The notes beneath the pieces were generated by a model, which was not told the origin of the DNA, ran no database searches, and worked only from the letters and a program-made list of their open reading frames with translations. Positions 1 through 64,000 of a DNA stretch of 64,000 bases are shown here, one piece after another. The position numbers were made by a program, and so were the translations under genes. The DNA is from a bacterium SCSIO 12741. Its GTDB lineage: Bacteria > Bacteroidota > Bacteroidia > Flavobacteriales_G > Salibacteraceae. The DNA lies in assembly GCA_024398055.1 (NCBI GenBank), contig CP073749.1:4216594-4280593 (forward strand). The letters are read 5' to 3'. How positions within the stretch are numbered: the first letter of the stretch is position 1; every line of letters begins with the position of its first letter.

Positions 1-280
1 ACACCGGGATTTGGTTTATGATCCGGGAAGGGTAAAAATCAAACCTTCTGGTATTGCTATTCATCCGTTAAGCGGTCATTTCTACGTGTTGGCCTCTACG
101 GGTAAAATCATGGTGGAAATGGATCGCAAAGGCGAAGTTGTTGCCACCTACCCTATTTCTCCCAATCTATTAATCCAACCTGAAGGAATATGCTTTGCTC
201 CAAACGGTGACCTCTACATTGCCAGTGAAGGTCAAGGTGAACGAGGATACATTTTAAAATTCAAGGTCAAAGAAAAATGA
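1..280 (+). CDS. C-terminal part of a beta-propeller protein, SdiA-regulated/NHL-like (truncated by window edge)
   Basis: The reading frame is open from base 2, so the N-terminus lies outside the window. The visible 93 residues show propeller-blade patterns such as GIAIHPLSGHFYVLAS followed by GKIMVEMDRKGEV, then PEGICFAPNGDLYIASEG. These 'hydrophobic strand, small loop, then Asn-Gly/Ser-Gly' units are typical of the SdiA-regulated (YjiK-like) and NHL beta-propeller families. Its stop overlaps the start of the next gene (ATGA, 277-280), so the two are probably translated together. Members of this family are usually periplasmic or exported and have no well-defined enzymatic role. The family call is good but the function is unknown; a phytase-like propeller cannot be excluded from this fragment. 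Confidence 0.6.
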   Translation, partial: HRDLVYDPGRVKIKPSGIAIHPLSGHFYVLASTGKIMVEMDRKGEVVATYPISPNLLIQPEGICFAPNGDLYIASEGQGERGYILKFKVKEK

Positions 281-3200
281 GGAGATTAACATTCCTCCTT
301 CTGCTTCTCCTGCCAACATTGCTTTTTGGGCAGGAAACCCGCCTTTTTTTTGTGGGCAACTTGGCAGTAGGTGATAGCAATACGACATCCACCTTAAATC
401 ATCTTCAACAGCAAATTCAACGAGCGGGTGAACAAGACATTCTTGTTTTTCTGGGAAACAACTACTTCTCCAATGACGAGTTGTACTCCCCCAACACCAA
501 TCCTCAATTACAACTCATTCGCGATTTTCCTGGAAGATCGGTAGTTCTTTCTGGCTACAATGATTGGGGCAAGGGTAAAAAGAAAGGTTGGGAACGCATT
601 CTGGATCAGGAAAGCTACTTCAACCAAATGGTGGACACGCCTGCCATATTCCTCCCTCCTTCTGGCTGCGGTGATCCAGTAGAGATTCTGTTGAATCAGG
701 AATTGGTTTTAATTGTGATCAACACGCAGTTTTTTCTGCATTCCTGGAATAAGCCCGGTGAAAAATACGGCTGTACAAGCGACAATGTAGAAATGGCTCT
801 TGACAACCTGGCTGAGCTCGTGCGCAAGAATTCATCCAAAAGAATCATTGTTGCCGGCTATCATCCGATATTGAGTTACGGACGACATCGCAAAGGCATT
901 GGAGTTCAAAACCTTTCGAATCCTCGCTATGCCTATTTCCGAAAAGAGCTTAATGACATTTTTGAATCCTCCGATCAACTGGTGTATGTATCAGCACATG
1001 ATGATGGTCTACAATACCTCACCAATGGATTAAACCATCAAATTGTGGTAGGCGCCGGTTCTGATTTTGGCAAATTGGATTCAGGCGACTTGAGTGTGTT
1101 TCACGCTGCGGTTCCAGGATTTGCAGAAATAGAATTTAAAGGCAAACGTCCTACCAATCTAACTTTATGGGATGGCCTTGAAAACAAGTCCGTTTATCAA
1201 ACCCAGCTGTACGAGCCTACGGTGCTGTATGATCCAGAGGAATTGGCATCAAGACCGGTATATAACGGCACCACCATGCTGCTGGCGGCCGATACTTCCC
1301 TGGCCAGTACAGGAACAACGGGCGAACGTCTCTTTTTAGGTAATGTCTACCGGTCGGAATGGAGCACCTTTATGGAGTTTCCAACCTTCGATTTAAAAAC
1401 CGAGCATGGCGGACTGGAAGTCAAGAAAGTAGGTGGCGGTGGTCAAACCCGAACTTTACGATTGGAAGCTGCTAATGGCCGTCAATATGTACTGAGATCT
1501 TTGAAGAAATGGCCGGTAAAAGCTGTGCCCGATATTTTCAAACCCACTTTTGCCGCGCAGTTGGCTACTGACCAAATGTCGGACGCGCATCCTTATGGCG
1601 CTTTGGTGGTGCCCAGACTGGCGGATGCCGTTAAAATTCTACATACCAATCCTACCATTGTGGCACTTCCAGATGACCCTCTATTGGGAAAATACCGCAA
1701 CGATTTCAAGGGACTTTTGGCTCTATATGAAGAACGGCCCAATGATGAAGCGGCTGGAGAGCCCCATTTCGGATCGGGAGAGGAAATCAAGAGTACCTTC
1801 GATGTGCTCGACAAATTGCGCAAAAACAACAACCACCGTATCGATGATAAGTTCTTGATCCGAAACCGCATGTTTGATATGTGGATGGGCGATTGGGATC
1901 GTCACGAAGATCAATGGAGATGGGTGGAAACGAAGAACAAAAAAGGTGGAGGAAACCTCTACCGCCCTATTCCACGTGATCGTGATCAAGTGTTCTTTAC
2001 CACTCAAGGTCTTCTGCCCTGGTTGGTGGCCCGCAAAAGTGTATACCCCATCTTTCAAGGTTTTCACCACGAGGTAAAATGGGCGGATGCATTGAACTGG
2101 CAAGCCCGTTGGTTTGACCGTTCTTTTTTGAATCAACTGGAATGGAAAGATTGGGAAAAGCAAATCCATTACCTTCAGAAGCACTTAACGGATGAAGTGA
2201 TCGATTCAGCCTTCGCCATTTGGCCGGATACCATCTATAACATGTCCGGTCCTGAGATCAAGTCTAAGCTGCAGTCCAGAAGAGCCAACATGGAAGAATA
2301 TGGCCGGGAGTACTATGAGTTTTTGGCCAAAGAGGTAGATGTTATTGGTTCGGATGAAGCTGAGTTTTTTGAAGTCAACCGTATTGATAGCAAAAAGACC
2401 CGGGTTAAGGTATACAAGCTGTCCAAAAAGGGTAAGCACAAAAACGTAATCTACAAGCGTACCTTCCTAACTAAGGAGACCAAAGAAATCAGATTGTATG
2501 GACTTGGTGGAGACGATGTTTTTCACATTGAAGGAGAAGCCCGCAGAGGAATAAAGATTAGAGTGATTGGTGGAGCGGGAAAAGATTCAATCGTAGATGA
2601 ATCTATCGTATATGGTTTGATTAAAAAGACCGTGGTGTATGATGAGAAAGAAGACACCAAACTGACTTCGGGCAGAGAAACGGCTAATCGCCTATCCAAC
2701 GATCCGGGTGTAAATCGCTATGATCGCAAGGCCTATAAGGTAGATCGTACTATTCCCCTAATCTCGGTAAACTGGAACCGGGACGACGGAGTATTTATCG
2801 GTGGCGGTGCCATGATCATTAAGCAAGGATTTAGAAAATACCCTTACAAGGAAAAACACCGAATTGCAGGTAACCTTGCCTTTGCCACCGGAGCATTTAA
2901 GCTGCAATACAAAGGCGATTGGACCGACGTATTTGGCAAATGGGATGTAAATGCTGACCTCTTAATCAACCGACCCTATGGAGTGGCCAACTTCTTTGGA
3001 ATGGGGAATGAATCCGTGTTTAACACCAATAAAGACGACGTTCCTGAAGGTTTTAGCCGCCCCATTGATTTCTACCGAATGCGATACGAGCTATTCGAAT
3101 CTGAGGTAAACTTGAAGAGGAATATCGGCAAACGATTTGATTTCTTCATTGGTCCTCGTTCTGGAAGTTATCACATCATCCATCAAGATGATCGCTTTAT

Positions 3201-3810
3201 TGCTCAACCGGGCAATGGACTGGATTCTACCCGCACCTTTGGTTATTATCACTACCTGGGCCTTGGTTCCCGAATAGAATTGGATACCCGGGATAATGCA
3301 GTTCTTCCTACCCGGGGTATTTCAGGCGAGGTTTCTTTCGATGGTTTTGGTGGCCTGAATGATAATTCGAAACCCTTTGCCCGAATGCACGCCGAGTTGG
3401 AATACATCTTCAGCGTAAAACTTCCGGCTATTCTATCCATTGCTAACCGGGTCGGTTATTCGGCTTCTTATGGCGATTATGAATTCTTCAACGGTGCTGT
3501 TCTGGGAAGACAATACATGCGAGGCCTTCGTAGAGGACGTTACTACGGTGACCAATTGTTCTTCCACAACCTGGATGTTCGTTTAAAAATTCTATCCTTC
3601 ACTTCTATCATCGTTCCTGGTTCATTTGGTGTGCTTGGCTTTCATGATGTAGGACGAGTGTGGTATGAGCCCGAAACTTCCTACCGTTGGCACAACTCAT
3701 ACGGTGGTGGTGTTTGGCTATCGCCACTCAATGTTATCACCTTTACCCTCACCTATGCCCATACCGAGGATGAGGATCAGGTCATTATTAAAACCCGTTT
3801 TCATTTCTGA
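277..3810 (+). CDS. Outer-membrane protein: degenerate metallophosphoesterase domain, kinase-like region, Omp85/BamA-type barrel
   Basis: This 1177-residue protein has a signal peptide (residues 1-18, ending LLFGQ). Residues about 20-315 follow the calcineurin-like phosphoesterase layout, but metal-ligand motifs are altered: GN at 27-28 where GD is usual, GNN at 60-62 for GDN, GYNDW at 93-97 for GNHDW, YHP near 196, and AHDDGLQY for GHxHxLQY. Residues about 370-620 look kinase-like: a glycine-rich stretch (VGGGGQTRT, 385-392), YVLRSLKK (404-411), DWDRHEDQW (539-547) and RDRDQ (567-571), reminiscent of the DRH...N...D features of CotH/Fam20-type kinases. A GGDDVF/GGAGKD patch near 745-775 resembles calcium-binding repeats. 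Residues about 820-1177 form an Omp85-like surface-antigen barrel ending in Phe. It overlaps both neighbours (ATGA upstream, TGATG downstream). The barrel and phosphoesterase fold are well supported; the kinase-like reading is inference. Confidence 0.8.
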   Translation: MRRLTFLLLLLLPTLLFGQETRLFFVGNLAVGDSNTTSTLNHLQQQIQRAGEQDILVFLGNNYFSNDELYSPNTNPQLQLIRDFPGRSVVLSGYNDWGKGKKKGWERILDQESYFNQMVDTPAIFLPPSGCGDPVEILLNQELVLIVINTQFFLHSWNKPGEKYGCTSDNVEMALDNLAELVRKNSSKRIIVAGYHPILSYGRHRKGIGVQNLSNPRYAYFRKELNDIFESSDQLVYVSAHDDGLQYLTNGLNHQIVVGAGSDFGKLDSGDLSVFHAAVPGFAEIEFKGKRPTNLTLWDGLENKSVYQTQLYEPTVLYDPEELASRPVYNGTTMLLAADTSLASTGTTGERLFLGNVYRSEWSTFMEFPTFDLKTEHGGLEVKKVGGGGQTRTLRLEAANGRQYVLRSLKKWPVKAVPDIFKPTFAAQLATDQMSDAHPYGALVVPRLADAVKILHTNPTIVALPDDPLLGKYRNDFKGLLALYEERPNDEAAGEPHFGSGEEIKSTFDVLDKLRKNNNHRIDDKFLIRNRMFDMWMGDWDRHEDQWRWVETKNKKGGGNLYRPIPRDRDQVFFTTQGLLPWLVARKSVYPIFQGFHHEVKWADALNWQARWFDRSFLNQLEWKDWEKQIHYLQKHLTDEVIDSAFAIWPDTIYNMSGPEIKSKLQSRRANMEEYGREYYEFLAKEVDVIGSDEAEFFEVNRIDSKKTRVKVYKLSKKGKHKNVIYKRTFLTKETKEIRLYGLGGDDVFHIEGEARRGIKIRVIGGAGKDSIVDESIVYGLIKKTVVYDEKEDTKLTSGRETANRLSNDPGVNRYDRKAYKVDRTIPLISVNWNRDDGVFIGGGAMIIKQGFRKYPYKEKHRIAGNLAFATGAFKLQYKGDWTDVFGKWDVNADLLINRPYGVANFFGMGNESVFNTNKDDVPEGFSRPIDFYRMRYELFESEVNLKRNIGKRFDFFIGPRSGSYHIIHQDDRFIAQPGNGLDSTRTFGYYHYLGLGSRIELDTRDNAVLPTRGISGEVSFDGFGGLNDNSKPFARMHAELEYIFSVKLPAILSIANRVGYSASYGDYEFFNGAVLGRQYMRGLRRGRYYGDQLFFHNLDVRLKILSFTSIIVPGSFGVLGFHDVGRVWYEPETSYRWHNSYGGGVWLSPLNVITFTLTYAHTEDEDQVIIKTRFHF

Positions 3811-4886
3811 TGACATCTCATAAAGCTGGATTAACCGGAATACTTGCCTCACTAATCCTTATTACTGCCGCTTGTGCTCCGTACAATCGCATAACTCCTT
3901 ACCCCTATACGCTGCAACAACCCGCTATTCTGGCGGATAGTATGGCGGATATTCCTCCGGGCAACTGGAAAATCTATCCAGCCGATTCTCCCGATTTAAA
4001 AACCGTCAAATGGGAAAAGGAAATGATGGTTCCAATCCGGGTCGCCGAATATTCCACAAACGCTCGGCCCTACTACGTTTTGGTGGATCCCATGCAAAAG
4101 GACACGTTGGTGGTTTCCAATCGCTTGCAGCCGGTGGATAATGTTCTCAACTTTCGTGATTTGGGCGGAATAAGAACCGTTGATGGCAAACGGGTAAAAT
4201 GGGGAAAGATTTATCGATCAGGACATCTTGGAGACTTAAAGTCCAAAGATTTTGGTCAATTGGAGGACTTACATATAACCCATGTGGTAGATCTCAGAAC
4301 CACAGGAGAAATGGCCCATCATCCAGATCAATTACCAGCCGATAGCAGCATTGCCTGGGTTCCGGTTTCCGTTTCAGGCATCCTCTTTGCCGATATTGAG
4401 CAAGCCCGAACGGATATTCGCAAGCAGTCGGCGGAAGAGTTTGATGGCCATGGCCGTATGATTCAAATGATGGATACCATAACCGTTTCTGGTGGGGAAG
4501 ATTTTAGAAAGGTATTTGACCTGTTACTCAGCGATAGCACCGATGCCCTACTCTACCATTGCACCGCTGGAAAAGACCGAACCGGGCTGATGACAACGCT
4601 TATCCTATCATCGCTCGGGGTGTCCGATTCGGTGATCATGCAAGACTACCTGCTTTCCAATTATTACCGCTACGACAAGATTGAACGCTTTACCCGACTT
4701 GGGGCACGGTTTTTGGGAATAGAGAATGAGTCGATACGATCCGTTCTTGAAGTAAGGCCAGAATACCTGCAAGCGTCCTACGCTCAAATTCAAAAAGAAT
4801 ACGGTTCTCTGGATCAATACCTTCGAAAAGCGGTCGGTTTGACAACGGAAGAGATAAACCGCTTAAAAGAGCGTTATCTCGAATAA
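3810..4886 (+). CDS. Lipoprotein tyrosine phosphatase (Y_phosphatase3-type)
   Basis: This is a 358-residue dual-specificity/tyrosine phosphatase of the family that includes PtpA/MptpB-like and LipA-like enzymes. The catalytic loop HCTAGKDRTG carries nucleophile Cys251 and Arg257 of the CX5R signature. The upstream motif NFRDLGGIRTVDG and then KIYRSGHL are the family's characteristic substrate-loop and strand motifs. A lipobox (ITAAC, Cys22) follows a hydrophobic signal, so the enzyme should be membrane-anchored and face the periplasm or surface. Its ATG overlaps the preceding stop by one base (TGATG, 3808-3812), strongly suggesting translational coupling to the barrel protein. Substrate could be phosphotyrosine, phosphoserine or phosphoinositide; the sequence does not decide. 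All key catalytic residues are present, unlike those of the upstream phosphoesterase domain. Confidence 0.9.
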   Translation: MTSHKAGLTGILASLILITAACAPYNRITPYPYTLQQPAILADSMADIPPGNWKIYPADSPDLKTVKWEKEMMVPIRVAEYSTNARPYYVLVDPMQKDTLVVSNRLQPVDNVLNFRDLGGIRTVDGKRVKWGKIYRSGHLGDLKSKDFGQLEDLHITHVVDLRTTGEMAHHPDQLPADSSIAWVPVSVSGILFADIEQARTDIRKQSAEEFDGHGRMIQMMDTITVSGGEDFRKVFDLLLSDSTDALLYHCTAGKDRTGLMTTLILSSLGVSDSVIMQDYLLSNYYRYDKIERFTRLGARFLGIENESIRSVLEVRPEYLQASYAQIQKEYGSLDQYLRKAVGLTTEEINRLKERYLE

Positions 4887-4986
4887 TTTTCAAGGACATA
4901 CGATAATTCAACAATTAGCGTTACTTTGAACTTTTTACGGGGAAAATGGTTTGTTAAGAGCTATCCCATCTGAGAGGGCAGTAGAG

Positions 4987-5607
4987 ATGGAAGTACAGGA
5001 TTTACCACACATAATCGAATCGGCTGAGAAGCATGTCACCGAATTATTCAGGGAACAACTTCCTGAAGAAGCGGTTTATCATTCCTTGGAACACACTCAA
5101 TTTGTAGTAGACAAGTCTCGGGAAATTGGACAGCATTCTGGGCTTACTGAAAGTGAACTTCAGCTGGTGGAGCTGGCTGCGTGGTTTCACGATGTCGGTT
5201 ACCTAAAGCAAGCAAAGGGACACGAAGATTACAGCATTAAGATTGCTGTCCCCTATTTGCAGAATCAGGGATTGAACGAAGACCAGATTGAATTTGTAGT
5301 CCGTTGTATTGAAGCTACTCGTATGCCTCAACAGCCCAAAGACTTGGCTGGTCAAGTGATTTGTGATGCAGATCTGTCCCACTTCGGCATGGCGGGTATG
5401 TACGACAAAACGATGATTCTACTCAAAGAAATGCGTAACCTTTGCCTGCATGAGTTAGAAGATGGTCAATGGTTGCAAATGACGATTGATCTACTGGAGC
5501 ATCATGAATACTTCACTCCTTACGCCCGGGAAAACTTTGAGGAACAAAAAAGGATTAATGAAAAACAGATCCGTCAGAAGTTATCCGAGATTACTCCTAC
5601 CCACTAA
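4987..5607 (+). CDS. HD-domain metal-dependent phosphohydrolase
   Basis: This soluble protein of 206 residues has the HD superfamily metal motifs in order: YHSLEHT (first His), AAWFHDVGY (the HD pair), GHEDYS and CDADLSHFG (distal Asp). The overall size and spacing fit stand-alone HD hydrolases related to the hydrolase half of SpoT-like and nucleotidase proteins. The substrate is unknown. I prefer the ATG at 4987, preceded by purine-rich GAGGGCAGTAGAG, over an in-frame TTG at 4951. The stop overlaps by three bases the stop of the converging cyclase gene. A possible -7 element (TTACTTTG) lies at 4921-4928. A nucleotide-second-messenger role next to a cyclase is tempting but not shown by the sequence. 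Confidence 0.85.
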   Translation: MEVQDLPHIIESAEKHVTELFREQLPEEAVYHSLEHTQFVVDKSREIGQHSGLTESELQLVELAAWFHDVGYLKQAKGHEDYSIKIAVPYLQNQGLNEDQIEFVVRCIEATRMPQQPKDLAGQVICDADLSHFGMAGMYDKTMILLKEMRNLCLHELEDGQWLQMTIDLLEHHEYFTPYARENFEEQKRINEKQIRQKLSEITPTH

Positions 5608-6665
5608 TGCCCGTTAGACCCTAATCGGTCAATTTCATACAGGTTAACATCATTCTCCTTACCCTTGAGGTGAATTTTTCCAACTGGTTTTACCGCAAAT
5701 TCCTGATACGTTTCTATTCGCTGGTAAAAGGCTTCGGAGATTAGCACATGGCGCCCCAATTCACCAGTTTGATCCTGAATACGTGATGCTGTATTAATCG
5801 TATCGCCATGATACGCCAACTCTCGTTTAAGAGTACCTACTTCAGCAATGGTGACATCTCCTACATGGATTCCTGCTTTAAATTGTGGTACTACACCAAA
5901 TTCACGACGGTAGAACCCGCTCCTGGCATCGATGGTGTCCAAAAACTTAAACAAAGCCCTACAAGATTCTGCTGAGCTGTTTTTAAGCTTGGTATCCCAG
6001 AACAAAATCACTCCATCGCCGATGTACTGATATACTTCTGAATGGTGATCATATACCACGGCCAGGTCGTGAAAACACTCCTGGATTAATAAACTGTATT
6101 TCTCATGTCCCAGTTGCTCGGCCAACTTAGTAGAAGATTTCATATCAATGAACATGATAATCCGTTCATCTACCTGAGGTTTATAAAATTTACCTTGAAG
6201 GAGCTTAAGCAAATTACCTCGCCCCAACATGCGATTGGTCACAATAGAAATACCCACGAAAGCATTGACTATCGAAGCATAAACCAAAGCCACTGGCACT
6301 ATCCGCATCGAGTAAAACTCATGTATAGAAGTGGGTACGCCTGGTATATTGAAGAGTTGAGCAACATAGTAGACGGAAGTCATGGAAAATACACCCACGA
6401 TCATTTGCACCGTGAGGAAAACCAAAATCATTTTGTGAAATCGTATTCTTCCGGCTAAATTCTGTTCAAATAGAATGTGGAAGCCTCCATAAATCATGGA
6501 TTGACAGAACCAAAGGAGAAAGAAAATCCCCATACCGTCAATGGAATAGAGCAGCCCAAACTCATCTCGTCCATAACTTCCATAACGCAGCAGTTCCCAA
6601 AGCAGACCGGCAAAGAACCAGCCCAGCATGTAATCTCTAATAATTCTTTGGTATTCCTCTTTCAA
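5604..6665 (-). CDS. Membrane-anchored class III adenylate/guanylate cyclase
   Basis: The N-terminal ~165 residues carry about four to five hydrophobic segments, followed by a cytoplasmic class III cyclase domain (about 175-350). Catalytic motifs are visible: FIDMKSSTKL (first metal-binding Asp), YIGDGVILFW (second metal Asp), FKAGIHVGDV, and YHGDTINTASRI (the Asn and Arg that stabilise the transition state). The Asp in HGDT is the residue type common in adenylate-specific members, so cAMP is the likelier product. The start is uncertain: TTG at 6665 keeps a short basic/acidic leader, while ATG at 6629 begins right at the first membrane segment. A perfect Bacteroidota -7 box lies 33 bases upstream of the TTG. 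It converges on the HD gene, overlapping its stop. Confidence 0.9.
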   Translation of the reverse strand: MKEEYQRIIRDYMLGWFFAGLLWELLRYGSYGRDEFGLLYSIDGMGIFFLLWFCQSMIYGGFHILFEQNLAGRIRFHKMILVFLTVQMIVGVFSMTSVYYVAQLFNIPGVPTSIHEFYSMRIVPVALVYASIVNAFVGISIVTNRMLGRGNLLKLLQGKFYKPQVDERIIMFIDMKSSTKLAEQLGHEKYSLLIQECFHDLAVVYDHHSEVYQYIGDGVILFWDTKLKNSSAESCRALFKFLDTIDARSGFYRREFGVVPQFKAGIHVGDVTIAEVGTLKRELAYHGDTINTASRIQDQTGELGRHVLISEAFYQRIETYQEFAVKPVGKIHLKGKENDVNLYEIDRLGSNGH

Positions 6666-6698
6666 AAGAGTAACTATTTAATACGCTCAAATCTGCGC

Positions 6699-6706
6699 CA
6701 AATATA
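6699..6706 (-). promoter_or_regulatory. Putative -7 element TATATTTG upstream of the cyclase gene
   Basis: On the minus strand this octamer matches the Bacteroidota -7 consensus TAnnTTTG exactly. Transcription would begin near 6692, leaving a leader of roughly 27 bases before the TTG at 6665. I could not recognise a convincing -33 TTG at the expected spacing. Confidence 0.45.
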
Positions 6707-6773
6707 TTGACGAATGACGAGTTGGTTTATGTTAATCAATCCTAACATTGCAGGCAGGAGACCAAATTTCCTA

Positions 6774-9086
6774 CTACTTCTCGTAGTACAAATCACGATA
6801 AGTCTGTAAATAACCGCATTCCTCAATAACCCTTGCATAGAACTCAGTATGCTGGTATTTACCAAGCAAAGATTCGAAGCCCTGGCGATTGTTCTTGTAG
6901 TTTTCGTAAAATTCGTCCTCCCCGTCTGTTGATGGAGTTTCTCCGAAAAAATAATCTCCTTGCTCACATTTGGCATACAAGTAATACAAAGTGGCTTGAA
7001 GTTCGTCCTTCTTTTTACCCTTTTTCATCTGCGAGGCCAGGTCAAGGGCTTTTTCATAATACTCTTGGGCAAAATACAATTCCCCTCCTCCATCGTCGCT
7101 CCAAGGTTCTTGATCGCCATAGTCGTTCCAATAGTAATAGCCTGAATAGAAGTCTTCATACACCATGTACCAGGCATTTCCATAAAAGGTCAGGTTGTAA
7201 AAAGTGTTGGCCAGGGTCATGGCGCTTTCGGCTCTCACATCGACTGACAGGGTTGAATCGTTGACCTGTTTTTGCAAATAGACCATAGAGTCTACAACGG
7301 TTTCTAAGTTTGAGGCTAATCCTCTGTATCGTTCATACTCACAATCATGGCAATCGTTGACCACAAACCCAAATGGGTTGGCCATTAATCCCCTATCGTC
7401 AACAGATTCGGTCCCTCCTTTTTCCATTTGATGAAGGTAGTACTGTGCCGAATCCAGATTACCGTCTACCACATGGACCCGAGCTTTGAGCAGGTATAAA
7501 TCCGAAAGTGTGTAGGAGAAATGGTCGACCAGAAATTCATCCAGAGGACCATATTTTTCCAATTGCAGAAAATCGATTAAACCATCTAATGGCCAAGGGC
7601 CAGGATTGTGGTTCATGGAAAAATGGCTGTAGGGGTACACCGCTCTAACTAAGGCTTGTTTCACCGGATCACCATCTTTGGTATGATAGATCCGGTTTAG
7701 GTAGACCAACAGATATTCGTAGCCCTGTTCAATGTAATAATCACCCGATCTGGAGCTTAGGGTGTGAAGGTCTGAAACCAGTACTTCTTCAGGTACTTTT
7801 TCGCCCTTTTCGAGTACCCGGTACTTGAGCAATGTATTCAACACTTTTATTTGAGCCAATACCTGACCTGAACCTTCCATGGATTCGTATTTATCCTTGG
7901 CCATGGAAAGGTGTTTTTGAGCACCTTCTTCCTGACCCAATAAAAAATGGATGTAACCAGCGGCGTAGAGCCATTCAGCCTCGTGGACAGGATTCCAGGG
8001 CAAAACATCGCTTTCGATAAACTGTAACGCTTCTTTGAGGTATTCTTTATTGGCCCAAGAGAAGTAATCATACTCTTCCACCGTTTCTGTCGCCAAAACC
8101 TGTTCTTCTACCCGGTTCAAATCACGTCCGAGCAGATGCAGCATCTGATCCTCATTCCGGTTGTATTTCCAAATGGCTTGAGCAGAAGGCAATCCTTTGT
8201 CATAAAACCCTAAACCACGCATAAACCAGAGATCAGCTCTCTCCTTGTTGTTTTGGCAAAGAGCGAGGCATTGCTCCCAAGACTCTTGAGTTTCTATGTG
8301 ATAATCTCTTTGGGCCTGCACTTGCCGCCCGGTTTGACTGGTAAAGACCCTTGAAAAATAGTAGGACGCCTTCACGTCGTTTTCCAATCTTCTATAGGCC
8401 CCTGCTTTTAAGGATAGGCTCCAGAAATACATCAAGTCCTGTTCGGCATCGTCACCAATCAACTCATCAAAAGCCTTAATACAGTTTTCATAATCCAATC
8501 TGTAGTGATTGAGGCGGATTACCTGATAAGCGTAACGTTTCTTTAGAAAGGTATTGTCGGTTTTTTGGTAGGCCTCTCTCCCCTTTTCACCAAGACGATC
8601 CATAATATCGAGGTCTCGATTATTTCCCATCCAGGGATCATATTCTTCGGCATGCGGTTCGCATTGTTTGGCATAAAGTAGATAGTGCAAAAAGGCTTCA
8701 TCCCTGGTCTCAAGTAGTTTGGTCCAAGTGAGGTTCAATGGAGGCATCATGCTTCCCGACTGCATCATGGATAGAGCCTGCTCAACCATAGGTGTAGACG
8801 ACTGGTAGATGATCTCCCGAAGTTCGTCCAAGTTCCAGTCTGCACCCATATAGTTTTGCCAGTCTTCGAGATTAATGGCATCCCGAGTATCGCTGTAGTA
8901 GTCCCGAATAAGTTCCGTTGAGAAATTGAAATCCGAATAGGCATTATCCGGCAATAACCATTCTGTACGAAAGAAGTCAAAATGCAGGTTTTCTTCCTCA
9001 TAGTAGCCACAACCATGGCTAACTTGATAGGGAATTAAGATTGCCCCAATGAATAAGACGCTAATTAAGTATTTGCTCAATTTCAT
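6774..9086 (-). CDS. Exported TPR-like helical repeat protein of unknown function
   Basis: This is a 770-residue protein with an N-terminal signal sequence ending near VSHGCGYYEEE. The Cys26 lies after a weak lipobox, so a lipoprotein is possible but not sure. The rest is a succession of amphipathic helices with TPR-like spacing, for example around residues 200-260, 290-400 and 660-740, rich in Tyr, Trp and acidic residues. I do not recognise a catalytic motif. Its start lies inside the end of the preceding gene (26-base overlap, 9061-9086), so it is probably translated as the second gene of a two-gene unit with the lipoprotein upstream. The pair looks like a conserved secreted module of Bacteroidota, but I cannot name it. 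Confidence 0.7.
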   Translation of the reverse strand: MKLSKYLISVLFIGAILIPYQVSHGCGYYEEENLHFDFFRTEWLLPDNAYSDFNFSTELIRDYYSDTRDAINLEDWQNYMGADWNLDELREIIYQSSTPMVEQALSMMQSGSMMPPLNLTWTKLLETRDEAFLHYLLYAKQCEPHAEEYDPWMGNNRDLDIMDRLGEKGREAYQKTDNTFLKKRYAYQVIRLNHYRLDYENCIKAFDELIGDDAEQDLMYFWSLSLKAGAYRRLENDVKASYYFSRVFTSQTGRQVQAQRDYHIETQESWEQCLALCQNNKERADLWFMRGLGFYDKGLPSAQAIWKYNRNEDQMLHLLGRDLNRVEEQVLATETVEEYDYFSWANKEYLKEALQFIESDVLPWNPVHEAEWLYAAGYIHFLLGQEEGAQKHLSMAKDKYESMEGSGQVLAQIKVLNTLLKYRVLEKGEKVPEEVLVSDLHTLSSRSGDYYIEQGYEYLLVYLNRIYHTKDGDPVKQALVRAVYPYSHFSMNHNPGPWPLDGLIDFLQLEKYGPLDEFLVDHFSYTLSDLYLLKARVHVVDGNLDSAQYYLHQMEKGGTESVDDRGLMANPFGFVVNDCHDCEYERYRGLASNLETVVDSMVYLQKQVNDSTLSVDVRAESAMTLANTFYNLTFYGNAWYMVYEDFYSGYYYWNDYGDQEPWSDDGGGELYFAQEYYEKALDLASQMKKGKKKDELQATLYYLYAKCEQGDYFFGETPSTDGEDEFYENYKNNRQGFESLLGKYQHTEFYARVIEECGYLQTYRDLYYEK

Positions 9087-10077
9087 TCCAGGTTTCTTTA
9101 CGGTTATTCAGATTTCTGCTTCTTAAATCGAACCAGGCTATTTCTATTGGCCCACTGGGCAGCATAGGTTCCCATTGTCGTGCCAATTTTATCAAGTCGC
9201 TATGGGAGCACTCTTCGAGGCGATAAACGTCGTATTTGTATTGAAAACGATCAAACAGAAAGGTGTCCCGTTTGAGCATGTATTTATTTCCTCCTTCGTT
9301 AGAAAATAAGCTTGTGTCCTGTAAAACTTCCCGGTCAAAATCACTAATCAACTCCTGACTTTTACCCGAGCGAAATCGCACCAACCAGGAAAACATCGGG
9401 AGTGACAGATCCATAGGTTTGGGATACTCGTCCAGCTTTCTTCGATACTTGCCGGCTTCCTCCACATTAAGAATTGAATTACGCTCTTTATAGTCGCTCA
9501 AATACCCCATGTTGTAAAGCATCAATTGACATCGATCTACCGGAGGCACTCCTCGATCTTCAAAATGCTTCAATTGATGCAACCTAACGGTAGAAATTAA
9601 TTGACTGCCACTCTTTTCTTTGATCTTCCGCAGCAAGTTAAAATAGGCATCCCGGGTGCCATCCGTCCAATCGCAATCCAATAGTATTTCCGGCGATTGA
9701 ATACCGAATCGATTGTTTAACTGATGAATCTTACCAGTCATGTTATCAGCTAATTCATCAATTTCTACAGAGCTTATTTTTATTAAGGATTGTTGAGTAA
9801 TGTAGATGCTGGGAATCCAATTTTGAGCGGGTAATGTGTCAGCGGATTGTAGAACGGAAACGGGAATCAACCTCCCTCCTTTTTTAACTACATCAAAGTA
9901 CCGGATGTATACCTTATTAACCGATTGATCGGCCAAAAAAGCCTGCTCTTCTTTCGAAAAATCAGCCTCAGATTTCCAATGATACATCGCCCATTCAACC
10001 GTCCGTTCAGGACCGCATGAAGCCATTAAAATACCCAGCAGTAATCCGGCTAAACTTGTGTAGAGAATCTTTTTCAT
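9061..10077 (-). CDS. Lipoprotein of unknown function, possible TIM-barrel-like
   Basis: The protein has 338 residues from ATG 10077, chosen because GGAG sits about eight bases upstream and because the residues that follow form a classic lipoprotein signal with lipobox MASC (Cys21). A longer start at 10092 would put extra charged residues in front of the signal. The body alternates strands and helices. Segments such as LLDCDWT, STVRLHQL and CQLMLYNMGY recall glycoside-hydrolase-like TIM barrels of the uncharacterised DUF3142 sort, in which acidic residues end strands. That resemblance is only an impression. It precedes and overlaps the 770-residue protein by 26 bases. Confidence 0.7.
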   Translation of the reverse strand: MKKILYTSLAGLLLGILMASCGPERTVEWAMYHWKSEADFSKEEQAFLADQSVNKVYIRYFDVVKKGGRLIPVSVLQSADTLPAQNWIPSIYITQQSLIKISSVEIDELADNMTGKIHQLNNRFGIQSPEILLDCDWTDGTRDAYFNLLRKIKEKSGSQLISTVRLHQLKHFEDRGVPPVDRCQLMLYNMGYLSDYKERNSILNVEEAGKYRRKLDEYPKPMDLSLPMFSWLVRFRSGKSQELISDFDREVLQDTSLFSNEGGNKYMLKRDTFLFDRFQYKYDVYRLEECSHSDLIKLARQWEPMLPSGPIEIAWFDLRSRNLNNRKETWNEIEQILN

Positions 10078-10112
10078 GGTCCGTCTCCACAAAGTAAACC
10101 ATTTCCGCTCAG

Positions 10113-10991
10113 CTATCGACGGATAAAGCGCTGCCTATGCACTGCTCCATCCTTTTGAGTAACCGCCAATACATAGCTACCAGCATGAAGTTCAGCAACC
10201 GATAAGCGATGCTGGGCACCTTCTAATACACCAGATTGCCATAATGAGCCGCGAATATCCAGAATTTGGAAAGATTGCCCCAATTGATCAGGGTCATTCC
10301 AGGAAATGAAATCTTCTGCCGGGTTTGGGCGCAGTTTAATGGAATAAGATGATTCATGAACAGCCATACCCGTTTGAATATTCTCTTGAAAATAGGCCTT
10401 TCCCCAGGTAGAAGGATCATCGATGGTGGCGGTTGGTGGCCAAAAATCATGGCGGTTGATGGTATTTGTAACGGCAAAGGCTATACCGATGGTATCGTTT
10501 TGGGAAAGGTCCAATCCAATCTTGGTAAAGGGGATTTCAATCTCTACCGTATCTGGATCTGGTGCGCTCATGGCCCAATTGCGTCTACCCCACCAATCGG
10601 ACTGCTCTCTTTTGCAATTGCTGTAATCGGAATGGGCGCCCTGAAAATGACAATCGGTGGCTGATATGTGAAACCAATGGTCGTCGATTTGCCAGTTTTG
10701 GGTTCGGGAGTAATTCAGGTCGATAAATATCTCAGGAAAGTTTGGGTTGCTTTGATGTGTCAGGTTTCCCATAAATATGAAAAAGAGCGATGAATCATTA
10801 CGTTGAAATCGAATTTGAATCAACTTTTGATTTCCGGTGGAAAAGATCATAGCTGAGTCATGATCACTCCATTCCTGTGAGGTGGTTTGCCCTTCAATAA
10901 AGGGCGTATCGTAGGTGGGGATGTAAATGCTGGACTGGGCTCTAATCAGCGTTGCAGGCAGCAATAGTGGCAAAAGGATTAGCAATCTCAT
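10113..10991 (-). CDS. T9SS-secreted protein with a CBM9/DOMON-like beta-sandwich
   Basis: The product has 292 residues. A signal peptide (about residues 1-18, ending IRAQ) is followed by a region starting IYIPTYDTPFIEGQ and running to about residue 205. Its pattern (IDG/IEG followed by EW, then FIFMGN, then an FPEIFIDLN segment) is that of carbohydrate-binding module family 9-like domains found in sugar-binding exported proteins. The C-terminal ~75 residues have the T9SS type A sorting layout: LRPNPAEDF, a hydrophobic strand pair, LHAGSYVLAVT, and a terminal basic strand. The protein is therefore probably exported across the outer membrane and anchored or released. Ligand unknown. It is on the same strand as the two genes downstream, with a gap of only 35 bases to the lipoprotein start. 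Confidence 0.75.
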   Translation of the reverse strand: MRLLILLPLLLPATLIRAQSSIYIPTYDTPFIEGQTTSQEWSDHDSAMIFSTGNQKLIQIRFQRNDSSLFFIFMGNLTHQSNPNFPEIFIDLNYSRTQNWQIDDHWFHISATDCHFQGAHSDYSNCKREQSDWWGRRNWAMSAPDPDTVEIEIPFTKIGLDLSQNDTIGIAFAVTNTINRHDFWPPTATIDDPSTWGKAYFQENIQTGMAVHESSYSIKLRPNPAEDFISWNDPDQLGQSFQILDIRGSLWQSGVLEGAQHRLSVAELHAGSYVLAVTQKDGAVHRQRFIRR

Positions 10992-11083
10992 AAGTAGGCG
11001 TTTGTTCGAATTACCGGATTTTTACGGATTCAAATTCAGCCAACATGATGAGCGGTTGAGATTCTGAGCAATCGGTGGTCAGC

Positions 11084-11995
11084 TCAGTTTAGAAGGCGGT
11101 ATTTGTTGGGTGTCATACCCGTTTGGAGCTTAAACATCCGGCTGAAATAATGGGGATAGTTGAAGCCCAATTTGTACGATATTTCGCTTACCGTGTACTC
11201 ACTTCCCAAGAGCAGGCTTTTCGCCCGATCAACTAAAGCTGTGTTGACATGATCCTTGAAGTTTTTTCCGGTTTCTTTCTTCAGTAAATCACTCAGGTAA
11301 TTGGCCGACAAATGGATACGCTCTGAAAAATAGCTTACGGTGGGAATTCCCTTTTCTTCAATTTCACCAGATTCAAAATAAGCCTGAAGCAACTGGTTAA
11401 ACTGAGACACCACCCCTTGATTGCTGGCAGTGCGGGTGTGAAACTGGCGTTCGTAGAATCGATTGCTGTAGTTGAGTATCATTTCAATGTTAGACACAAT
11501 CAAATCCCGACTATGGGCATCAATATTTTGGCTGTATTCGTATTTTATTTTCTCCACACAGTCACCAAGAAGTTGTTGCTCCCGATCGGAAAGATGAAGT
11601 GCCTCGTAGGTATCGTATGAAAAGAAGGAATACGTATGAATTTTGCTTCCTAAGTGTGTTTTCCGAATAAGATCAGGGTGAAAAAACAACATCCAACCAG
11701 AGTTCAGCCCTTCATTCATCTCTTGGCTTGCTGCCATAACCTGGCCTGGTTCATAAAAGATCAGCACTCCCTCGCTAAAGTCGAAACTCTTGCGGCCATA
11801 AACCATTCCACAATCAGAATCTTTCAGAGCCACACAATACAAATCTACCGCTACACGCTGCCCTTCCATTTCCTTAGGAATCTTAATGTCAGAAACATTG
11901 ACCACGCTTACCAAAGGATGTTCTGGAGGAGGACAATTGAGCCCTTCGAGCATTTGAGAGATGGAAGTTACCCGAATGATTTCATGGGAAGCCAT
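11084..11995 (-). CDS. AraC-family transcriptional regulator
   Basis: This 303-residue regulator has an N-terminal sensing domain (about 1-190) and a C-terminal pair of helix-turn-helix motifs (about 205-300). The DNA-binding part is clear: FSERIHLSANYLSDLLKKETG, then VSEISYKLGFNYPHYFSRMF and TGMTPNKYR, the family's signature second HTH. The N-terminal half lacks an obvious sugar-binding motif but contains GVLIFYEPGQVM, typical of cupin-like effector domains. The preceding (+ side) region up to the next gene is AT-rich with a TAATTTTA that could serve as a promoter -7 element. Target genes are unknown; the flanking T9SS proteins are the nearest candidates. Confidence 0.92.
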   Translation of the reverse strand: MASHEIIRVTSISQMLEGLNCPPPEHPLVSVVNVSDIKIPKEMEGQRVAVDLYCVALKDSDCGMVYGRKSFDFSEGVLIFYEPGQVMAASQEMNEGLNSGWMLFFHPDLIRKTHLGSKIHTYSFFSYDTYEALHLSDREQQLLGDCVEKIKYEYSQNIDAHSRDLIVSNIEMILNYSNRFYERQFHTRTASNQGVVSQFNQLLQAYFESGEIEEKGIPTVSYFSERIHLSANYLSDLLKKETGKNFKDHVNTALVDRAKSLLLGSEYTVSEISYKLGFNYPHYFSRMFKLQTGMTPNKYRLLN

Positions 11996-12106
11996 AATCG
12001 CACAATTAGATTCTTAAAATTACAATTATCTGATTGTACAAAGTTGACTGGATTATTCCAAGCAGGAAAACACATTTCACCGTAAAAACAACACTTTTCC
12101 GATATA

Positions 12107-13438
12107 CTATCGAAGAGTTACTTTCATTGGCCTTTGCGAGGATTTTGGGAATACGATCCAATATTGTCCTGACGAAAGCCCCGTAGGCACGGAAATCGGC
12201 ATTTCCTCTTCCCTATTTCCAATGGCCTGAACACCTCCTGAAGCATCCATCCAATAGTACGTTCCGATTACCGATGAACTCAGGTTTACCAGGTTATTAT
12301 GAGAGCATGGATTGGGGAATACTTTCGGTGACTCCTCATCTCTATCCATCAACTCCCAGGAGCCCAATTCAAAATCCCTTTTCAATAAAACATTCATGGG
12401 GCCAAAGGCAAACAAGGTTTGCCCGTTACTCTCCAATCTGTCCAGCCCTTGGGTTGTTTGATTACCGAAAAATTCCCGGGACCAGCTTTTTCCGCCATCT
12501 TCTGAACGAAAAATATGCCCATCCCGGGTGGAGAGGTAACCCCGTTCGTGGGAAGTAAAATGGATATCCGTAGCAGCGTCATTGCTGTCTACCAAAAAAT
12601 CCAGAGAAAGGGAGTCCCACGAACTACCCCAGTTTTCGGTTTTGTACAGTATTTGTGGCCTCTGCCACGATGAAGGACCTAACGCATAAGCAGTACCCTG
12701 GGAGGTGTAATTTACCCGCTCTATAGCCGAGTTCATACCCAATTCGAGGGTGTCCCAACTTACGCCTCCATTGGTTGTTGTAAAAAGAATGCCTCGGTAG
12801 GCAAACGTTCCATCCCAGGCTCCTGCTATGCCATTTAAATGGTCCGAAAAGTCAATTTCATTTACCGACCAGTAGGATTGGTCATCAATCGAACTCCATT
12901 GAGCTCCTCCGTTATCGGTGTAATAATGCCCACCTCCACTGGCTACTACACCACGCTGAGTATCAAAAAAGTGTAAGGAACCCTCTCCCAAGCTCAACCT
13001 CATTCCCTTGGGGCCTATTGATGTCCAGTTTTTTCCTCCGTTCACGGTTTGGTACAGGTAACCAGAAAATTGTTGCGTTTGCACACCTCTTCCCCGTACG
13101 ACCAAAAAACCATTGTTTGTATCCAAAAACTGAATGGCCAAAAAAGTGTAGTTCTGTAAGGGCAACTGAGGAGTAATCTTCTGCCAACTCTGCCCGCCAT
13201 TGAGGGTACGGTAAATGTCAGTGCTTTGGGTAAACGTGGTTCCCACCAAGCTGAAACCCAATTGATCATCCGTAAAGCTTATTTTGTTGTGGTAAATGTT
13301 TTGAATGGAGCTAACATTCGTCCAGCTTTGAGCCTGAACAGGACCGGAAAGAACAATGGTTGTAATCAATAGAACCAAATACGCAGGTAGTAAACCGGTG
13401 TTCCTGGTATTCACTAAGTTGGATTCTTGATTTTTCAT
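12107..13438 (-). CDS. T9SS-secreted BNR/YCF48-like beta-propeller protein
   Basis: The 443-residue product has a signal sequence that ends near GPVQAQ. Repeated Asp-box/BNR-like motifs follow, such as YRTLNGGQSW, YQTVNGGKNW, TDNGGAQW, TTNGGVSW, YKTENWGSSW and RSEDGGKSW, spaced about 45-60 residues apart. They indicate a multi-bladed propeller of the sortilin/YCF48 kind. The last ~75 residues form a T9SS sorting domain: VFPNPCSHNN, then LSSGQYWIVF and a terminal KVTLR. I place the start at ATG 13438 because the extra ten residues of the longer frame do not belong to a signal peptide. Such proteins are usually surface-exposed; the ligand is unknown. It lies between two AraC-type genes. Confidence 0.8.
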   Translation of the reverse strand: MKNQESNLVNTRNTGLLPAYLVLLITTIVLSGPVQAQSWTNVSSIQNIYHNKISFTDDQLGFSLVGTTFTQSTDIYRTLNGGQSWQKITPQLPLQNYTFLAIQFLDTNNGFLVVRGRGVQTQQFSGYLYQTVNGGKNWTSIGPKGMRLSLGEGSLHFFDTQRGVVASGGGHYYTDNGGAQWSSIDDQSYWSVNEIDFSDHLNGIAGAWDGTFAYRGILFTTTNGGVSWDTLELGMNSAIERVNYTSQGTAYALGPSSWQRPQILYKTENWGSSWDSLSLDFLVDSNDAATDIHFTSHERGYLSTRDGHIFRSEDGGKSWSREFFGNQTTQGLDRLESNGQTLFAFGPMNVLLKRDFELGSWELMDRDEESPKVFPNPCSHNNLVNLSSSVIGTYYWMDASGGVQAIGNREEEMPISVPTGLSSGQYWIVFPKSSQRPMKVTLR

Positions 13439-13490
13439 GGTATTCAGGTTTAGACTCAAAGGTCTCAATCATCTGAAAACCATGATGGTA

Positions 13491-14369
13491 CTATTTCTGT
13501 TTCGAATGGTACTTTTTCCGATTTTGTTCTCTAAACTCACCGGGGGAGCAAGATGCCCATTTTTTAAACCAACGGGTAAAGTAGGCGTTATCCTTAAATT
13601 GTAACCCATAGGCAATTTCCTTGATGGACTGATCCGAATGCAACAGCAATCGTTTAGCTTCGAGCAGAAGTCTCCGAGCCATCAAAGTAACGGCGGGTTG
13701 TCCAAAATCCCTTTTTAGTTCTTGGTTGAGTTTATCGTCTGACACATGCAACTGCTCGCAGTAAAACGAAACCGGTTGACGCGACAGATAATGCTTTTCC
13801 AAAAGAACCTGGAAGTTTCTACTGGTACTGCTCAAATCCATCGACTGGGAATAGTCGTATAAGCGATGGCATTTGAGTAAAAGGATTTTGAGGTAGTGGT
13901 ATATCAATTGGTTGAAGCCTACTCCCCTTTTTTCAACCTCCTGTTTGATTTGGTCTACCCATACCAAAAGATCGTCAAAGTCGTCCTTATTGGGTTTAAT
14001 GATGGGTTGACGGCCGCTTTGCATGAAGGGAATCCGAGTCAAAAGCTGACCACCCTCCTCCTGGTTTTGAATAAATTCAGGCGCAAATTTGAGTACCCAT
14101 CCCGTAGTTTCGGGGGTTCTTCGGATGTAGTGAATTTGACCGGGAGAAAGAAAATGAAAGTGCCCAGGAACGATTTGCCATTCCTGAAAATCGATCATGT
14201 GTAAGCCCGATCCGGTGAGAAACAAAAAGAGTTCATAATAGCCATGCCGATGCGGAGCTATGGGATTATAGCCCGTATTAGCAGCCAATCGTTCCAGTTT
14301 GAAGGGCATTCCCTCCAACGGATTGGTCGCTAACTGAAATTCTGGAATTGCATTCAGTTTGTCGCGCAA
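13491..14369 (-). CDS. AraC-family transcriptional regulator with cupin N-terminus
   Basis: This is a 292-residue regulator. The N-terminal cupin is recognisable from PHRHGYYELFLFLTGSG and the later LSPGQIHYIRR, which carry the conserved His and Gly turns. The C-terminal DNA-binding half has HVSDDKLNQELKRDFG followed by IKEIAYGLQFKDNAYFTRWFKKW and SPGEFRE, the canonical AraC double HTH. The frame begins at TTG 14369; the next ATG (14309) would delete the first strand of the cupin, so the TTG is preferred. A near-consensus -7 box, TACCTTCG, sits at 14373-14380 on the minus strand, so close to the TTG that the message might be almost leaderless. Confidence 0.9.
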   Translation of the reverse strand: MRDKLNAIPEFQLATNPLEGMPFKLERLAANTGYNPIAPHRHGYYELFLFLTGSGLHMIDFQEWQIVPGHFHFLSPGQIHYIRRTPETTGWVLKFAPEFIQNQEEGGQLLTRIPFMQSGRQPIIKPNKDDFDDLLVWVDQIKQEVEKRGVGFNQLIYHYLKILLLKCHRLYDYSQSMDLSSTSRNFQVLLEKHYLSRQPVSFYCEQLHVSDDKLNQELKRDFGQPAVTLMARRLLLEAKRLLLHSDQSIKEIAYGLQFKDNAYFTRWFKKWASCSPGEFREQNRKKYHSKQK

Positions 14370-14450
14370 AATCGAAGGTACTAAGAGGTTCGACTTACTC
14401 TATTCACACTAAAATCTACGAAGGGTTGGTAACTCTGAATCAGGATTCAC

Positions 14451-16385
14451 CTATGGAAGGGTAATCAGTACCCTAAGATCATCTTCTTCAGAATAGAGCA
14501 CATAAGTACCTGCAGCAAGGGTTTCTGAATGAATATACCATTCTCCGGACTCCCCTTTTTCCAAAACACCTTCACCATTTAGCAATTGACCAAATAGGTT
14601 GGTCAGTTTAGGAACACCTGTTGTACTATTCATTCCGGTTACTTGAATCAGGGACTGATTGGTCAAGTAGAAAACTTTGGGTTTTGATGCACTTTCCAGG
14701 TTGTTTCGGTAATTAAGTCGAATGGATGAATATTCGTACTGTCCGTCAAAATCAATCTGCTTTAGGCGGTAGTAAGAATGACCAGTCAACGGATCATAAT
14801 CCGAAAACTCATATTCCTTAAAATCGGATGAGAAACCTGCGGCGCCAACCTGCCCTATTTCTTTCCATTGATCTTTATCAGCTGAACGCTCCACCGAGAA
14901 GTAATCTGAATTGATTTCAGACCAGGTATTCCAGTACAGATCTACTTGATCTTCTCTATTTTGAATTTGAAATTCGCCCAGCTCAACCGGTAAAGGAGTT
15001 GCCGTATTCGTGGAGGCAATGGTAATGAAACGCGTGGTATTACTGGGAATATGGGTAGTTGAGATACCGGTTACACTCACTACTCCGCCAGCATAGGAAA
15101 TACTTACTCCATCACCTGCATCAATAATAGTGGCGTTGCTAAAGTCTCCATCACTATCGACCAAAAGCCTAAGATGACTTGCAGTAACCGATCCATTTCC
15201 ACAACCCGCAATTTTAAAATCCACTCCAAAAGTCCCGGTAAAGCGACTGTTGGTCACCTTCCACTCTCGATTCAGGCGACTGTTTACTCCAGCAGGAATT
15301 TCTGAAATGGTGCTGGGTTGGGCACACATAAAGCCGTTATTATGCCCCATAATCACATACGCCCGATCTGCTCCAAAATTTCCTGTTGTGGCCGTATTGG
15401 ATGCATTGCTTGTGGCTAAGGAACTGGCATAAATTCGCATGGTGTCACTGGCATCATGAGACTGTTTTTGCAACAGTTCTTCGTTATCATCTCGTCCAAT
15501 CCCGATAATATCATTGCTGTAGGTAGAAACGTTGTATATCGTCTCCCCAGCCGTATTTTCGTAATTGTTGGGCAGAGTCATTCCATATTTAATGGCCAGG
15601 TAGCTTTCTACTCTCGATCGATTGGTACTACTGAGGGCTGAACCGAAGATTCCCATTTCAGCAATAAATCCATCGTAAGACTGCGCTTCCCCGTTTCCAT
15701 GTAAGCCCATTTTGATGTCGCTAGCCATGTCGGTCCCATTGTTGGTCTCCGTTCGGTTGCTTGAACCATTTTCAGCCCCATCTACCCGCCAATTGAAATC
15801 GGAATTGGAGGTACCGTTGACCGTTCTTGACATTTGAAGAATATGCGTTTGGCCATCGTTAATGGTCGTTGTAGCAGCTACATCAAAATCACCATTTCGG
15901 CCACCACCTACATGAAATTTGCCATTGTTGTCTAAGGTGATCGCTATATCCATGGCAATATTTTCATCACCGCCATAAAAAAGAGGTTGCCCCCAAAATG
16001 CCGTATTACTGGTAGTTTGAGAGGTTTGAACGACCATGTAAAAATCGAAATCACCAACCTCGGCATTGTCCAAATCGAAATAACTGTCGTTGGAGGTACC
16101 GGAGTTATCTATAAACTCAAGTACTGGATTGTAGTTGATGTTATCACTTGTATTGTTGCGGTAAATCGGGCGATTGGATGATGTACTTTGAGTACATGAA
16201 TTGGAGTTGATCTGATCGAGCCAACCACTTACTCGATCTCCATTCTCTGCTGGATTGGAGGCTGATTCTTCTACTCCGGCATCCGCTTTCAACCAAAAGC
16301 TACCAGAAACATTTCCTGGAGATTGCCCCCAGGCAGTTGCGGTAAGCAGGATCAACAGGGATCCAAGGATCGTTCGTTTTTTCAT
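14451..16385 (-). CDS. T9SS-secreted LamG/concanavalin-like protein with DUF8202-type region
   Basis: The product has 644 residues from ATG 16385, where a standard signal peptide (MKKRTILG to AWGQ) begins; the longer upstream frame adds 19 unrelated residues. Residues about 25-270 read as a LamG/concanavalin-like lectin fold (SGSFWLKADAG, then FDFYMVVQTSQ, GQPLFYGG and SYDGFIAEMGIFG). The region RVESYLAIKYGMTL is the hallmark of an uncharacterised Bacteroidota domain commonly found next to it. Near residue 470 comes a fibronectin-like module before the sorting domain (VELGEFQIQN, YFSVERSAD, YYRLKQIDFDGQYEYS). The C-terminus is T9SS-like and ends LVITLP-style. It is very Asn/Thr/Ser rich, as is usual for secreted proteins. 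Binding target unknown. Confidence 0.78.
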   Translation of the reverse strand: MKKRTILGSLLILLTATAWGQSPGNVSGSFWLKADAGVEESASNPAENGDRVSGWLDQINSNSCTQSTSSNRPIYRNNTSDNINYNPVLEFIDNSGTSNDSYFDLDNAEVGDFDFYMVVQTSQTTSNTAFWGQPLFYGGDENIAMDIAITLDNNGKFHVGGGRNGDFDVAATTTINDGQTHILQMSRTVNGTSNSDFNWRVDGAENGSSNRTETNNGTDMASDIKMGLHGNGEAQSYDGFIAEMGIFGSALSSTNRSRVESYLAIKYGMTLPNNYENTAGETIYNVSTYSNDIIGIGRDDNEELLQKQSHDASDTMRIYASSLATSNASNTATTGNFGADRAYVIMGHNNGFMCAQPSTISEIPAGVNSRLNREWKVTNSRFTGTFGVDFKIAGCGNGSVTASHLRLLVDSDGDFSNATIIDAGDGVSISYAGGVVSVTGISTTHIPSNTTRFITIASTNTATPLPVELGEFQIQNREDQVDLYWNTWSEINSDYFSVERSADKDQWKEIGQVGAAGFSSDFKEYEFSDYDPLTGHSYYRLKQIDFDGQYEYSSIRLNYRNNLESASKPKVFYLTNQSLIQVTGMNSTTGVPKLTNLFGQLLNGEGVLEKGESGEWYIHSETLAAGTYVLYSEEDDLRVLITLP

Positions 16386-16582
16386 GAACTTTGAAATCAA
16401 TACAAATCGTCTGGGTTGAAAACTGAGTGCGAAGTAGGACAACTTACTTTAACCATCCATGTATCCCCTCGATTTTCAACTCCTTAAATCGATCAGTTAC
16501 TGAAACCTTATTTTGAAGCCGCGAATATAAGGGAACCTCGAAGTATTGATGGTTTAACTTTTAGCAGACTGAGTTATTAAAG

Positions 16583-16612
16583 CAAAAAAAAGCCCCGAAT
16601 ATTATCCGGGGC
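16583..16612 (-). terminator. Rho-independent terminator after the SulP gene
   Basis: On the minus strand, GCCCCG pairs with CGGGGC around an 8- to 9-base AT loop and is followed directly by a run of T residues. It begins about 30 bases after the stop of the transporter gene. Confidence 0.9.
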
Positions 16613-16641
16613 CTTGGTGTTAATCATTCTGATTTTCACCT

Positions 16642-18297
16642 TTACTTTTCTTCACCACCATCGGCTATTCGCTTCTTAACTTTGGGCTCTTCTTTAATAG
16701 CCTTGTTAAAATGCTCTTCCGTGTGTGGATGGAGTTGATCTTCTAATCCAAGAAACTCTACTTCTATTTTTCGGGAAGCGGCTCCCTGTTCAAAATCCTG
16801 AATAATCTCCAACACATCGGCATCGATGGAGGTCGTTTTTACTGCATCAATTACCACGTGCGTATCATCTGGAATTTGATCTAAGGTTCTAAGCAAACCA
16901 GCTTTGTGCAAGAAGGTCATGTGCTCACCCAAGTGAATGGTGATTGAACGATGTGAATCGTAGTTATTCAAGTCAAAGTGGTAAGGCGTGCGGTAGTTTT
17001 TCCATAGGATGTGGAAAAAGGCAACTACCAATCCCATTCCAATACCGATCAAAAGGTCAGTAAATAGAATACCGAAAATGGTTACGGCAAATGGGATGAA
17101 CTGCTCTTTACCGGAGTGGTACATTTGACGGATCAACGATGGCTTAGCTAATTTGTAACCTACTACAAACAACACGGCGGCCAAACTGGAAAGAGGAATC
17201 AAATTCAAGAAATTGGGAATGCTGAAAACACAAACCAATAGCAAAATACCGTGGAAAAAGGCAGAAGCCCAGGATTTACCCCCAGACATCATGTTGGCGG
17301 AGCTTCGTACAATTACCTGAGTAATAGGCAAACCTCCAATAAATCCGGAGATCATGTTACCTACCCCTTGCGCTACCAATTCGCGATTGGTTGGTGTAAT
17401 TCGTTTCTCAGGGTCCAATTTATCCGTTGCCTCGACACATAATAGGGTTTCCAAACTGGCTACCACCGCAATGGTTAAAGCCACCAGGTAGAGGTCTGGG
17501 TTATCCCAAACAGAAAAATCAGGAAAGGTGAATTGACCAGCAAAACTGGAAATGGAATCGGCTACAGGAATATTAACCATTTGCTTCGATTGCAACGACA
17601 TGGAGCCTCCTGAGCTAAAAAATTGATTGAGTCCGATACCTGCTAACACCGCCATCAATGGTCCTGAAATGTAGCGAGTAAAGGAAAGCTTCTTCATAAA
17701 TGGACGATCCCAAATAATAAGCAGTGCCAAGGAAACAAGGGCTACAGTGATGGCGCCACTTGCTCCAGGAGCACCATTTATCAGGTTTTCGATAGCACGA
17801 ATAATTTCGGTGAAGGTGTTTTCGCCATCGGCTTGGAAGAAGGACATTTCTCCTTCAAAATCTTCATCATATCCCAAGGAGTGAGGAATTTGTTTCAGGA
17901 TAATGGTAATACCAATCCCCGAAAGCATTCCTTTAATTACTGATGAAGGAAAATAGTAACCAATAACTCCCGCCTTAATGACACCGAGAATCAATTGAAT
18001 TAATCCGGCCAAAACAACGGCGAAGAGAAAGGCTTCAAAGGTTCCCAAATCTTTTAGGGCGCCCAGAACGATTACAATAAGGCCGGCTGCTGGGCCACTT
18101 ACTCCCAGTGCAGATCCACTGATCATGGAGACCACGATACCGCCAACGATACCGGCAATTAGTCCTGCAAACAAGGGTACTCCGGATGCCAGAGCAATAC
18201 CTAAACACAAAGGCAAGGCAACGAGGAATACTACTACACTCGCAGGTAAATCATATTTAAGGTTCTCAAAGAACCCGGGTTTTTGGTGAGGTGTCAT
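16642..18297 (-). CDS. SulP-family anion transporter with STAS domain
   Basis: This 551-residue inner-membrane transporter belongs to the SLC26/SulP family, which moves sulfate, bicarbonate or related anions. About 12-14 hydrophobic segments fill residues 20-430. The opening NLKYDLPASVVVFLVALPLCLGIALASG and SGSALGVSGPAAGL are the family's conserved TM1 and TM3 segments (substrate-binding region). TNRELVAQGVGNMISGFIGGLPITQVIVRSS is the conserved TM8-10 hairpin. A C-terminal STAS domain occupies about 450-530. No carbonic anhydrase gene is adjacent, so bicarbonate (BicA-like) versus sulfate cannot be decided. The message ends at a strong hairpin terminator. Confidence 0.93.
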   Translation of the reverse strand: MTPHQKPGFFENLKYDLPASVVVFLVALPLCLGIALASGVPLFAGLIAGIVGGIVVSMISGSALGVSGPAAGLIVIVLGALKDLGTFEAFLFAVVLAGLIQLILGVIKAGVIGYYFPSSVIKGMLSGIGITIILKQIPHSLGYDEDFEGEMSFFQADGENTFTEIIRAIENLINGAPGASGAITVALVSLALLIIWDRPFMKKLSFTRYISGPLMAVLAGIGLNQFFSSGGSMSLQSKQMVNIPVADSISSFAGQFTFPDFSVWDNPDLYLVALTIAVVASLETLLCVEATDKLDPEKRITPTNRELVAQGVGNMISGFIGGLPITQVIVRSSANMMSGGKSWASAFFHGILLLVCVFSIPNFLNLIPLSSLAAVLFVVGYKLAKPSLIRQMYHSGKEQFIPFAVTIFGILFTDLLIGIGMGLVVAFFHILWKNYRTPYHFDLNNYDSHRSITIHLGEHMTFLHKAGLLRTLDQIPDDTHVVIDAVKTTSIDADVLEIIQDFEQGAASRKIEVEFLGLEDQLHPHTEEHFNKAIKEEPKVKKRIADGGEEK

Positions 18298-18431
18298 ACG
18301 CTTTTTTTCTACCGCTCGTGGCGGAATCTTAAAATTTTAATTAATACCCGATCCGTCGTAATTGACGTGTCAGAAGAAGAAATTATTGGATTGGAGAGAC
18401 AGAAAAATAACCTTAGTTACAGGCTACGAGA

Positions 18432-18767
18432 TTAGGCGGAATAAAGTTCCGGAGGTGGGGTCAAAATATCTGGACACAGGTCGTGCCAATGGGTGGTCAG
18501 ATAATGAAAACGTGACCATTGGTCCTGTACAAAGCAGTCGCCAATGGCGACCAAATGAAGGTAGTCATCAATTTCGGTTTCGTTTTTCTTTTCTTCCGCT
18601 TCTTTTTCTCCTTCCTGCTCCCCTTTCTCGGTCCACTCGGTATTGACTTGTTTAACGATAATTTCGCTAATCACGTGATCAGTTAATAGCACAATGGCCA
18701 ACATCAAAAAGAAGAGTCTCACCCATTTCTTTCGCAAAGGATTGATATAACTGCTTTGTGGCTTCAA
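18432..18767 (-). CDS. Small membrane-anchored protein of unknown function
   Basis: This 111-residue protein has one hydrophobic segment (about residues 17-33) after a basic N-terminus, then a highly charged Glu/Lys stretch (EGEKEAEEKKNETE), then a C-terminal part with HYLTTHWHDLCPD. I recognise no family. Its ATG overlaps the stop of the TetR gene (ATGA at 18764-18767), so it is very probably co-translated with it and under the same control. Its position suggests an accessory or target of the regulator, but nothing in the sequence gives a function. Confidence 0.6.
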   Translation of the reverse strand: MKPQSSYINPLRKKWVRLFFLMLAIVLLTDHVISEIIVKQVNTEWTEKGEQEGEKEAEEKKNETEIDDYLHLVAIGDCFVQDQWSRFHYLTTHWHDLCPDILTPPPELYSA

Positions 18768-19453
18768 GAGGTTCGGAGTTTTTGAAGTGAGTTAATAACC
18801 ATTTCTTCATAAAACTCGGTAATCGCATCTTCGCCTTGAATCACGTCCGTTAACCCGGGAAGGTGATCAGCAAAAAAGCGTTGCAAGTGTCCTCCCTCAA
18901 TAACCGTAGAAATAAGCATGTGAGGATACTTGTATTGAGGGGCTATCTCAAGAACAATTTGGCTTACTCGAGCCACCAGTTGCTTGTATCCGGAAAAAAC
19001 ACCGTCTTTGTTTTCCTGGTCCACCCCCTTGGTTAAAAAGGCTTTGGAGGAGTCGCAAATAACAATGCGATTCAGCTTAATTTCATCAATATGGGCAAAG
19101 CTACCGTCCTGCTCCACCTTTTCGGTAAGCAGTCTAATAGCCTTTCTCAACCGTTCTTCAGCAGAGGCGATATTGGCCAAGCCAAATACCAATCGGTATT
19201 CCAGCCATCCCCAGTACCAGGTAGTTAGATAAAGTAACAACTTGTGTTTACTCTCAAAGTAGCGGTAAATGGAAGCCTCCGTAGAGTCAATAACCTGAGC
19301 GAGTTTTCGAAAGGTGAAATTCTCGATTCCAATCTCGTCGATCAAATCAATGCTACCCGCAATGATCTTCCGACCCAGTTCACTGGATTCAGGATCCTTC
19401 AAGTAAATGTGCTCATTTACCCGAATGCTAACTTTTGAGAGGAATTCAAGCAT
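18764..19453 (-). CDS. TetR/AcrR-family transcriptional regulator
   Basis: The protein has 229 residues from ATG 19453. The N-terminal HTH is classical: GRKIIAGSIDLIDEIGIENFTFRKLAQVIDSTEASIYRYFESKHKLLLYL (read here in short pieces) includes the STEASIYRYF recognition helix followed by the KHKLL turn. The C-terminal ligand-binding domain is all-helical and has no obvious ligand signature. An alternative start at 19474 would overlap the promoter -7 box, so 19453 is preferred. A 15-base palindrome sits at the promoter, fitting autoregulation. It is co-translated with the small membrane protein downstream. Confidence 0.88.
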   Translation of the reverse strand: MLEFLSKVSIRVNEHIYLKDPESSELGRKIIAGSIDLIDEIGIENFTFRKLAQVIDSTEASIYRYFESKHKLLLYLTTWYWGWLEYRLVFGLANIASAEERLRKAIRLLTEKVEQDGSFAHIDEIKLNRIVICDSSKAFLTKGVDQENKDGVFSGYKQLVARVSQIVLEIAPQYKYPHMLISTVIEGGHLQRFFADHLPGLTDVIQGEDAITEFYEEMVINSLQKLRTS

Positions 19454-19471
19454 ACTTCTTACGGCGGCTAA

Positions 19472-19493
19472 CAAATATAATAGTATTACTATT
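19472..19493 (-). promoter_or_regulatory. Promoter -7 box TATATTTG with overlapping palindromic operator
   Basis: The minus strand reads a perfect -7 box (TATATTTG, 19472-19479). Immediately upstream lies AATAGTAATACTATT (19479-19493), an exact 7+1+7 inverted repeat. Its position on the promoter of a TetR gene makes it a strong candidate operator for autoregulation. Confidence 0.65.
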
Positions 19494-19550
19494 TAAGCTG
19501 AAAGCAATAGAAAGGATTTGTCGGGCTTTTAATAACAGGAGTTGGCTACC

Positions 19551-19910
19551 TTACAAGTTAGGCATAGGCGGTGGACCTACATTTCCTTCCTGGCGGGGTT
19601 TGGGTCGCTCATTGGTATCAAACCGGAAGGACTTGCTTTTGGTTCTGGAAACGAACTGACCCTCAAGATCGTAACGGATTTTGTACACCGTGCTTTTCTT
19701 CTGCACCTTCACTTCATAAACCTCTTGACCGAACTTCTCGGTCTTTTCCAGGTTTTTGACTTCGTATTTCTTGTACTTATCCGCCAGCTCATTTTGCACC
19801 GATTCGGGCAATTGCTCTACGGTAAGTGTGGAATCCTTCTGTCCTTTAACCGATAAACCGGCCAGTAACATAACCCCTACAATAATTAAAGCACGAAAAA
19901 TCAAATCCAT
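19551..19910 (-). CDS. Exported PepSY-like small protein
   Basis: This 119-residue protein has a signal peptide (about residues 1-22, ending SVKGQ). One PepSY-like (BLIP-like) module of about 60 residues follows: LPESVQNELADKYKKYEV, then QEVYEVKVQKKSTVYKIRYDLEGQFVS. Such periplasmic proteins often occur in Bacteroidota with two tandem copies; this one has a single copy. The C-terminus is a short Pro/Arg-rich tail. Function is unknown. The gene lies in the same direction as its neighbours but has about 60 bases of spacer downstream, and no close partner is suggested. Confidence 0.7.
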   Translation of the reverse strand: MDLIFRALIIVGVMLLAGLSVKGQKDSTLTVEQLPESVQNELADKYKKYEVKNLEKTEKFGQEVYEVKVQKKSTVYKIRYDLEGQFVSRTKSKSFRFDTNERPKPRQEGNVGPPPMPNL

Positions 19911-19970
19911 AGTTGCGAAGAAAAAACAAATTGGTGAAGCGATCCTAAAATTAACGCAATTTAAGAAGGC

Positions 19971-21062
19971 TTAAAAACTCTCCCCAATGGTAAACTGAAG
20001 GCTCCAGTCTCCCCTACCCGCTGCAGCATCGATACCAATGTTCATCATTTCTGATGGGATAACGGTAAACCGAAATCCTCCGCCTGCTCCAGGCCATAGA
20101 TTGTCCCAATTGTAATCCTTGGCTTCATTGGCTGTGGTACCTACGCCAGCAAAAGCGATGAGGAACCAACGCGGCAATACCTGAAAGCGACTTTCGGTTT
20201 GAATGGAAAACAGTTGATCTCCTCTTTGGGCACCTTGAGAATATCCTCGAATATCGGTGCCTCCCAATATTTCCTGAGCTTCAAATGGAATTTCTCCAAT
20301 TCCAAAAGCCGAAGTAAACCGAGATGCTTGAACCCACCATTTTTTTAACCTGTGGTAATGGTTAACGGATAAGTTGAATTTGTGGTAACTCTGGGTATTT
20401 TCTAACCATTCGGGCGCCCATTCCCAGGAGGATTCTAAAAAGATGCCTTCATCGGGATAATACACATCGTTTCGGGTATCCAAATCCAGATCAAGGCCCG
20501 TATTGTTCATGTAGGTAACAGGACGAGGAACATTTTGTTCGAGTACGTAAAGCGTGGTATTGGCTTTCATGTACGTGAGGTGAGTACCAAACAGCAAGTA
20601 TGAATTTATACGTCGTAAAACCTGTCCATACGCAAACACAAAGCCTGAATTGTATTGAATAAATTGACCATAATTAGGTACAGGATCCCAATAGAACTGG
20701 TAATTAAATGAAAAATAACCCGCAGCCAGGGTAGCCCGCCATCGGTCTTCCTTCATATAAAGTTTGGAAAAGCCCAATGCTCCCCAACTCTCTCTTTGCG
20801 TTCCGATGATTCCAACACCCGCCATGGAAGTTGGCGATAGGGTATCTGATTTTTGCATCGGAAACATAAGCATGCCTATGGCCCCAAAAATCAAGTCTTG
20901 GGTGCGGTCGTATTGGATAAGCGGAAATCCGGTAACCCTTAATTTCTGAATACTGGTATCTCGTTTCGCCGCGCCGCCACCGCCGCCCAAACCAAACTGA
21001 GCTTTTCCGGGTAAGGCCAACATCAGCGACAGGCCAATCATGAATAGAAACTTCGCTTTCAC
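19971..21062 (-). CDS. BamA/TamA-type (Omp85) outer-membrane barrel protein
   Basis: This 363-residue protein has a signal peptide (ending GKAQ) followed directly by a barrel of about 16 amphipathic strands and no POTRA domains. The segments DLDTRNDVYYPDEGIFLESSWEW and ILGGTDIRGYSQGAQRGDQLFSIQTESRF carry the surface-antigen motif pair typical of Omp85 barrels (the RGY/RGxxxGxxx segment). The C-terminal residue is Phe, as expected. A GTG start at 21062 is used. A perfect -7 box (TATTTTTG) lies about 24 bases upstream. Such POTRA-less barrels of Bacteroidota have no assigned substrate. Confidence 0.8.
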   Translation of the reverse strand: MKAKFLFMIGLSLMLALPGKAQFGLGGGGGAAKRDTSIQKLRVTGFPLIQYDRTQDLIFGAIGMLMFPMQKSDTLSPTSMAGVGIIGTQRESWGALGFSKLYMKEDRWRATLAAGYFSFNYQFYWDPVPNYGQFIQYNSGFVFAYGQVLRRINSYLLFGTHLTYMKANTTLYVLEQNVPRPVTYMNNTGLDLDLDTRNDVYYPDEGIFLESSWEWAPEWLENTQSYHKFNLSVNHYHRLKKWWVQASRFTSAFGIGEIPFEAQEILGGTDIRGYSQGAQRGDQLFSIQTESRFQVLPRWFLIAFAGVGTTANEAKDYNWDNLWPGAGGGFRFTVIPSEMMNIGIDAAAGRGDWSLQFTIGESF

Positions 21063-21085
21063 TATAATTTGTTTAGTCAGGTTGT

Positions 21086-21093
21086 CAAAAATA
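21086..21093 (-). promoter_or_regulatory. Putative -7 element TATTTTTG for the Omp85-like gene
   Basis: It is an exact match to TAnnTTTG on the minus strand, giving a predicted leader of roughly 15-18 bases before the GTG at 21062. No convincing -33 element was found. Confidence 0.4.
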
Positions 21094-21113
21094 GATGAAT
21101 AGCGGATTGAAGG

Positions 21114-21557
21114 CTACTCTTCGTCCGGAATATCTTCCTGCAAGGATATGTCCAGGTTTTTGTTTTTGAGCAAAGCATTCACAATGATGCTTAGAAAAGC
21201 TCGAATGATGAATTTCTCCATCATCTCATTCAGGTAAGGAATGTCAATTTGCTTATTGATGTAGCGGGTTAAGGATTTAATCATCCTTTTCCTTTCCTGA
21301 GGGTCGAGGCCATTTTCTGAATAGCGAATAGAGCTGTAAATCTCGTTGGGTAGGTTTTCGTACAACAGTTGATCCAAGCGCCGAACGATTTTCACGTAAA
21401 CAATGAATTCCTTTTCCTCCGACAAGAAGGGTAAATTTCTTCGTTCATTAATTCTTGCTGCTATGGCCTCCACTTCATTGGGCTTGAGCATTTGGGTTCC
21501 TTCAGCATCTTTTTTGATTTGTTCCCATTGCTCATGGGTAAGGTTAATTGTAGGCAT
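21114..21557 (-). CDS. Hypothetical cytoplasmic protein
   Basis: I place the start at ATG 21557 (MPTINLTHEQ), which has GAGAAGAT just upstream; the longer open frame to 21641 runs through a hairpin and is not protein-like. The 147-residue product is charged and mostly helical, with no signal peptide or membrane segment. It contains no motif that I recognise. The upstream hairpin with a T-run (21622-21648) would lie in its leader or mark the end of an earlier transcript. No function can be offered. Confidence 0.6.
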   Translation of the reverse strand: MPTINLTHEQWEQIKKDAEGTQMLKPNEVEAIAARINERRNLPFLSEEKEFIVYVKIVRRLDQLLYENLPNEIYSSIRYSENGLDPQERKRMIKSLTRYINKQIDIPYLNEMMEKFIIRAFLSIIVNALLKNKNLDISLQEDIPDEE

Positions 21558-21621
21558 ATCTTCTCTTTTTTGTTGAATGTAAATGAAATGGAAAGATCGG
21601 AAAATGCAAACTCTAAGGCAT

Positions 21622-21648
21622 AAAAAAAGGAGGTAAATCAACCTCCTT
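21622..21648 (-). terminator. Hairpin with T-run between the TonB receptor and the small gene
   Basis: On the minus strand AAGGAGGT and ACCTCCTT pair around a 6-base loop and are followed by seven T residues. It lies about 65 bases before the small gene and downstream of another hairpin, so it may terminate read-through or act as an attenuator in that gene's leader. Confidence 0.6.
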
Positions 21649-21754
21649 CCCTTTCTCTGGTCAAAACCTACTGTTCTATAAGTAGTTTCCTCTAAAGTAG
21701 CATTTATTTCTCAGAAGTCAAAATCAGAGTCACTGGAAGTCATGAATTTAGGGC

Positions 21755-21796
21755 AAAAAAAAGCCGCCGCCAGGTACCCGAACCCCCAACGACGGC
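21755..21796 (-). terminator. Terminator right after the TonB-dependent receptor gene
   Basis: On the minus strand GCCGTCG and CGGCGGC pair (one G-T) around a 20-base loop, followed by eight T residues. It begins 18 bases after the receptor's stop. Confidence 0.75.
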
Positions 21797-21813
21797 CGCG
21801 CGGATTTACTTAA

Positions 21814-24180
21814 CTAAAACTCTAAACGGTAGCTAATCACGGGTAATAAAGGCAGCTGCGTACTTTTTTCAATTTTCTCAGTGTAGGGGTTGTAAAACTC
21901 CTGTACCATAGCTTGGCTATTGGTTAGGTTTTGAATATCAACTTTGAATTCGTGGGTCACTTTTTTGCGATTAACCTTGTAATACACGGCAAGGTTCAAT
22001 TGTAATACATCATCGGAGTTTTCTCCCAGGTAGTTATCACTCATCACCTGGTATCCTTTGGCAATGGATTCATCCAGGTCGACGGCGGTATACTTTCCTC
22101 CTCCAAGAACTGATAATTTAGTGTTCACCCCAAGAATGCGCTTTTTCTTATCCGATTTTCCGATATTAAATTCCTTGCCACTCAAGAAGTTGGCAGCATA
22201 ATTTCCATTGAATCGGGTTTCACGCCATACACCGTCCATGGCCTTGTATTCCGATTGGTATAGGGATCCGGTAAGTAAGAAATAGAACTGCTTGGCAAAG
22301 AAACGCTCCAGCGTGAGCTCTAAACCGTAGTTACGCCCATAACCATCGTTCACCAAGGGATCGGTATCGTAACCCACAGTTTCGTTGATCAGCGAATAGG
22401 AACTGCTTGGATCATTTTCAACCGGCACGTCAAACAGATGCTGGTAATAAGCTTCTGTCATCAATCGCATGTTTTTGCCAAATTGCCAGTTATAACCGAT
22501 TACTCCATGAGCGGCACGACTAAGGCCCAGGTTCAAATTGGGCTGATACGGTACTCCTACGGTAGGATTGGTCCATCCATGGTAGGTGCTAAGAGGCTCC
22601 ATTCGGCTGTGGATTCCAGCACCCAGCTTCAGGGACTGTCTTTCGGCAAATTTCCATTCGGCCCCTACTCTTGGTTCAACAGATACTTGCTGGTTTTGCT
22701 CAAAGTACAGTACATGGGCTCCTGAATGGATATCCAGATTGGCACCAATTCTGGTTTTCCAGTGTAAAAAACTCTGTAAATAACCGGTATTTCCATCACT
22801 GTTGAACAGGGTTTCCATTTTCTGCGTTTCCTGATCATAGCTCAACCAATAGTTGTCAAAATACTGGCGTGTATAGATGGCTCCTGCTCTAAGCTTATGG
22901 CGTTTGTTCAACTTGATGTTGTAAGTCGTCGCCGCCTTCAAGTTGATCATTTGGTTAGTATTGTCATCTCGTAATTCGAATTCGTCGGCTTCATTGTTTT
23001 CCCAGTAATCGTAGGTACTGCCGTTGGTTGAAATGGTTAGTGAGCTGCGTAGGTAGGATCGTTTTCCTGTGGATATAAAGTGGTTAATTCCACCTGCTCC
23101 CATAAAGGAGCCAAAATCACCCTTGCTATGAACCAATTCCTCATTTTCTTCATCGGTGTAGCTCTGCTGAATGGTACTTAATCCGCCAAACCCGAATACC
23201 GTAAAATTTCCAGCCTTTTCCGTAGGAAGGAATACATTAAATGCCCCATCCTGATACTTAGGAATCCCTTGAAAATCAACCACGCCTACATTATCCAATA
23301 AGGCCAGAGATGAATAGCGATAGTTAACCAGGTAGGATGCTCGTCCATTCTTACTAAAAGGCCCTTCGGCAGTCGCATCTATTCCCAATGCTCCTATTTC
23401 CAAAGAATACTGTCGATCCTGGTTATTTCCCTTTCTAAATCGAATATCGAATACTCCTGATAGCGCATTTCCATATTCGGCTGGAAAAGCTCCACTATAG
23501 AAGTCGGAATTGTCTAATAAGTCGCTGTTGAGCAAACTAATGGGTCCACCCGTGGCACCTTCTCCACCAAAGTGATTGGGGTTAGGAACTTCTATTCCTT
23601 CCACCCGCCACAGGATACCTTTGGGTGAGTTACCACGAACTACAATATCATTGTTTCCCTGAGGGTCTCCGGTAACACCGGCATATCCAGATACCATTCG
23701 TGCCGGATCATTGAAGTTTCCAGCATAACGCTTGGTTTCTTCCACCGAAAATGCCCTGGCACTTACCGTGGCCATTTCGTTCATGGACTCCCCTTTTTCG
23801 TTGCCCGAAGCGGATATTTCAGCAGCTTTCAAAGTCACTACCGATTCGATCAAACTAACGTTGACTACAACTTGCCTCGAACTCGTAACTTCAAGGTTGC
23901 TCAGCATTTTTTCTTCGTAACCCAGAAATCGAAAAATGAGGGTAGCTCGCCCAACGGGCACGTTGGGAATGGAGAATTGACCATTTATATCGGTGGTGAC
24001 TCCTACTATTGGATCGCTGTCTTTAAGAATAACGGTTGCACCAATGATGGGCTGCTGGGTATCCTCGTCGATAACCGTTCCTCGAATGGTTTGCGTAAGA
24101 TTGGCCGACCACGCTGGAAGTGATAGCAGTAGAATTACCGCCGTAAGCAACGCGTTTTTGAGAGAAATTGAAGCCATCAT
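21814..24180 (-). CDS. TonB-dependent outer-membrane receptor with carboxypeptidase-like N-terminal domain
   Basis: This is a 788-residue TonB-dependent receptor. After the signal peptide, residues about 30-110 form the carboxypeptidase-regulatory-like domain (IRGTVIDEDTQQPIIGATV ... FRFLGYEEK). A plug domain follows (MVSGYAGVTGDPQGNNDIVVRGNSPKGILWRVEGIEVPNPNHFGGEGATGGPISLLNSDLLDNSDF, given here only by its landmarks) and then a 22-strand barrel ending in ...RLEF. It has no N-terminal STN signalling domain. Its gene is last in an ECF sigma/FecR cluster, 199 bases after an STN-containing protein. The substrate is unknown: no SusD-like partner and no iron-related gene sits nearby. Confidence 0.92.
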   Translation of the reverse strand: MMASISLKNALLTAVILLLSLPAWSANLTQTIRGTVIDEDTQQPIIGATVILKDSDPIVGVTTDINGQFSIPNVPVGRATLIFRFLGYEEKMLSNLEVTSSRQVVVNVSLIESVVTLKAAEISASGNEKGESMNEMATVSARAFSVEETKRYAGNFNDPARMVSGYAGVTGDPQGNNDIVVRGNSPKGILWRVEGIEVPNPNHFGGEGATGGPISLLNSDLLDNSDFYSGAFPAEYGNALSGVFDIRFRKGNNQDRQYSLEIGALGIDATAEGPFSKNGRASYLVNYRYSSLALLDNVGVVDFQGIPKYQDGAFNVFLPTEKAGNFTVFGFGGLSTIQQSYTDEENEELVHSKGDFGSFMGAGGINHFISTGKRSYLRSSLTISTNGSTYDYWENNEADEFELRDDNTNQMINLKAATTYNIKLNKRHKLRAGAIYTRQYFDNYWLSYDQETQKMETLFNSDGNTGYLQSFLHWKTRIGANLDIHSGAHVLYFEQNQQVSVEPRVGAEWKFAERQSLKLGAGIHSRMEPLSTYHGWTNPTVGVPYQPNLNLGLSRAAHGVIGYNWQFGKNMRLMTEAYYQHLFDVPVENDPSSSYSLINETVGYDTDPLVNDGYGRNYGLELTLERFFAKQFYFLLTGSLYQSEYKAMDGVWRETRFNGNYAANFLSGKEFNIGKSDKKKRILGVNTKLSVLGGGKYTAVDLDESIAKGYQVMSDNYLGENSDDVLQLNLAVYYKVNRKKVTHEFKVDIQNLTNSQAMVQEFYNPYTEKIEKSTQLPLLPVISYRLEF

Positions 24181-24379
24181 TTTATTTAATCTTTGGGTGT
24201 GTTTGTTGTTTCTAAAAGGATGACACCTCTCCTACCGATTCCCCCTATTCGAGGAAAGAAAAAAATGGAAAAAAATGAATGGAGTATGTGAATTAACTGA
24301 TTACACAAGACGGCCGGTTAACTATTTATGAGTCAAATAGCTACCTCAAATACTGAAGCAAGAAAAAGAAAAGAAAGTC

Positions 24380-26488
24380 TTAGAAAAATCGCATCCCTGC
24401 AGAGAGGCCTACCCAACCCGTGAGGAGAAACTCCGGATCGAGGTGCGAAAAGTGTTCGTAGGGTGGTAAACTGGAATAAAAATTACCCTCCGAATCTCGT
24501 TGGTTGGTAAAATGAAAATTGATGGCCGGACCTACAAAGAAATCCAGGTTTTTACTCGCCTTCAAGCCACCATAGATCTGAAAGCGGAAGGTTCCATCAA
24601 GATCGTCAATGTTTTCCGTAAAATTATTGATCGCCATGGCTGTTCCACCCAGAAAAAATAAGCGACCCAACCTACCTTCAGTGCCTAATCCGTACCCGGC
24701 ACCTACCTGAGATACACCATCTCTATAGGTATAGCCCAACTGGAAAACATTGTGCAAGGCACTCACACCGGTTCTGAATTGAACATTGAAGGGATACAAT
24801 TCATTTAGCTCAAGGCTTAATTTGTGATATCCGCGTCTGGAAAAAGTGAAAAATCCGAGGGGCACTCCATGGATGGAATCGTTGATGTTGATGAAGCCCA
24901 GTTGGGTTCCTTTTACAATTCCTCCACAATTCGTAAGCCCGGCCTGAACACCAATCACGGTATCCCAAGCTACGTTCACCAATCCATATTGAAAGCCTTT
25001 GATCACCGGTGTGTAATTGGTAACGGCGCTAATCTGTACTCCGTTAACCGAAGAAATGGCCACATTGGCAATAGCACTCACCTGCCCGGCATCACTGTGA
25101 CTGCAAAAGTTGGTTACACCGGCTACCTGAAAGCTGGCTGTATCCCCTACTGAAAGGTTCATGATACCAGCTCCTTGAGCGCCCAATACATTTTCACCAA
25201 AGTTGATTCCTCCGGCTAATTGAAGGCCGTTAACCGTATGGGCCGAAATATTGGCAAAACCGGCGATTTGGGTACCGTTGATCTCCCGACCATAGTTGGA
25301 AAATCCTGCAATCTGGAAAAAGTCTACCTTCTTGATGGCTACATTAGAAAAACCCGCAACCTGAAGGCCGGTGGCATCGTGCAGGGTCAAATTGTTGAAT
25401 CCACTAATCTGACTTCCAGCCATTTTACCGCCCAACACATTGCTAAATCCCGTGATCTGCACTCCTTTTAGGGTGTCGACCAACACATTGCTAAAACCGC
25501 TAATCTGAAGGCCATTTACACAACCGAGATTGGTATTAAAGAATCCGGCAAACTGTACACCATTTACGTGATGCCCCACGATGTTTCCGATTCCGGCTAC
25601 TTGCCAGCCATTTACATCTTGCCTAATAATGTTGAGCAGTCCACCAATTTCCACACCACTCACCCCACCGGCATAACCCACCAATACATTGACGGATACA
25701 TTGTTGGAAACCGCACCCGACATGTTTACGTTGGTACTCAACCCGGGTACAAAGGTCACCTGCATGGGTTGGGTTTCCATTTTTTGCATATTCTCCGTAT
25801 TGGTCGACTGTTTGTCGTTGACCATCATGCGAACCAATCCCAAATCTTCCACTTCCTTTTGCGGAATTTGTATGGTGTCTTTCGTTGGCATTAAAGGGAT
25901 GATGGGTCTTAACCGCAGGTGAAGTTCCTCACTCGTAGCTGGGGTTACAACAATTACGGTATCCAGGTAGTCTTTTTTACGAAAAGCAATTCCGGTTTCG
26001 GCACGCTTCCCCTGCGTGGTCAAGGAGTAGCTTCCGTCAGCTTCACTAAGTGTATTGGAAAGGTTGTTAACGTCATACACGGTAACGTTAGAAATGGTTT
26101 TCCCCGTGGTCGCATCGCGGATAATTCCGGTGATGCGGTAAGATTTTACAGGTTCTGCGGCTTTCTTCTGTTCTCCGTGAAGAATAACAAAATTGCCTGT
26201 GGTTTTATAACGAACGTTACCGCGCAATAGGGCGTCAAGAACCGTTTTTACTTCTTGATTTTGAGCTTGATGACTAACCAACAAGTCGCCATCGAGAATA
26301 TTGGATTGGTAAGAGAACTTGAATCGGCCTTTTTCGGCAATTTCCATCAGAGCGTCCTCCAACCTCACGTAGGTAAAATCAACGGACACTTTGCGCAAAA
26401 GCGGACTTTCCTGAGCAATAGCCGTGCTCAAGCAAATTAGCCAAAGGCCAATAAGAAGAAATCGAAGGAAAATTTTATTGGCAGCCAT
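24380..26488 (-). CDS. STN and carboxypeptidase-like domain protein with solenoid repeats and an outer-membrane barrel
   Basis: This 702-residue protein has a signal peptide (ending STAIAQE) and then an STN domain (about 30-110: VRLEDALMEIAEKGRFKFSYQ, then LLRGNVRYKTTGNFVIL), the module by which receptors talk to FecR. A carboxypeptidase-like regulatory domain follows at about 120-190. Residues about 267-552 form roughly 18 repeats of the LA_2272 surface-repeat kind (GxQIxGFxN). The last ~150 residues alternate strands and end in Phe, as an outer-membrane barrel would. The gene overlaps fecR by 14 bases. So the STN here sits on a protein that is not the TonB receptor. Its exact job is not known. 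Confidence 0.8.
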   Translation of the reverse strand: MAANKIFLRFLLIGLWLICLSTAIAQESPLLRKVSVDFTYVRLEDALMEIAEKGRFKFSYQSNILDGDLLVSHQAQNQEVKTVLDALLRGNVRYKTTGNFVILHGEQKKAAEPVKSYRITGIIRDATTGKTISNVTVYDVNNLSNTLSEADGSYSLTTQGKRAETGIAFRKKDYLDTVIVVTPATSEELHLRLRPIIPLMPTKDTIQIPQKEVEDLGLVRMMVNDKQSTNTENMQKMETQPMQVTFVPGLSTNVNMSGAVSNNVSVNVLVGYAGGVSGVEIGGLLNIIRQDVNGWQVAGIGNIVGHHVNGVQFAGFFNTNLGCVNGLQISGFSNVLVDTLKGVQITGFSNVLGGKMAGSQISGFNNLTLHDATGLQVAGFSNVAIKKVDFFQIAGFSNYGREINGTQIAGFANISAHTVNGLQLAGGINFGENVLGAQGAGIMNLSVGDTASFQVAGVTNFCSHSDAGQVSAIANVAISSVNGVQISAVTNYTPVIKGFQYGLVNVAWDTVIGVQAGLTNCGGIVKGTQLGFININDSIHGVPLGFFTFSRRGYHKLSLELNELYPFNVQFRTGVSALHNVFQLGYTYRDGVSQVGAGYGLGTEGRLGRLFFLGGTAMAINNFTENIDDLDGTFRFQIYGGLKASKNLDFFVGPAINFHFTNQRDSEGNFYSSLPPYEHFSHLDPEFLLTGWVGLSAGMRFF
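24831..25690 (-). repeat. Array of ~18 solenoid repeats within the STN protein
   Basis: The repeat unit is about 14-17 residues (42-51 bases) with consensus VNGxQI(A/S)GFSN. Successive copies include GVQFAGFFN, GLQISGFSN, GVQITGFSN, GSQISGFNN, GLQVAGFSN and GTQIAGFAN. Divergence rises towards the end (GTQLGFININ). Such arrays are usually beta-solenoid or short-strand repeats. Confidence 0.75.
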
Positions 26489-27464
26489 CTCCTACAAAAA
26501 CAAAGGTGTCGCCACGCTCTTCAACCCTTAGATGAAGTGTTTCACCAATGACTGCAAGAACAGTTTCAAGGGTTTCATCTTCAAAATCCGCGTTGATTTG
26601 GCAATCCTGATGATCGGCTTTCGCCAACTTGATTTTGGCACCGTAAACCTGCTCAAGTAATGGAATTACCTCGCCAAGCCGGGTGTTGCTAAAGATCAAT
26701 CGTTTGGTTTTCCAGGCAACGGCATTCAAGTTGGAATCTTCCAATTTTCGGAAGGTGCGTTTATTCTTATTAAAGATACCTTTTTGACCGGCGGTAAGCA
26801 CAAGTGAGTCACTTCCCTGGTAAGTCCCGTAAAATTTAACCTTACCAGATTTCACCCATACTTCTACCAAAGAATCACCCTGCAGTGCTTTTACATTGAA
26901 AGAAGTACCTAAAACGGCTACTTGAATCTCACCGCTGGAAATGACAAATGGACGTTTTTCATCGCGGGCCACGTCGAAGAAGGCCTCTCCGTTCAAATCA
27001 ATATTTCGCTGCCCTTTTTTATAACTAACCTGAATTTTTGATTCTTTATTCAGGGTAATGATAGAAGCATCGGGCAAAGTATCCGTTATAACTTCAGCTT
27101 GAGCTAAAATTTGATTTTGATAGACGGGTTGATTAGGTTTAAATAGGAAAAAGCCGATAAGCAGAGCTACACCAGCAGCTACTCCTATCCAAGGCCGTTT
27201 AGATTTGGTCTTCTTTTGAATCGTTGGTGTGCTGATCCGCTCATCTACATTAGCCCAAGCCTTGTCCACGTTAAATTCGGGAACTTCAGTTGCAGTATCG
27301 GGCTTCATGCCCCACAACTTTTCCAGGCTATCGAAGAGCGCAGTGAACTCCGGTTCGCTTTCACGACGGGCTTCTATCTCCTGAACTTCAGCAGAAGAAC
27401 AAGTCCCATCAAAGAACCGGCTCAGCAACTCGAAATCTCTATGTTCGTCCCTTCTATCCACCAT
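26475..27464 (-). CDS. fecR: FecR-family anti-sigma/sigma regulator
   Basis: This 329-residue inner-membrane protein has a cytoplasmic N-terminus (about 1-85) and a single membrane segment (about 90-107). Its periplasmic FecR domain (about 115-235) shows LPDASIITLNKESKIQV, FFDVARDEKRPFVI and VLGTSFNVKALQGDS, and a STN-like domain follows at the C-terminus. In this family, the periplasmic part receives a signal from an STN domain and controls the partner ECF sigma factor. The gene overlaps the sigma gene upstream by 11 bases and the STN gene downstream by 14, so the trio is translationally coupled. This fits control of the downstream STN and TonB genes. Confidence 0.93.
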   Translation of the reverse strand: MVDRRDEHRDFELLSRFFDGTCSSAEVQEIEARRESEPEFTALFDSLEKLWGMKPDTATEVPEFNVDKAWANVDERISTPTIQKKTKSKRPWIGVAAGVALLIGFFLFKPNQPVYQNQILAQAEVITDTLPDASIITLNKESKIQVSYKKGQRNIDLNGEAFFDVARDEKRPFVISSGEIQVAVLGTSFNVKALQGDSLVEVWVKSGKVKFYGTYQGSDSLVLTAGQKGIFNKNKRTFRKLEDSNLNAVAWKTKRLIFSNTRLGEVIPLLEQVYGAKIKLAKADHQDCQINADFEDETLETVLAVIGETLHLRVEERGDTFVFVGDGCQ

Positions 27465-28077
27465 AATTCATTAAGCATGACAACTCAAAACAAGATAACC
27501 CCCATCCCAATCCTAAAAAAATTAGAAGAGCGATAACCGGGAGGTATTCTTTGAGCTCTTCCCGAAGGAATTTGAGGGCCTGGCCCATTTGGTTTTCCAC
27601 CGTTTTTACAGAGGTTCCGGTCTGTTCGGCTATTTCTTTGTAGCTCAACCCTTCGGAGCGACTGAGTACGAAAACCTGCTTTCTTTTTTCGGGTAATTTT
27701 TGCACCGCCTGTTCATAACGGTATTGTAATTCATTGGCTTGAACAATTTCTTCGGTTTCGTCAGAATAGGAAGGTGACAAATGGGGAGCCTCCTTGGCAT
27801 GAACTTCCCTCACCTTAAGGTGCTTGAGGTAATTGAAACAGCGGTTTTTCACGGATTGAAACAGATAGGACTCCAGATTTCGAATTTCCAGACTTTCCCG
27901 TTTGTTCCACAAATCGGTAAAAAAATCCTGAACCACTTCTTCGGATTGATCGTAATCCTGAATTAAGGAATAGGCAAAGCCACAGAGTCGGGAATAATAA
28001 TCCCGAAACACCGACTCAAATACCCGCTTGTTCCCTTCGGCTATTTGCCTAATCAATAATTGACTCGAATGATCCAA
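27454..28077 (-). CDS. ECF RNA polymerase sigma factor (Bacteroidota family)
   Basis: The 207-residue protein has sigma region 2 (VFESVFRDYYSRLCGFAYSLIQD then SEEVVQDFFTDLWNKR, the -10 recognition part) and region 4 (LPEKRKQVFVLSRSEGLSYKEIAEQTGTSVKTVENQM, the -35 HTH). It ends in an unusual hydrophobic tail (YLPVIALLIFLGLGWG) that could touch the membrane. The start codon is TTG at 28077, since TAA lies upstream in frame and no ATG is available nearer. It overlaps fecR by 11 bases. Expected targets are the linked STN and TonB genes. Confidence 0.92.
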   Translation of the reverse strand: MDHSSQLLIRQIAEGNKRVFESVFRDYYSRLCGFAYSLIQDYDQSEEVVQDFFTDLWNKRESLEIRNLESYLFQSVKNRCFNYLKHLKVREVHAKEAPHLSPSYSDETEEIVQANELQYRYEQAVQKLPEKRKQVFVLSRSEGLSYKEIAEQTGTSVKTVENQMGQALKFLREELKEYLPVIALLIFLGLGWGLSCFELSCLMNYGG

Positions 28078-28114
28078 AATAGTTTATCTCAAGCTTTCCG
28101 TGCTTTCTAAGCTG

Positions 28115-30151
<2,037 letters not shown>

Positions 30152-30283
30152 TCAAATGGACAAGCCATCAGCGGGTAAAAGTAAAACGGAGATTTCGTTT
30201 ACCCTATCAATTACCGATTCAGTTTTTAGAAGAAATCGGCACGTTCTCCTGGGGTATTCCCAAAGCTTCCAATTCTCTATAAT

Positions 30284-31114
30284 TCAAGCCAGTATTTCGT
30301 CAATCAATTTTCGGGACTCCAACAATACCTCTTTCGATATCTCTTGATTGTAGGAATCGGATGAGGATTGAACCATTTTACCCTTCTTAAAATACTTGGC
30401 ACTTATTCCTTCTACCTCCTCCGATAAGGCCAGATGACTGGGATATTTAGCACCTTGAGCCGAGGTAAGCATAAAAGGTTTGGCCACCTTCCAACCGTAT
30501 TTCATAAAACCGCCCCATTGCTGCCCAAATCCGGAACCTACCACTCCTGGGTGAACGGCATTAACGGTAATCATTTTTGATCGTAATTCACGTGCCAAAT
30601 GATAAGCATACATCAAATTAGCCAACTTGGAGTTCCCGTAAGATCGGGCCACGCTCCAGCCTTCCTTCAAGTTAAGATCCCCAGTCCATTTACCAGCCCT
30701 GTGGGCCACGCTGTTAAGCATGACAATCCGACTGCGTTCGCGCATAGTGCCCAATAGTCCTTCGGTAAGAATCATAACAGCCAAATGATTCACGGCCATC
30801 ACCAATTCAATACCATCTGGCGACTCTTCTCGGTTAAGGGTCATTAAACCGGCATTGTTGATTAGAATGTCGATACCTGTCACCTTCTTTTGAATCGCAC
30901 CGATTATTTCTTGTACTTGCTTCATCTCGGCCAGATCAACCTGTAAATAATCTACCGAAGGATTGGCAGTGGCGTGATGCAATTCCTGGCAAACCTGATC
31001 TGCTTTGGATGCGTTGCGAGCCAGAAGTAAAACTTGAATCCCTTGACGTAACAAATTGGCTGCAGTTTCCTTACCAATTCCCGATGTAGCACCTGTAATT
31101 ACGGCTTGTTTCAT
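30284..31114 (-). CDS. Short-chain dehydrogenase/reductase
   Basis: This 276-residue NAD(P)-dependent oxidoreductase has the Rossmann motif TGATSGIGKE at the N-terminus, NNAGLMT, SVAH, and the catalytic YGNSK pair (Tyr, Lys). The C-terminal VNAVHPGVVGSGF is typical of the retinol-dehydrogenase-like, light-dependent protochlorophyllide reductase-like branch. The arginine after the first strand (LLARNASK) suggests NADP preference. The substrate cannot be told. It is divergent from the large T9SS gene and 147 bases upstream of ligA, likely not in the same transcript. Confidence 0.93.
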   Translation of the reverse strand: MKQAVITGATSGIGKETAANLLRQGIQVLLLARNASKADQVCQELHHATANPSVDYLQVDLAEMKQVQEIIGAIQKKVTGIDILINNAGLMTLNREESPDGIELVMAVNHLAVMILTEGLLGTMRERSRIVMLNSVAHRAGKWTGDLNLKEGWSVARSYGNSKLANLMYAYHLARELRSKMITVNAVHPGVVGSGFGQQWGGFMKYGWKVAKPFMLTSAQGAKYPSHLALSEEVEGISAKYFKKGKMVQSSSDSYNQEISKEVLLESRKLIDEILA

Positions 31115-31266
31115 TCCCGATTTTAAAAGGGGAAGATAGCTTAAAAATATGGGCTGTAACCCTTTGACTGCATGAAAACTTAGGGTTAAGCCAAACCCTG
31201 CCCCTCTGCATCCGGTACTTCCGTAAAACAGCCCTTTTTTTAGAGGACACTCAGCTTAAAACACCT

Positions 31267-34200
31267 ATGAATAGAATTCTACTTGCCATCGTATGCCTTG
31301 TAGCGTACCCCTCATTCTCTTATTCTCAACTCATTCTCCCCTGGTCGGAAGACTTTGAAAAAGTGAGAACCTTTGAATTAACTAATTATCGATCCCCGGT
31401 TCCTGGGATTTCTAACATGAGCTTTGATCCCGACCCTCTGGTTGGAGGTAGACTTGGATTTGCTCCCTTTGGATTATTGGCCCATAACGGTGTACGTGCA
31501 GCGCACCTCGATCGGGATTCCATTTTAACCCGGTACAAGAGTTACAACCACACCGTATTCAAGTTTGACCTCTCCCGGTACACCCAATCCTATATACAGC
31601 TATCTTTTTGGTGGCAAGAACATGGTGAAGACCCGGATTCCTTAGACATTGTAGAGGTTAGAGAAGGTCCAGGATCGCCCTGGCTTCTTCTTTATGATTT
31701 CAGGCCCCACTTCGGTAAGCATACTGGAAAATGGATTTACTCTGGAAATGTGAGCATTAGCGATACCCTAATTAAGGGTGGGCAAGCCATTACTTCTACC
31801 GTGGAAGTACGCATCTCGGAACAAGGAGACAGTGTGGCCATTAATCCTGTCTGTTGTGACGGTATCAGTTACGATGATCTGCTCATGGAGCGGTTTTACG
31901 ACAACGACGCCCGTTTAGAGGAAATCTCGACTTATTGTCCCGGCCCTGCAACGGTAAAAGTTCTGCTCAGAAACCGGGGACGCGACACCTTAAAAACGGC
32001 CGAAATTTCGGTTAAATACAACGGAACATCTTATCCAAAAATCAATCTAAACAATTTGTCCTTGGCCAAGGATAGCAGCATGTGGGTAACTATAGGAACC
32101 TGGAATATTCCAGCTGCTCAATCTCAACTGTTTGAATTGGAATTGAACCCGGTAAATGGAAAGGTCGATGAAAAACCTTCGGATAACTTATTGATAGAAA
32201 ACAAATTTCCACGGTTATCCGGATCCTACTCCGTGGGACCAAACAGCAATTTCTCCACGATTCAAGATGCTTTTGACGCATTGATGGATAACGGTATTTG
32301 TGGCCCGACGACTTTGTATCTAGAAGACACCCTTCACCCTGGTGGCACCTTGGATACCATTCCTGGGATGTCAGCTGCAACTCCACTAAGGATTACCGCT
32401 GCTACCGGGTACCAGAACAAGCCCTTACTGCAACAAGCCCTGGCATTTAAGAATACCCCTTACATTAAGGTCGATAACCTTCGATTTTCTACTCGAAATG
32501 CAAATCTGATCTTCGTTAAGCCAATTCATCATTTGGATATTGACAGTTGTGATTTCTACTCCCCACGTGAATCGAGTATCTATGCATCTGAGCAAGTGAA
32601 AGTGGCCGGTATTGGAGAATGTCACCACATTAATGTGACGAATAACGTTTTTAACGGAGGTCGTGTCAACCTACTATTACAAGGAGACACCTCTGCCTGG
32701 TTGGACAGTGTGGTGGTCGCAGGAAACCGTTTCCATGATGCCACAGGATATTCTGCCGCCGTGAACCGAGTGCTAAATGCACGCATCGAAGGCAATACGT
32801 TTGAAACCGTTCACTTTCAACCTGGAGTGGCGCTCAATTGTGTTACCGCAAGGAACGTAGAGATTAACCGCAATAACTTTTTGATTTCTACCGGTACGGC
32901 TTTAAACTTATCCTCCATCGGTCATCAAGCTACTCCATCGGATAGCGTTAAGGTCATGAACAACTTCATTTCCATTTTAGATGATAACGATAGTGTACCG
33001 TCTTATGGAATCCGTATTTCTGGTGCGAAGCAATTGTACATTGTTGGCAATTCCATTAACTCCAGAAGTTTAGCCTCGCTTTCCTGTGCCATAATCACAT
33101 TTGGATTTACCAATTCAGCCGTACTAAACAACATTTTTGGAAACCCTTATTCCGGATTAACCTGGAATGCAGGAGTTGCTGGATTAGGAACGGGTGTAAC
33201 CCACGATCACAACGTTTATTGGACAGGTGACACCTTGATTAATGGAACCTATAACATTCCGCTTGGCAGTAACTCCGGTTCGATAGACCCGTATTTTTAC
33301 AGCCCTTACACAGGCGACCTACGAGTGAACAATCCCAGACTCAATGCCGCTGGAATGCCCGTAGGCCAAAAAGCCGATTTCTTTGAAACCGTTCGAGGAA
33401 CCACTCCTGATATTGGAGCCCATGAATTTACTCCATGTCAGTATGATGGAAATGCACAATTCATATCTTCCGATTACACCGAAGTACCTAACAGTCAAGA
33501 CGCAGAAGTAAAAATATATGTAGCCAATACGGGGTTCAGTCCAGTGACAGGAACACAGGCCACGCTCAATTTATTCGGAGCCAATACTTCTCGAGCTATT
33601 GGAACCTTGCAACCCGGTCAGGATACGATCTTAAAGGTAAGAGTGCCTATCACCCAAACAGTGGGATCGTGGCCTGCTCGATTGACCGTATCTATCAATG
33701 AAAATGACTGTATTGCGGTGAATGACACTGCAGTGATGAATATTGAGGTTACTGATAGTTCGTATTCGAGAACGTCGTTGGATAGCATTGATTTGGCCAT
33801 GACCGCACCCACTACTCCCAAATGGATTTTGGGGCAGACTTTCGAAATCTTCCAAGCCGACACGCTCAGTTCGATCAGTGTTTACCTCAATCATCCTGAT
33901 ACAGGGGCCACATTCAGAGGATTGGTCTACAACATAGATCCAAACACCTTGCTGCCCACCACCCTGATTGATTCAAGTCCCATGCGGACCCTGGCAACTG
34001 CCAAGGAAGCTCAATCCGGTTGGTTTGCTCTTCGTGTAGGTTGTCATGGCCAGTTTCTACAGCCCGGAAAGTATTTGATCGCTATCGAGCAAGTACAACC
34101 TCCTACCCTACACATCGGGTATCAGAAACAGCGTTTTACACAGGATGAAATTGTACTCATCAATTTTAACGATGGAAAAGGTTGGAAGCTATCCAGCCAT

Positions 34201-35883
34201 CCGGATGTAGAGAAATATGCGAAGCACATCACTCCTATGATTGAGGCCAATTTGGGCCGTAAATGGGAAACCCCAGACTTAATTAGCGACACCACCTTTA
34301 TCTGTAAAGGTCAGGATGTGGTCATGAAAACTACGGGTAGTTATAAGACTTATTTGTGGTCGAATGGATACCCTCACAAAAGCTTTAAAACCAAGCAAAT
34401 CGGGCAGTTTTCTGTACGCGTTTGGGATGATATTGGATGTGAATTCCGAGATACTACTCAAACGGCACCTGCACAGGGAATTACTTTGTCGGCTCAACTG
34501 GTGCACGCTAATTGTGGTCAAAATGACGGAGAGATTCGCGTACAGGCCTCTGGTTTAGAACCCCCTTTCAATTATTCCTGGAGTACCGGACAGGCCGGCT
34601 CTTGGTTAAAATTCCTTCCCGGTGATAAATACACGGTAACGGTTACCGACAGAACGGGTTGTACCGAATCTCAGCAATACGCTCTCAAAGGAGGATATCC
34701 GGAATCTCAAATGGAAATTACAGAACCTATATGTAGAGGAGATTCCAATGCCAGAGCAACGGTACATGTAGTGAAAGGGCTCAAGCCTTATTCCTATCAG
34801 TGGAATGCTGGTTGGACGCCAAACGACTCCACCAACTTTGGACTAAAAGCAGGAATGTATTTGGTAACTGTTACCGATTTGAGCAATTGCCCCAAAGAAG
34901 ATACGGTTTTCATTGCGGATCCACCCGAGCTAAAATTGCGCATGTCTCCTGGTCATACTACCGGATGTTTGTATCAGGACGGTTATGCTTACGCTAAGGT
35001 GAGCGGAGGTAAACCACCTTACAAATACTTCTGGGGTGATCCTAACAAACAAAGCACCGGTAAAGCCATTGGTCTTGGTAAGGGCGCATACGACGTAACC
35101 ATTACTGATAGTGTGGGCTGTATTACCTTTGGAAGAGTACGGATTCAAGATCCAAACTCTCCTCAAGTGACCCCTCACGATTTGGTGTTGGATTGTGCTT
35201 ACGATACCGCCACTGCCGCGGTGAGTGTTGCTGGAGGTTCTCCTCCCTACACGTATCGTTGGAAGCATAACAACAGTGCCAAACACAGTCAACATGGCCT
35301 GGTTCCAGGTCGCTACCACCTGTTTCTTTACGATACCATGGGATGTAATATGGACACCTTTGTTCATATCCAATCGCCACCACCGATCCAAGCCACCTTC
35401 AGCAATCCAGTGCCCAATGGAAGTCAATACCGAAGTGTAACCGCAACCGTAACCGGTGGTACTCCGGGATATACCACATTGAGTTGGAGCAACGGAGAAA
35501 CCGGATATACGGCCGATGAGCTGACCAATGGGCGACACTACCTAACGGTGACCGATACCAATGGTTGTACCTATTCCTTTGGACTCAACATCAATGACAT
35601 TATAAATCAGGTGGAAGGGTTTGATATGGCCCATGACCAGGTTTTCCGAATCTTCCCGAATCCTAACAAAGGGTCCTTCTTTGTAGTTCAGGACGGCGGC
35701 TTAGATGAAGAATATAAAGTACTGGTGACCAACCCACTGGGACAGGTAATTAAAAGTGAAAGTGGAATTAATCTTTTAAGTCCCTATTCTTTAGTTATTG
35801 AAGATGTGGCCGGATTGTACCATGTAACCGTGGTTAACTCCAAAGGCCAACGTCGATCTATGAAAGTGATGATCCATAGGTAA
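31267..35883 (+). CDS. Large T9SS surface protein: jelly-roll, CARDB, beta-helix and five SprB-like repeats
   Basis: The product has 1538 residues. A signal peptide (ending SYSQ) leads to a jelly-roll-like start (LPWSEDFEKVRTF) and a CARDB-like module (about 215-300). Residues about 330-690 form a parallel beta-helix (repeated short strands such as ITAATGYQNK, VKVMNNFISIL). A second CARDB-like piece lies near 725-820. Five SprB-like repeats of about 70-75 residues follow at about 1080-1435, each ending like YTVTVTDRTGC, YLVTVTDLSNC, YDVTITDSVGC, YHLFLYDTMGC and YLTVTDTNGC. The C-terminus is a T9SS type A sorting domain (IFPNPNKGSF ... GLYHVTVVNSKGQ ... KVMIHR). A paralogue follows immediately. 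Adhesion or gliding-type surface roles are typical of SprB repeats. Confidence 0.85.
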   Translation: MNRILLAIVCLVAYPSFSYSQLILPWSEDFEKVRTFELTNYRSPVPGISNMSFDPDPLVGGRLGFAPFGLLAHNGVRAAHLDRDSILTRYKSYNHTVFKFDLSRYTQSYIQLSFWWQEHGEDPDSLDIVEVREGPGSPWLLLYDFRPHFGKHTGKWIYSGNVSISDTLIKGGQAITSTVEVRISEQGDSVAINPVCCDGISYDDLLMERFYDNDARLEEISTYCPGPATVKVLLRNRGRDTLKTAEISVKYNGTSYPKINLNNLSLAKDSSMWVTIGTWNIPAAQSQLFELELNPVNGKVDEKPSDNLLIENKFPRLSGSYSVGPNSNFSTIQDAFDALMDNGICGPTTLYLEDTLHPGGTLDTIPGMSAATPLRITAATGYQNKPLLQQALAFKNTPYIKVDNLRFSTRNANLIFVKPIHHLDIDSCDFYSPRESSIYASEQVKVAGIGECHHINVTNNVFNGGRVNLLLQGDTSAWLDSVVVAGNRFHDATGYSAAVNRVLNARIEGNTFETVHFQPGVALNCVTARNVEINRNNFLISTGTALNLSSIGHQATPSDSVKVMNNFISILDDNDSVPSYGIRISGAKQLYIVGNSINSRSLASLSCAIITFGFTNSAVLNNIFGNPYSGLTWNAGVAGLGTGVTHDHNVYWTGDTLINGTYNIPLGSNSGSIDPYFYSPYTGDLRVNNPRLNAAGMPVGQKADFFETVRGTTPDIGAHEFTPCQYDGNAQFISSDYTEVPNSQDAEVKIYVANTGFSPVTGTQATLNLFGANTSRAIGTLQPGQDTILKVRVPITQTVGSWPARLTVSINENDCIAVNDTAVMNIEVTDSSYSRTSLDSIDLAMTAPTTPKWILGQTFEIFQADTLSSISVYLNHPDTGATFRGLVYNIDPNTLLPTTLIDSSPMRTLATAKEAQSGWFALRVGCHGQFLQPGKYLIAIEQVQPPTLHIGYQKQRFTQDEIVLINFNDGKGWKLSSHPDVEKYAKHITPMIEANLGRKWETPDLISDTTFICKGQDVVMKTTGSYKTYLWSNGYPHKSFKTKQIGQFSVRVWDDIGCEFRDTTQTAPAQGITLSAQLVHANCGQNDGEIRVQASGLEPPFNYSWSTGQAGSWLKFLPGDKYTVTVTDRTGCTESQQYALKGGYPESQMEITEPICRGDSNARATVHVVKGLKPYSYQWNAGWTPNDSTNFGLKAGMYLVTVTDLSNCPKEDTVFIADPPELKLRMSPGHTTGCLYQDGYAYAKVSGGKPPYKYFWGDPNKQSTGKAIGLGKGAYDVTITDSVGCITFGRVRIQDPNSPQVTPHDLVLDCAYDTATAAVSVAGGSPPYTYRWKHNNSAKHSQHGLVPGRYHLFLYDTMGCNMDTFVHIQSPPPIQATFSNPVPNGSQYRSVTATVTGGTPGYTTLSWSNGETGYTADELTNGRHYLTVTDTNGCTYSFGLNINDIINQVEGFDMAHDQVFRIFPNPNKGSFFVVQDGGLDEEYKVLVTNPLGQVIKSESGINLLSPYSLVIEDVAGLYHVTVVNSKGQRRSMKVMIHR

Positions 35884-35892
35884 AAGAGTTGC

Positions 35893-35900
35893 TACCTTTG
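35893..35900 (+). promoter_or_regulatory. Putative -7 element TACCTTTG for the second large T9SS gene
   Basis: It is an exact TAnnTTTG match with only five bases before the ATG at 35906. If functional, transcription would start at or within a base or two of the ATG, giving a nearly leaderless message. Confidence 0.45.
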
Positions 35901-35905
35901 GCCAA

Positions 35906-38900
35906 ATGGCTTCACTTGTGAAAATATACCTTTTTATCCTCCTGCTTCTGGCGGGAGGATTGAAGGGTTATTCTCAATATACCCTCCCCTATTTTGAAGA
36001 TTTTGAACAAGCTCCGGCTGTTCAACTTTATGGCAACCAACTCAACCTAAACTGGGCTCCCCATATCCAGATTTTTACGGTTGCACAAGGACGGATGCAA
36101 ACCGATGTTCTGCCAGAATACATGCCTTCCGGCAAACGAGCCATCACCCTCGATCAACCAGGGGTAAACTTGGTTCAAAATGACCTCGTACTTCGCCTTG
36201 ATCTCAGGAATTACTCCAACGATGAATTAGAAATATTCTTTGACTGGACCGACTTTGGAGAACAACCGAGTCCTGGTGACGGTGTATGGGTAAGAGGAAA
36301 TGCCAACCATACCTGGACCCTGCTTTATGACTTGAGCTCTCGGCTCTACTCTTTTCCTGATGGCTATTGGCGATTTAGCGGCTACCTGGATTTGGATTCA
36401 GCTCTAAGAACTGTGGGAACTTCCGTTGATAGCACCTTTGAATTGAGAATGGGACAGAATGGTGGAAGTACTCAAAACACCGTATTAACCGGAGGTGGAA
36501 TTAGTTGGGACAATATTGGCATTCAAAAAGTAACCCGCAACGATGCTTCCATTCATCAGGTTTTGCCGTTTTGCCAGGGATCTTCACCCGTTAAGGTAAT
36601 TCTCAAAAACAAGGGAAGCGACACCCTCACTTCAGCTACCGTTGCATGGGCAGTGAATGGCTCACCCCAACCTGAATTAAGACTTAGTGGATTGCACTTA
36701 CTCAAAGAGGAAGACACCGTAATTACGCTTGGCAACTTTAACTTCAGCGGTAGCAGCCCCTATACTATAGAAGCCCATATAGATTCAGTAAATCAAGGAA
36801 TGGATTTACAACATTCCAACGACACCAGCCGATGGTTTCAAGCCACATCATCCCTATCGGGAAGTTATACGGTAGGTGCGGGAGGCGATTTCCCTCACCC
36901 AGACAGTGCCTTAAAAGAGCTTCAAATTCGCGGAAGTTGTGGTCCTGTGACCCTGCTCCTAATGGATTCTGTTTTTCAACACCAAATCAGCTTTGAAGAT
37001 TTTCCTAAGGCCTCCCCAACGGATACTTTGCGTATAACCTCACATCCAGCCAACGCTAGGCCGTCAACACTTATGGGCACCCTATTTTTCCGAGGATTAG
37101 ATGCCGTAAGAATTGACCATCTAAAGATAACAGCTTCCGATTCGCTCATTCATTTTCTGCACCCCACTCAACAGGTGGAGATCGACCACAATCAATTCGA
37201 ATCCTTAGACACCAATCAGAGCTGGGCCAAGGGCATAGCCAACACCCTGTATATTCAAGTGGATCATCTTTCGATTCATCACAATGTTTTTAATCAGGTG
37301 GAAAACCCGGTGGCCATGCGCGGATTTCACAGTCCCGCCTTTTACCTTGCGAGCCATTGGGCCATAGATTCCAATGAAATCAATCAATTCAGAGGTCAAG
37401 GTCTACAGCTGAGAAACGTACACACGCTTCAGGTAAATGGCAACAAACTAAGTACGGCACAGAGCTTTTCAGGAGGAATCTACCTGACTTATGGTACGAA
37501 GGTGCAAATCAGTGGAAATAAAGTTCACTTGAGTCAACCCTCTCTCCTACTCAGCCTAAGCAATTGTAACTCCACAGGCAGAAATCAAACCGACAGTATT
37601 TTCATTGCTCACAACTCTTTTTGCGGAAGCAATGCCCTTGGCGAAGGACTTGGAAATGGGGTTCGGATAGAACACACTGAATTTGGAAGATTCGTCCATA
37701 ATTCGGTCTACTGCTTTTCCGATGCCTTTAGAACCAATTCTGTTGGTCATTTTCAAATTGCCAACAACGTATGGGAAGTAGAGGATCAGCAATATGTACG
37801 TAGCGAAGTTGGAAACAAGTATTTTATTGACAACCGAAACAATGCCTACTGGGCCAAATCTTCTACCTGGAAAGGTGTTGATCCTGGTGTATACGACGCT
37901 TCAGCTATTTTTGACAATCCCTGGTTTGAAGATCCTGCGAAAGGAAACCTACTGCCCGGAAACCCGGCTTTAGATAGTTCGGGTGCTTCCATTCATGGAA
38001 TCCAATGGGATATACTTGGACAGCCCTATACCCCTGGATTTTTGGATATAGGAGCCTACTCTTTTACGCCTTGCAGTCATGATATTCAGCTGCAATCCTT
38101 CTATTCGGAGTACAATTTCGTTCCACTTTCACAGCGGGCTCATTTACAAGCCCAGATTCAATCTTCTGGAAAAGACTCGGTTCATCAGGTTCACTGGTTT
38201 TTGAATCAAACGGGAAGTATCCATCAACGCAACTTAGGCAGCTTATCGTCGCGTCAGCAACGAAAAGTGGATACACTGATTTCCGGACCTTCGTCAGCAA
38301 CTATGGGCCAATGGACAGCTTGGGTTAATACTTCTTCAGCCGATTGTCGACTTTACAACGATACCTTAACCACTAGGGTAAATTGGTCTGATTCTGCCCT
38401 TTCTCGACCAATGGATACCCTAAACCCACTCTATTTTTCCCTCATCAACCGATTGGGCCAAGAGTTTTATTTAACTGATAAAGACACGCTTACTGGAATT
38501 GGAATCTACCTGCGGTCCTACTTTCCGTTCGCAGCTCAAGTAGAAATCTGGGAGGCCAATGCTATGGGGCATCCAGGAACCCGAGTAGATACATCCAGAA
38601 CCCAACAATTCGGCACATTGATGCATCCTACAGAGTCACATTTTTCTATGCGATGCGGCGGATTGGCTCTTGATACCGGAAAGTTTTTTGTCGTGCTCAA
38701 ACTCGTTAATGGGCCGAGACCGGAGATTTTGGCTGGATCTCGCCTAATTCCAGATCGAACCATAATCGTAAATTGGGATTCATTGAACCAGACACCTCAG
38801 TATTCAAACGAGATTCAACACCAACGAATGGCCTTGGCCATGACAGCCTATCTGGGAACATCTCGTTTTCGCCAGAAGTCCGTTATTGACCAGGATTCCA

Positions 38901-39802
38901 GTGGCTTTTGCTGGGGGGACACGGCTCATTTACAGGTAAACTCAAATCATTACACCCACTGGAAATGGAGCACCGGGCATACTACCCCACAAGCCTGGAC
39001 TACTCAACCTGGCTGGCATTCCGTCACGTTATTGGATTCCAATCACTGCCCTTTTTCTGATAGCATTTATGTGGATCGTCATCCCACACCCAATTTTAGC
39101 TTACACTTACCTGCTCTCCTCTGTTTCAATGATACCGGGCAAATTCGGGCACAAGTATCGCAGGGAAGTCCGCCCTTCACCTATTTCTGGAATGGACCTT
39201 CCGCTCCCACCACGCCACAAATGAATGGTGCTGGTGAAGGCAGTTATTCTCTGCTGATTAAAGATTCTATGAAGTGCGAGTACGATACTATCTTTCAACT
39301 CGCAGCTCCAGACTCTATTGAACTCCTATTCTCCAACCCTATAGACAAGGGAACGGCCAATGAACTGAGCGTATCTTCAAAAGGTGGAACCCGGCCTTTC
39401 CAATCCTGGGTATGGAACAATGGCGAGCAGGACAGTACGGCCCTCCAATTACCTTACGAGTGGGCGGTGGTTACGGTAACCGATGGCAATGGTTGTCAAA
39501 TGAAGGATTCCATCAATTTGGCCTATCCCATGGGAATTGTGGAGTCTGAAGTGTCGTCCCAGGTCATTATGTATCCTAACCCAAGCACGGGTAAATTGCA
39601 ATTAAAAGAATGGGTTCCAAGCCTCCAGATCTGGACTGTTTCGATCTTCTCCCTAAGTGGTCAATCCTTGATAAAGCAGAAATGGGATCCTCAATCCGAA
39701 TCACTGCTTATTTTGGACCTTACCCGACTAAATCCAGGTAGCTATTGGGTAACCTTACAATCGTCATCCCAATTCCAGGCCTCCCCTTTGATTCTAAAGT
39801 AA
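35906..39802 (+). CDS. Large T9SS surface protein, paralogue of the preceding gene
   Basis: The product has 1298 residues and the same plan as the gene before it: signal peptide (ending KGYSQ), jelly-roll start (LPYFEDFEQAPAV), CARDB-like module (NDASIHQVLPFC ... VILKNKGSD), beta-helix (about 340-650), second CARDB-like region and T9SS type A sorting domain (MYPNPSTGKLQ ... SYWVTLQ ... LILK). It has only about two SprB-like repeats (around 1060-1205), against five in the upstream gene. The similarity and tandem order show a gene duplication followed by repeat gain or loss. It is on the same strand, 22 bases downstream of its paralogue, with a potential own promoter in the gap. Confidence 0.85.
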   Translation: MASLVKIYLFILLLLAGGLKGYSQYTLPYFEDFEQAPAVQLYGNQLNLNWAPHIQIFTVAQGRMQTDVLPEYMPSGKRAITLDQPGVNLVQNDLVLRLDLRNYSNDELEIFFDWTDFGEQPSPGDGVWVRGNANHTWTLLYDLSSRLYSFPDGYWRFSGYLDLDSALRTVGTSVDSTFELRMGQNGGSTQNTVLTGGGISWDNIGIQKVTRNDASIHQVLPFCQGSSPVKVILKNKGSDTLTSATVAWAVNGSPQPELRLSGLHLLKEEDTVITLGNFNFSGSSPYTIEAHIDSVNQGMDLQHSNDTSRWFQATSSLSGSYTVGAGGDFPHPDSALKELQIRGSCGPVTLLLMDSVFQHQISFEDFPKASPTDTLRITSHPANARPSTLMGTLFFRGLDAVRIDHLKITASDSLIHFLHPTQQVEIDHNQFESLDTNQSWAKGIANTLYIQVDHLSIHHNVFNQVENPVAMRGFHSPAFYLASHWAIDSNEINQFRGQGLQLRNVHTLQVNGNKLSTAQSFSGGIYLTYGTKVQISGNKVHLSQPSLLLSLSNCNSTGRNQTDSIFIAHNSFCGSNALGEGLGNGVRIEHTEFGRFVHNSVYCFSDAFRTNSVGHFQIANNVWEVEDQQYVRSEVGNKYFIDNRNNAYWAKSSTWKGVDPGVYDASAIFDNPWFEDPAKGNLLPGNPALDSSGASIHGIQWDILGQPYTPGFLDIGAYSFTPCSHDIQLQSFYSEYNFVPLSQRAHLQAQIQSSGKDSVHQVHWFLNQTGSIHQRNLGSLSSRQQRKVDTLISGPSSATMGQWTAWVNTSSADCRLYNDTLTTRVNWSDSALSRPMDTLNPLYFSLINRLGQEFYLTDKDTLTGIGIYLRSYFPFAAQVEIWEANAMGHPGTRVDTSRTQQFGTLMHPTESHFSMRCGGLALDTGKFFVVLKLVNGPRPEILAGSRLIPDRTIIVNWDSLNQTPQYSNEIQHQRMALAMTAYLGTSRFRQKSVIDQDSSGFCWGDTAHLQVNSNHYTHWKWSTGHTTPQAWTTQPGWHSVTLLDSNHCPFSDSIYVDRHPTPNFSLHLPALLCFNDTGQIRAQVSQGSPPFTYFWNGPSAPTTPQMNGAGEGSYSLLIKDSMKCEYDTIFQLAAPDSIELLFSNPIDKGTANELSVSSKGGTRPFQSWVWNNGEQDSTALQLPYEWAVVTVTDGNGCQMKDSINLAYPMGIVESEVSSQVIMYPNPSTGKLQLKEWVPSLQIWTVSIFSLSGQSLIKQKWDPQSESLLILDLTRLNPGSYWVTLQSSSQFQASPLILK

Positions 39803-42163
<2,361 letters not shown>

Positions 42164-42326
42164 GGAAATCTTATTCGTACATTCTTAAAGCATTTTGGCG
42201 CAATGAAAATTTAGGTTGGCAAAAAGGGCGAAAAAAAAGTGACGTCTGCATCCAACCAATTTTCAAAAGTGCTCGTCTATACTTCAAAGACCCATCTCTG
42301 GTCTTTCTCATAGGCTGTTTTAACAC

Positions 42327-42368
42327 ATCCCGGGTAACCCTTACAAGAGGAGAATCCGGGATTTTTTT
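42327..42368 (+). terminator. Rho-independent terminator for the isocitrate dehydrogenase gene
   Basis: ATCCCGG pairs with CCGGGAT around a 22-base loop and is followed by a run of T residues, about 165 bases after the stop. Confidence 0.8.
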
Positions 42369-44636
42369 ATGCCTTTTTCTTTTCAGGGTAAAATACGAGG
42401 ATTAGGGCTGGAAGTAACAGCAGGTCGAGTATCCAAGCGCTAAACAAAGTCAGGCTGATGAGAATGCCGATGTAGAATGTGCCCAGGAAATCACTAAAAC
42501 ACAAGGTTAGAAATCCTCCGGATAAAATGAGCGTGGTAATGGTTATTGCCTTACCGGTCTCCAGGTAGGTCTTTTTTAAGGCCCAGCGCAAGGTTGCATT
42601 GGGTCGGGAAAGTTCAAATCTCAATCGACTCAAAAAGTGAATGCTATCATCCACGGCAATACCGAAGGAAATGATAAAGATGATAGACGTGGAGAGTTTT
42701 AGGTCAATTCCGGCGAAACCCATAATAGCTCCAGTTAGCAGGAGCGGCAATACATTTGGCACCAATGAAATTAGAGCCATTTTAACGGAACGGAACAGAA
42801 AGCCAACCAAAATGCCAATGAGCACAAAAGCCAGAAACAAGCCCTCCACTACATTGGATGAAACAAATTGGGTATTGATATCCACTAAGGTGGCCGATCC
42901 AGTTACACGGTATCCCAATAGATCGAGATTTACCTCCTGGGCCATAAATTGATCCAAGGAGTCGTTTTTTCCTTTAATCAATAAACTTCCCCAATCTGGA
43001 ATATTTCCGGATAGACGCATTTGTCCAGTCTCCAAGTTGATGTAGCGTCCCAAATCCATTTGTTTTTGGTAGCGGACAATGTCTTTTTCGAGTCGGGCCA
43101 GTTTTTTCGGGTTCTTAGGAACACTGTAGTACTTATCCTTACCGCCATGCAAAACCTTGTTGGTGTTTTTGACCAGCACTACTGGAGACACTAAGGCCCC
43201 TACTCCATATTCATCCTTTAGGTATTGATCAATTTTACCAATCTCTGCGAGCACTTCAGCATCAAATACCGAGCGCTGGGTATCCTTAATCCACAAGGCC
43301 ATTTCAAAAGGTCGGGCTCCAGCAAAGTTTTCTTCAAAAAAACGGTAATCACGAACCTGGGAGTGGTCCGATTTTAAGTCTTCGAGAATGTAATTGTTCT
43401 TCACAATCTTGCTCGTCCCCCAAATTCCAATTCCCAATAGGATGGCTGAACCCACCAAGATTTCGACTTTACGTTTCGTTACCAGTCGGTAAATACCAAT
43501 AAGTTGAAGTTTCCAGAAATCACGGTTTCTTTTTTCGGAAGGAGGAACGATCTTTTTGTGCCACATCAAAATGGCCGGAAACCAGGTATAGGTAAGACCG
43601 AAGGCTATAACCAAACCAATACAGGCATAAATACCTAAATCGATAACGGGCTGAACATTGGAGTTTAACAAGGTTAAAAAACCGATCATGGTTGTAACGG
43701 TCGTCAATAAAGTAGCAAAGCCGACCTCACGAATCGAACTCATCAAGGCCTTGGTCCGGCTTTTTTCTTCCCTTCTTCTATTCAGGTAATTCGTAAGCAG
43801 GTGTATGACATCCGCAATTCCAATCACCATTAAGATGGTAGGCAACACGTTGGATATTAAATCCATATCCTTGCCCGTAAGTACCATTACTCCAACCGCG
43901 AATAAAACGGTTAGTCCAACTACAGAAAGAGGCATCCAAATCCCCAGAAACTGCGGTAAGCAATGATCAGGAAGAGAATGACCAACAAGACCGATGAAGT
44001 AACAAACAAGGCCGTTTCGTTCCGAATCAGATCGATATAAATGGATTGTCCATAACTGCGACCTGCAAAATGAATGTGATCGAATTCATAAGACCTTCCG
44101 AGGGAATCCAATTCCTTAGCCAATATTTGGCACTTATCCTCCTGCAATCCACTGGTGTGCTCAATAAAAAGAACAACGGCGGGATGCTCGGTTGAAAAGA
44201 AGGTATTACTTAATTCAGGTGTGGAAAATATCCGAGCGCTATCTCGGGCATAACGTGAGGTATCTTCCCAATGCAAATAAGGCAACTCAATAAGTGCCGG
44301 ATGCATTTGATACCGCCGGTATTCCAACAAATTGGTGGGTGACAATACCTGTTTAACTTCATTCAGTTGCTCTATACCCCGAGTGAGAGAGTCTACCTTC
44401 TTGAGGAAATCGTATTGAAAAACACCCGACTCATTTTCTAAACCGATAAGGACATAATCGTTGTCAGTACCGAATTGATCGCGGTGCTCCAGAAAAAAGT
44501 CTGTGTTCTCATCATTTACGGGAAAGAACTTTTCAAAATCATAATCGTATTCGAGCTGAACTACCTGATAAAGCATGAACACGGCCATAAGACCGATAAC
44601 CGCTACTATTATTTTCCCGAATCGTTGATAAATCAT
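42367..44636 (-). pseudogene. RND/MMPL-family transporter, split by a frameshift
   Basis: Two frames cover one gene. The first (44636-43920) has a membrane segment, a periplasmic loop and the start of TM2 (VTSSVLLVILFLIIAYRSFWG) and then stops. The second (43935-42367) resumes with PLSVVGLTV and carries the remaining segments of an MMPL/RND permease: TILMVIGIADVIHLLTNY, ALMSSIREVGFATLLTTVTTMIGF, a second periplasmic loop, then IIFIISFGIAVDDSIHFLSRLR. Inserting one G in the GGGG run at 43942-43945 gives YRSFWGIWMPLSVVG and one 756-residue protein, a normal length. RND/MMPL pumps usually export lipids or small molecules. Either the gene is broken or phase-variable, or this base was lost in sequencing. 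Confidence 0.85.
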
Positions 44637-44701
44637 TCCCGTATATCCTTGCGAATATGTTCCGAAAATAGCCTTCTTTTACACTACTCTATTCAATTAC
44701 T

Positions 44702-45445
44702 ATGAGAAACTTATCCCCCATCCTATTCACAGTTTTGATTCTGGCCTCCTGTTCCACGCCTCCAGCGGAGAACAAAACGGAAACAGTACCGCAGGAAACC
44801 GTTGAAAAGCAGAAGAAATCTTATGGTCTTCATACGGCCAATTGGGAGGAATACCAGCAACAGGTCTCTGACAAACCAAACCATCAGTTGGTTGATTTGT
44901 ACCAAGCTCATGGTGACTTAAAGTTTGATATACGCTACGCCACCGATTCCAACTTCGCTGGCAAAACTTATTATCCCTTTCCCGGAGCCTTTGCACGTAA
45001 ACCAGTTTCAGATGCTCTAAAGAAGGTAAGTAGTCATTTGAAGGATCTTGGATACGGCCTATTGATCTATGATGCCTATCGCCCTTATTCGGTAACCGTG
45101 GCGTTTTACGAAACTTATCCAGACACTACCTACGTAGCTTCACCCTATTTCGGATCCAGACACAACCGAGGTGCTGCTGTTGATCTCACCTTGTTTGACC
45201 TTAGCACTGGTAAGGCGATTGACATGGGAACGCCCTATGATGACTTCACCGAAAAAGCCCATCCCGACTACCTCGATCTGCCTGAAGAGGTACTCAAGAA
45301 CCGTCAAGTATTAATGGATGCGATGGATCTTGGTGGATTTGACGTTTATCCCAGTGAATGGTGGCATTACGATTTTAGAGGGTGGAAGGAATTTCCCTTG
45401 TTAAATGTTTCGTTTGAAGAACTTCGGGAAAACGAGAAGAATTAA
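44702..45445 (+). CDS. D-Ala-D-Ala dipeptidase (VanX/DdpX type) lipoprotein
   Basis: This 247-residue zinc peptidase of the M15D family cleaves D-alanyl-D-alanine. The metal-binding motifs SRHNRGAAVD (His, Asp) and EWWHYDF (Glu, His) are intact, and the Arg of IYDAYRPYS is present. A signal sequence with lipobox ILASC (Cys17) makes it a lipoprotein, unlike cytoplasmic VanX. An envelope location suggests recycling of peptidoglycan dipeptides rather than vancomycin resistance; no VanH/VanA genes are nearby. It is divergent from the RND gene, and its stop overlaps by four bases the converging histidine kinase gene. Confidence 0.93.
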   Translation: MRNLSPILFTVLILASCSTPPAENKTETVPQETVEKQKKSYGLHTANWEEYQQQVSDKPNHQLVDLYQAHGDLKFDIRYATDSNFAGKTYYPFPGAFARKPVSDALKKVSSHLKDLGYGLLIYDAYRPYSVTVAFYETYPDTTYVASPYFGSRHNRGAAVDLTLFDLSTGKAIDMGTPYDDFTEKAHPDYLDLPEEVLKNRQVLMDAMDLGGFDVYPSEWWHYDFRGWKEFPLLNVSFEELRENEKN

Positions 45446-46962
45446 TCTTCTTTCTGTTCGTCCATTTCCTGTTCACCCAGATTGGGTAAAACGATTGTAA
45501 AGCGAGAACCAGCGGTTGCCGTAGAGTCTACTTCTATGGTTCCTTTCATCTTTTCTATCGCCTGTTTAACAATGTACAAACCAAGCCCTGTCCCCTTGTT
45601 GTTAGAGGTAGCCCGGAAGAAAATATCAAAGATGTTTTTCAATTGACTCTCCTGAATACCGATTCCATTATCCGTAATTTCCAAAAAGGCCTTCTCAGAA
45701 TCGACCTTAACGATAATGCGTAAGAAGGATTGAGCCTTTTGCGTATCGACGTACTTAATAGCGTTGGAAATCAAGTTATTCAAAACGATTTTCAGGTCGT
45801 TCTCACTCGTGAAGAATTTCCCTTTTTCCTGAATTTGAATCTGCTTTTCGATTTCCTCGTACTGGTCCATGAACCGCATACTCTCCAGAATATCGTCGAT
45901 GAGGGGTGCAATTTTTACCTGCTCGGTGGTTATGCCATACCGAGATACCATTCGGGCATTGATAATATCCAAAACGGCCTTGTCCAATCTTCTTAGCTGA
46001 TTGTCCAGCATACGGGTATATTGCTCAATTTCTTCTGACTGGGTTTCCATCCGAATCAAATCGGTTAAGCCCATTAACGAAGCGATAGGTGCACGAAGAT
46101 CATGGGATGTTTTATACACTAACATGTTCAACTCAAAGTTGACTTTTTTGAGATCGAGGTTACTTCGTTGAAGCTCCTCTTCCATTTTCTTCTTGTCTGA
46201 AATATCGATAACCACACCATCGATTATGCCATCGTCTCCTTTAAGATCTACAATGGAGCTATTGAGCAATCCCCAAAAGGTGGATCCATCCTTGCGGCGA
46301 AACTCCACTTCCAGGTTGTGAAACTCGCCCTCTCGAATCAAACGATTAACGGTTTCTTCCCGATCGTTTAAACTCACGTAGAGGTCAGAAGCTTTGATGG
46401 ACTTAAACTCTTCGTCTTCATAACCAAAGAGCATAGACATGGCCGTATTGGCATAAATGATCTCACCGCTTAGTTTACTGCGGTAAATCCCCTCCTTAAC
46501 GTTGTGGTTGATGGAGGAAATGATTTTATCGGTATTGTTGGTAGCCGCAGCCCCAGAGGTTTCAGAAATTACTCCATCGATGTAATCAGGAATTCCATTT
46601 TCATCGTAAAACAGCTGGCCAACGGAATTAACCATAACGGTAACCCGATCTTGGGTAATGATACGATGATCGAAATTGAAAAAGTTGTTGGTCGGATTAA
46701 GATGACGAAATTGTTCCGAAATGTAATGATAATCATCCGGGTGAATGAAGTCTCTAAGTTTTCTTTTTCCGGATAAAAAATCGTCGATCGCATACCCGGT
46801 TAAGGACTCTATGCCTGGACTCAAAAAGGCAATCTGCCCTCCTTTTTTCAAATTGAGTCGAAAAACGATCCCATGAAAATCCCTCCAAAAGTGATCCACA
46901 AATGCACGTGGGTCCTGCGTACTTGCCGCAGAACTATCTCCATATAAAATGTCACTCTCCAA
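45442..46962 (-). CDS. PAS-domain sensor histidine kinase
   Basis: This 506-residue soluble kinase has two PAS domains: about 25-135 (IAFLSPGIESLTGY, DFIHPDDY) and about 150-265 (EIIYANTAMSMLFGY, then FRRKDGSTFWGLLNSS). A HisKA dimerisation helix follows (YKTSHDLRAPIASLMGL, phospho-acceptor His) and then a HATPase domain (NNLISNAIKYV = N box, ITDNGIGI = G1 box, KGTGLGLYIVKQ = G2 box). No transmembrane segment or receiver domain is present. The frame starts at TTG 46962, with no better start upstream. No response regulator is nearby, so its partner lies elsewhere. It overlaps the converging vanX-like gene by four bases. Confidence 0.92.
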   Translation of the reverse strand: MESDILYGDSSAASTQDPRAFVDHFWRDFHGIVFRLNLKKGGQIAFLSPGIESLTGYAIDDFLSGKRKLRDFIHPDDYHYISEQFRHLNPTNNFFNFDHRIITQDRVTVMVNSVGQLFYDENGIPDYIDGVISETSGAAATNNTDKIISSINHNVKEGIYRSKLSGEIIYANTAMSMLFGYEDEEFKSIKASDLYVSLNDREETVNRLIREGEFHNLEVEFRRKDGSTFWGLLNSSIVDLKGDDGIIDGVVIDISDKKKMEEELQRSNLDLKKVNFELNMLVYKTSHDLRAPIASLMGLTDLIRMETQSEEIEQYTRMLDNQLRRLDKAVLDIINARMVSRYGITTEQVKIAPLIDDILESMRFMDQYEEIEKQIQIQEKGKFFTSENDLKIVLNNLISNAIKYVDTQKAQSFLRIIVKVDSEKAFLEITDNGIGIQESQLKNIFDIFFRATSNNKGTGLGLYIVKQAIEKMKGTIEVDSTATAGSRFTIVLPNLGEQEMDEQKED

Positions 46963-47083
46963 TGTGTATCGCTCGATAATTGAAGTTAAAACTTAAAATC
47001 GGGTGTCTATTCTATAAAAATAGAACAGCTCTTTTCTCTCATTCGTTTAGTTCGTGGCCGGAAATTAGTTGATACGAATGAAT

Positions 47084-47575
47084 CTACAAAGTTTTCATCA
47101 TAAAAACATGGCAACCCGAGTGGCCGGTATCTCCTTTTCTTTCAGAAATATAAGAGAACCCAAAGGAGGAATATAGATGTTGGGCGGGTTTCATCCCGGG
47201 TAAAGTTTCAAGGTAACATTGGCTATATCCTGATTCTTTGGCAAAATCGAGGCACTTTTGAATCAGTTTTTTGCCCCACCCTTCTCCACGGATAGAAGGA
47301 TCGAAATACATTTTCTGAAGTTCACAGGTAGAACCTGTACTCTTTTTTAAGGGGCCAATTCCAGCTCCTCCAACTACCTGCCCTTCTCGTTCGAGAATAA
47401 AGTAAACCCGATCATCGCCAGTGTAGGCCTCATACATGCTATCGAGCTCCGTATCTGAGGACGCATATCCAGGCCCTACGGCTCCAAATTCTTTTAGGGT
47501 ATTGATAACTAATTGTTTCACCTGCGGATCATCGGCAGGTTGAATGGTTCGCAGGTTCAAATCAGTTGTGGTCAT
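47084..47575 (-). CDS. GNAT-family N-acetyltransferase
   Basis: The 163-residue protein has the GNAT acetyl-CoA motif DPSIRGEGWGKKLIQKCLDFAKE (motif A), then CYLETLPGM and HLYSSFGFSYI (motif B). It is close to the uncharacterised family of amino-acid or small-molecule acetyltransferases in Bacteroidota. Substrate unknown. The start is the ATG at 47575, only three bases after the msrA stop, so it is the second gene of an msrA-GNAT pair. Confidence 0.92.
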   Translation of the reverse strand: MTTTDLNLRTIQPADDPQVKQLVINTLKEFGAVGPGYASSDTELDSMYEAYTGDDRVYFILEREGQVVGGAGIGPLKKSTGSTCELQKMYFDPSIRGEGWGKKLIQKCLDFAKESGYSQCYLETLPGMKPAQHLYSSFGFSYISERKGDTGHSGCHVFMMKTL

Positions 47576-47578
47576 GCT

Positions 47579-48226
47579 TTACTTTATCTTATCTCCAAAA
47601 ACTTTTTCGAATTTTTCGATCTTGGGACGAATCACCAATCGGCAATAGGACTGTTCCCCATTTTGGCTGTAGTAATCCTGGTGATATCCTTCGGCTTCAT
47701 AGAAAGTATCAAAAGCCGAAATCTCCGTAACAATAGGATCTGGAAAGGCGCCGCTTTCATTCAGTTTGGCTTTGTACAGTTCAGCCTTGCTTCTCTGCTC
47801 TTCATTGTGGTAGAAAACGGCTGAACGGTACTGAGTTCCTACATCTGCTCCCTGACGGTTTAGCGTAGTAGGATCATGGGTTTGCCAAAAAACTTCCAAT
47901 AATTCATCAAAGGAAATAACCGATGGATCGTAGTAAATCTGGCATACTTCGGCATGTCCTGTACTTCCTGAACAAACTTCTTTGTAACCCGGATTTTTAA
48001 CAAATCCTCCGGAATAGCCGGAAAGTACTTTATCTACACCATTAAGTTGTTGAAAGATGGCTTCAACACACCAAAAACAACCGGCACCAAATGTGGCCGT
48101 GTCCAAATTTGAGGAATTACTCATTTCTTCTTTTACAGGTTCCATTTCCTTTTCTCCCGTCTGATTTCCGGTACACCCTAAGGTGATTCCCAACATCAAT
48201 CCGGTAATGACAATATAGCGATACAT
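47579..48226 (-). CDS. msrA: Peptide-methionine (S)-S-oxide reductase lipoprotein
   Basis: This 215-residue enzyme reduces methionine-S-sulfoxide in proteins. The active-site motif GAGCFWCVEA and the GYSGG, GHAEVCQIYYDP and RSAVFYHN segments are those of MsrA. The start at 48226 gives a signal ending in lipobox LGC (Cys18), so it is anchored in the envelope; an Asn/Glu-rich linker of about 30 residues follows. No MsrB domain is present. The -7 box TACTTTTG lies just five bases before the ATG. It is followed immediately by a GNAT gene. Confidence 0.95.
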   Translation of the reverse strand: MYRYIVITGLMLGITLGCTGNQTGEKEMEPVKEEMSNSSNLDTATFGAGCFWCVEAIFQQLNGVDKVLSGYSGGFVKNPGYKEVCSGSTGHAEVCQIYYDPSVISFDELLEVFWQTHDPTTLNRQGADVGTQYRSAVFYHNEEQRSKAELYKAKLNESGAFPDPIVTEISAFDTFYEAEGYHQDYYSQNGEQSYCRLVIRPKIEKFEKVFGDKIK

Positions 48227-48231
48227 AGATA

Positions 48232-48239
48232 CAAAAGTA
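48232..48239 (-). promoter_or_regulatory. Putative -7 element TACTTTTG before msrA
   Basis: It is an exact TAnnTTTG match on the minus strand, only five bases from the ATG at 48226. It has the same geometry as the box before the T9SS gene at 35906 and would give a nearly leaderless message. Confidence 0.4.
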
Positions 48240-48322
48240 TAGGCAATTGAACCGCAGAAAATGTTCGTTGTGCGACATCCCATGAGCATGCCTATCTATT
48301 GGAAGGGGAAATTAACGTCTTT

Positions 48323-49171
48323 TCACGGAAACACGGAAGCAGACTGAATCATGGCCTGATTAAAGGCATCGCGATCTACTCCTGGATTCACTGAAATACC
48401 ATCCAAAAACTCCAGCACGGTTTCGGTAGCCATATTTCCAACCAGCTCATCCTCGGCCATGGGACATCCACCCCACCCTTTGATGGCGGAATCCATTCGG
48501 CGGCATCCGCTCGAATAGGCGGCTTGTAATTTTTCCATTCGGGTTTCTGCGGTGCTGTGTAGGTGAGCTCCAAATTCTACCTGATCCAATTCAGGAATAA
48601 GCGTTGAGAATAAACCGGAAATGTTTTCGGGGTTAGAAACACCAATGGTATCCGATAAGGCCATGATTTTCACCTCAAAAAGATCGTAGAGACGTCGACA
48701 CCATTGGGCTGCAATTTCAGGACTGTAAGGCTCGCCATAAGGATTACCAAAGCCCATACTTAAGTAAAGTACCACTTCCTTTTTATGCTGATTGGCCAAC
48801 TCAACGATTTGCTCTACCCTACCCAATGACTCTTCGATGGTGGCATTGGTATTCCGTTTTTGGAATTCTTCGGAAATAGAAAATGGATATCCTAAATATT
48901 GGATTTCATCAAACTGACAAGCATCGGATGCTCCCCGGGCATTGGCAATAATGGCCAGAAGCTTAGTAGTTGTAGTATCCAGGTTCAATCCTGAAAGTAC
49001 ATCAGCTGTGTCTTTGAGCTGGGGAATGGCCTTGGGCGAAACGAAGCTACCAAAGTCGAGGGTATCAAATCCAACTTGGAGCAGTTGGTTCAGGTAATTT
49101 ATTTTGGTTTCTGTGGGAATCCAGGTTTCAATTCCCTGCATGGCGTCACGTGGACATTCGATTAATTTCAT
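48323..49171 (-). CDS. Hydroxymethylglutaryl-CoA lyase
   Basis: This 282-residue HMG-CoA lyase cleaves HMG-CoA to acetoacetate and acetyl-CoA in leucine breakdown. The motif ECPRDAMQG (metal and substrate residues) opens the TIM barrel, then FGSFVSPKAIPQ, LSMGFGNPYGE, LSDTIGVSNP and HLHSTAETRMEKLQAAYSSGCRRMDSAIKGWGGCPMAEDELVGN (given by landmarks), which contains the signature GGCP loop with its cysteine. I use ATG 49171, four bases after the stop of the preceding gene. The order of genes suggests co-translation with that barrel protein, though they have no evident shared role. Confidence 0.94.
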   Translation of the reverse strand: MKLIECPRDAMQGIETWIPTETKINYLNQLLQVGFDTLDFGSFVSPKAIPQLKDTADVLSGLNLDTTTTKLLAIIANARGASDACQFDEIQYLGYPFSISEEFQKRNTNATIEESLGRVEQIVELANQHKKEVVLYLSMGFGNPYGEPYSPEIAAQWCRRLYDLFEVKIMALSDTIGVSNPENISGLFSTLIPELDQVEFGAHLHSTAETRMEKLQAAYSSGCRRMDSAIKGWGGCPMAEDELVGNMATETVLEFLDGISVNPGVDRDAFNQAMIQSASVFP

Positions 49172-49175
49172 CTGC

Positions 49176-49892
49176 TTAAAAATGTATTCCGACCTGCAAT
49201 CCGAGATTGAGAACACTCACCTGCTGATCGTAGGTATACGTATTTACTGTTCCCGTACCAACTACGGAGGTTCGTACGGTGTAATCTGCTTCGTGGTAAA
49301 GGTAGTCGAGGTATCCACCGATGTGCCATTTGGAAAATCGATAGAAACAGGAAAAACCGGTACCCACTGTCAAGTTAATGGCCGGGTCAGCATCTTCCAA
49401 CACATTATAGGCGGTGGTTCCTATGATCTGTACGCTTCTTGTTTGAGGATATTGCGTAATGCTCATACCCAGCATGAAACGGGCATTCAGGTCAATGGGA
49501 CCGCTGCTTAGAACGCCACCAGCTTCTCCTAAAAACCTTAAACAACTCCAGCGATCAGCTTCCCAGGATTCAATACTACCTCCATTGGAAATTAAACGCT
49601 GGAAGGGTTCATTGTTAAAAGCATGGGAGGCGTAATTCATTTGAAATCCCAGGAGCCAAAAGGGTTTAGGTTTGGCCTGAATTCTTAGCCGGTACAAAAC
49701 GGCAGGCTGGGCAAAACCGGCATCAGACAGAGTTACATCGTTGCTCGCAAATCGGGCCATAGGGATCGAAACACCCATGCCGTAAGACAAGCTGTATTTG
49801 GACTCAGCCGGATTCGGTTTATCTGAAAAATCCTGAGCACTCAAATGAAGCGCCGAAAAAAGGAAACAACCCAAGTAAAACAGCTTTCGCAT
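49176..49892 (-). CDS. Small outer-membrane beta-barrel protein
   Basis: The start is placed at ATG 49892, where a signal peptide (MRKLFYLGCFLF to SAQ) begins; the longer frame runs into upstream DNA without a signal. The 238-residue product consists of alternating hydrophobic strands with aromatic ends and a terminal Phe (GLQVGIHF), the pattern of an 8- to 10-strand outer-membrane barrel. No family is recognised beyond a general Bacteroidota porin-like barrel. It lies four bases upstream of the HMG-CoA lyase gene. Confidence 0.72.
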   Translation of the reverse strand: MRKLFYLGCFLFSALHLSAQDFSDKPNPAESKYSLSYGMGVSIPMARFASNDVTLSDAGFAQPAVLYRLRIQAKPKPFWLLGFQMNYASHAFNNEPFQRLISNGGSIESWEADRWSCLRFLGEAGGVLSSGPIDLNARFMLGMSITQYPQTRSVQIIGTTAYNVLEDADPAINLTVGTGFSCFYRFSKWHIGGYLDYLYHEADYTVRTSVVGTGTVNTYTYDQQVSVLNLGLQVGIHF

Positions 49893-50179
49893 AGCACAAA
49901 GAAAAAAATAATGCCTACTCCAATTGCCCGATTGGCGTGAAAGTTTCCAAACGGAAACCGCTTCTTCACAAATTTCTACCACTCGCTCATCCAACCCTTC
50001 TGATTTATCGGTGTTTATAATAAAGAACACACCTTCAATTGCTATGACTTCTTCCAGCTCAACTCTGCCAAATTACACTCCTATCCTCGCCCATATCATG
50101 TTGTTGCTGTTTGCGCATCCGAACTGACTGAATAGTCAATGATCGGAAACACTATACGCTAACACACAACTTGATAACC

Positions 50180-52849
50180 ATGAAAAAACCGCTTCTTTAC
50201 CTCACACTTCTACTTACCTGTCCTCTCGTGGGCTTTGGACAAGCTCAGGAACCCAACCTCGACCATCGACCCGATTTGGTACAAGCCGTAAAAGCTTCGG
50301 CTACCGGACCTTTGAAAACCGGTTTTCGGGAAAACTTGGGCCAACTGCTCAATTCTGATTACAAAAAGGATTCTACCATTGCTTACTACAGTGAATCCAT
50401 CTATCCTCGGATGTGGCTTGGCCAAAAAGGAAGGATAAGCTGGTCGAGTGAGGTGGAGAAAAAGTCGATTGACATCTATGCCAACGGACAAATTCCAGAT
50501 CCTTCTGATTCTCAAATAAACGACACACTGCTGCGCATAGACTTACAAGCTGTGGACGGAAATCTCAACCCGGTTACCAGTAAGCCATTTGCTTTTGATG
50601 TCACACCCGATCAAGCTCACTTCTACCTTCCTCATTGCGGCAAAGAGGGCATTGAGCACGTACCTGCCTACAAAAAAATTCTTTGGCCAGATATTTACCC
50701 AGGCATTCACCAGCAAGTCAATCTGGTAGATGCCAACGTGTCTATTCACTACGTTATAAGCCCCGGAGCTGATGCGAACAACATTCGCCTGCTATGGGAA
50801 GGTTATGACCGATTGAGCTTTTCCAGTAAATCGCTAAATGCTGGATTCAAAAGCCTCAACTTTGGACTTACCACCCTAACCGCCTATGAAGTGGATAAAT
50901 GGGGACGGGTTGTTCCACTGGAATGGGAAGCCAACTGGGTTAAGCACAGTGATGGAACACTCGGCCTTTTGACCGGAGCCTATAATTCCAACAACACCCT
51001 CGTCATTCCTTTAACTGCTACCCGTTCGGCCACAAGATCTCAAACCAATGGTGGCAACTTGACTTACAGCACCTATTTGGCCGGCAACGGTGAAGACCAC
51101 CTAATTGAGCTGATGACGGAAAGCAATCACTCCATTTATGCTGCCGGTTTCACCTCGAGCCATGTTTTTCCAAATAGTTCTGGGAAAAGAATTGCCTACT
51201 CAGGTGCCTACGATTGTTTTGCCATGCAGTTTGACAAAGACATGAAATTACAAACCAGTACGTTCTACGGATCCACCTCTTTTGATCAATTGGAGGCTGC
51301 AACCTACCATTCTAAGCTCGGCCTATACATAGGTGGCGTTACTTACGGCTACGATTTGTTTAAAGCCACCAACTCCAAGGCTGGCGTTCTATCCAGTTTT
51401 GTGGCTCATTTTGACCACGATCTGCGATTTGTAGAATCGGTATACTATGGTGGAGATAACAGCACTACCCTTACCGATTTGGTGGCTCACTCCAAGGGCG
51501 TAGTGGCTACGGGGTTTACCATTACCGCAGATAGTGTGTATCCGCTAAAATTTGGGCAACCCACCAGCTGGTTTCAGTCTGATATGGCGGGATCGGATGA
51601 TGGTTTTATAGCCGAGTTTAAGAGTGATTTAAAGCTTAATTACAGCAGCTTTTTTGGCGGCTCCGGGTCAGACAAAATTTACCGGGTAAAAAAGGACAAG
51701 GATGGAAACTTGTACTTCCTCATGACTACCCAAACTCAAGACTATTATTCGGATTGTAATCACCCTACATTACCCGGTGAATTACCCCTATGCTCTCAGT
51801 TAAACAATACCACCAACTATGCACCTCATGGTGGAGATGACTATTACCTATTCGTAATGACTCCGCAATTTGAATTGCTTTGGAGTACCTGGCTTGGAGG
51901 ATCATCGAGCGAAGAGTTTGAAAAAGGTGCTGACCTTGTGGTAGATCCCAATACTGTTGGCGATTTCTACGTGGCGTTGTCTACTCAAAACCCTACTCTA
52001 TTCGACCTACCTGATCCAGCAAAAACGGGCTACCACTGGGAACCCAACAACGACCGTAGTCAACAAATGCTTTTGATTCGATTTGAACATTTTAATCCCA
52101 CCTGGCACACGTTTGCCGGTTGCCATGATCGCACCAGTTCCCAAGGAATATTAGAATTGGATGACTTTGGCAATGTCTACCTCTCCGGTAATACAGCCTG
52201 TAAGGTTCCACAAGCCCAATACAAATGGTGCCAGGTTCCTGAAGGTTCTGAGTTTCCAATCTGCGACAACCACAGTAATGGCACTCCCCTTTTCATTCAG
52301 CGCGATGCAGATGGCAATGCCTTAAACCGCGGAAAAACAGATGCGTTTATCATGGCCTTTAATCCTCGCAACGAATTATTCTGGAGCACCTGGTTTGGCG
52401 GATCGGAAAACGAAGGAGTGACCACGCTGAAATTCCATGCAGAAAATCAGGAGTTGTATTTGGGTGGGGTAACCGATTCTCCGGACAAGTCCATCCCCTT
52501 AAAGAAACCCGGATCTTCCTCCTCTCATTTCCAGGACAAATTGAATGGAACTATGGGAGCTATGTTGGCCACTTATACCCCGGTTATTGCTACCTACATC
52601 ACCGAAATGGATGGTAAGAACCAACCTATAAAGGCCTGGCCCAATCCTACGGAAAATTGGATCCACCTGGACTTTGACCAGGATTACACCTCTTATTCCA
52701 TCTATTCAACCCAAGGCAATGTGGTGAAATCTGGAAATCTATCTGCCGTAAACAAAGCTTTGCAAGTAGGAGAATTACCAGTTGGTCAATATGTATTGGA
52801 GTTAAGCGGTGGAGACTACCCGGGAAGAATAACTTTTGTTCGTCAGTAA
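50180..52849 (+). CDS. T9SS-secreted SBBP/DUF7948-type beta-propeller protein
   Basis: The product has 889 residues from ATG 50180. The signal peptide ends near GFGQ. Residues about 40-300 form a DUF7948-like sandwich (YKKILWPDIYPGIHQQVNL is its landmark). Then SBBP-type propeller blades follow, with LTYSTYLAGNG, SIYAAGFTSS, SSFFGGSGSDKIYRV, LLWSTWLGGSSSEEFE, NVYLSGNT and LFWSTWFGGSENEG. The last ~75 residues form a T9SS sorting domain (AWPNPTENWIHL, YVLELSGG). It is a long surface protein whose ligand is unknown. The preceding ~285 bases hold no recognisable gene or promoter consensus. Confidence 0.8.
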   Translation: MKKPLLYLTLLLTCPLVGFGQAQEPNLDHRPDLVQAVKASATGPLKTGFRENLGQLLNSDYKKDSTIAYYSESIYPRMWLGQKGRISWSSEVEKKSIDIYANGQIPDPSDSQINDTLLRIDLQAVDGNLNPVTSKPFAFDVTPDQAHFYLPHCGKEGIEHVPAYKKILWPDIYPGIHQQVNLVDANVSIHYVISPGADANNIRLLWEGYDRLSFSSKSLNAGFKSLNFGLTTLTAYEVDKWGRVVPLEWEANWVKHSDGTLGLLTGAYNSNNTLVIPLTATRSATRSQTNGGNLTYSTYLAGNGEDHLIELMTESNHSIYAAGFTSSHVFPNSSGKRIAYSGAYDCFAMQFDKDMKLQTSTFYGSTSFDQLEAATYHSKLGLYIGGVTYGYDLFKATNSKAGVLSSFVAHFDHDLRFVESVYYGGDNSTTLTDLVAHSKGVVATGFTITADSVYPLKFGQPTSWFQSDMAGSDDGFIAEFKSDLKLNYSSFFGGSGSDKIYRVKKDKDGNLYFLMTTQTQDYYSDCNHPTLPGELPLCSQLNNTTNYAPHGGDDYYLFVMTPQFELLWSTWLGGSSSEEFEKGADLVVDPNTVGDFYVALSTQNPTLFDLPDPAKTGYHWEPNNDRSQQMLLIRFEHFNPTWHTFAGCHDRTSSQGILELDDFGNVYLSGNTACKVPQAQYKWCQVPEGSEFPICDNHSNGTPLFIQRDADGNALNRGKTDAFIMAFNPRNELFWSTWFGGSENEGVTTLKFHAENQELYLGGVTDSPDKSIPLKKPGSSSSHFQDKLNGTMGAMLATYTPVIATYITEMDGKNQPIKAWPNPTENWIHLDFDQDYTSYSIYSTQGNVVKSGNLSAVNKALQVGELPVGQYVLELSGGDYPGRITFVRQ

Positions 52850-52938
52850 ATGGGCTTAACCGCCGATTAGGAAATCATGTTGTGATTTGACCTTGGGTCC
52901 TGGCATTTTCAGCTAAATTAGCTCCTCGATCCAATGCT

Positions 52939-53511
52939 ATGAGTGACCATTACCTCGAAGGAGAACTTGTTGAGAACAAGGATTTTCAAGAAAACACCTG
53001 GAAGACAGGCGAGTACGACGATTGCCATTTTTCCAATTGTAGTTTTCATGAAGTAGATCTATCTCAATCCGTATTTGCAGAATGTACGTTTGAAAACTGT
53101 GACCTGAGCATGGCTCAATTGCAGGGAACTGCTTTGAAAGATGTTCGTTTTGAACAATGTAAACTTCTCGGATTACGCTTTGAGGACTGCCATCCTTTTC
53201 TGCTTCAGATGGAGTTTATGGGATGTCAATTGACTTATTCCTCTTTTCATGGCTTAAAACTTAAGGGAACACGGTTTACCAATTGCCAGATGGAAGAGGC
53301 GGATTTCTCCCAAGCAGACTTAACTGGAGCCCACTTCGACCAGTGTAATTTGGCTCGAACCCTATTTGACAACACCCTTCTGGATAAGGCCGATTTTAGG
53401 ACGGCTTATCACTATACGATTCATCCAGAGCACAACTACCTGAATGGCGCCAAATTCAGTCAGGATGGCGTTCAGGGTCTTCTGAATCACTTAAATATAA
53501 CGATAGAATGA
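52939..53511 (+). CDS. Pentapeptide-repeat protein (Qnr/McbG-like)
   Basis: This 190-residue protein is built from A(D/N)LxX-type pentapeptides (CHFSN CSFHE VDLSQ SVFAE CTFEN CDLSM, then FTNCQ MEEAD FSQAD LTGAH FDQCN LARTL) in an unbroken right-handed coil. The C-terminal motif DFRTAYHYTIHPEHNYLNGAKFS is the helix that caps Qnr/McbG-like gyrase-protecting proteins. Such proteins mimic DNA and guard gyrase from quinolones or from microcin B17; whether this one does is not shown. Its stop overlaps the next start (ATGA), so it is coupled to a small exported protein. Confidence 0.88.
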   Translation: MSDHYLEGELVENKDFQENTWKTGEYDDCHFSNCSFHEVDLSQSVFAECTFENCDLSMAQLQGTALKDVRFEQCKLLGLRFEDCHPFLLQMEFMGCQLTYSSFHGLKLKGTRFTNCQMEEADFSQADLTGAHFDQCNLARTLFDNTLLDKADFRTAYHYTIHPEHNYLNGAKFSQDGVQGLLNHLNITIE

Positions 53512-54125
53512 AACGCTTCCTACTTCTTCTCCTGAGCCTTTTTCTGATGCATACCAGCGGTGTTTGGGCTCAAAATAGCCGGAAGGCCTCTGATCAGATT
53601 TATGAATTAAAGAATGGGGTTCTACTGGTTCGACTAATGACCCGTAGCAAAAGCATTAATGCCCTGGAAAAAGCGGGCAATACCAAACAAGCAGATAAGA
53701 TTAAGGCTGAACAACAACAGAAAAACCAACAAATTATCGCTGCCTTTCAAAACTACTTTGATTTCTGCCCGGTTTATTTTTTCCTTTCAGACCAGACGGC
53801 TGAAGTAAAAGCCCGCAACTGGGACAAAGTGGTATTTCTAAATGCGGAGTTACAAGCCGATACTTCCCTTACTGATTTCAATCCCGAGGTGTTTATGATG
53901 GCCGAATTTGGTATTGTAGAACCCAAAGTAAATGATGGAATTCCGGTTAGCGATCAGGGTTTACCAGGTTTGGTTATTAGCAATTCAGACTTTGTTCAAT
54001 TAAGCGCCCCATTTCCTTACTATATAAGAACTTATGAAAATCTACCAGTAGAAAAAAAGGCTCAGAATGCAGTGGAGAAATGGAATCAAGAGTTGCACGA
54101 TTTTTATACATCCACGCAGAAATAA
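53508..54125 (+). CDS. Exported protein of unknown function
   Basis: This 205-residue protein has a clear signal peptide (ending GVWAQ). The mature part has an Arg/Lys-Gln rich N-terminal half (helical, NTKQADKIKAEQQQKNQQ) and a second half with FMMAEFGIVEP and FPYYIRTYENLPVEKKAQNAVEKWNQ. I recognise no family; similar Bacteroidota proteins seem to be annotated only as hypothetical. Its ATG overlaps the pentapeptide gene's stop (ATGA, 53508-53511), so the pair is co-translated. Confidence 0.6.
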   Translation: MKRFLLLLLSLFLMHTSGVWAQNSRKASDQIYELKNGVLLVRLMTRSKSINALEKAGNTKQADKIKAEQQQKNQQIIAAFQNYFDFCPVYFFLSDQTAEVKARNWDKVVFLNAELQADTSLTDFNPEVFMMAEFGIVEPKVNDGIPVSDQGLPGLVISNSDFVQLSAPFPYYIRTYENLPVEKKAQNAVEKWNQELHDFYTSTQK

Positions 54126-54137
54126 TCAGTTCCGATC

Positions 54138-54629
54138 TTAGGCCTTTTCCTTGGGTTGAATGATTTTAAGAACGAAACTCATCATCACGGTAAATACCAC
54201 AAAACCGAATAAGCCAATAATCGAGTTGAGAGCTCGGGGAAGGAAAAAACTCCAAAAATCAAAGGTCTGATAATCCCTGTGCATACTGGTATTGAGAATT
54301 ACCCAGGCCTCCATGGAAAAGAGTAGCCAAAAGCCATTTAACAAGCGTAGAATGGGACGATTTCTTACCCATTTTAACCAGGGCATGTGGGAGGCCAACA
54401 ACAAGGAAATGGGCGTCCACCAAAAATAAAGTCCGTATTCTCCAAAAGCCCTATCCATCCAGGATTCTGGTGCATTAATGATGCGGTGGTAGAAATAGAT
54501 GAGTGCGTAAAACCAACCTATAAAACTCCCTGTAAAAAGAGCGGCTCTCTCCCAAATTTCAGGAACCGTTCGATTGAACCAACGACCTATCGCTGTAATA
54601 ATCAGGTATATTCCATATCCTTCGGGCAT
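54138..54629 (-). CDS. Small integral membrane protein of unknown function
   Basis: This 163-residue protein has about four hydrophobic segments (around residues 4-18, 38-55, 68-84, 97-117 and 135-155). It is aromatic-rich (WERAALFTGSFIGWFYALIYF, LYFWWTP). There is no motif I can assign. It stands alone on the minus strand, convergent with the exported-protein gene (12 bases apart). Confidence 0.6.
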   Translation of the reverse strand: MPEGYGIYLIITAIGRWFNRTVPEIWERAALFTGSFIGWFYALIYFYHRIINAPESWMDRAFGEYGLYFWWTPISLLLASHMPWLKWVRNRPILRLLNGFWLLFSMEAWVILNTSMHRDYQTFDFWSFFLPRALNSIIGLFGFVVFTVMMSFVLKIIQPKEKA

Positions 54630-54714
54630 GTTGCGAATTTAACCAATCCCATTACCCTATTACCAAGCTTGCACAAAATGAGGTTTTAGATTGGGTGAAA
54701 TTCGGCTAAAAAGC

Positions 54715-54722
54715 TAATTTCG
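54715..54722 (+). promoter_or_regulatory. Possible -7 element TAATTTCG before the YdeI-like gene
   Basis: It differs from TAnnTTTG by one base and lies three bases before the ATG. A TTG about 21 bases upstream (in GATTGGG) fits the -33 position. Confidence 0.35.
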
Positions 54723-54725
54723 AAT

Positions 54726-55229
54726 ATGCCTTATCAAACCACAATTGAAATGCACCCTGGCTCCATTTGGGGGCTTTACCTACCGGTTTCCAGTGATTGG
54801 ACCGAAGGATTGATTGAAGGAAATAATCGTCGGGTATTGTGCTCCATCAATGGAAATGAAAAGTTCCAAACTCCCCTACTACCGGATGGTGAAGGTGGAT
54901 ATATGATTACCCTGAACCAACAGCAGTGCAAAAAACTGGGCATTAAACTGGGTGATAGCGTGAGTATCGAAATGGAAAAGGATGATAGCAAATATGGCCT
55001 TCCGGTTCCGCCTGAATTTGAGGAATTACTCCTACAAGATGAGGACGGTAGTTCACTGTTTCATGCACTAACTCCGGGAAAACAAAGAAACCTGCTTTAC
55101 ATTATCGGCAAACCCAAATCAGCTGATTTACGACTTCATAAGGCCATTGTAATCCTCAATTACCTTAAATCTACGGGTGGAAGATTGGACTTTAAGGAAC
55201 TCAACGAAGCGTTGAAAGTAAACCGGTAG
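54726..55229 (+). CDS. DUF1905/YdeI-like protein
   Basis: The 167-residue protein has an N-terminal DUF1905-like domain (SIWGLYLPVSSDW, RRVLCSINGNEKFQTPLLPDGEGGYMITLNQQQCKKLGIKLGDSVSI read by landmarks). The C-terminal YdeI/OmpD-associated-like part shows VPPEFEELLLQD then LTPGKQRNLLYIIGKPKSADLRLHKA. Such proteins bind DNA or nucleotides in some models, but their function is not established. It converges on the efflux gene, with a six-base gap. Confidence 0.8.
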   Translation: MPYQTTIEMHPGSIWGLYLPVSSDWTEGLIEGNNRRVLCSINGNEKFQTPLLPDGEGGYMITLNQQQCKKLGIKLGDSVSIEMEKDDSKYGLPVPPEFEELLLQDEDGSSLFHALTPGKQRNLLYIIGKPKSADLRLHKAIVILNYLKSTGGRLDFKELNEALKVNR

Positions 55230-55235
55230 AAAGGT

Positions 55236-56488
55236 CTATCCATCATTCTCAACCGGAGCTCCCTGAATATCAGGAGACTTATCCCCAAAGCGATTAAGGG
55301 CTCTAAAGGCAAAAAGAAATCCCAACAACATAAGGACCGTTCCAGCAATAAAGGGCGCTCCAGGGAAATAGGGATCTGCCCCTTCAGCCGTAAACCAGGT
55401 AAAGATATTGGTCATCAACAGTGGACCAATTATAGCGGTAAGACTGATAATCCCAGTCATGCCCCCTGCAATTCTCCCTGTTCATTTTCTGGAACCTGAT
55501 TGGACACAATACCCTGGAGCGTAGGACCTGCAATTCCACCAACGCAATAGGGAACGAGAAATAGATAGAGCATCCACCCGGTATCAGCAAAAGCGAAAAG
55601 CAACATTCCTAAGCTCCAAAGAGCATAACCTACATAGATCGTTTTTAGGTTCCCAAACTTCCGGGTAAAAAAACCAACCAGAACGGCTTGAACAATCACC
55701 ACCAATATCCCTACTACCGTCAAGGAAAAACCAATTTCGGCCGGTGACCAATCAAACTTTAATTTGGTAAAGAAAGTCCAGGTAGACTGCAAAGCGTGAC
55801 CTGCCAAGTGAATTAGAAAAAAGGAAATCATCATTCCGACCAATAGCGGGTAACGTCTCAAACCAATAATCGAAACACCAGGAACTACTTTCTTAAAATC
55901 GAAGGAGCGTCGCTTGTCCATGGAAAGAGATTCCGGTAGAATCGCGATTCCATAAATTAGGTTAGCTAAACTTAAACCAGCCGCGATAAAAAACGGAACT
56001 CGAACACCCCATTCTGCAAAAAATCCACCGATTAGGGGACCAATAATAAAACCCAGGCCAAAGGCGGCGCCAACCATTCCGAAGTTTTTGGCCTTTTCTT
56101 CTGGTTTACTTATATCGGCAACATAGGCATTGGCCACGGTGAAACTCGCTCCACAAACACCGGCCAAAAGGCGGCCGATAAACAACCAAAATAGAGTGGG
56201 CGCAAAGGCGTGGAATACATAATCCATTCCCAAGCCAAACAGACCCATCAACAGCAAAGGCTTACGTCCATATTTGTCGCTTAGCTCACCCAATACAGGA
56301 GCAAAAAGAAACTGCATAATCGCATAGGCAAATGTGAGCCACCCAGCGTAATAGGAAGCTTGGCTTAGGTCCTCACCAGTCAGTTGCTCGATTAGATCAG
56401 GCATGATGGGAATGATGATTCCTAATCCCATTCCATCCACCATAACGGTGATGAAAATGAATAATATGGAGGCGCTTTTTCTTTTCAC
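55236..56488 (-). pseudogene. MFS drug efflux transporter (Tet/TCR type), split by a frameshift
   Basis: The main frame runs from GTG 56488 to 55457 and carries 10 or so TM segments. It has the MFS motif GELSDKYGRKPLLL, the TMs of the TetA-type family, and DGMGLGIIIPIMPDLI in TM1. It stops right after NEQGELQGA. The family continues with a conserved segment that is found in the other frame, GIISLTAIIGPLLMTNIF (55460-55236). One G added to the GGGGG run at 55462-55466 gives GELQGGMTGIISLTAIIGP and a full 417-residue transporter. Either it is a genuine broken gene or a sequencing error. Members export tetracyclines and other drugs. Confidence 0.88.
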
Positions 56489-56599
56489 GGGGTTTATTTT
56501 GGAGGGTGTAAAACTACAGGGACTTTGGCGAAAACCTGGATTAGATATGTAGCAATTTTAGTACTTTTTTAAAAGGCCTTCGTTTCCAGTACATTCAAA

Positions 56600-56635
56600 T
56601 AAAAAGCCCCTATTCAATCACCATGAATAAGGGCT
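56600..56635 (-). terminator. Rho-independent terminator after the metal-binding genes
   Basis: On the minus strand AGCCCTTATTCA and TGAATAGGGGCT pair (one G-T) around a 7-base loop, followed by TTTTTATTTG. It lies about 25 bases after the stop at 56660. Confidence 0.85.
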
Positions 56636-56659
56636 AAAAATCTGTATGCAAAGGATTTA

Positions 56660-56875
56660 CTATCCTTCCTCGGTACCTTCAGGTACTTCCTCAGCAGGAA
56701 TTTCTTCGGTAGGCTCTTCTTCCGGAACAGGTTCGGTCACCTGTTCTTCAGGAGTGGGCTCATTGGTAGATTCCATTTGCTCCAAATCCATACCACAAGT
56801 TGGGCAGGTTGTAGGTTCTGCGTATGTTTTTCCATCTTCACAATCCATTGGGCAGGCATAAACGGAAGCTGTCAT
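56660..56875 (-). CDS. Heavy-metal-binding domain (HMBD) protein
   Basis: The 71 residues hold one HMBD: YACPMDCEDGKTY then CPTCGMDLEQ, four cysteines and the CPM...CGMDL pattern used for metal binding. The rest is a very acidic, Pro/Glu/Thr-rich C-terminal tail. The ATG overlaps the stop of the upstream His-rich lipoprotein (ATGA, 56872-56875). Usually in Bacteroidota these two parts are one protein. One extra G in the GGG at 56887-56889 would join them in frame (HDHGEEGEMTASVYACPM), so this may be the C-terminal half of a frameshifted gene of 123 residues. Confidence 0.75.
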   Translation of the reverse strand: MTASVYACPMDCEDGKTYAEPTTCPTCGMDLEQMESTNEPTPEEQVTEPVPEEEPTEEIPAEEVPEGTEEG

Positions 56876-57030
56876 TTCTCCCTCCTCCCATGATCATGTC
56901 CATCCTGATCGTGGTGTTCGTGCCCATCGTGTGAATGATTGTGGCTAGATTCTCCAGAGCAGCTTGCCATCATTAGGATTCCAAATCCGTACACCAAGGC
57001 AATACTCCATGTTATTATTGTGCGTTTCAT
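56872..57030 (-). CDS. Small His-rich lipoprotein (N-terminal half of a metal-binding protein)
   Basis: This is a 52-residue product. A signal with lipobox MMASC (Cys24) is followed by a His/Asp-rich tail (HNHSHDGHEHHDQDGHDHG). His-rich linkers of this kind bind divalent metals such as zinc, copper or nickel. It ends in the ATGA overlap that starts the HMBD gene. As noted there, a one-base change would fuse the two, which is the common arrangement; as sequenced they are two coupled short genes. Too short for confident family assignment. Confidence 0.6.
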   Translation of the reverse strand: MKRTIITWSIALVYGFGILMMASCSGESSHNHSHDGHEHHDQDGHDHGRREK

Positions 57031-57155
57031 GGTACTAAATTTTAAGATTCTTCAGATAATCTGACACTACGATTCAAATATCCGACAATTTCCACAAAGC
57101 CTGAACCCGGGATCTTTTCTTTTTCTGGTTATTCTCAACACTGTATTTTTAGCCC

Positions 57156-58247
57156 ATGCAAAACACCGATTTGATTTATCTCGACACCGCAGCATGCGGA
57201 CTCATCCACCTAGATGGATTACAAGCACAACAGGCCTTTATGCAAAACGCTGTGACCGATGCCAGTGGAGTTGCCAATGCATGGAGAGACAAGACCTATT
57301 TTGAACTGCGAAATACAGCCCGTCGATTTTTGGATTGCACGGAAGAAGAGCTGGCTTTCATTCCTAACTTCAGCTATGGCCTCTTCAGCTTTATTCAGGC
57401 CATAAAAGGAAAGCATAAAAGGGTGCTATTGTTTCAAAACGACTACCCTTCCCTTACACTCCCCTTCGAGCTTAACGGATTTGAGATCACCTCTTTTGTT
57501 CCACAGGATTTCTTCGAGGTGGATTATGGAGCCTTGGAAAAAATGCTGATCCAGCAGAAGATTGAATTAGTGGCGGTAAGTCATGTGCAATACCTCAACG
57601 GTGCACGGGTGGATTTGGAATTGTTGGGAAACCTTTGTCAACGACTTGGAATACTGCTCGTGGTTGATGCTACCCAAAGTTTAGGAGCAGATGCCCTTTC
57701 CTTTCGAGAATTGAATGTAGACGTATTGATCGCCAGTAACTACAAATGGATGAATGGTGGATTTGGTACGGGTGTTATGTGTTGCAAACCGCACATAACC
57801 AAGGAATACCTACCTCAAATTGGAGGTTTTGGAAGCTATCAAATGGGCAAAAACGGATGGGAGTTCAATCGAAACATTCGGAGTTATGAACCCGGTCATC
57901 CCGCCATAGGTTCACTACTTCTCCTCCACCATGCCATGGAATACAAGATTTCTAAAGGAATGGAATCGATTCGGACAAACAACCGCGTTATGCTCGAGAA
58001 GCTTATCTCCGTGGTAAATAAATACGAATTACCCCTAATTGGCCCCTCCGGTGTGGATAACCGATTAGGTATTGCCTGTTGTTCTATAAGTGAGGAAATG
58101 TACCAATACCTGCATCAGAATCAGGTACGATGCACTTTCCGAAATGGACACATCCGGCTCAGTGTGCACCACACCAATTCTTTAGAGGATTTGGATAGGT
58201 TTGACCAGATACTGGCCAAGGCTCCTAAAAGCGCCTTACTGCACTAA
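57156..58247 (+). CDS. Class V aminotransferase-fold PLP enzyme, possible EgtE-like C-S lyase
   Basis: This 363-residue PLP enzyme has the class V layout: VVDATQSLGAD (PLP-binding Asp), SNYKWMNGGFGTGVM (catalytic Lys in YKW), and the N-terminal LDTAACG. Class V members include cysteine desulfurases, kynureninases and EgtE, the beta-lyase of ergothioneine synthesis. Because the gene sits by egtB and egtD, an EgtE-like job (cleavage of hercynylcysteine sulfoxide) is the best guess, but it is on the opposite strand and a different role is possible. Its end overlaps DUF427 by 12 bases. A near-consensus -7 box (TATTTTTA, 57144-57151) lies just ahead of the start. Confidence 0.82.
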   Translation: MQNTDLIYLDTAACGLIHLDGLQAQQAFMQNAVTDASGVANAWRDKTYFELRNTARRFLDCTEEELAFIPNFSYGLFSFIQAIKGKHKRVLLFQNDYPSLTLPFELNGFEITSFVPQDFFEVDYGALEKMLIQQKIELVAVSHVQYLNGARVDLELLGNLCQRLGILLVVDATQSLGADALSFRELNVDVLIASNYKWMNGGFGTGVMCCKPHITKEYLPQIGGFGSYQMGKNGWEFNRNIRSYEPGHPAIGSLLLLHHAMEYKISKGMESIRTNNRVMLEKLISVVNKYELPLIGPSGVDNRLGIACCSISEEMYQYLHQNQVRCTFRNGHIRLSVHHTNSLEDLDRFDQILAKAPKSALLH

Positions 58248-58517
58248 CTGAACCCCTTTCCAAAAAGCGATACGGCCCTTAATGCCTTTGGCCATTTCAG
58301 ACGTTTCCGGATAGTACCATGCGGCATCCTGATTAACGTCCTCTCCCACCTTAATGCTGTAATACGAAGCTGTTCCCTTCCAGTGGCATACGGTGTGTGT
58401 TTCTGAAGGAACCAAATATTCCTGTTTAACGGACTCAGGCGGGAAATAAGGGTTTCCCTCTACATTTATGGTGTCATTGCTTTCGGCAATTACGGTGTCT
58501 TTCCAAATGGCTTTCAT
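58236..58517 (-). CDS. DUF427-family protein
   Basis: This 93-residue protein has the DUF427 pattern: WKDTVIAESNDT, then GNPYFPPESV, CHWKGTASYYS and a closing YYPETSEMAKGIKGRIAFWKG. It is small, acidic and has no signal peptide. The function of DUF427 is unknown, though family members often sit by stress or thiol genes. It is six bases downstream of egtD and converges on the aminotransferase gene (12-base overlap). Confidence 0.85.
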   Translation of the reverse strand: MKAIWKDTVIAESNDTINVEGNPYFPPESVKQEYLVPSETHTVCHWKGTASYYSIKVGEDVNQDAAWYYPETSEMAKGIKGRIAFWKGVQLVQ

Positions 58518-58523
58518 CTTGAA

Positions 58524-59531
58524 TTAGTGTTTAATGAGTAAAAAATCGGAGAAGTAATTCTTGCTGTCCGAAAAGGTTTGTTGCAGCTCAAGCCCCAATC
58601 CCTTTGTTAGCCTGTTGAGTATTTCCTCATCGTACTTCCTGGAAATCTCGGTATGAATTCGTTCTCCATTCGTAAAGCTGAAGTGTTGGTCGAGTTCTTT
58701 GATATATACCGTTTGATTGCAGGTACTGCGCAAAGAGCTTTTGGCAATCCCCTCCTGTTCGTCGTATTCTGGGGCATGTTCAAATTGGTTCACCTGAAAA
58801 TCTCCTCCCAATTCCCGGTTTATTCGGGTTAATAAATTGAGATTGAAATCACGGGTAATTCCCGCGGCATCATGGTATGCAGGAAGTACAATGTCACGAG
58901 ATTTTATGCGATCAGCACCCAACAGTAAACGATCACCTGGATTCATAAGCTCTGCCAATCGTCCTAAAAAACGTCGTGCTTCGGTATCCGGAAAGTTCCC
59001 AATATTGGACCCCAAAAAGAGTAAAGTCTTCGGGCGACTATTCCGATTGACCTGATCCAATACCCGAAAATAATCACCGGCTATAGGACCACATTTCAAA
59101 CCTGGCACTTCATCAGACAAGCGAGACACCAAGCCATCCAGCGCATCTTCTGAGATATCGATCGGAATATAGCGGAAGGAAGTGTTCCCTACCAGTTCTT
59201 CTAACAAATGTTGCGTCTTACTTCCATCCCCAGCTCCTAATTCGACCAAATCAAAGGATTCATCATGAGACACTGCTTCTGCCAGAGCTTGGGTTTGTTT
59301 TTGAAAAATCTCAAGTTCACAGTTCATCAGGTAATACTCAGGCATGTGCATTATTTGAACAAACAGTTCTGACCCTTTCTTATCGTAAAAATAGCGCGAA
59401 GAGAGCTTCTTTGGATGAGCACTCAAACCATGCAAAACATCCTTGAGAAAGGCCTCATGAAGTTCTCGAGCTTCAATTTCAGCTAAATCGACCGACTCTT
59501 CGGTATTTGCTTTTAATGGAAATGCGTTCAT
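58524..59531 (-). CDS. egtD: L-histidine N-alpha-methyltransferase (EgtD)
   Basis: This 335-residue SAM-dependent enzyme trimethylates histidine to hercynine in ergothioneine synthesis. The family landmarks are all present: [32 protein letters not shown] (SAM site), [33 protein letters not shown] and the C-terminal EISRKYDEE. The ATG at 59531 overlaps the stop of egtB (ATGA), so the two are co-translated. It is followed after six bases by DUF427. Confidence 0.95.
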
Positions 59532-60714
59532 AGTGAATTGGGTTTAGCTAAGCGGATACCAGAGAATTGCCACTGAAAATGGGGATGAAAGAAATTGCGG
59601 TAGGTCTTTCTGCTGTGGTTTTCGGAAGTAGCTGTTGATGCCCCTCGCAAAACCATTTGATTGACCATAAATTTTCCATTGTACTCACCCACGGCGCCTT
59701 CGGCAATTTTAAAACCTGGATAAGGCAGGTAAGCACTGTTGGTCCACTCCCAGCGCTGTCCCCAAGCGAATTGATCTGAAGCGGCCTCCCATTCAAATTC
59801 AGTAGGGAGACGCATTCCCTTCCAGGTGGCATAAGCCTGAGCCTCGTAATAACTCACGTGACAAAGCGGAGCCTCCCAGTCGATGGATTTGAGTCCCCCA
59901 AAGTATAATGATGCCACTCACCTTCTATAAAGTGCCAATACAAGGGAGACTTTACCTGATTTTCATTTACCCAGGCCCAGCCCTCATCCAGCCAATTTCG
60001 AAAGTCAGAATATCCACCCGAGTTTATAAACTCAAGGTATTCTCCATTGGTAACCAGATTGTTTGATATTTCATATTCGTGCAAAAAGACCTGATGCCTG
60101 CGACCTTCGTTGTCAAAAGAAAAACCATCCTGATCATGTCCTATGGTGTAGATTCCTTCGTCCATTTTAATCCATCCCGAAGACTCGTTCTTTCCTTCGG
60201 ATCTTACGGCATCCGGATGATAAACCGGAAATAGAGGATTATGTCCCAACGTATATTTGAGGTCTGTTATAAGCAGTTCCTGATGCTGTTGCTCATGCTG
60301 CAGGCCCAATTGTACCAAGGCAAGAACTTCTTCTGGCACAGGATCGTTTTGCAAGTAAAAGGCCACGTGCTCATTGACGTATTGACGGTATTCATACACC
60401 CGGTCCACCGAAGGACGAGTCATGTTTCCGCGATCCGCACGCAAAGTTCGCTCCCCTACGTGGTTGTAATAGCTGTTGAACAAATAACCAAAATCAGCAT
60501 CGAACAATACATAGCTCGCATCATTTCGCCTCAAGATCATTTCTTCAAAAAACCAAGTTGTATGCGCCAGGTGCCACTTAGGAGGACTAGCGAAATAGAC
60601 AGGCTGTGGTACATAATCCTCTACCATTAGCGGAGCACAAAGCTCTTCGGTAAAACTTCGAATCTTTTCAAATTGGCGGATTAAAGCCTCATTCTGGGTT
60701 GCCGTTTCTTGCAT
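59528..60714 (-). pseudogene. egtB: EgtB-like ergothioneine biosynthesis protein, split by a frameshift
   Basis: EgtB is a non-heme iron sulfoxide synthase that joins hercynine to a thiol. The N-terminal DinB part (WHLAHTTWFFEEM, then QHEQQHQELLI with its iron-binding His residues) is intact. The second frame resumes in the FGE-like part ([33 protein letters not shown], then [12 protein letters not shown]). The first frame breaks at [11 protein letters not shown]. One extra G in the GGGGG run at 59895-59899 gives [14 protein letters not shown] and a single 395-residue protein, the normal length. The start is ATG 60714. egtD is intact and overlaps it. If real, ergothioneine synthesis would fail in this strain. 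Confidence 0.88.
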
Positions 60715-60742
60715 TTTTTTCAAATTCTAAACTAAGTTGCGT

Positions 60743-60750
60743 CAAAGCTA
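60743..60750 (-). promoter_or_regulatory. Putative -7 element TAGCTTTG for the egtB-egtD-DUF427 operon
   Basis: It is an exact match to TAnnTTTG on the minus strand, 28 bases before the egtB ATG at 60714. No clear -33 element was seen. Confidence 0.45.
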
Positions 60751-60911
60751 TATCAGTCGTTGACGTCCGGAGGACAGAAATATTCAATTAAATTTACGTC
60801 TAACGGAGACTTAACATTTCTTAGAAGTAGACGATTCTAATTGATTTCTATTTTAGAAACGCACTACAAGATCAATCGTGATCGTTAAATTCATTAAAAG
60901 ATAAAAAGCCT

Positions 60912-61691
60912 ATGAACGATAAACAAAGCATTGTACAGAATTGGCTACCTCGCTATACAGGTACTCCTCTCGACCAATTTGGAAAATACATACTTCTTAC
61001 CAATTTCAACAATTATGTGGACCTTTTTGCTCAAATCCACCAAGTAGAAGTTCAAGGTAAGGACAAGGCCATGCCGAATGCTACGGCCCAAGGAATATCC
61101 ATCATCAATTTTGGAATGGGAAGTGCCAATGCTGCTACGATTATGGATTTGTTGAGTTCGATTAAACCTAAGGCTGTTTTGTTTTTAGGAAAATGCGGCG
61201 GGCTAAAAAAGAAGAATAAAATAGGCGATGTTGTTCTTCCTATAGCGGCCGTTAGAGGTGAAGGAACTTCTAATGATTACTTGCCACCAGAAGTGCCGGC
61301 ACTCCCCTCTTTTAACTTGCAGCGAGCCGTATCTCATACCGCACGGGAATACGAGTTGGACTACTGGACTGGGACCGTGTATACCACCAACCGGCGGGTA
61401 TGGGAACACGATCAGGAATTCAAAGAATACTTGCGAAAAATCAGATGTATGGCTATTGATATGGAAACTGCCACCATCTTCACAGCGGGTTTTGCTAATG
61501 AAATACCTACAGGTGCATTGTTATTGGTTTCAGATCAACCGATGATTCCAGATGGTGTAAAAACAGAAAAAAGTGATCAACTGGTCACCAAAAATTTCGT
61601 AGAAAAGCACATCCGAATTGGGATTGACTCTTTAAAAGAAATCATTGAAAATCGAAAATCAGTAAAACATCTCAGGTTTGATCCAAGGTAA
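60912..61691 (+). CDS. amn: AMP nucleosidase
   Basis: This 259-residue enzyme of the nucleoside phosphorylase fold splits AMP into adenine and ribose 5-phosphate. The motifs INFGMGSANAATIMDLL, LFLGKCGGLKKKNKIGDVVLPIAAVRGEGTSNDYLPPEVPALP (read in landmarks) and CMAIDMETATIFTAGFANEIPTGALLLVSD are those of the short Bacteroidota form of Amn. The E-T pair in DMETA and the following SD are catalytic. It is divergent from the egt operon. A run of AATTC-type repeats sits just after its stop. Confidence 0.94.
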   Translation: MNDKQSIVQNWLPRYTGTPLDQFGKYILLTNFNNYVDLFAQIHQVEVQGKDKAMPNATAQGISIINFGMGSANAATIMDLLSSIKPKAVLFLGKCGGLKKKNKIGDVVLPIAAVRGEGTSNDYLPPEVPALPSFNLQRAVSHTAREYELDYWTGTVYTTNRRVWEHDQEFKEYLRKIRCMAIDMETATIFTAGFANEIPTGALLLVSDQPMIPDGVKTEKSDQLVTKNFVEKHIRIGIDSLKEIIENRKSVKHLRFDPR

Positions 61692-61716
61692 TTTCAAATA
61701 CCGAAATTATTTTGGC

Positions 61717-61760
61717 TTCAAATTTCAGAATTCAACATTCATAATTCAAAATTCAAATTA
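61717..61760. repeat. Short AT-rich degenerate ATTCA repeats
   Basis: The stretch reads TTCAAATTTCAGAATTCAAC and continues ATTCATAATTCAAAATTCAA, several near-copies of ATTCAAA on a 10-base period, in the gap after amn. It includes the stop of the subtilase gene. Confidence 0.5.
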
Positions 61761-63443
61761 GTCCAAGACTTCCCAATGCATCTTCCAACCGCCTTGGGTG
61801 TGTTGGTTGTCGGTAAGAAACCAGAGCATTACAGTGCTGGTCACAGAAGTTAATTCAGGAGGACGATTGGTGCCGCTAAATTTGGCCATGAGCATTTCTT
61901 CCAATGTTTTTTCTCCTTCAAAAATCCAGACAAAGTCCTGGTTTCCTTCGGTATCCATTTCTTCAAATCGAAATCGAATACGCTTGCCTTCTGGCGCACG
62001 GATAATCCATTTGCAATCACAACCATTGGCGTAGGAATCCGGTCCACTGCCATCGGTTATGGTTCCTGAAGGTTTGTTGAGATAAACTACCCCGTCACAA
62101 TAAAGTGTTGCAGAATCAATGGTGATGGGCCGGTAGGAAAGAACAATGGGTTGCTTGAATTTTTGAGTGGTGGTGTACAAGGTGGCTTGATCTCCAGGTA
62201 GGAAATGCTCCCTATTAGCTGTCTCTTGGGTTATGGTTACAACCGTGTCTCCCCCATGGATAACCAGCTCAGTTTTGCCTTTGGCCAAGCCTTCTTCTAC
62301 CTTAAAGACGAAACCTTTGTAATGACCAGCGGGAACCAATTCATTGTCGAAGTTTTCGAACTTGGGACCGAAATACATCTTCCCTTCGGTTTGACGAGGA
62401 TTAAAAAACTGAGCAGGATTTTCCGGATTGTTCAGGTATTCGACGCATCGTTGAAGTTGAGGCAACCCAGCTCCTAATTTACCCGCGTAGCGGGAGTTAT
62501 TTGCATTTAAGGGAATGGACGTAGCTTTAAGGGCATCCACTAATTCCTCTTTTGTTTTATCCGGATATGAGCTTTTCAAAACAGCCAGACATCCGGCCAT
62601 CAAAGCTGTGGAAGCCGAAGTGCCATCACCGTAGAAATAAGCGTTTTTTTCCAAAGGATGTCCCGCTCTAACTTTGATTCCAGGTGTACTCCAATCCACT
62701 CCCTCACCTACATTAGCAAAAGGAATTCGGATCCATTGGGTATCAATAGCCGAAACCGCCAATACATCAGAATGAGCGGCAGGATACAAAACATCGTGAA
62801 AAAAGCGCCCGGTTGAACCGATAATGATAACCCCAGCCTTGGCCGCCTCTTCCAGCAATTGTTTTTGCTCCTGATTGAGGTCTCCTCCACTCCAGGCGCA
62901 GCAAATGATATCGACTTTTTGATTCAGCGCATAACGAATGCCTTTGTAGCCTTCCTTCACATAGGTCTTGCTTTCATAATCTGAAACCGCCTTTACGGGA
63001 AGAATTTCAAGATGCTTAGTCGCCTGATCTCCGTATACTCTTTGAGCTACGGTTGTGATTATTGACGCTACCATCGTTCCATGGTAAAAGTCGCGTTCAC
63101 GGCCTATGGGAAAACCTACATCGTTATCGTTATCAGATACATCCCACCCGCAAAAATCGTCCTTATAACCATTTAGGTCATCATCCAATTCGTTGCCAGG
63201 AATATCCTTTGAATTGGTGACAATAAAGCCTTTTAGTAAATCGTGTGTGAGGAGAAAACCATCATCTACAACGGCTACCCTAATCTTTCGGTAGGGCTGT
63301 TGAGAAGAATCGATGGAAGGTAGTTGGAGGGCGTCATAAGCCCAAAAGGAGAAGTTTTCTTTTCGCTCTTCCTGAGCCTGAGTCTGAAAAGTCAGACTCA
63401 GGACTACAAGAAGTGCAATATGTTCGATCCACTTTGTGCTCAT
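61758..63443 (-). CDS. S8-like subtilase with C-terminal CUB domain (oxyanion residue altered)
   Basis: The protein has 561 residues from ATG 63443, at a proper signal peptide (ending TQAQ). The triad positions are AVVDDGF (Asp60), FYHGTMVAS (His121) and DGTSASTALMAG (Ser276). The oxyanion Asn of the AAGN motif is replaced by Arg (STGR, Arg213), and the usual Pro/His after the serine are Ala/Leu, so activity is doubtful. Residues about 455-560 form a CUB domain (CDGVVYLNKPSGTITDGSG, WIIRAPEGKRIRFRFEEMDTE, GGWKMHW by landmarks). No T9SS sorting domain is seen. It is probably secreted to the periplasm or medium. Confidence 0.85.
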   Translation of the reverse strand: MSTKWIEHIALLVVLSLTFQTQAQEERKENFSFWAYDALQLPSIDSSQQPYRKIRVAVVDDGFLLTHDLLKGFIVTNSKDIPGNELDDDLNGYKDDFCGWDVSDNDNDVGFPIGRERDFYHGTMVASIITTVAQRVYGDQATKHLEILPVKAVSDYESKTYVKEGYKGIRYALNQKVDIICCAWSGGDLNQEQKQLLEEAAKAGVIIIGSTGRFFHDVLYPAAHSDVLAVSAIDTQWIRIPFANVGEGVDWSTPGIKVRAGHPLEKNAYFYGDGTSASTALMAGCLAVLKSSYPDKTKEELVDALKATSIPLNANNSRYAGKLGAGLPQLQRCVEYLNNPENPAQFFNPRQTEGKMYFGPKFENFDNELVPAGHYKGFVFKVEEGLAKGKTELVIHGGDTVVTITQETANREHFLPGDQATLYTTTQKFKQPIVLSYRPITIDSATLYCDGVVYLNKPSGTITDGSGPDSYANGCDCKWIIRAPEGKRIRFRFEEMDTEGNQDFVWIFEGEKTLEEMLMAKFSGTNRPPELTSVTSTVMLWFLTDNQHTQGGWKMHWEVLD

Positions 63444-63493
63444 GGAGCACGAAAGTAGTATTTCGTTAGGCAATGCCCTCAATGATTATCCGC

Positions 63494-64000
63494 TTATTGA
63501 ACAATAATTGAGTGGTTGTGAGCAGGTAGATTGGAAATGGAAAGAACCGTAGATTCATTACCACTTCTAGAACCCAAGGTACGGTTAGTTAATCCAGAAC
63601 CTTGACCTTCGTGAATCGGAGTACGACCTCTCAAATCAGGAATACCGAAAGTAGTAATACCATTACCACCGTAAATCGTTCCAACCAAAGAATAAGCTGC
63701 TGGGTAAGAATTGATGGACAACAATTGACCGTCACAGAAAGTCCAGTCTTTTGGAGCAAAGTTTCCAGCGAAGATCATTAACTCAGCGATAAATGGATTC
63801 TGGCTATTACGGCTTGGGTAAATACCGTTCAATGCAAAGCAGTAGTTCAAGGTAAGGAATGGCTGCATGTTGCTAAAGGCCGTTGCACTACCCGTATTTC
63901 CTGTAATAATGTTCTTAGCAACCCAGTTAGTTCCATCAAAGCTCAAAAGGTTTCCGTTAACCGGAGTATTAGCAGGGGTAATACCTCCTCCACCAGAAGG
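63494..64000 (-). CDS. Tail-collar-domain protein (C-terminal part, truncated by window edge)
   Basis: The minus-strand frame is open to the edge, so the N-terminus is outside. The 168 visible residues start PSGGGGITPANTPVNG, a glycine-rich linker, and then a MdpB/phage-collar domain: GNFAPKDWTFCDGQLLS, YPAAYSLVGTIYGGNGITTFGIPDLRGRTPIHEGQ. A CDGQ motif and PDLRGRTP are its signature. In Bacteroidota such tail-collar proteins occur on the chromosome outside prophages and are thought to bind surfaces. No phage genes are nearby in this window. Confidence 0.85.
   Translation of the reverse strand, partial: PSGGGGITPANTPVNGNLLSFDGTNWVAKNIITGNTGSATAFSNMQPFLTLNYCFALNGIYPSRNSQNPFIAELMIFAGNFAPKDWTFCDGQLLSINSYPAAYSLVGTIYGGNGITTFGIPDLRGRTPIHEGQGSGLTNRTLGSRSGNESTVLSISNLPAHNHSIIVQ

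Follow-up and report, generated by a model that had tools for sequence, protein, structure and literature searches.

A widespread Bacteroidota family of outer-membrane proteins with an atypical kinase-like domain ahead of an Omp85 barrel and a recurrent HD-PycTM partner

Do three overlapping genes of the bacterium SCSIO 12741, one of them encoding an outer-membrane protein with a kinase-like region, form a surface phospho-signaling module, and which of their parts recur in relatives? The genes lie at the start of the window (the whole stretch of 64,000 nucleotides that was analyzed) and run on its forward strand from the 3' part of a propeller gene of SdiA-regulated type (1-280; PF06977, E = 4.4e-10) through the gene of a 1177-residue outer-membrane protein (OMP; 277-3810) to the tyrosine-phosphatase gene P0002 (3810-4886, 358 aa). 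The propeller gene is truncated by the window edge; whole, it encodes 345 aa (locus L002, 7243-8280) and lies mostly beyond the window. It also gives a weak Phytase-like match, under that family's cut-off. The end-to-start overlaps reported in the preliminary description are real, with ATGA (277-280) shared by the propeller stop and the OMP start, and TGATG (3808-3812) shared by the OMP stop and the phosphatase start. Judged by eye from their N-termini, the propeller and the tyrosine phosphatase are predicted exported lipoproteins, and the OMP has a predicted signal peptide.

From N- to C-terminus, the OMP joins a phosphatase-like domain that has decayed, a kinase-like domain and an Omp85 barrel of 16 strands, an architecture that bears out the earlier reading of an outer-membrane protein with a degenerate phosphoesterase and a kinase-like region. 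Its sole Pfam match is Omp85 (PF01103, 28.4 bits vs. a curated cut-off of 24). The barrel (residues 824-1177; 2746-3807, forward strand) has 16 long strands, hand-counted in the structure model, and resembles BamA/TamA in a structure search. The RG motif of loop 6 is conserved in the Omp85 superfamily, and in 67 sequences of the OMP family R1082 is invariant and G1083 nearly so. No POTRA family matched the OMP in the Pfam search, and the barrel is preceded by the kinase-like domain and a beta-rich segment (about residues 684-800 in the structure model; 2326-2676, forward strand); Omp85 subfamilies without POTRA exist, according to the accessible part of one survey (PMC4104836).

The kinase-like region, originally placed near residues 370-620, is now best delimited by the stretch over which most solved kinases align (residues 367-683; 1375-2325, forward strand). 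A structure model of residues 322-812 (pLDDT 94.8, pTM 0.93) shows a kinase fold, and Foldseek searches with the kinase-domain model matched CtkA (E = 2.4e-5), PI4KIIalpha (9e-4) and HipA (1.3e-3), with modest TM-scores of 0.24-0.33 by query. Structural realignment gave Z-scores of 14.9 for PI4K-II, 14.5 for CotH, 12.9 for CtkA and 11.2 for HipA. A profile search against PDB sequences ranked CtkA first over the catalytic loop, aligning the OMP loop with the DRH of CtkA, at an E-value (0.015) that would not by itself suffice for a kinase call. In the region named by the preliminary description, the predicted structure confirms a kinase fold, of the class that unites PI3/4K, CotH and HipA, with no Pfam kinase family recognized in the OMP. 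Fam20 does not appear among the listed fold matches for the model, an absence that does not by itself exclude a Fam20 likeness. In a viral fold library, phage proteins with PI3/4-kinase or CotH annotations rank among the best matches, beside other kinases; these matches contribute no function for the domain.

The putative active site is well kept across 118 aligned family sequences, a set containing near-duplicates (107 of 117 homologs left at an 85% identity limit). Within the catalytic-loop motif DWDRHEDQWRW (residues 539-549; 1891-1923, forward strand), D541 is found in 116/118, H543 in 117/118 and Q546 in 116/118, and within the metal-binding motif RDRDQVF (residues 567-573; 1975-1995, forward strand) D568 is found in 118/118 and D570 in 117/118. 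K411 and R407, each present in 117/118, may either of them occupy the place of the ATP-anchoring Lys of strand 3. The catalytic loop of kinases usually has a metal-binding Asn where the OMP family has Gln546; Asn stands at this position in 2/118 sequences, and the family as a whole lacks this hallmark, having Gln instead. Together with Arg407, this family-wide Gln speaks for a pseudokinase, i.e., a sensor of nucleotide, polyphosphate or phospho-ligand or a scaffold, without catalysis, for which the barrel would be an outer-membrane anchor. The periplasm is not known to contain ATP, which counts against catalysis, and a domain outside the cytoplasm where ATP is not expected would fit the same reading.

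The N-terminal half of the protein bears on this alternative from both sides. The metallophosphoesterase-like domain (about residues 20-310; 334-1206, forward strand) keeps 2/7 presumed metal-ligand positions, compared with 7/7 in 92/118 aligned family sequences, and was correctly called degenerate at the outset. A homolog with an intact domain (locus L032) matches PF00149, and the best solved-structure match of the N-terminal domain is 3tgh (GAP50; Foldseek E = 4.6e-12), placed there from its 313-column length, as Foldseek gives no range. GAP50 itself has a phosphatase fold and serves as an anchor, not as a catalyst, which would favor a pseudokinase, as would the repeated decay of the adjoining domain. 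Against it, both metal/catalytic Asp residues and K411 are retained in at least 116/118 sequences, more than a mere scaffold would predict, and the degenerate phosphatase halves of the same proteins exemplify what loss of function looks like. Active-site residues of the kinase half are kept even in members with a decayed phosphatase half, and at locus L144 phosphatase and kinase-barrel are encoded as separate genes in the same cluster. The best reading of these alignments is that the family's phosphatase half decays repeatedly and the kinase half is retained; we consider a pseudokinase rather unlikely.

The OMP is a member of a widespread, unnamed Bacteroidota family with an atypical kinase domain ahead of an Omp85 barrel, found in 167/392 genomes of the phylum, and most long copies have a metallophosphoesterase domain before the kinase domain. 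An alignment-based contig scan confirmed at least 572 OMP-like stretches; a single-sequence contig scan with the OMP found zero relatives. For neighborhood analysis, 80 named loci were used, the best 80 of at least 572 by similarity to this OMP. The two outcomes that the preliminary description named as refuting, no kinase fold and no conserved gene order, did not arise for propeller and OMP: a same-strand propeller lies immediately upstream of the OMP in 42/80 loci (best 80 of at least 572), and the overlaps are more than chance. With open reading frames drawn from the most upstream start codon, the 4-base overlap is identical in 14 of these 42 propeller-OMP loci.

The third gene fared differently. 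P0002 is a tyrosine phosphatase as first described, matching Y_phosphatase3 (PF13350, E = 2e-69) with a readable CX5R motif (HCTAGKDRTG). The proposed pairing of kinase and tyrosine phosphatase as a system does not hold, since the gene is found in 1/60 related genomes, this one: no match occurs in the other 59 (E ≤ 1e-10), and none beside the OMP at any further locus inspected (E ≤ 1e-4), and we rule it out as a conserved partner. It is an operon member in this genome only. The family's usual phosphatase, judging from the alignments, is the N-terminal domain of the OMP itself, decayed here, and the separate enzyme possibly takes the role of the decayed half in this one genome. Of the suggested surface phospho-signaling module, the kinase fold on a barrel and the operon with the propeller stand, and the tyrosine phosphatase as partner falls away.

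The most often linked partner of the OMP is an HD-PycTM protein. Among the matches listed, HD-PycTM lies within 15 kb of 90/105 full-length OMP copies and of 23/42 short OMP matches (a class defined by match length, which takes in a few long copies that matched in part). Conversely, an OMP lies within 15 kb of 82/96 HD-PycTM fusions listed, with 14/96 lacking one; for the 'partial' class the count is 29/43, or 29/54 with the inclusion of 11 HD-only rows that were left out of the linkage count, all of them from genomes for which no OMP is listed. Genomes without the OMP also contain HD-PycTM-type matches, and HD/PycTM was not seen in 25/80 named loci (best 80 of at least 572), partly owing to short flanks. 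It is present in 42/44 loci with an intact phosphatase vs. 4/12 with a decayed one, a comparison that ignores relatedness; 7 of the 8 decayed loci lacking it are Rufibacter or Hymenobacter. In SCSIO 12741, HD and PycTM are separate genes on either side of the operon, with the HD gene (4951-5607, forward strand; PF01966, E = 1.3e-6; listed start TTG, in-frame ATG at 4987 likelier) inside the window and the PycTM gene (PF18967, E = 6.4e-37; PADLOC PycTM match) beyond it.

Convergent with the HD gene is a class III nucleotide cyclase gene (5604-6665, reverse strand), one of six in this genome, and such a cyclase flanks 23/80 named loci (best 80 of at least 572). These flanking cyclases, along with PADLOC PycTM/2TM-effector and PycC models that match the PycTM and cyclase proteins, would suit a Pycsar- or CBASS-like defense in which cyclase and HD-PycTM form an abortive-infection pair and the OMP senses phage attachment or damage. 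We think this very unlikely: most loci have no cyclase within the flanks examined, the gene set is widespread and at a chromosomal locus, the OMP, propeller and tyrosine phosphatase lack PADLOC matches, and the effector has an HD domain, not the nucleotide-binding pair of the Pycsar description (PMC11224242, as far as its accessible text goes). By the same partial account, the OMP gene set shares with Pycsar (PycC plus PycTM) the PycTM domain and, at some loci, a class III cyclase; it departs from Pycsar in the HD fusion, the recurrent outer-membrane kinase-like partner and a cyclase that is often unseen.

Two further enzymes accompany part of the loci. PPK1 lies near the OMP in 17/80 (best 80 of at least 572), in the order cyclase-PPK1-HD/PycTM-propeller-OMP at L032, L033, L038 and L069, and a SixA-like gene is found in 2/80 of the same loci and in 8/16 regions whose rates are biased, being hand-chosen and mostly short copies with a nearby HD-PycTM. 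These associations raise the alternative of a phosphate or polyphosphate module at the envelope, with PPK1 and the SixA-like enzyme inside and the OMP outside, which we regard as quite improbable, given that PPK1 is missing from most named loci (best 80 of at least 572) and unlinked to the OMP in this genome, that 7 of the 17 PPK1 loci are Chitinophaga, that the OMP kinase fold differs from the polyphosphate-kinase fold, and that the accessible part of a F. johnsoniae phosphate-starvation paper (PMC8115612) names no such Omp85 protein. PPK1 is itself near-universal in the phylum (353/392 genomes), and its occurrence in 17 of the best 80 rules it out as a constant partner. The recurrent gene set is propeller and HD-PycTM, joined in part of the loci by PPK1, a SixA-like phosphatase and a class III cyclase. 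An outer-membrane cycle of inositol phosphates or phosphoinositides, to which the top Z-score of PI4K-II and the propeller's sub-threshold Phytase-like match might point, has only the slightest chance of being right: inositol-phosphate synthase (PF01658) was not found in this genome, which disfavors such a cycle here, and occurs in 64/392 genomes and 36/167 OMP genomes (tables compared by hand).

Among known systems, CtkA, HipA, CotH and PI4K-II share their fold with the OMP, as well as a DRH-type catalytic loop with a metal-binding Asp after it; the OMP differs in its predicted export and its fusion to an Omp85 barrel, in having Gln for Asn and Arg at 407, and in matching none of their Pfam families (25 of 55 listed), with no HipB-like neighbor recognized. 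A HipA-type toxin-antitoxin is unsupported, no family occurring in more than 2/101 members (25 of 55 families at E ≤ 1 listed), and a paper on HipA-homologous kinases (PMC8262856) makes no mention of CtkA, the outer membrane or the periplasm. Another close architecture is that of the Omp85 'Metallo' subfamily (Heinz and Lithgow 2014, PMC4104836), compared by description only, in which PF00149 precedes the barrel as in the OMP family; the accessible part of that source reads the domain as a metalloprotease, reports genus-level occurrence and does not use the word 'kinase', whereas the OMP family is phylum-wide with a kinase domain between. PlpD-type patatin-Omp85 proteins, described in the same portion, likewise have an enzyme domain N-terminal to the barrel, with patatin in place of kinase and phosphatase domains, and POTRA was unseen in the OMP. 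The accessible part of a paper on Riemerella OMP76 does not describe the OMP family.

We hold with moderate confidence that the OMP is the component of an envelope phospho-signaling gene set that modifies substrates at the outer membrane, and that its phosphatase half undergoes repeated decay. The kinase domain would add phosphate (or nucleotide) onto an envelope substrate, the phosphatase domain would take phosphate off this substrate, and envelope state would be coupled to the HD-PycTM inner-membrane protein; in SCSIO 12741, where the phosphatase half is decayed, the separate tyrosine phosphatase may act in its place. A bolder version, which we judge unlikely, makes the protein a Bacteroidota outer-membrane kinase/phosphatase with a non-ATP donor (e.g., polyphosphate), serving as a trans-envelope phospho-switch that is read by HD-PycTM and that writes and erases phosphate on exported or surface proteins.

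Few enzymes are known to place phosphate on the exported proteins of Gram-negative bacteria, and the accessible part of a type IX secretion system review describes the kinases that phosphorylate gingipains as still unidentified (PMC10202324). Concrete candidate genes come from an outer-membrane family that is widespread, keeps its kinase-type active site well and is linked to HD-PycTM. The kinase-shaped domain, the phosphatase domain usually joined to it and the membrane-signaling genes nearby make the OMP family a candidate enzyme for phosphorylation outside the cell's interior. If true, the phospho-switch would be a new type of system and would offer a candidate for the missing kinases of exported Bacteroidota proteins.

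A full-length model of the 1177-residue outer-membrane protein (OMP; 277-3810, forward strand), built from 67 sequences, reached a mean pLDDT of 87.4 and a pTM of 0.78. The Omp85 barrel was OMP's sole Pfam match, and we counted by hand 16 long barrel strands (residues 824 to 1175) in this model, whose Foldseek matches included BamA and TamA. The best Foldseek E-value belonged to Plasmodium GAP50 (4.6e-12, over 313 columns), a match that we assigned to the N-terminal domain judging by its length. From its motifs, we take this domain to be purple-acid-phosphatase-like; the tool-based label is PF00149, which the phosphatase domain of the intact homologue L032 matches. Two of seven presumed metal-ligand positions are kept in OMP, and all seven in 92 of 118 aligned sequences.

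For the kinase-like region, a model of residues 322-812 (101 sequences; mean pLDDT 94.8, pTM 0.93) yielded a Foldseek ranking of CtkA (E 2.4e-5), Rio2 (4.3e-4), PI4KIIalpha (9e-4) and HipA (1.3e-3). Realignment gave Z-scores of 14.9 for PI4K-II (258 residues, rmsd 4.6), 14.5 for CotH (256 residues, rmsd 4.2), 12.9 for CtkA (241 residues, rmsd 5.2) and 11.2 for HipA (213 residues, rmsd 4.0). Query-normalised TM-scores were modest (0.24-0.33 across these kinase matches), in part because the modelled stretch includes an extra beta-rich segment. When PDB sequences were searched with a profile, CtkA came out on top (E 0.015, covering the catalytic loop), followed by an unrelated match at 0.066, and Pfam scans of 101 members taken singly found no family in more than two. 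As modelled, the kinase-like fold is well supported. Among the 118 aligned sequences, D539, D568 and R569 are invariant, K411 and R407 are each conserved in 117, and D541 and Q546 each in 116; the acidic active-site residues are strongly constrained. The domain is a candidate kinase. A pseudokinase sensor is possible and is one of the two strongest rivals to a phospho-signalling role; the residues at positions 546 (Gln) and 407 (Arg) leave room for it.

OMP relatives (E<=1e-20) occur in 167 of 392 Bacteroidota genomes, and at least 572 stretches of GTDB contigs encode one. Copies come in two lengths—long (~1240 aa) with the phosphatase and short (~870 aa) without it—and locus L144 carries a 366-aa phosphatase and an 853-aa kinase-barrel protein as separate genes in one cluster. 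The phosphatase half is missing or decayed in many members, and the kinase motifs are intact in nearly all aligned, with a divergent Parabacteroides copy (L030) deviating at several. Four Rufibacter loci (L065, L086, L089, L094) hold an extra barrel-less kinase-like copy a few genes upstream on the opposite strand, 538 aa long in L065 and L086 and corresponding to OMP residues ~324-811; both copies examined retain the DWDRH and KDRD motifs. In L073 and L112, OMP is broken into two ORFs inside the phosphatase part, one TAG lying between them. On a Hymenobacter monticola plasmid (L031 5019-6437), a 472-aa ORF adjoining an efflux-pump gene matches, together with the next small ORF, OMP residues 273-770 in two pieces, with no barrel match reported there.

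The window's left edge falls within a series of overlapping genes. The SdiA-regulated-type propeller gene (345 aa; 7243-8280 of L002, the source genome's own locus) overlaps the OMP start with its stop (ATGA), and the OMP stop overlaps the start of the tyrosine phosphatase P0002 (3810-4886, forward strand) in TGATG. An HD gene (4951-5607) follows P0002, convergent to a class III cyclase gene (5604-6665), one of six in the genome. The genome's one PycTM gene (L002 6488-7111; PF18967, E 6.4e-37) lies outside the window, upstream of the propeller on the opposite strand.

Neighbourhoods were counted in 80 of the at least 572 GTDB stretches, those most similar to OMP. In 42 of 80 the propeller immediately precedes OMP in the same orientation (14 of these 42 with a 4-base overlap), and HD-PycTM (an HD domain and a PycTM membrane protein, fused or as halves) is present in 55, within two genes of OMP in 52; about half of the other 25 have flanks too short for judging. 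In the phylum sample, among the matches listed, HD-PycTM lies within 15 kb of 90/105 long, 1/3 intermediate and 23/42 short OMP copies and within 1.5 kb of 60/105 long ones, and 82/96 HD-PycTM fusions have OMP within 15 kb; HD-PycTM-type matches occur in 177/392 genomes, some of them OMP-free. These neighbour frequencies are far above random-placement expectation, in an estimate that ignores relatedness. A ~783-aa protein (L097 5757-8108), with no match in Pfam at 1e-4 or NCBIfam at 0.01, sits within two genes of OMP in 20 of 80 loci. In four Bacteroidales loci (L048, L058, L061, L083), a pyruvate-kinase-type gene (~620-630 aa; family search in L048 only) follows HD-PycTM.

The other of the two strongest rivals is a polyphosphate module. 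PPK1 occurs in 17 of the 80 loci, a cyclase in 23 and a SixA-like gene in 2, and L032, L033, L038 and L069 share the order cyclase, PPK1, HD/PycTM, propeller, OMP; the source genome encodes PPK1 twice (0.45 Mb and 3.93 Mb), in neither case near the operon at 4.22 Mb.

Across 56 loci whose flanks reach 5 kb or more on both sides, the source genome not among them, HD/PycTM is retained in 42/44 where the phosphatase is intact vs. 4/12 where it is decayed (Fisher p 1.3e-5, with no correction for relatedness), and seven of the eight losses with a decayed phosphatase are in Rufibacter or Hymenobacter. The source genome has a decayed phosphatase and retains HD and PycTM. P0002, its one PF13350 phosphatase, was matched in 1 of 60 relatives, the source genome itself, and beside no other OMP copy in the loci examined; distant relatives on plasmids show 32-35% identity (ten matches listed). 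On one reading, from this one case, P0002 may have replaced the decayed phosphatase domain.

A 2014 Omp85 survey already records PF00149-Omp85 fusions, named 'Metallo', and interprets them as metalloproteases with genus-level conservation; the word 'kinase' is absent from its text (PMC4104836). Open-access literature, searched by title and abstract start (most subscription papers and bioRxiv lie outside this scope), yielded no description of a kinase-Omp85 protein or of the OMP gene set. Pycsar is given in one source as PycC plus PycTM or PycTIR (PMC11224242), and another states that gingipain-phosphorylating kinases are not identified (PMC10202324). The observations establish the family's domains, folds, conservation and gene linkage; we infer its activity, donor, substrate, membrane side and signal flow. 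A substrate in the envelope would be modified by the kinase domain and restored by the phosphatase domain, with HD-PycTM as the presumed partner in the inner membrane. In our reading, the OMP family supplies the substrate-modifying, outer-membrane component of a set of genes for phospho-signalling in the envelope.
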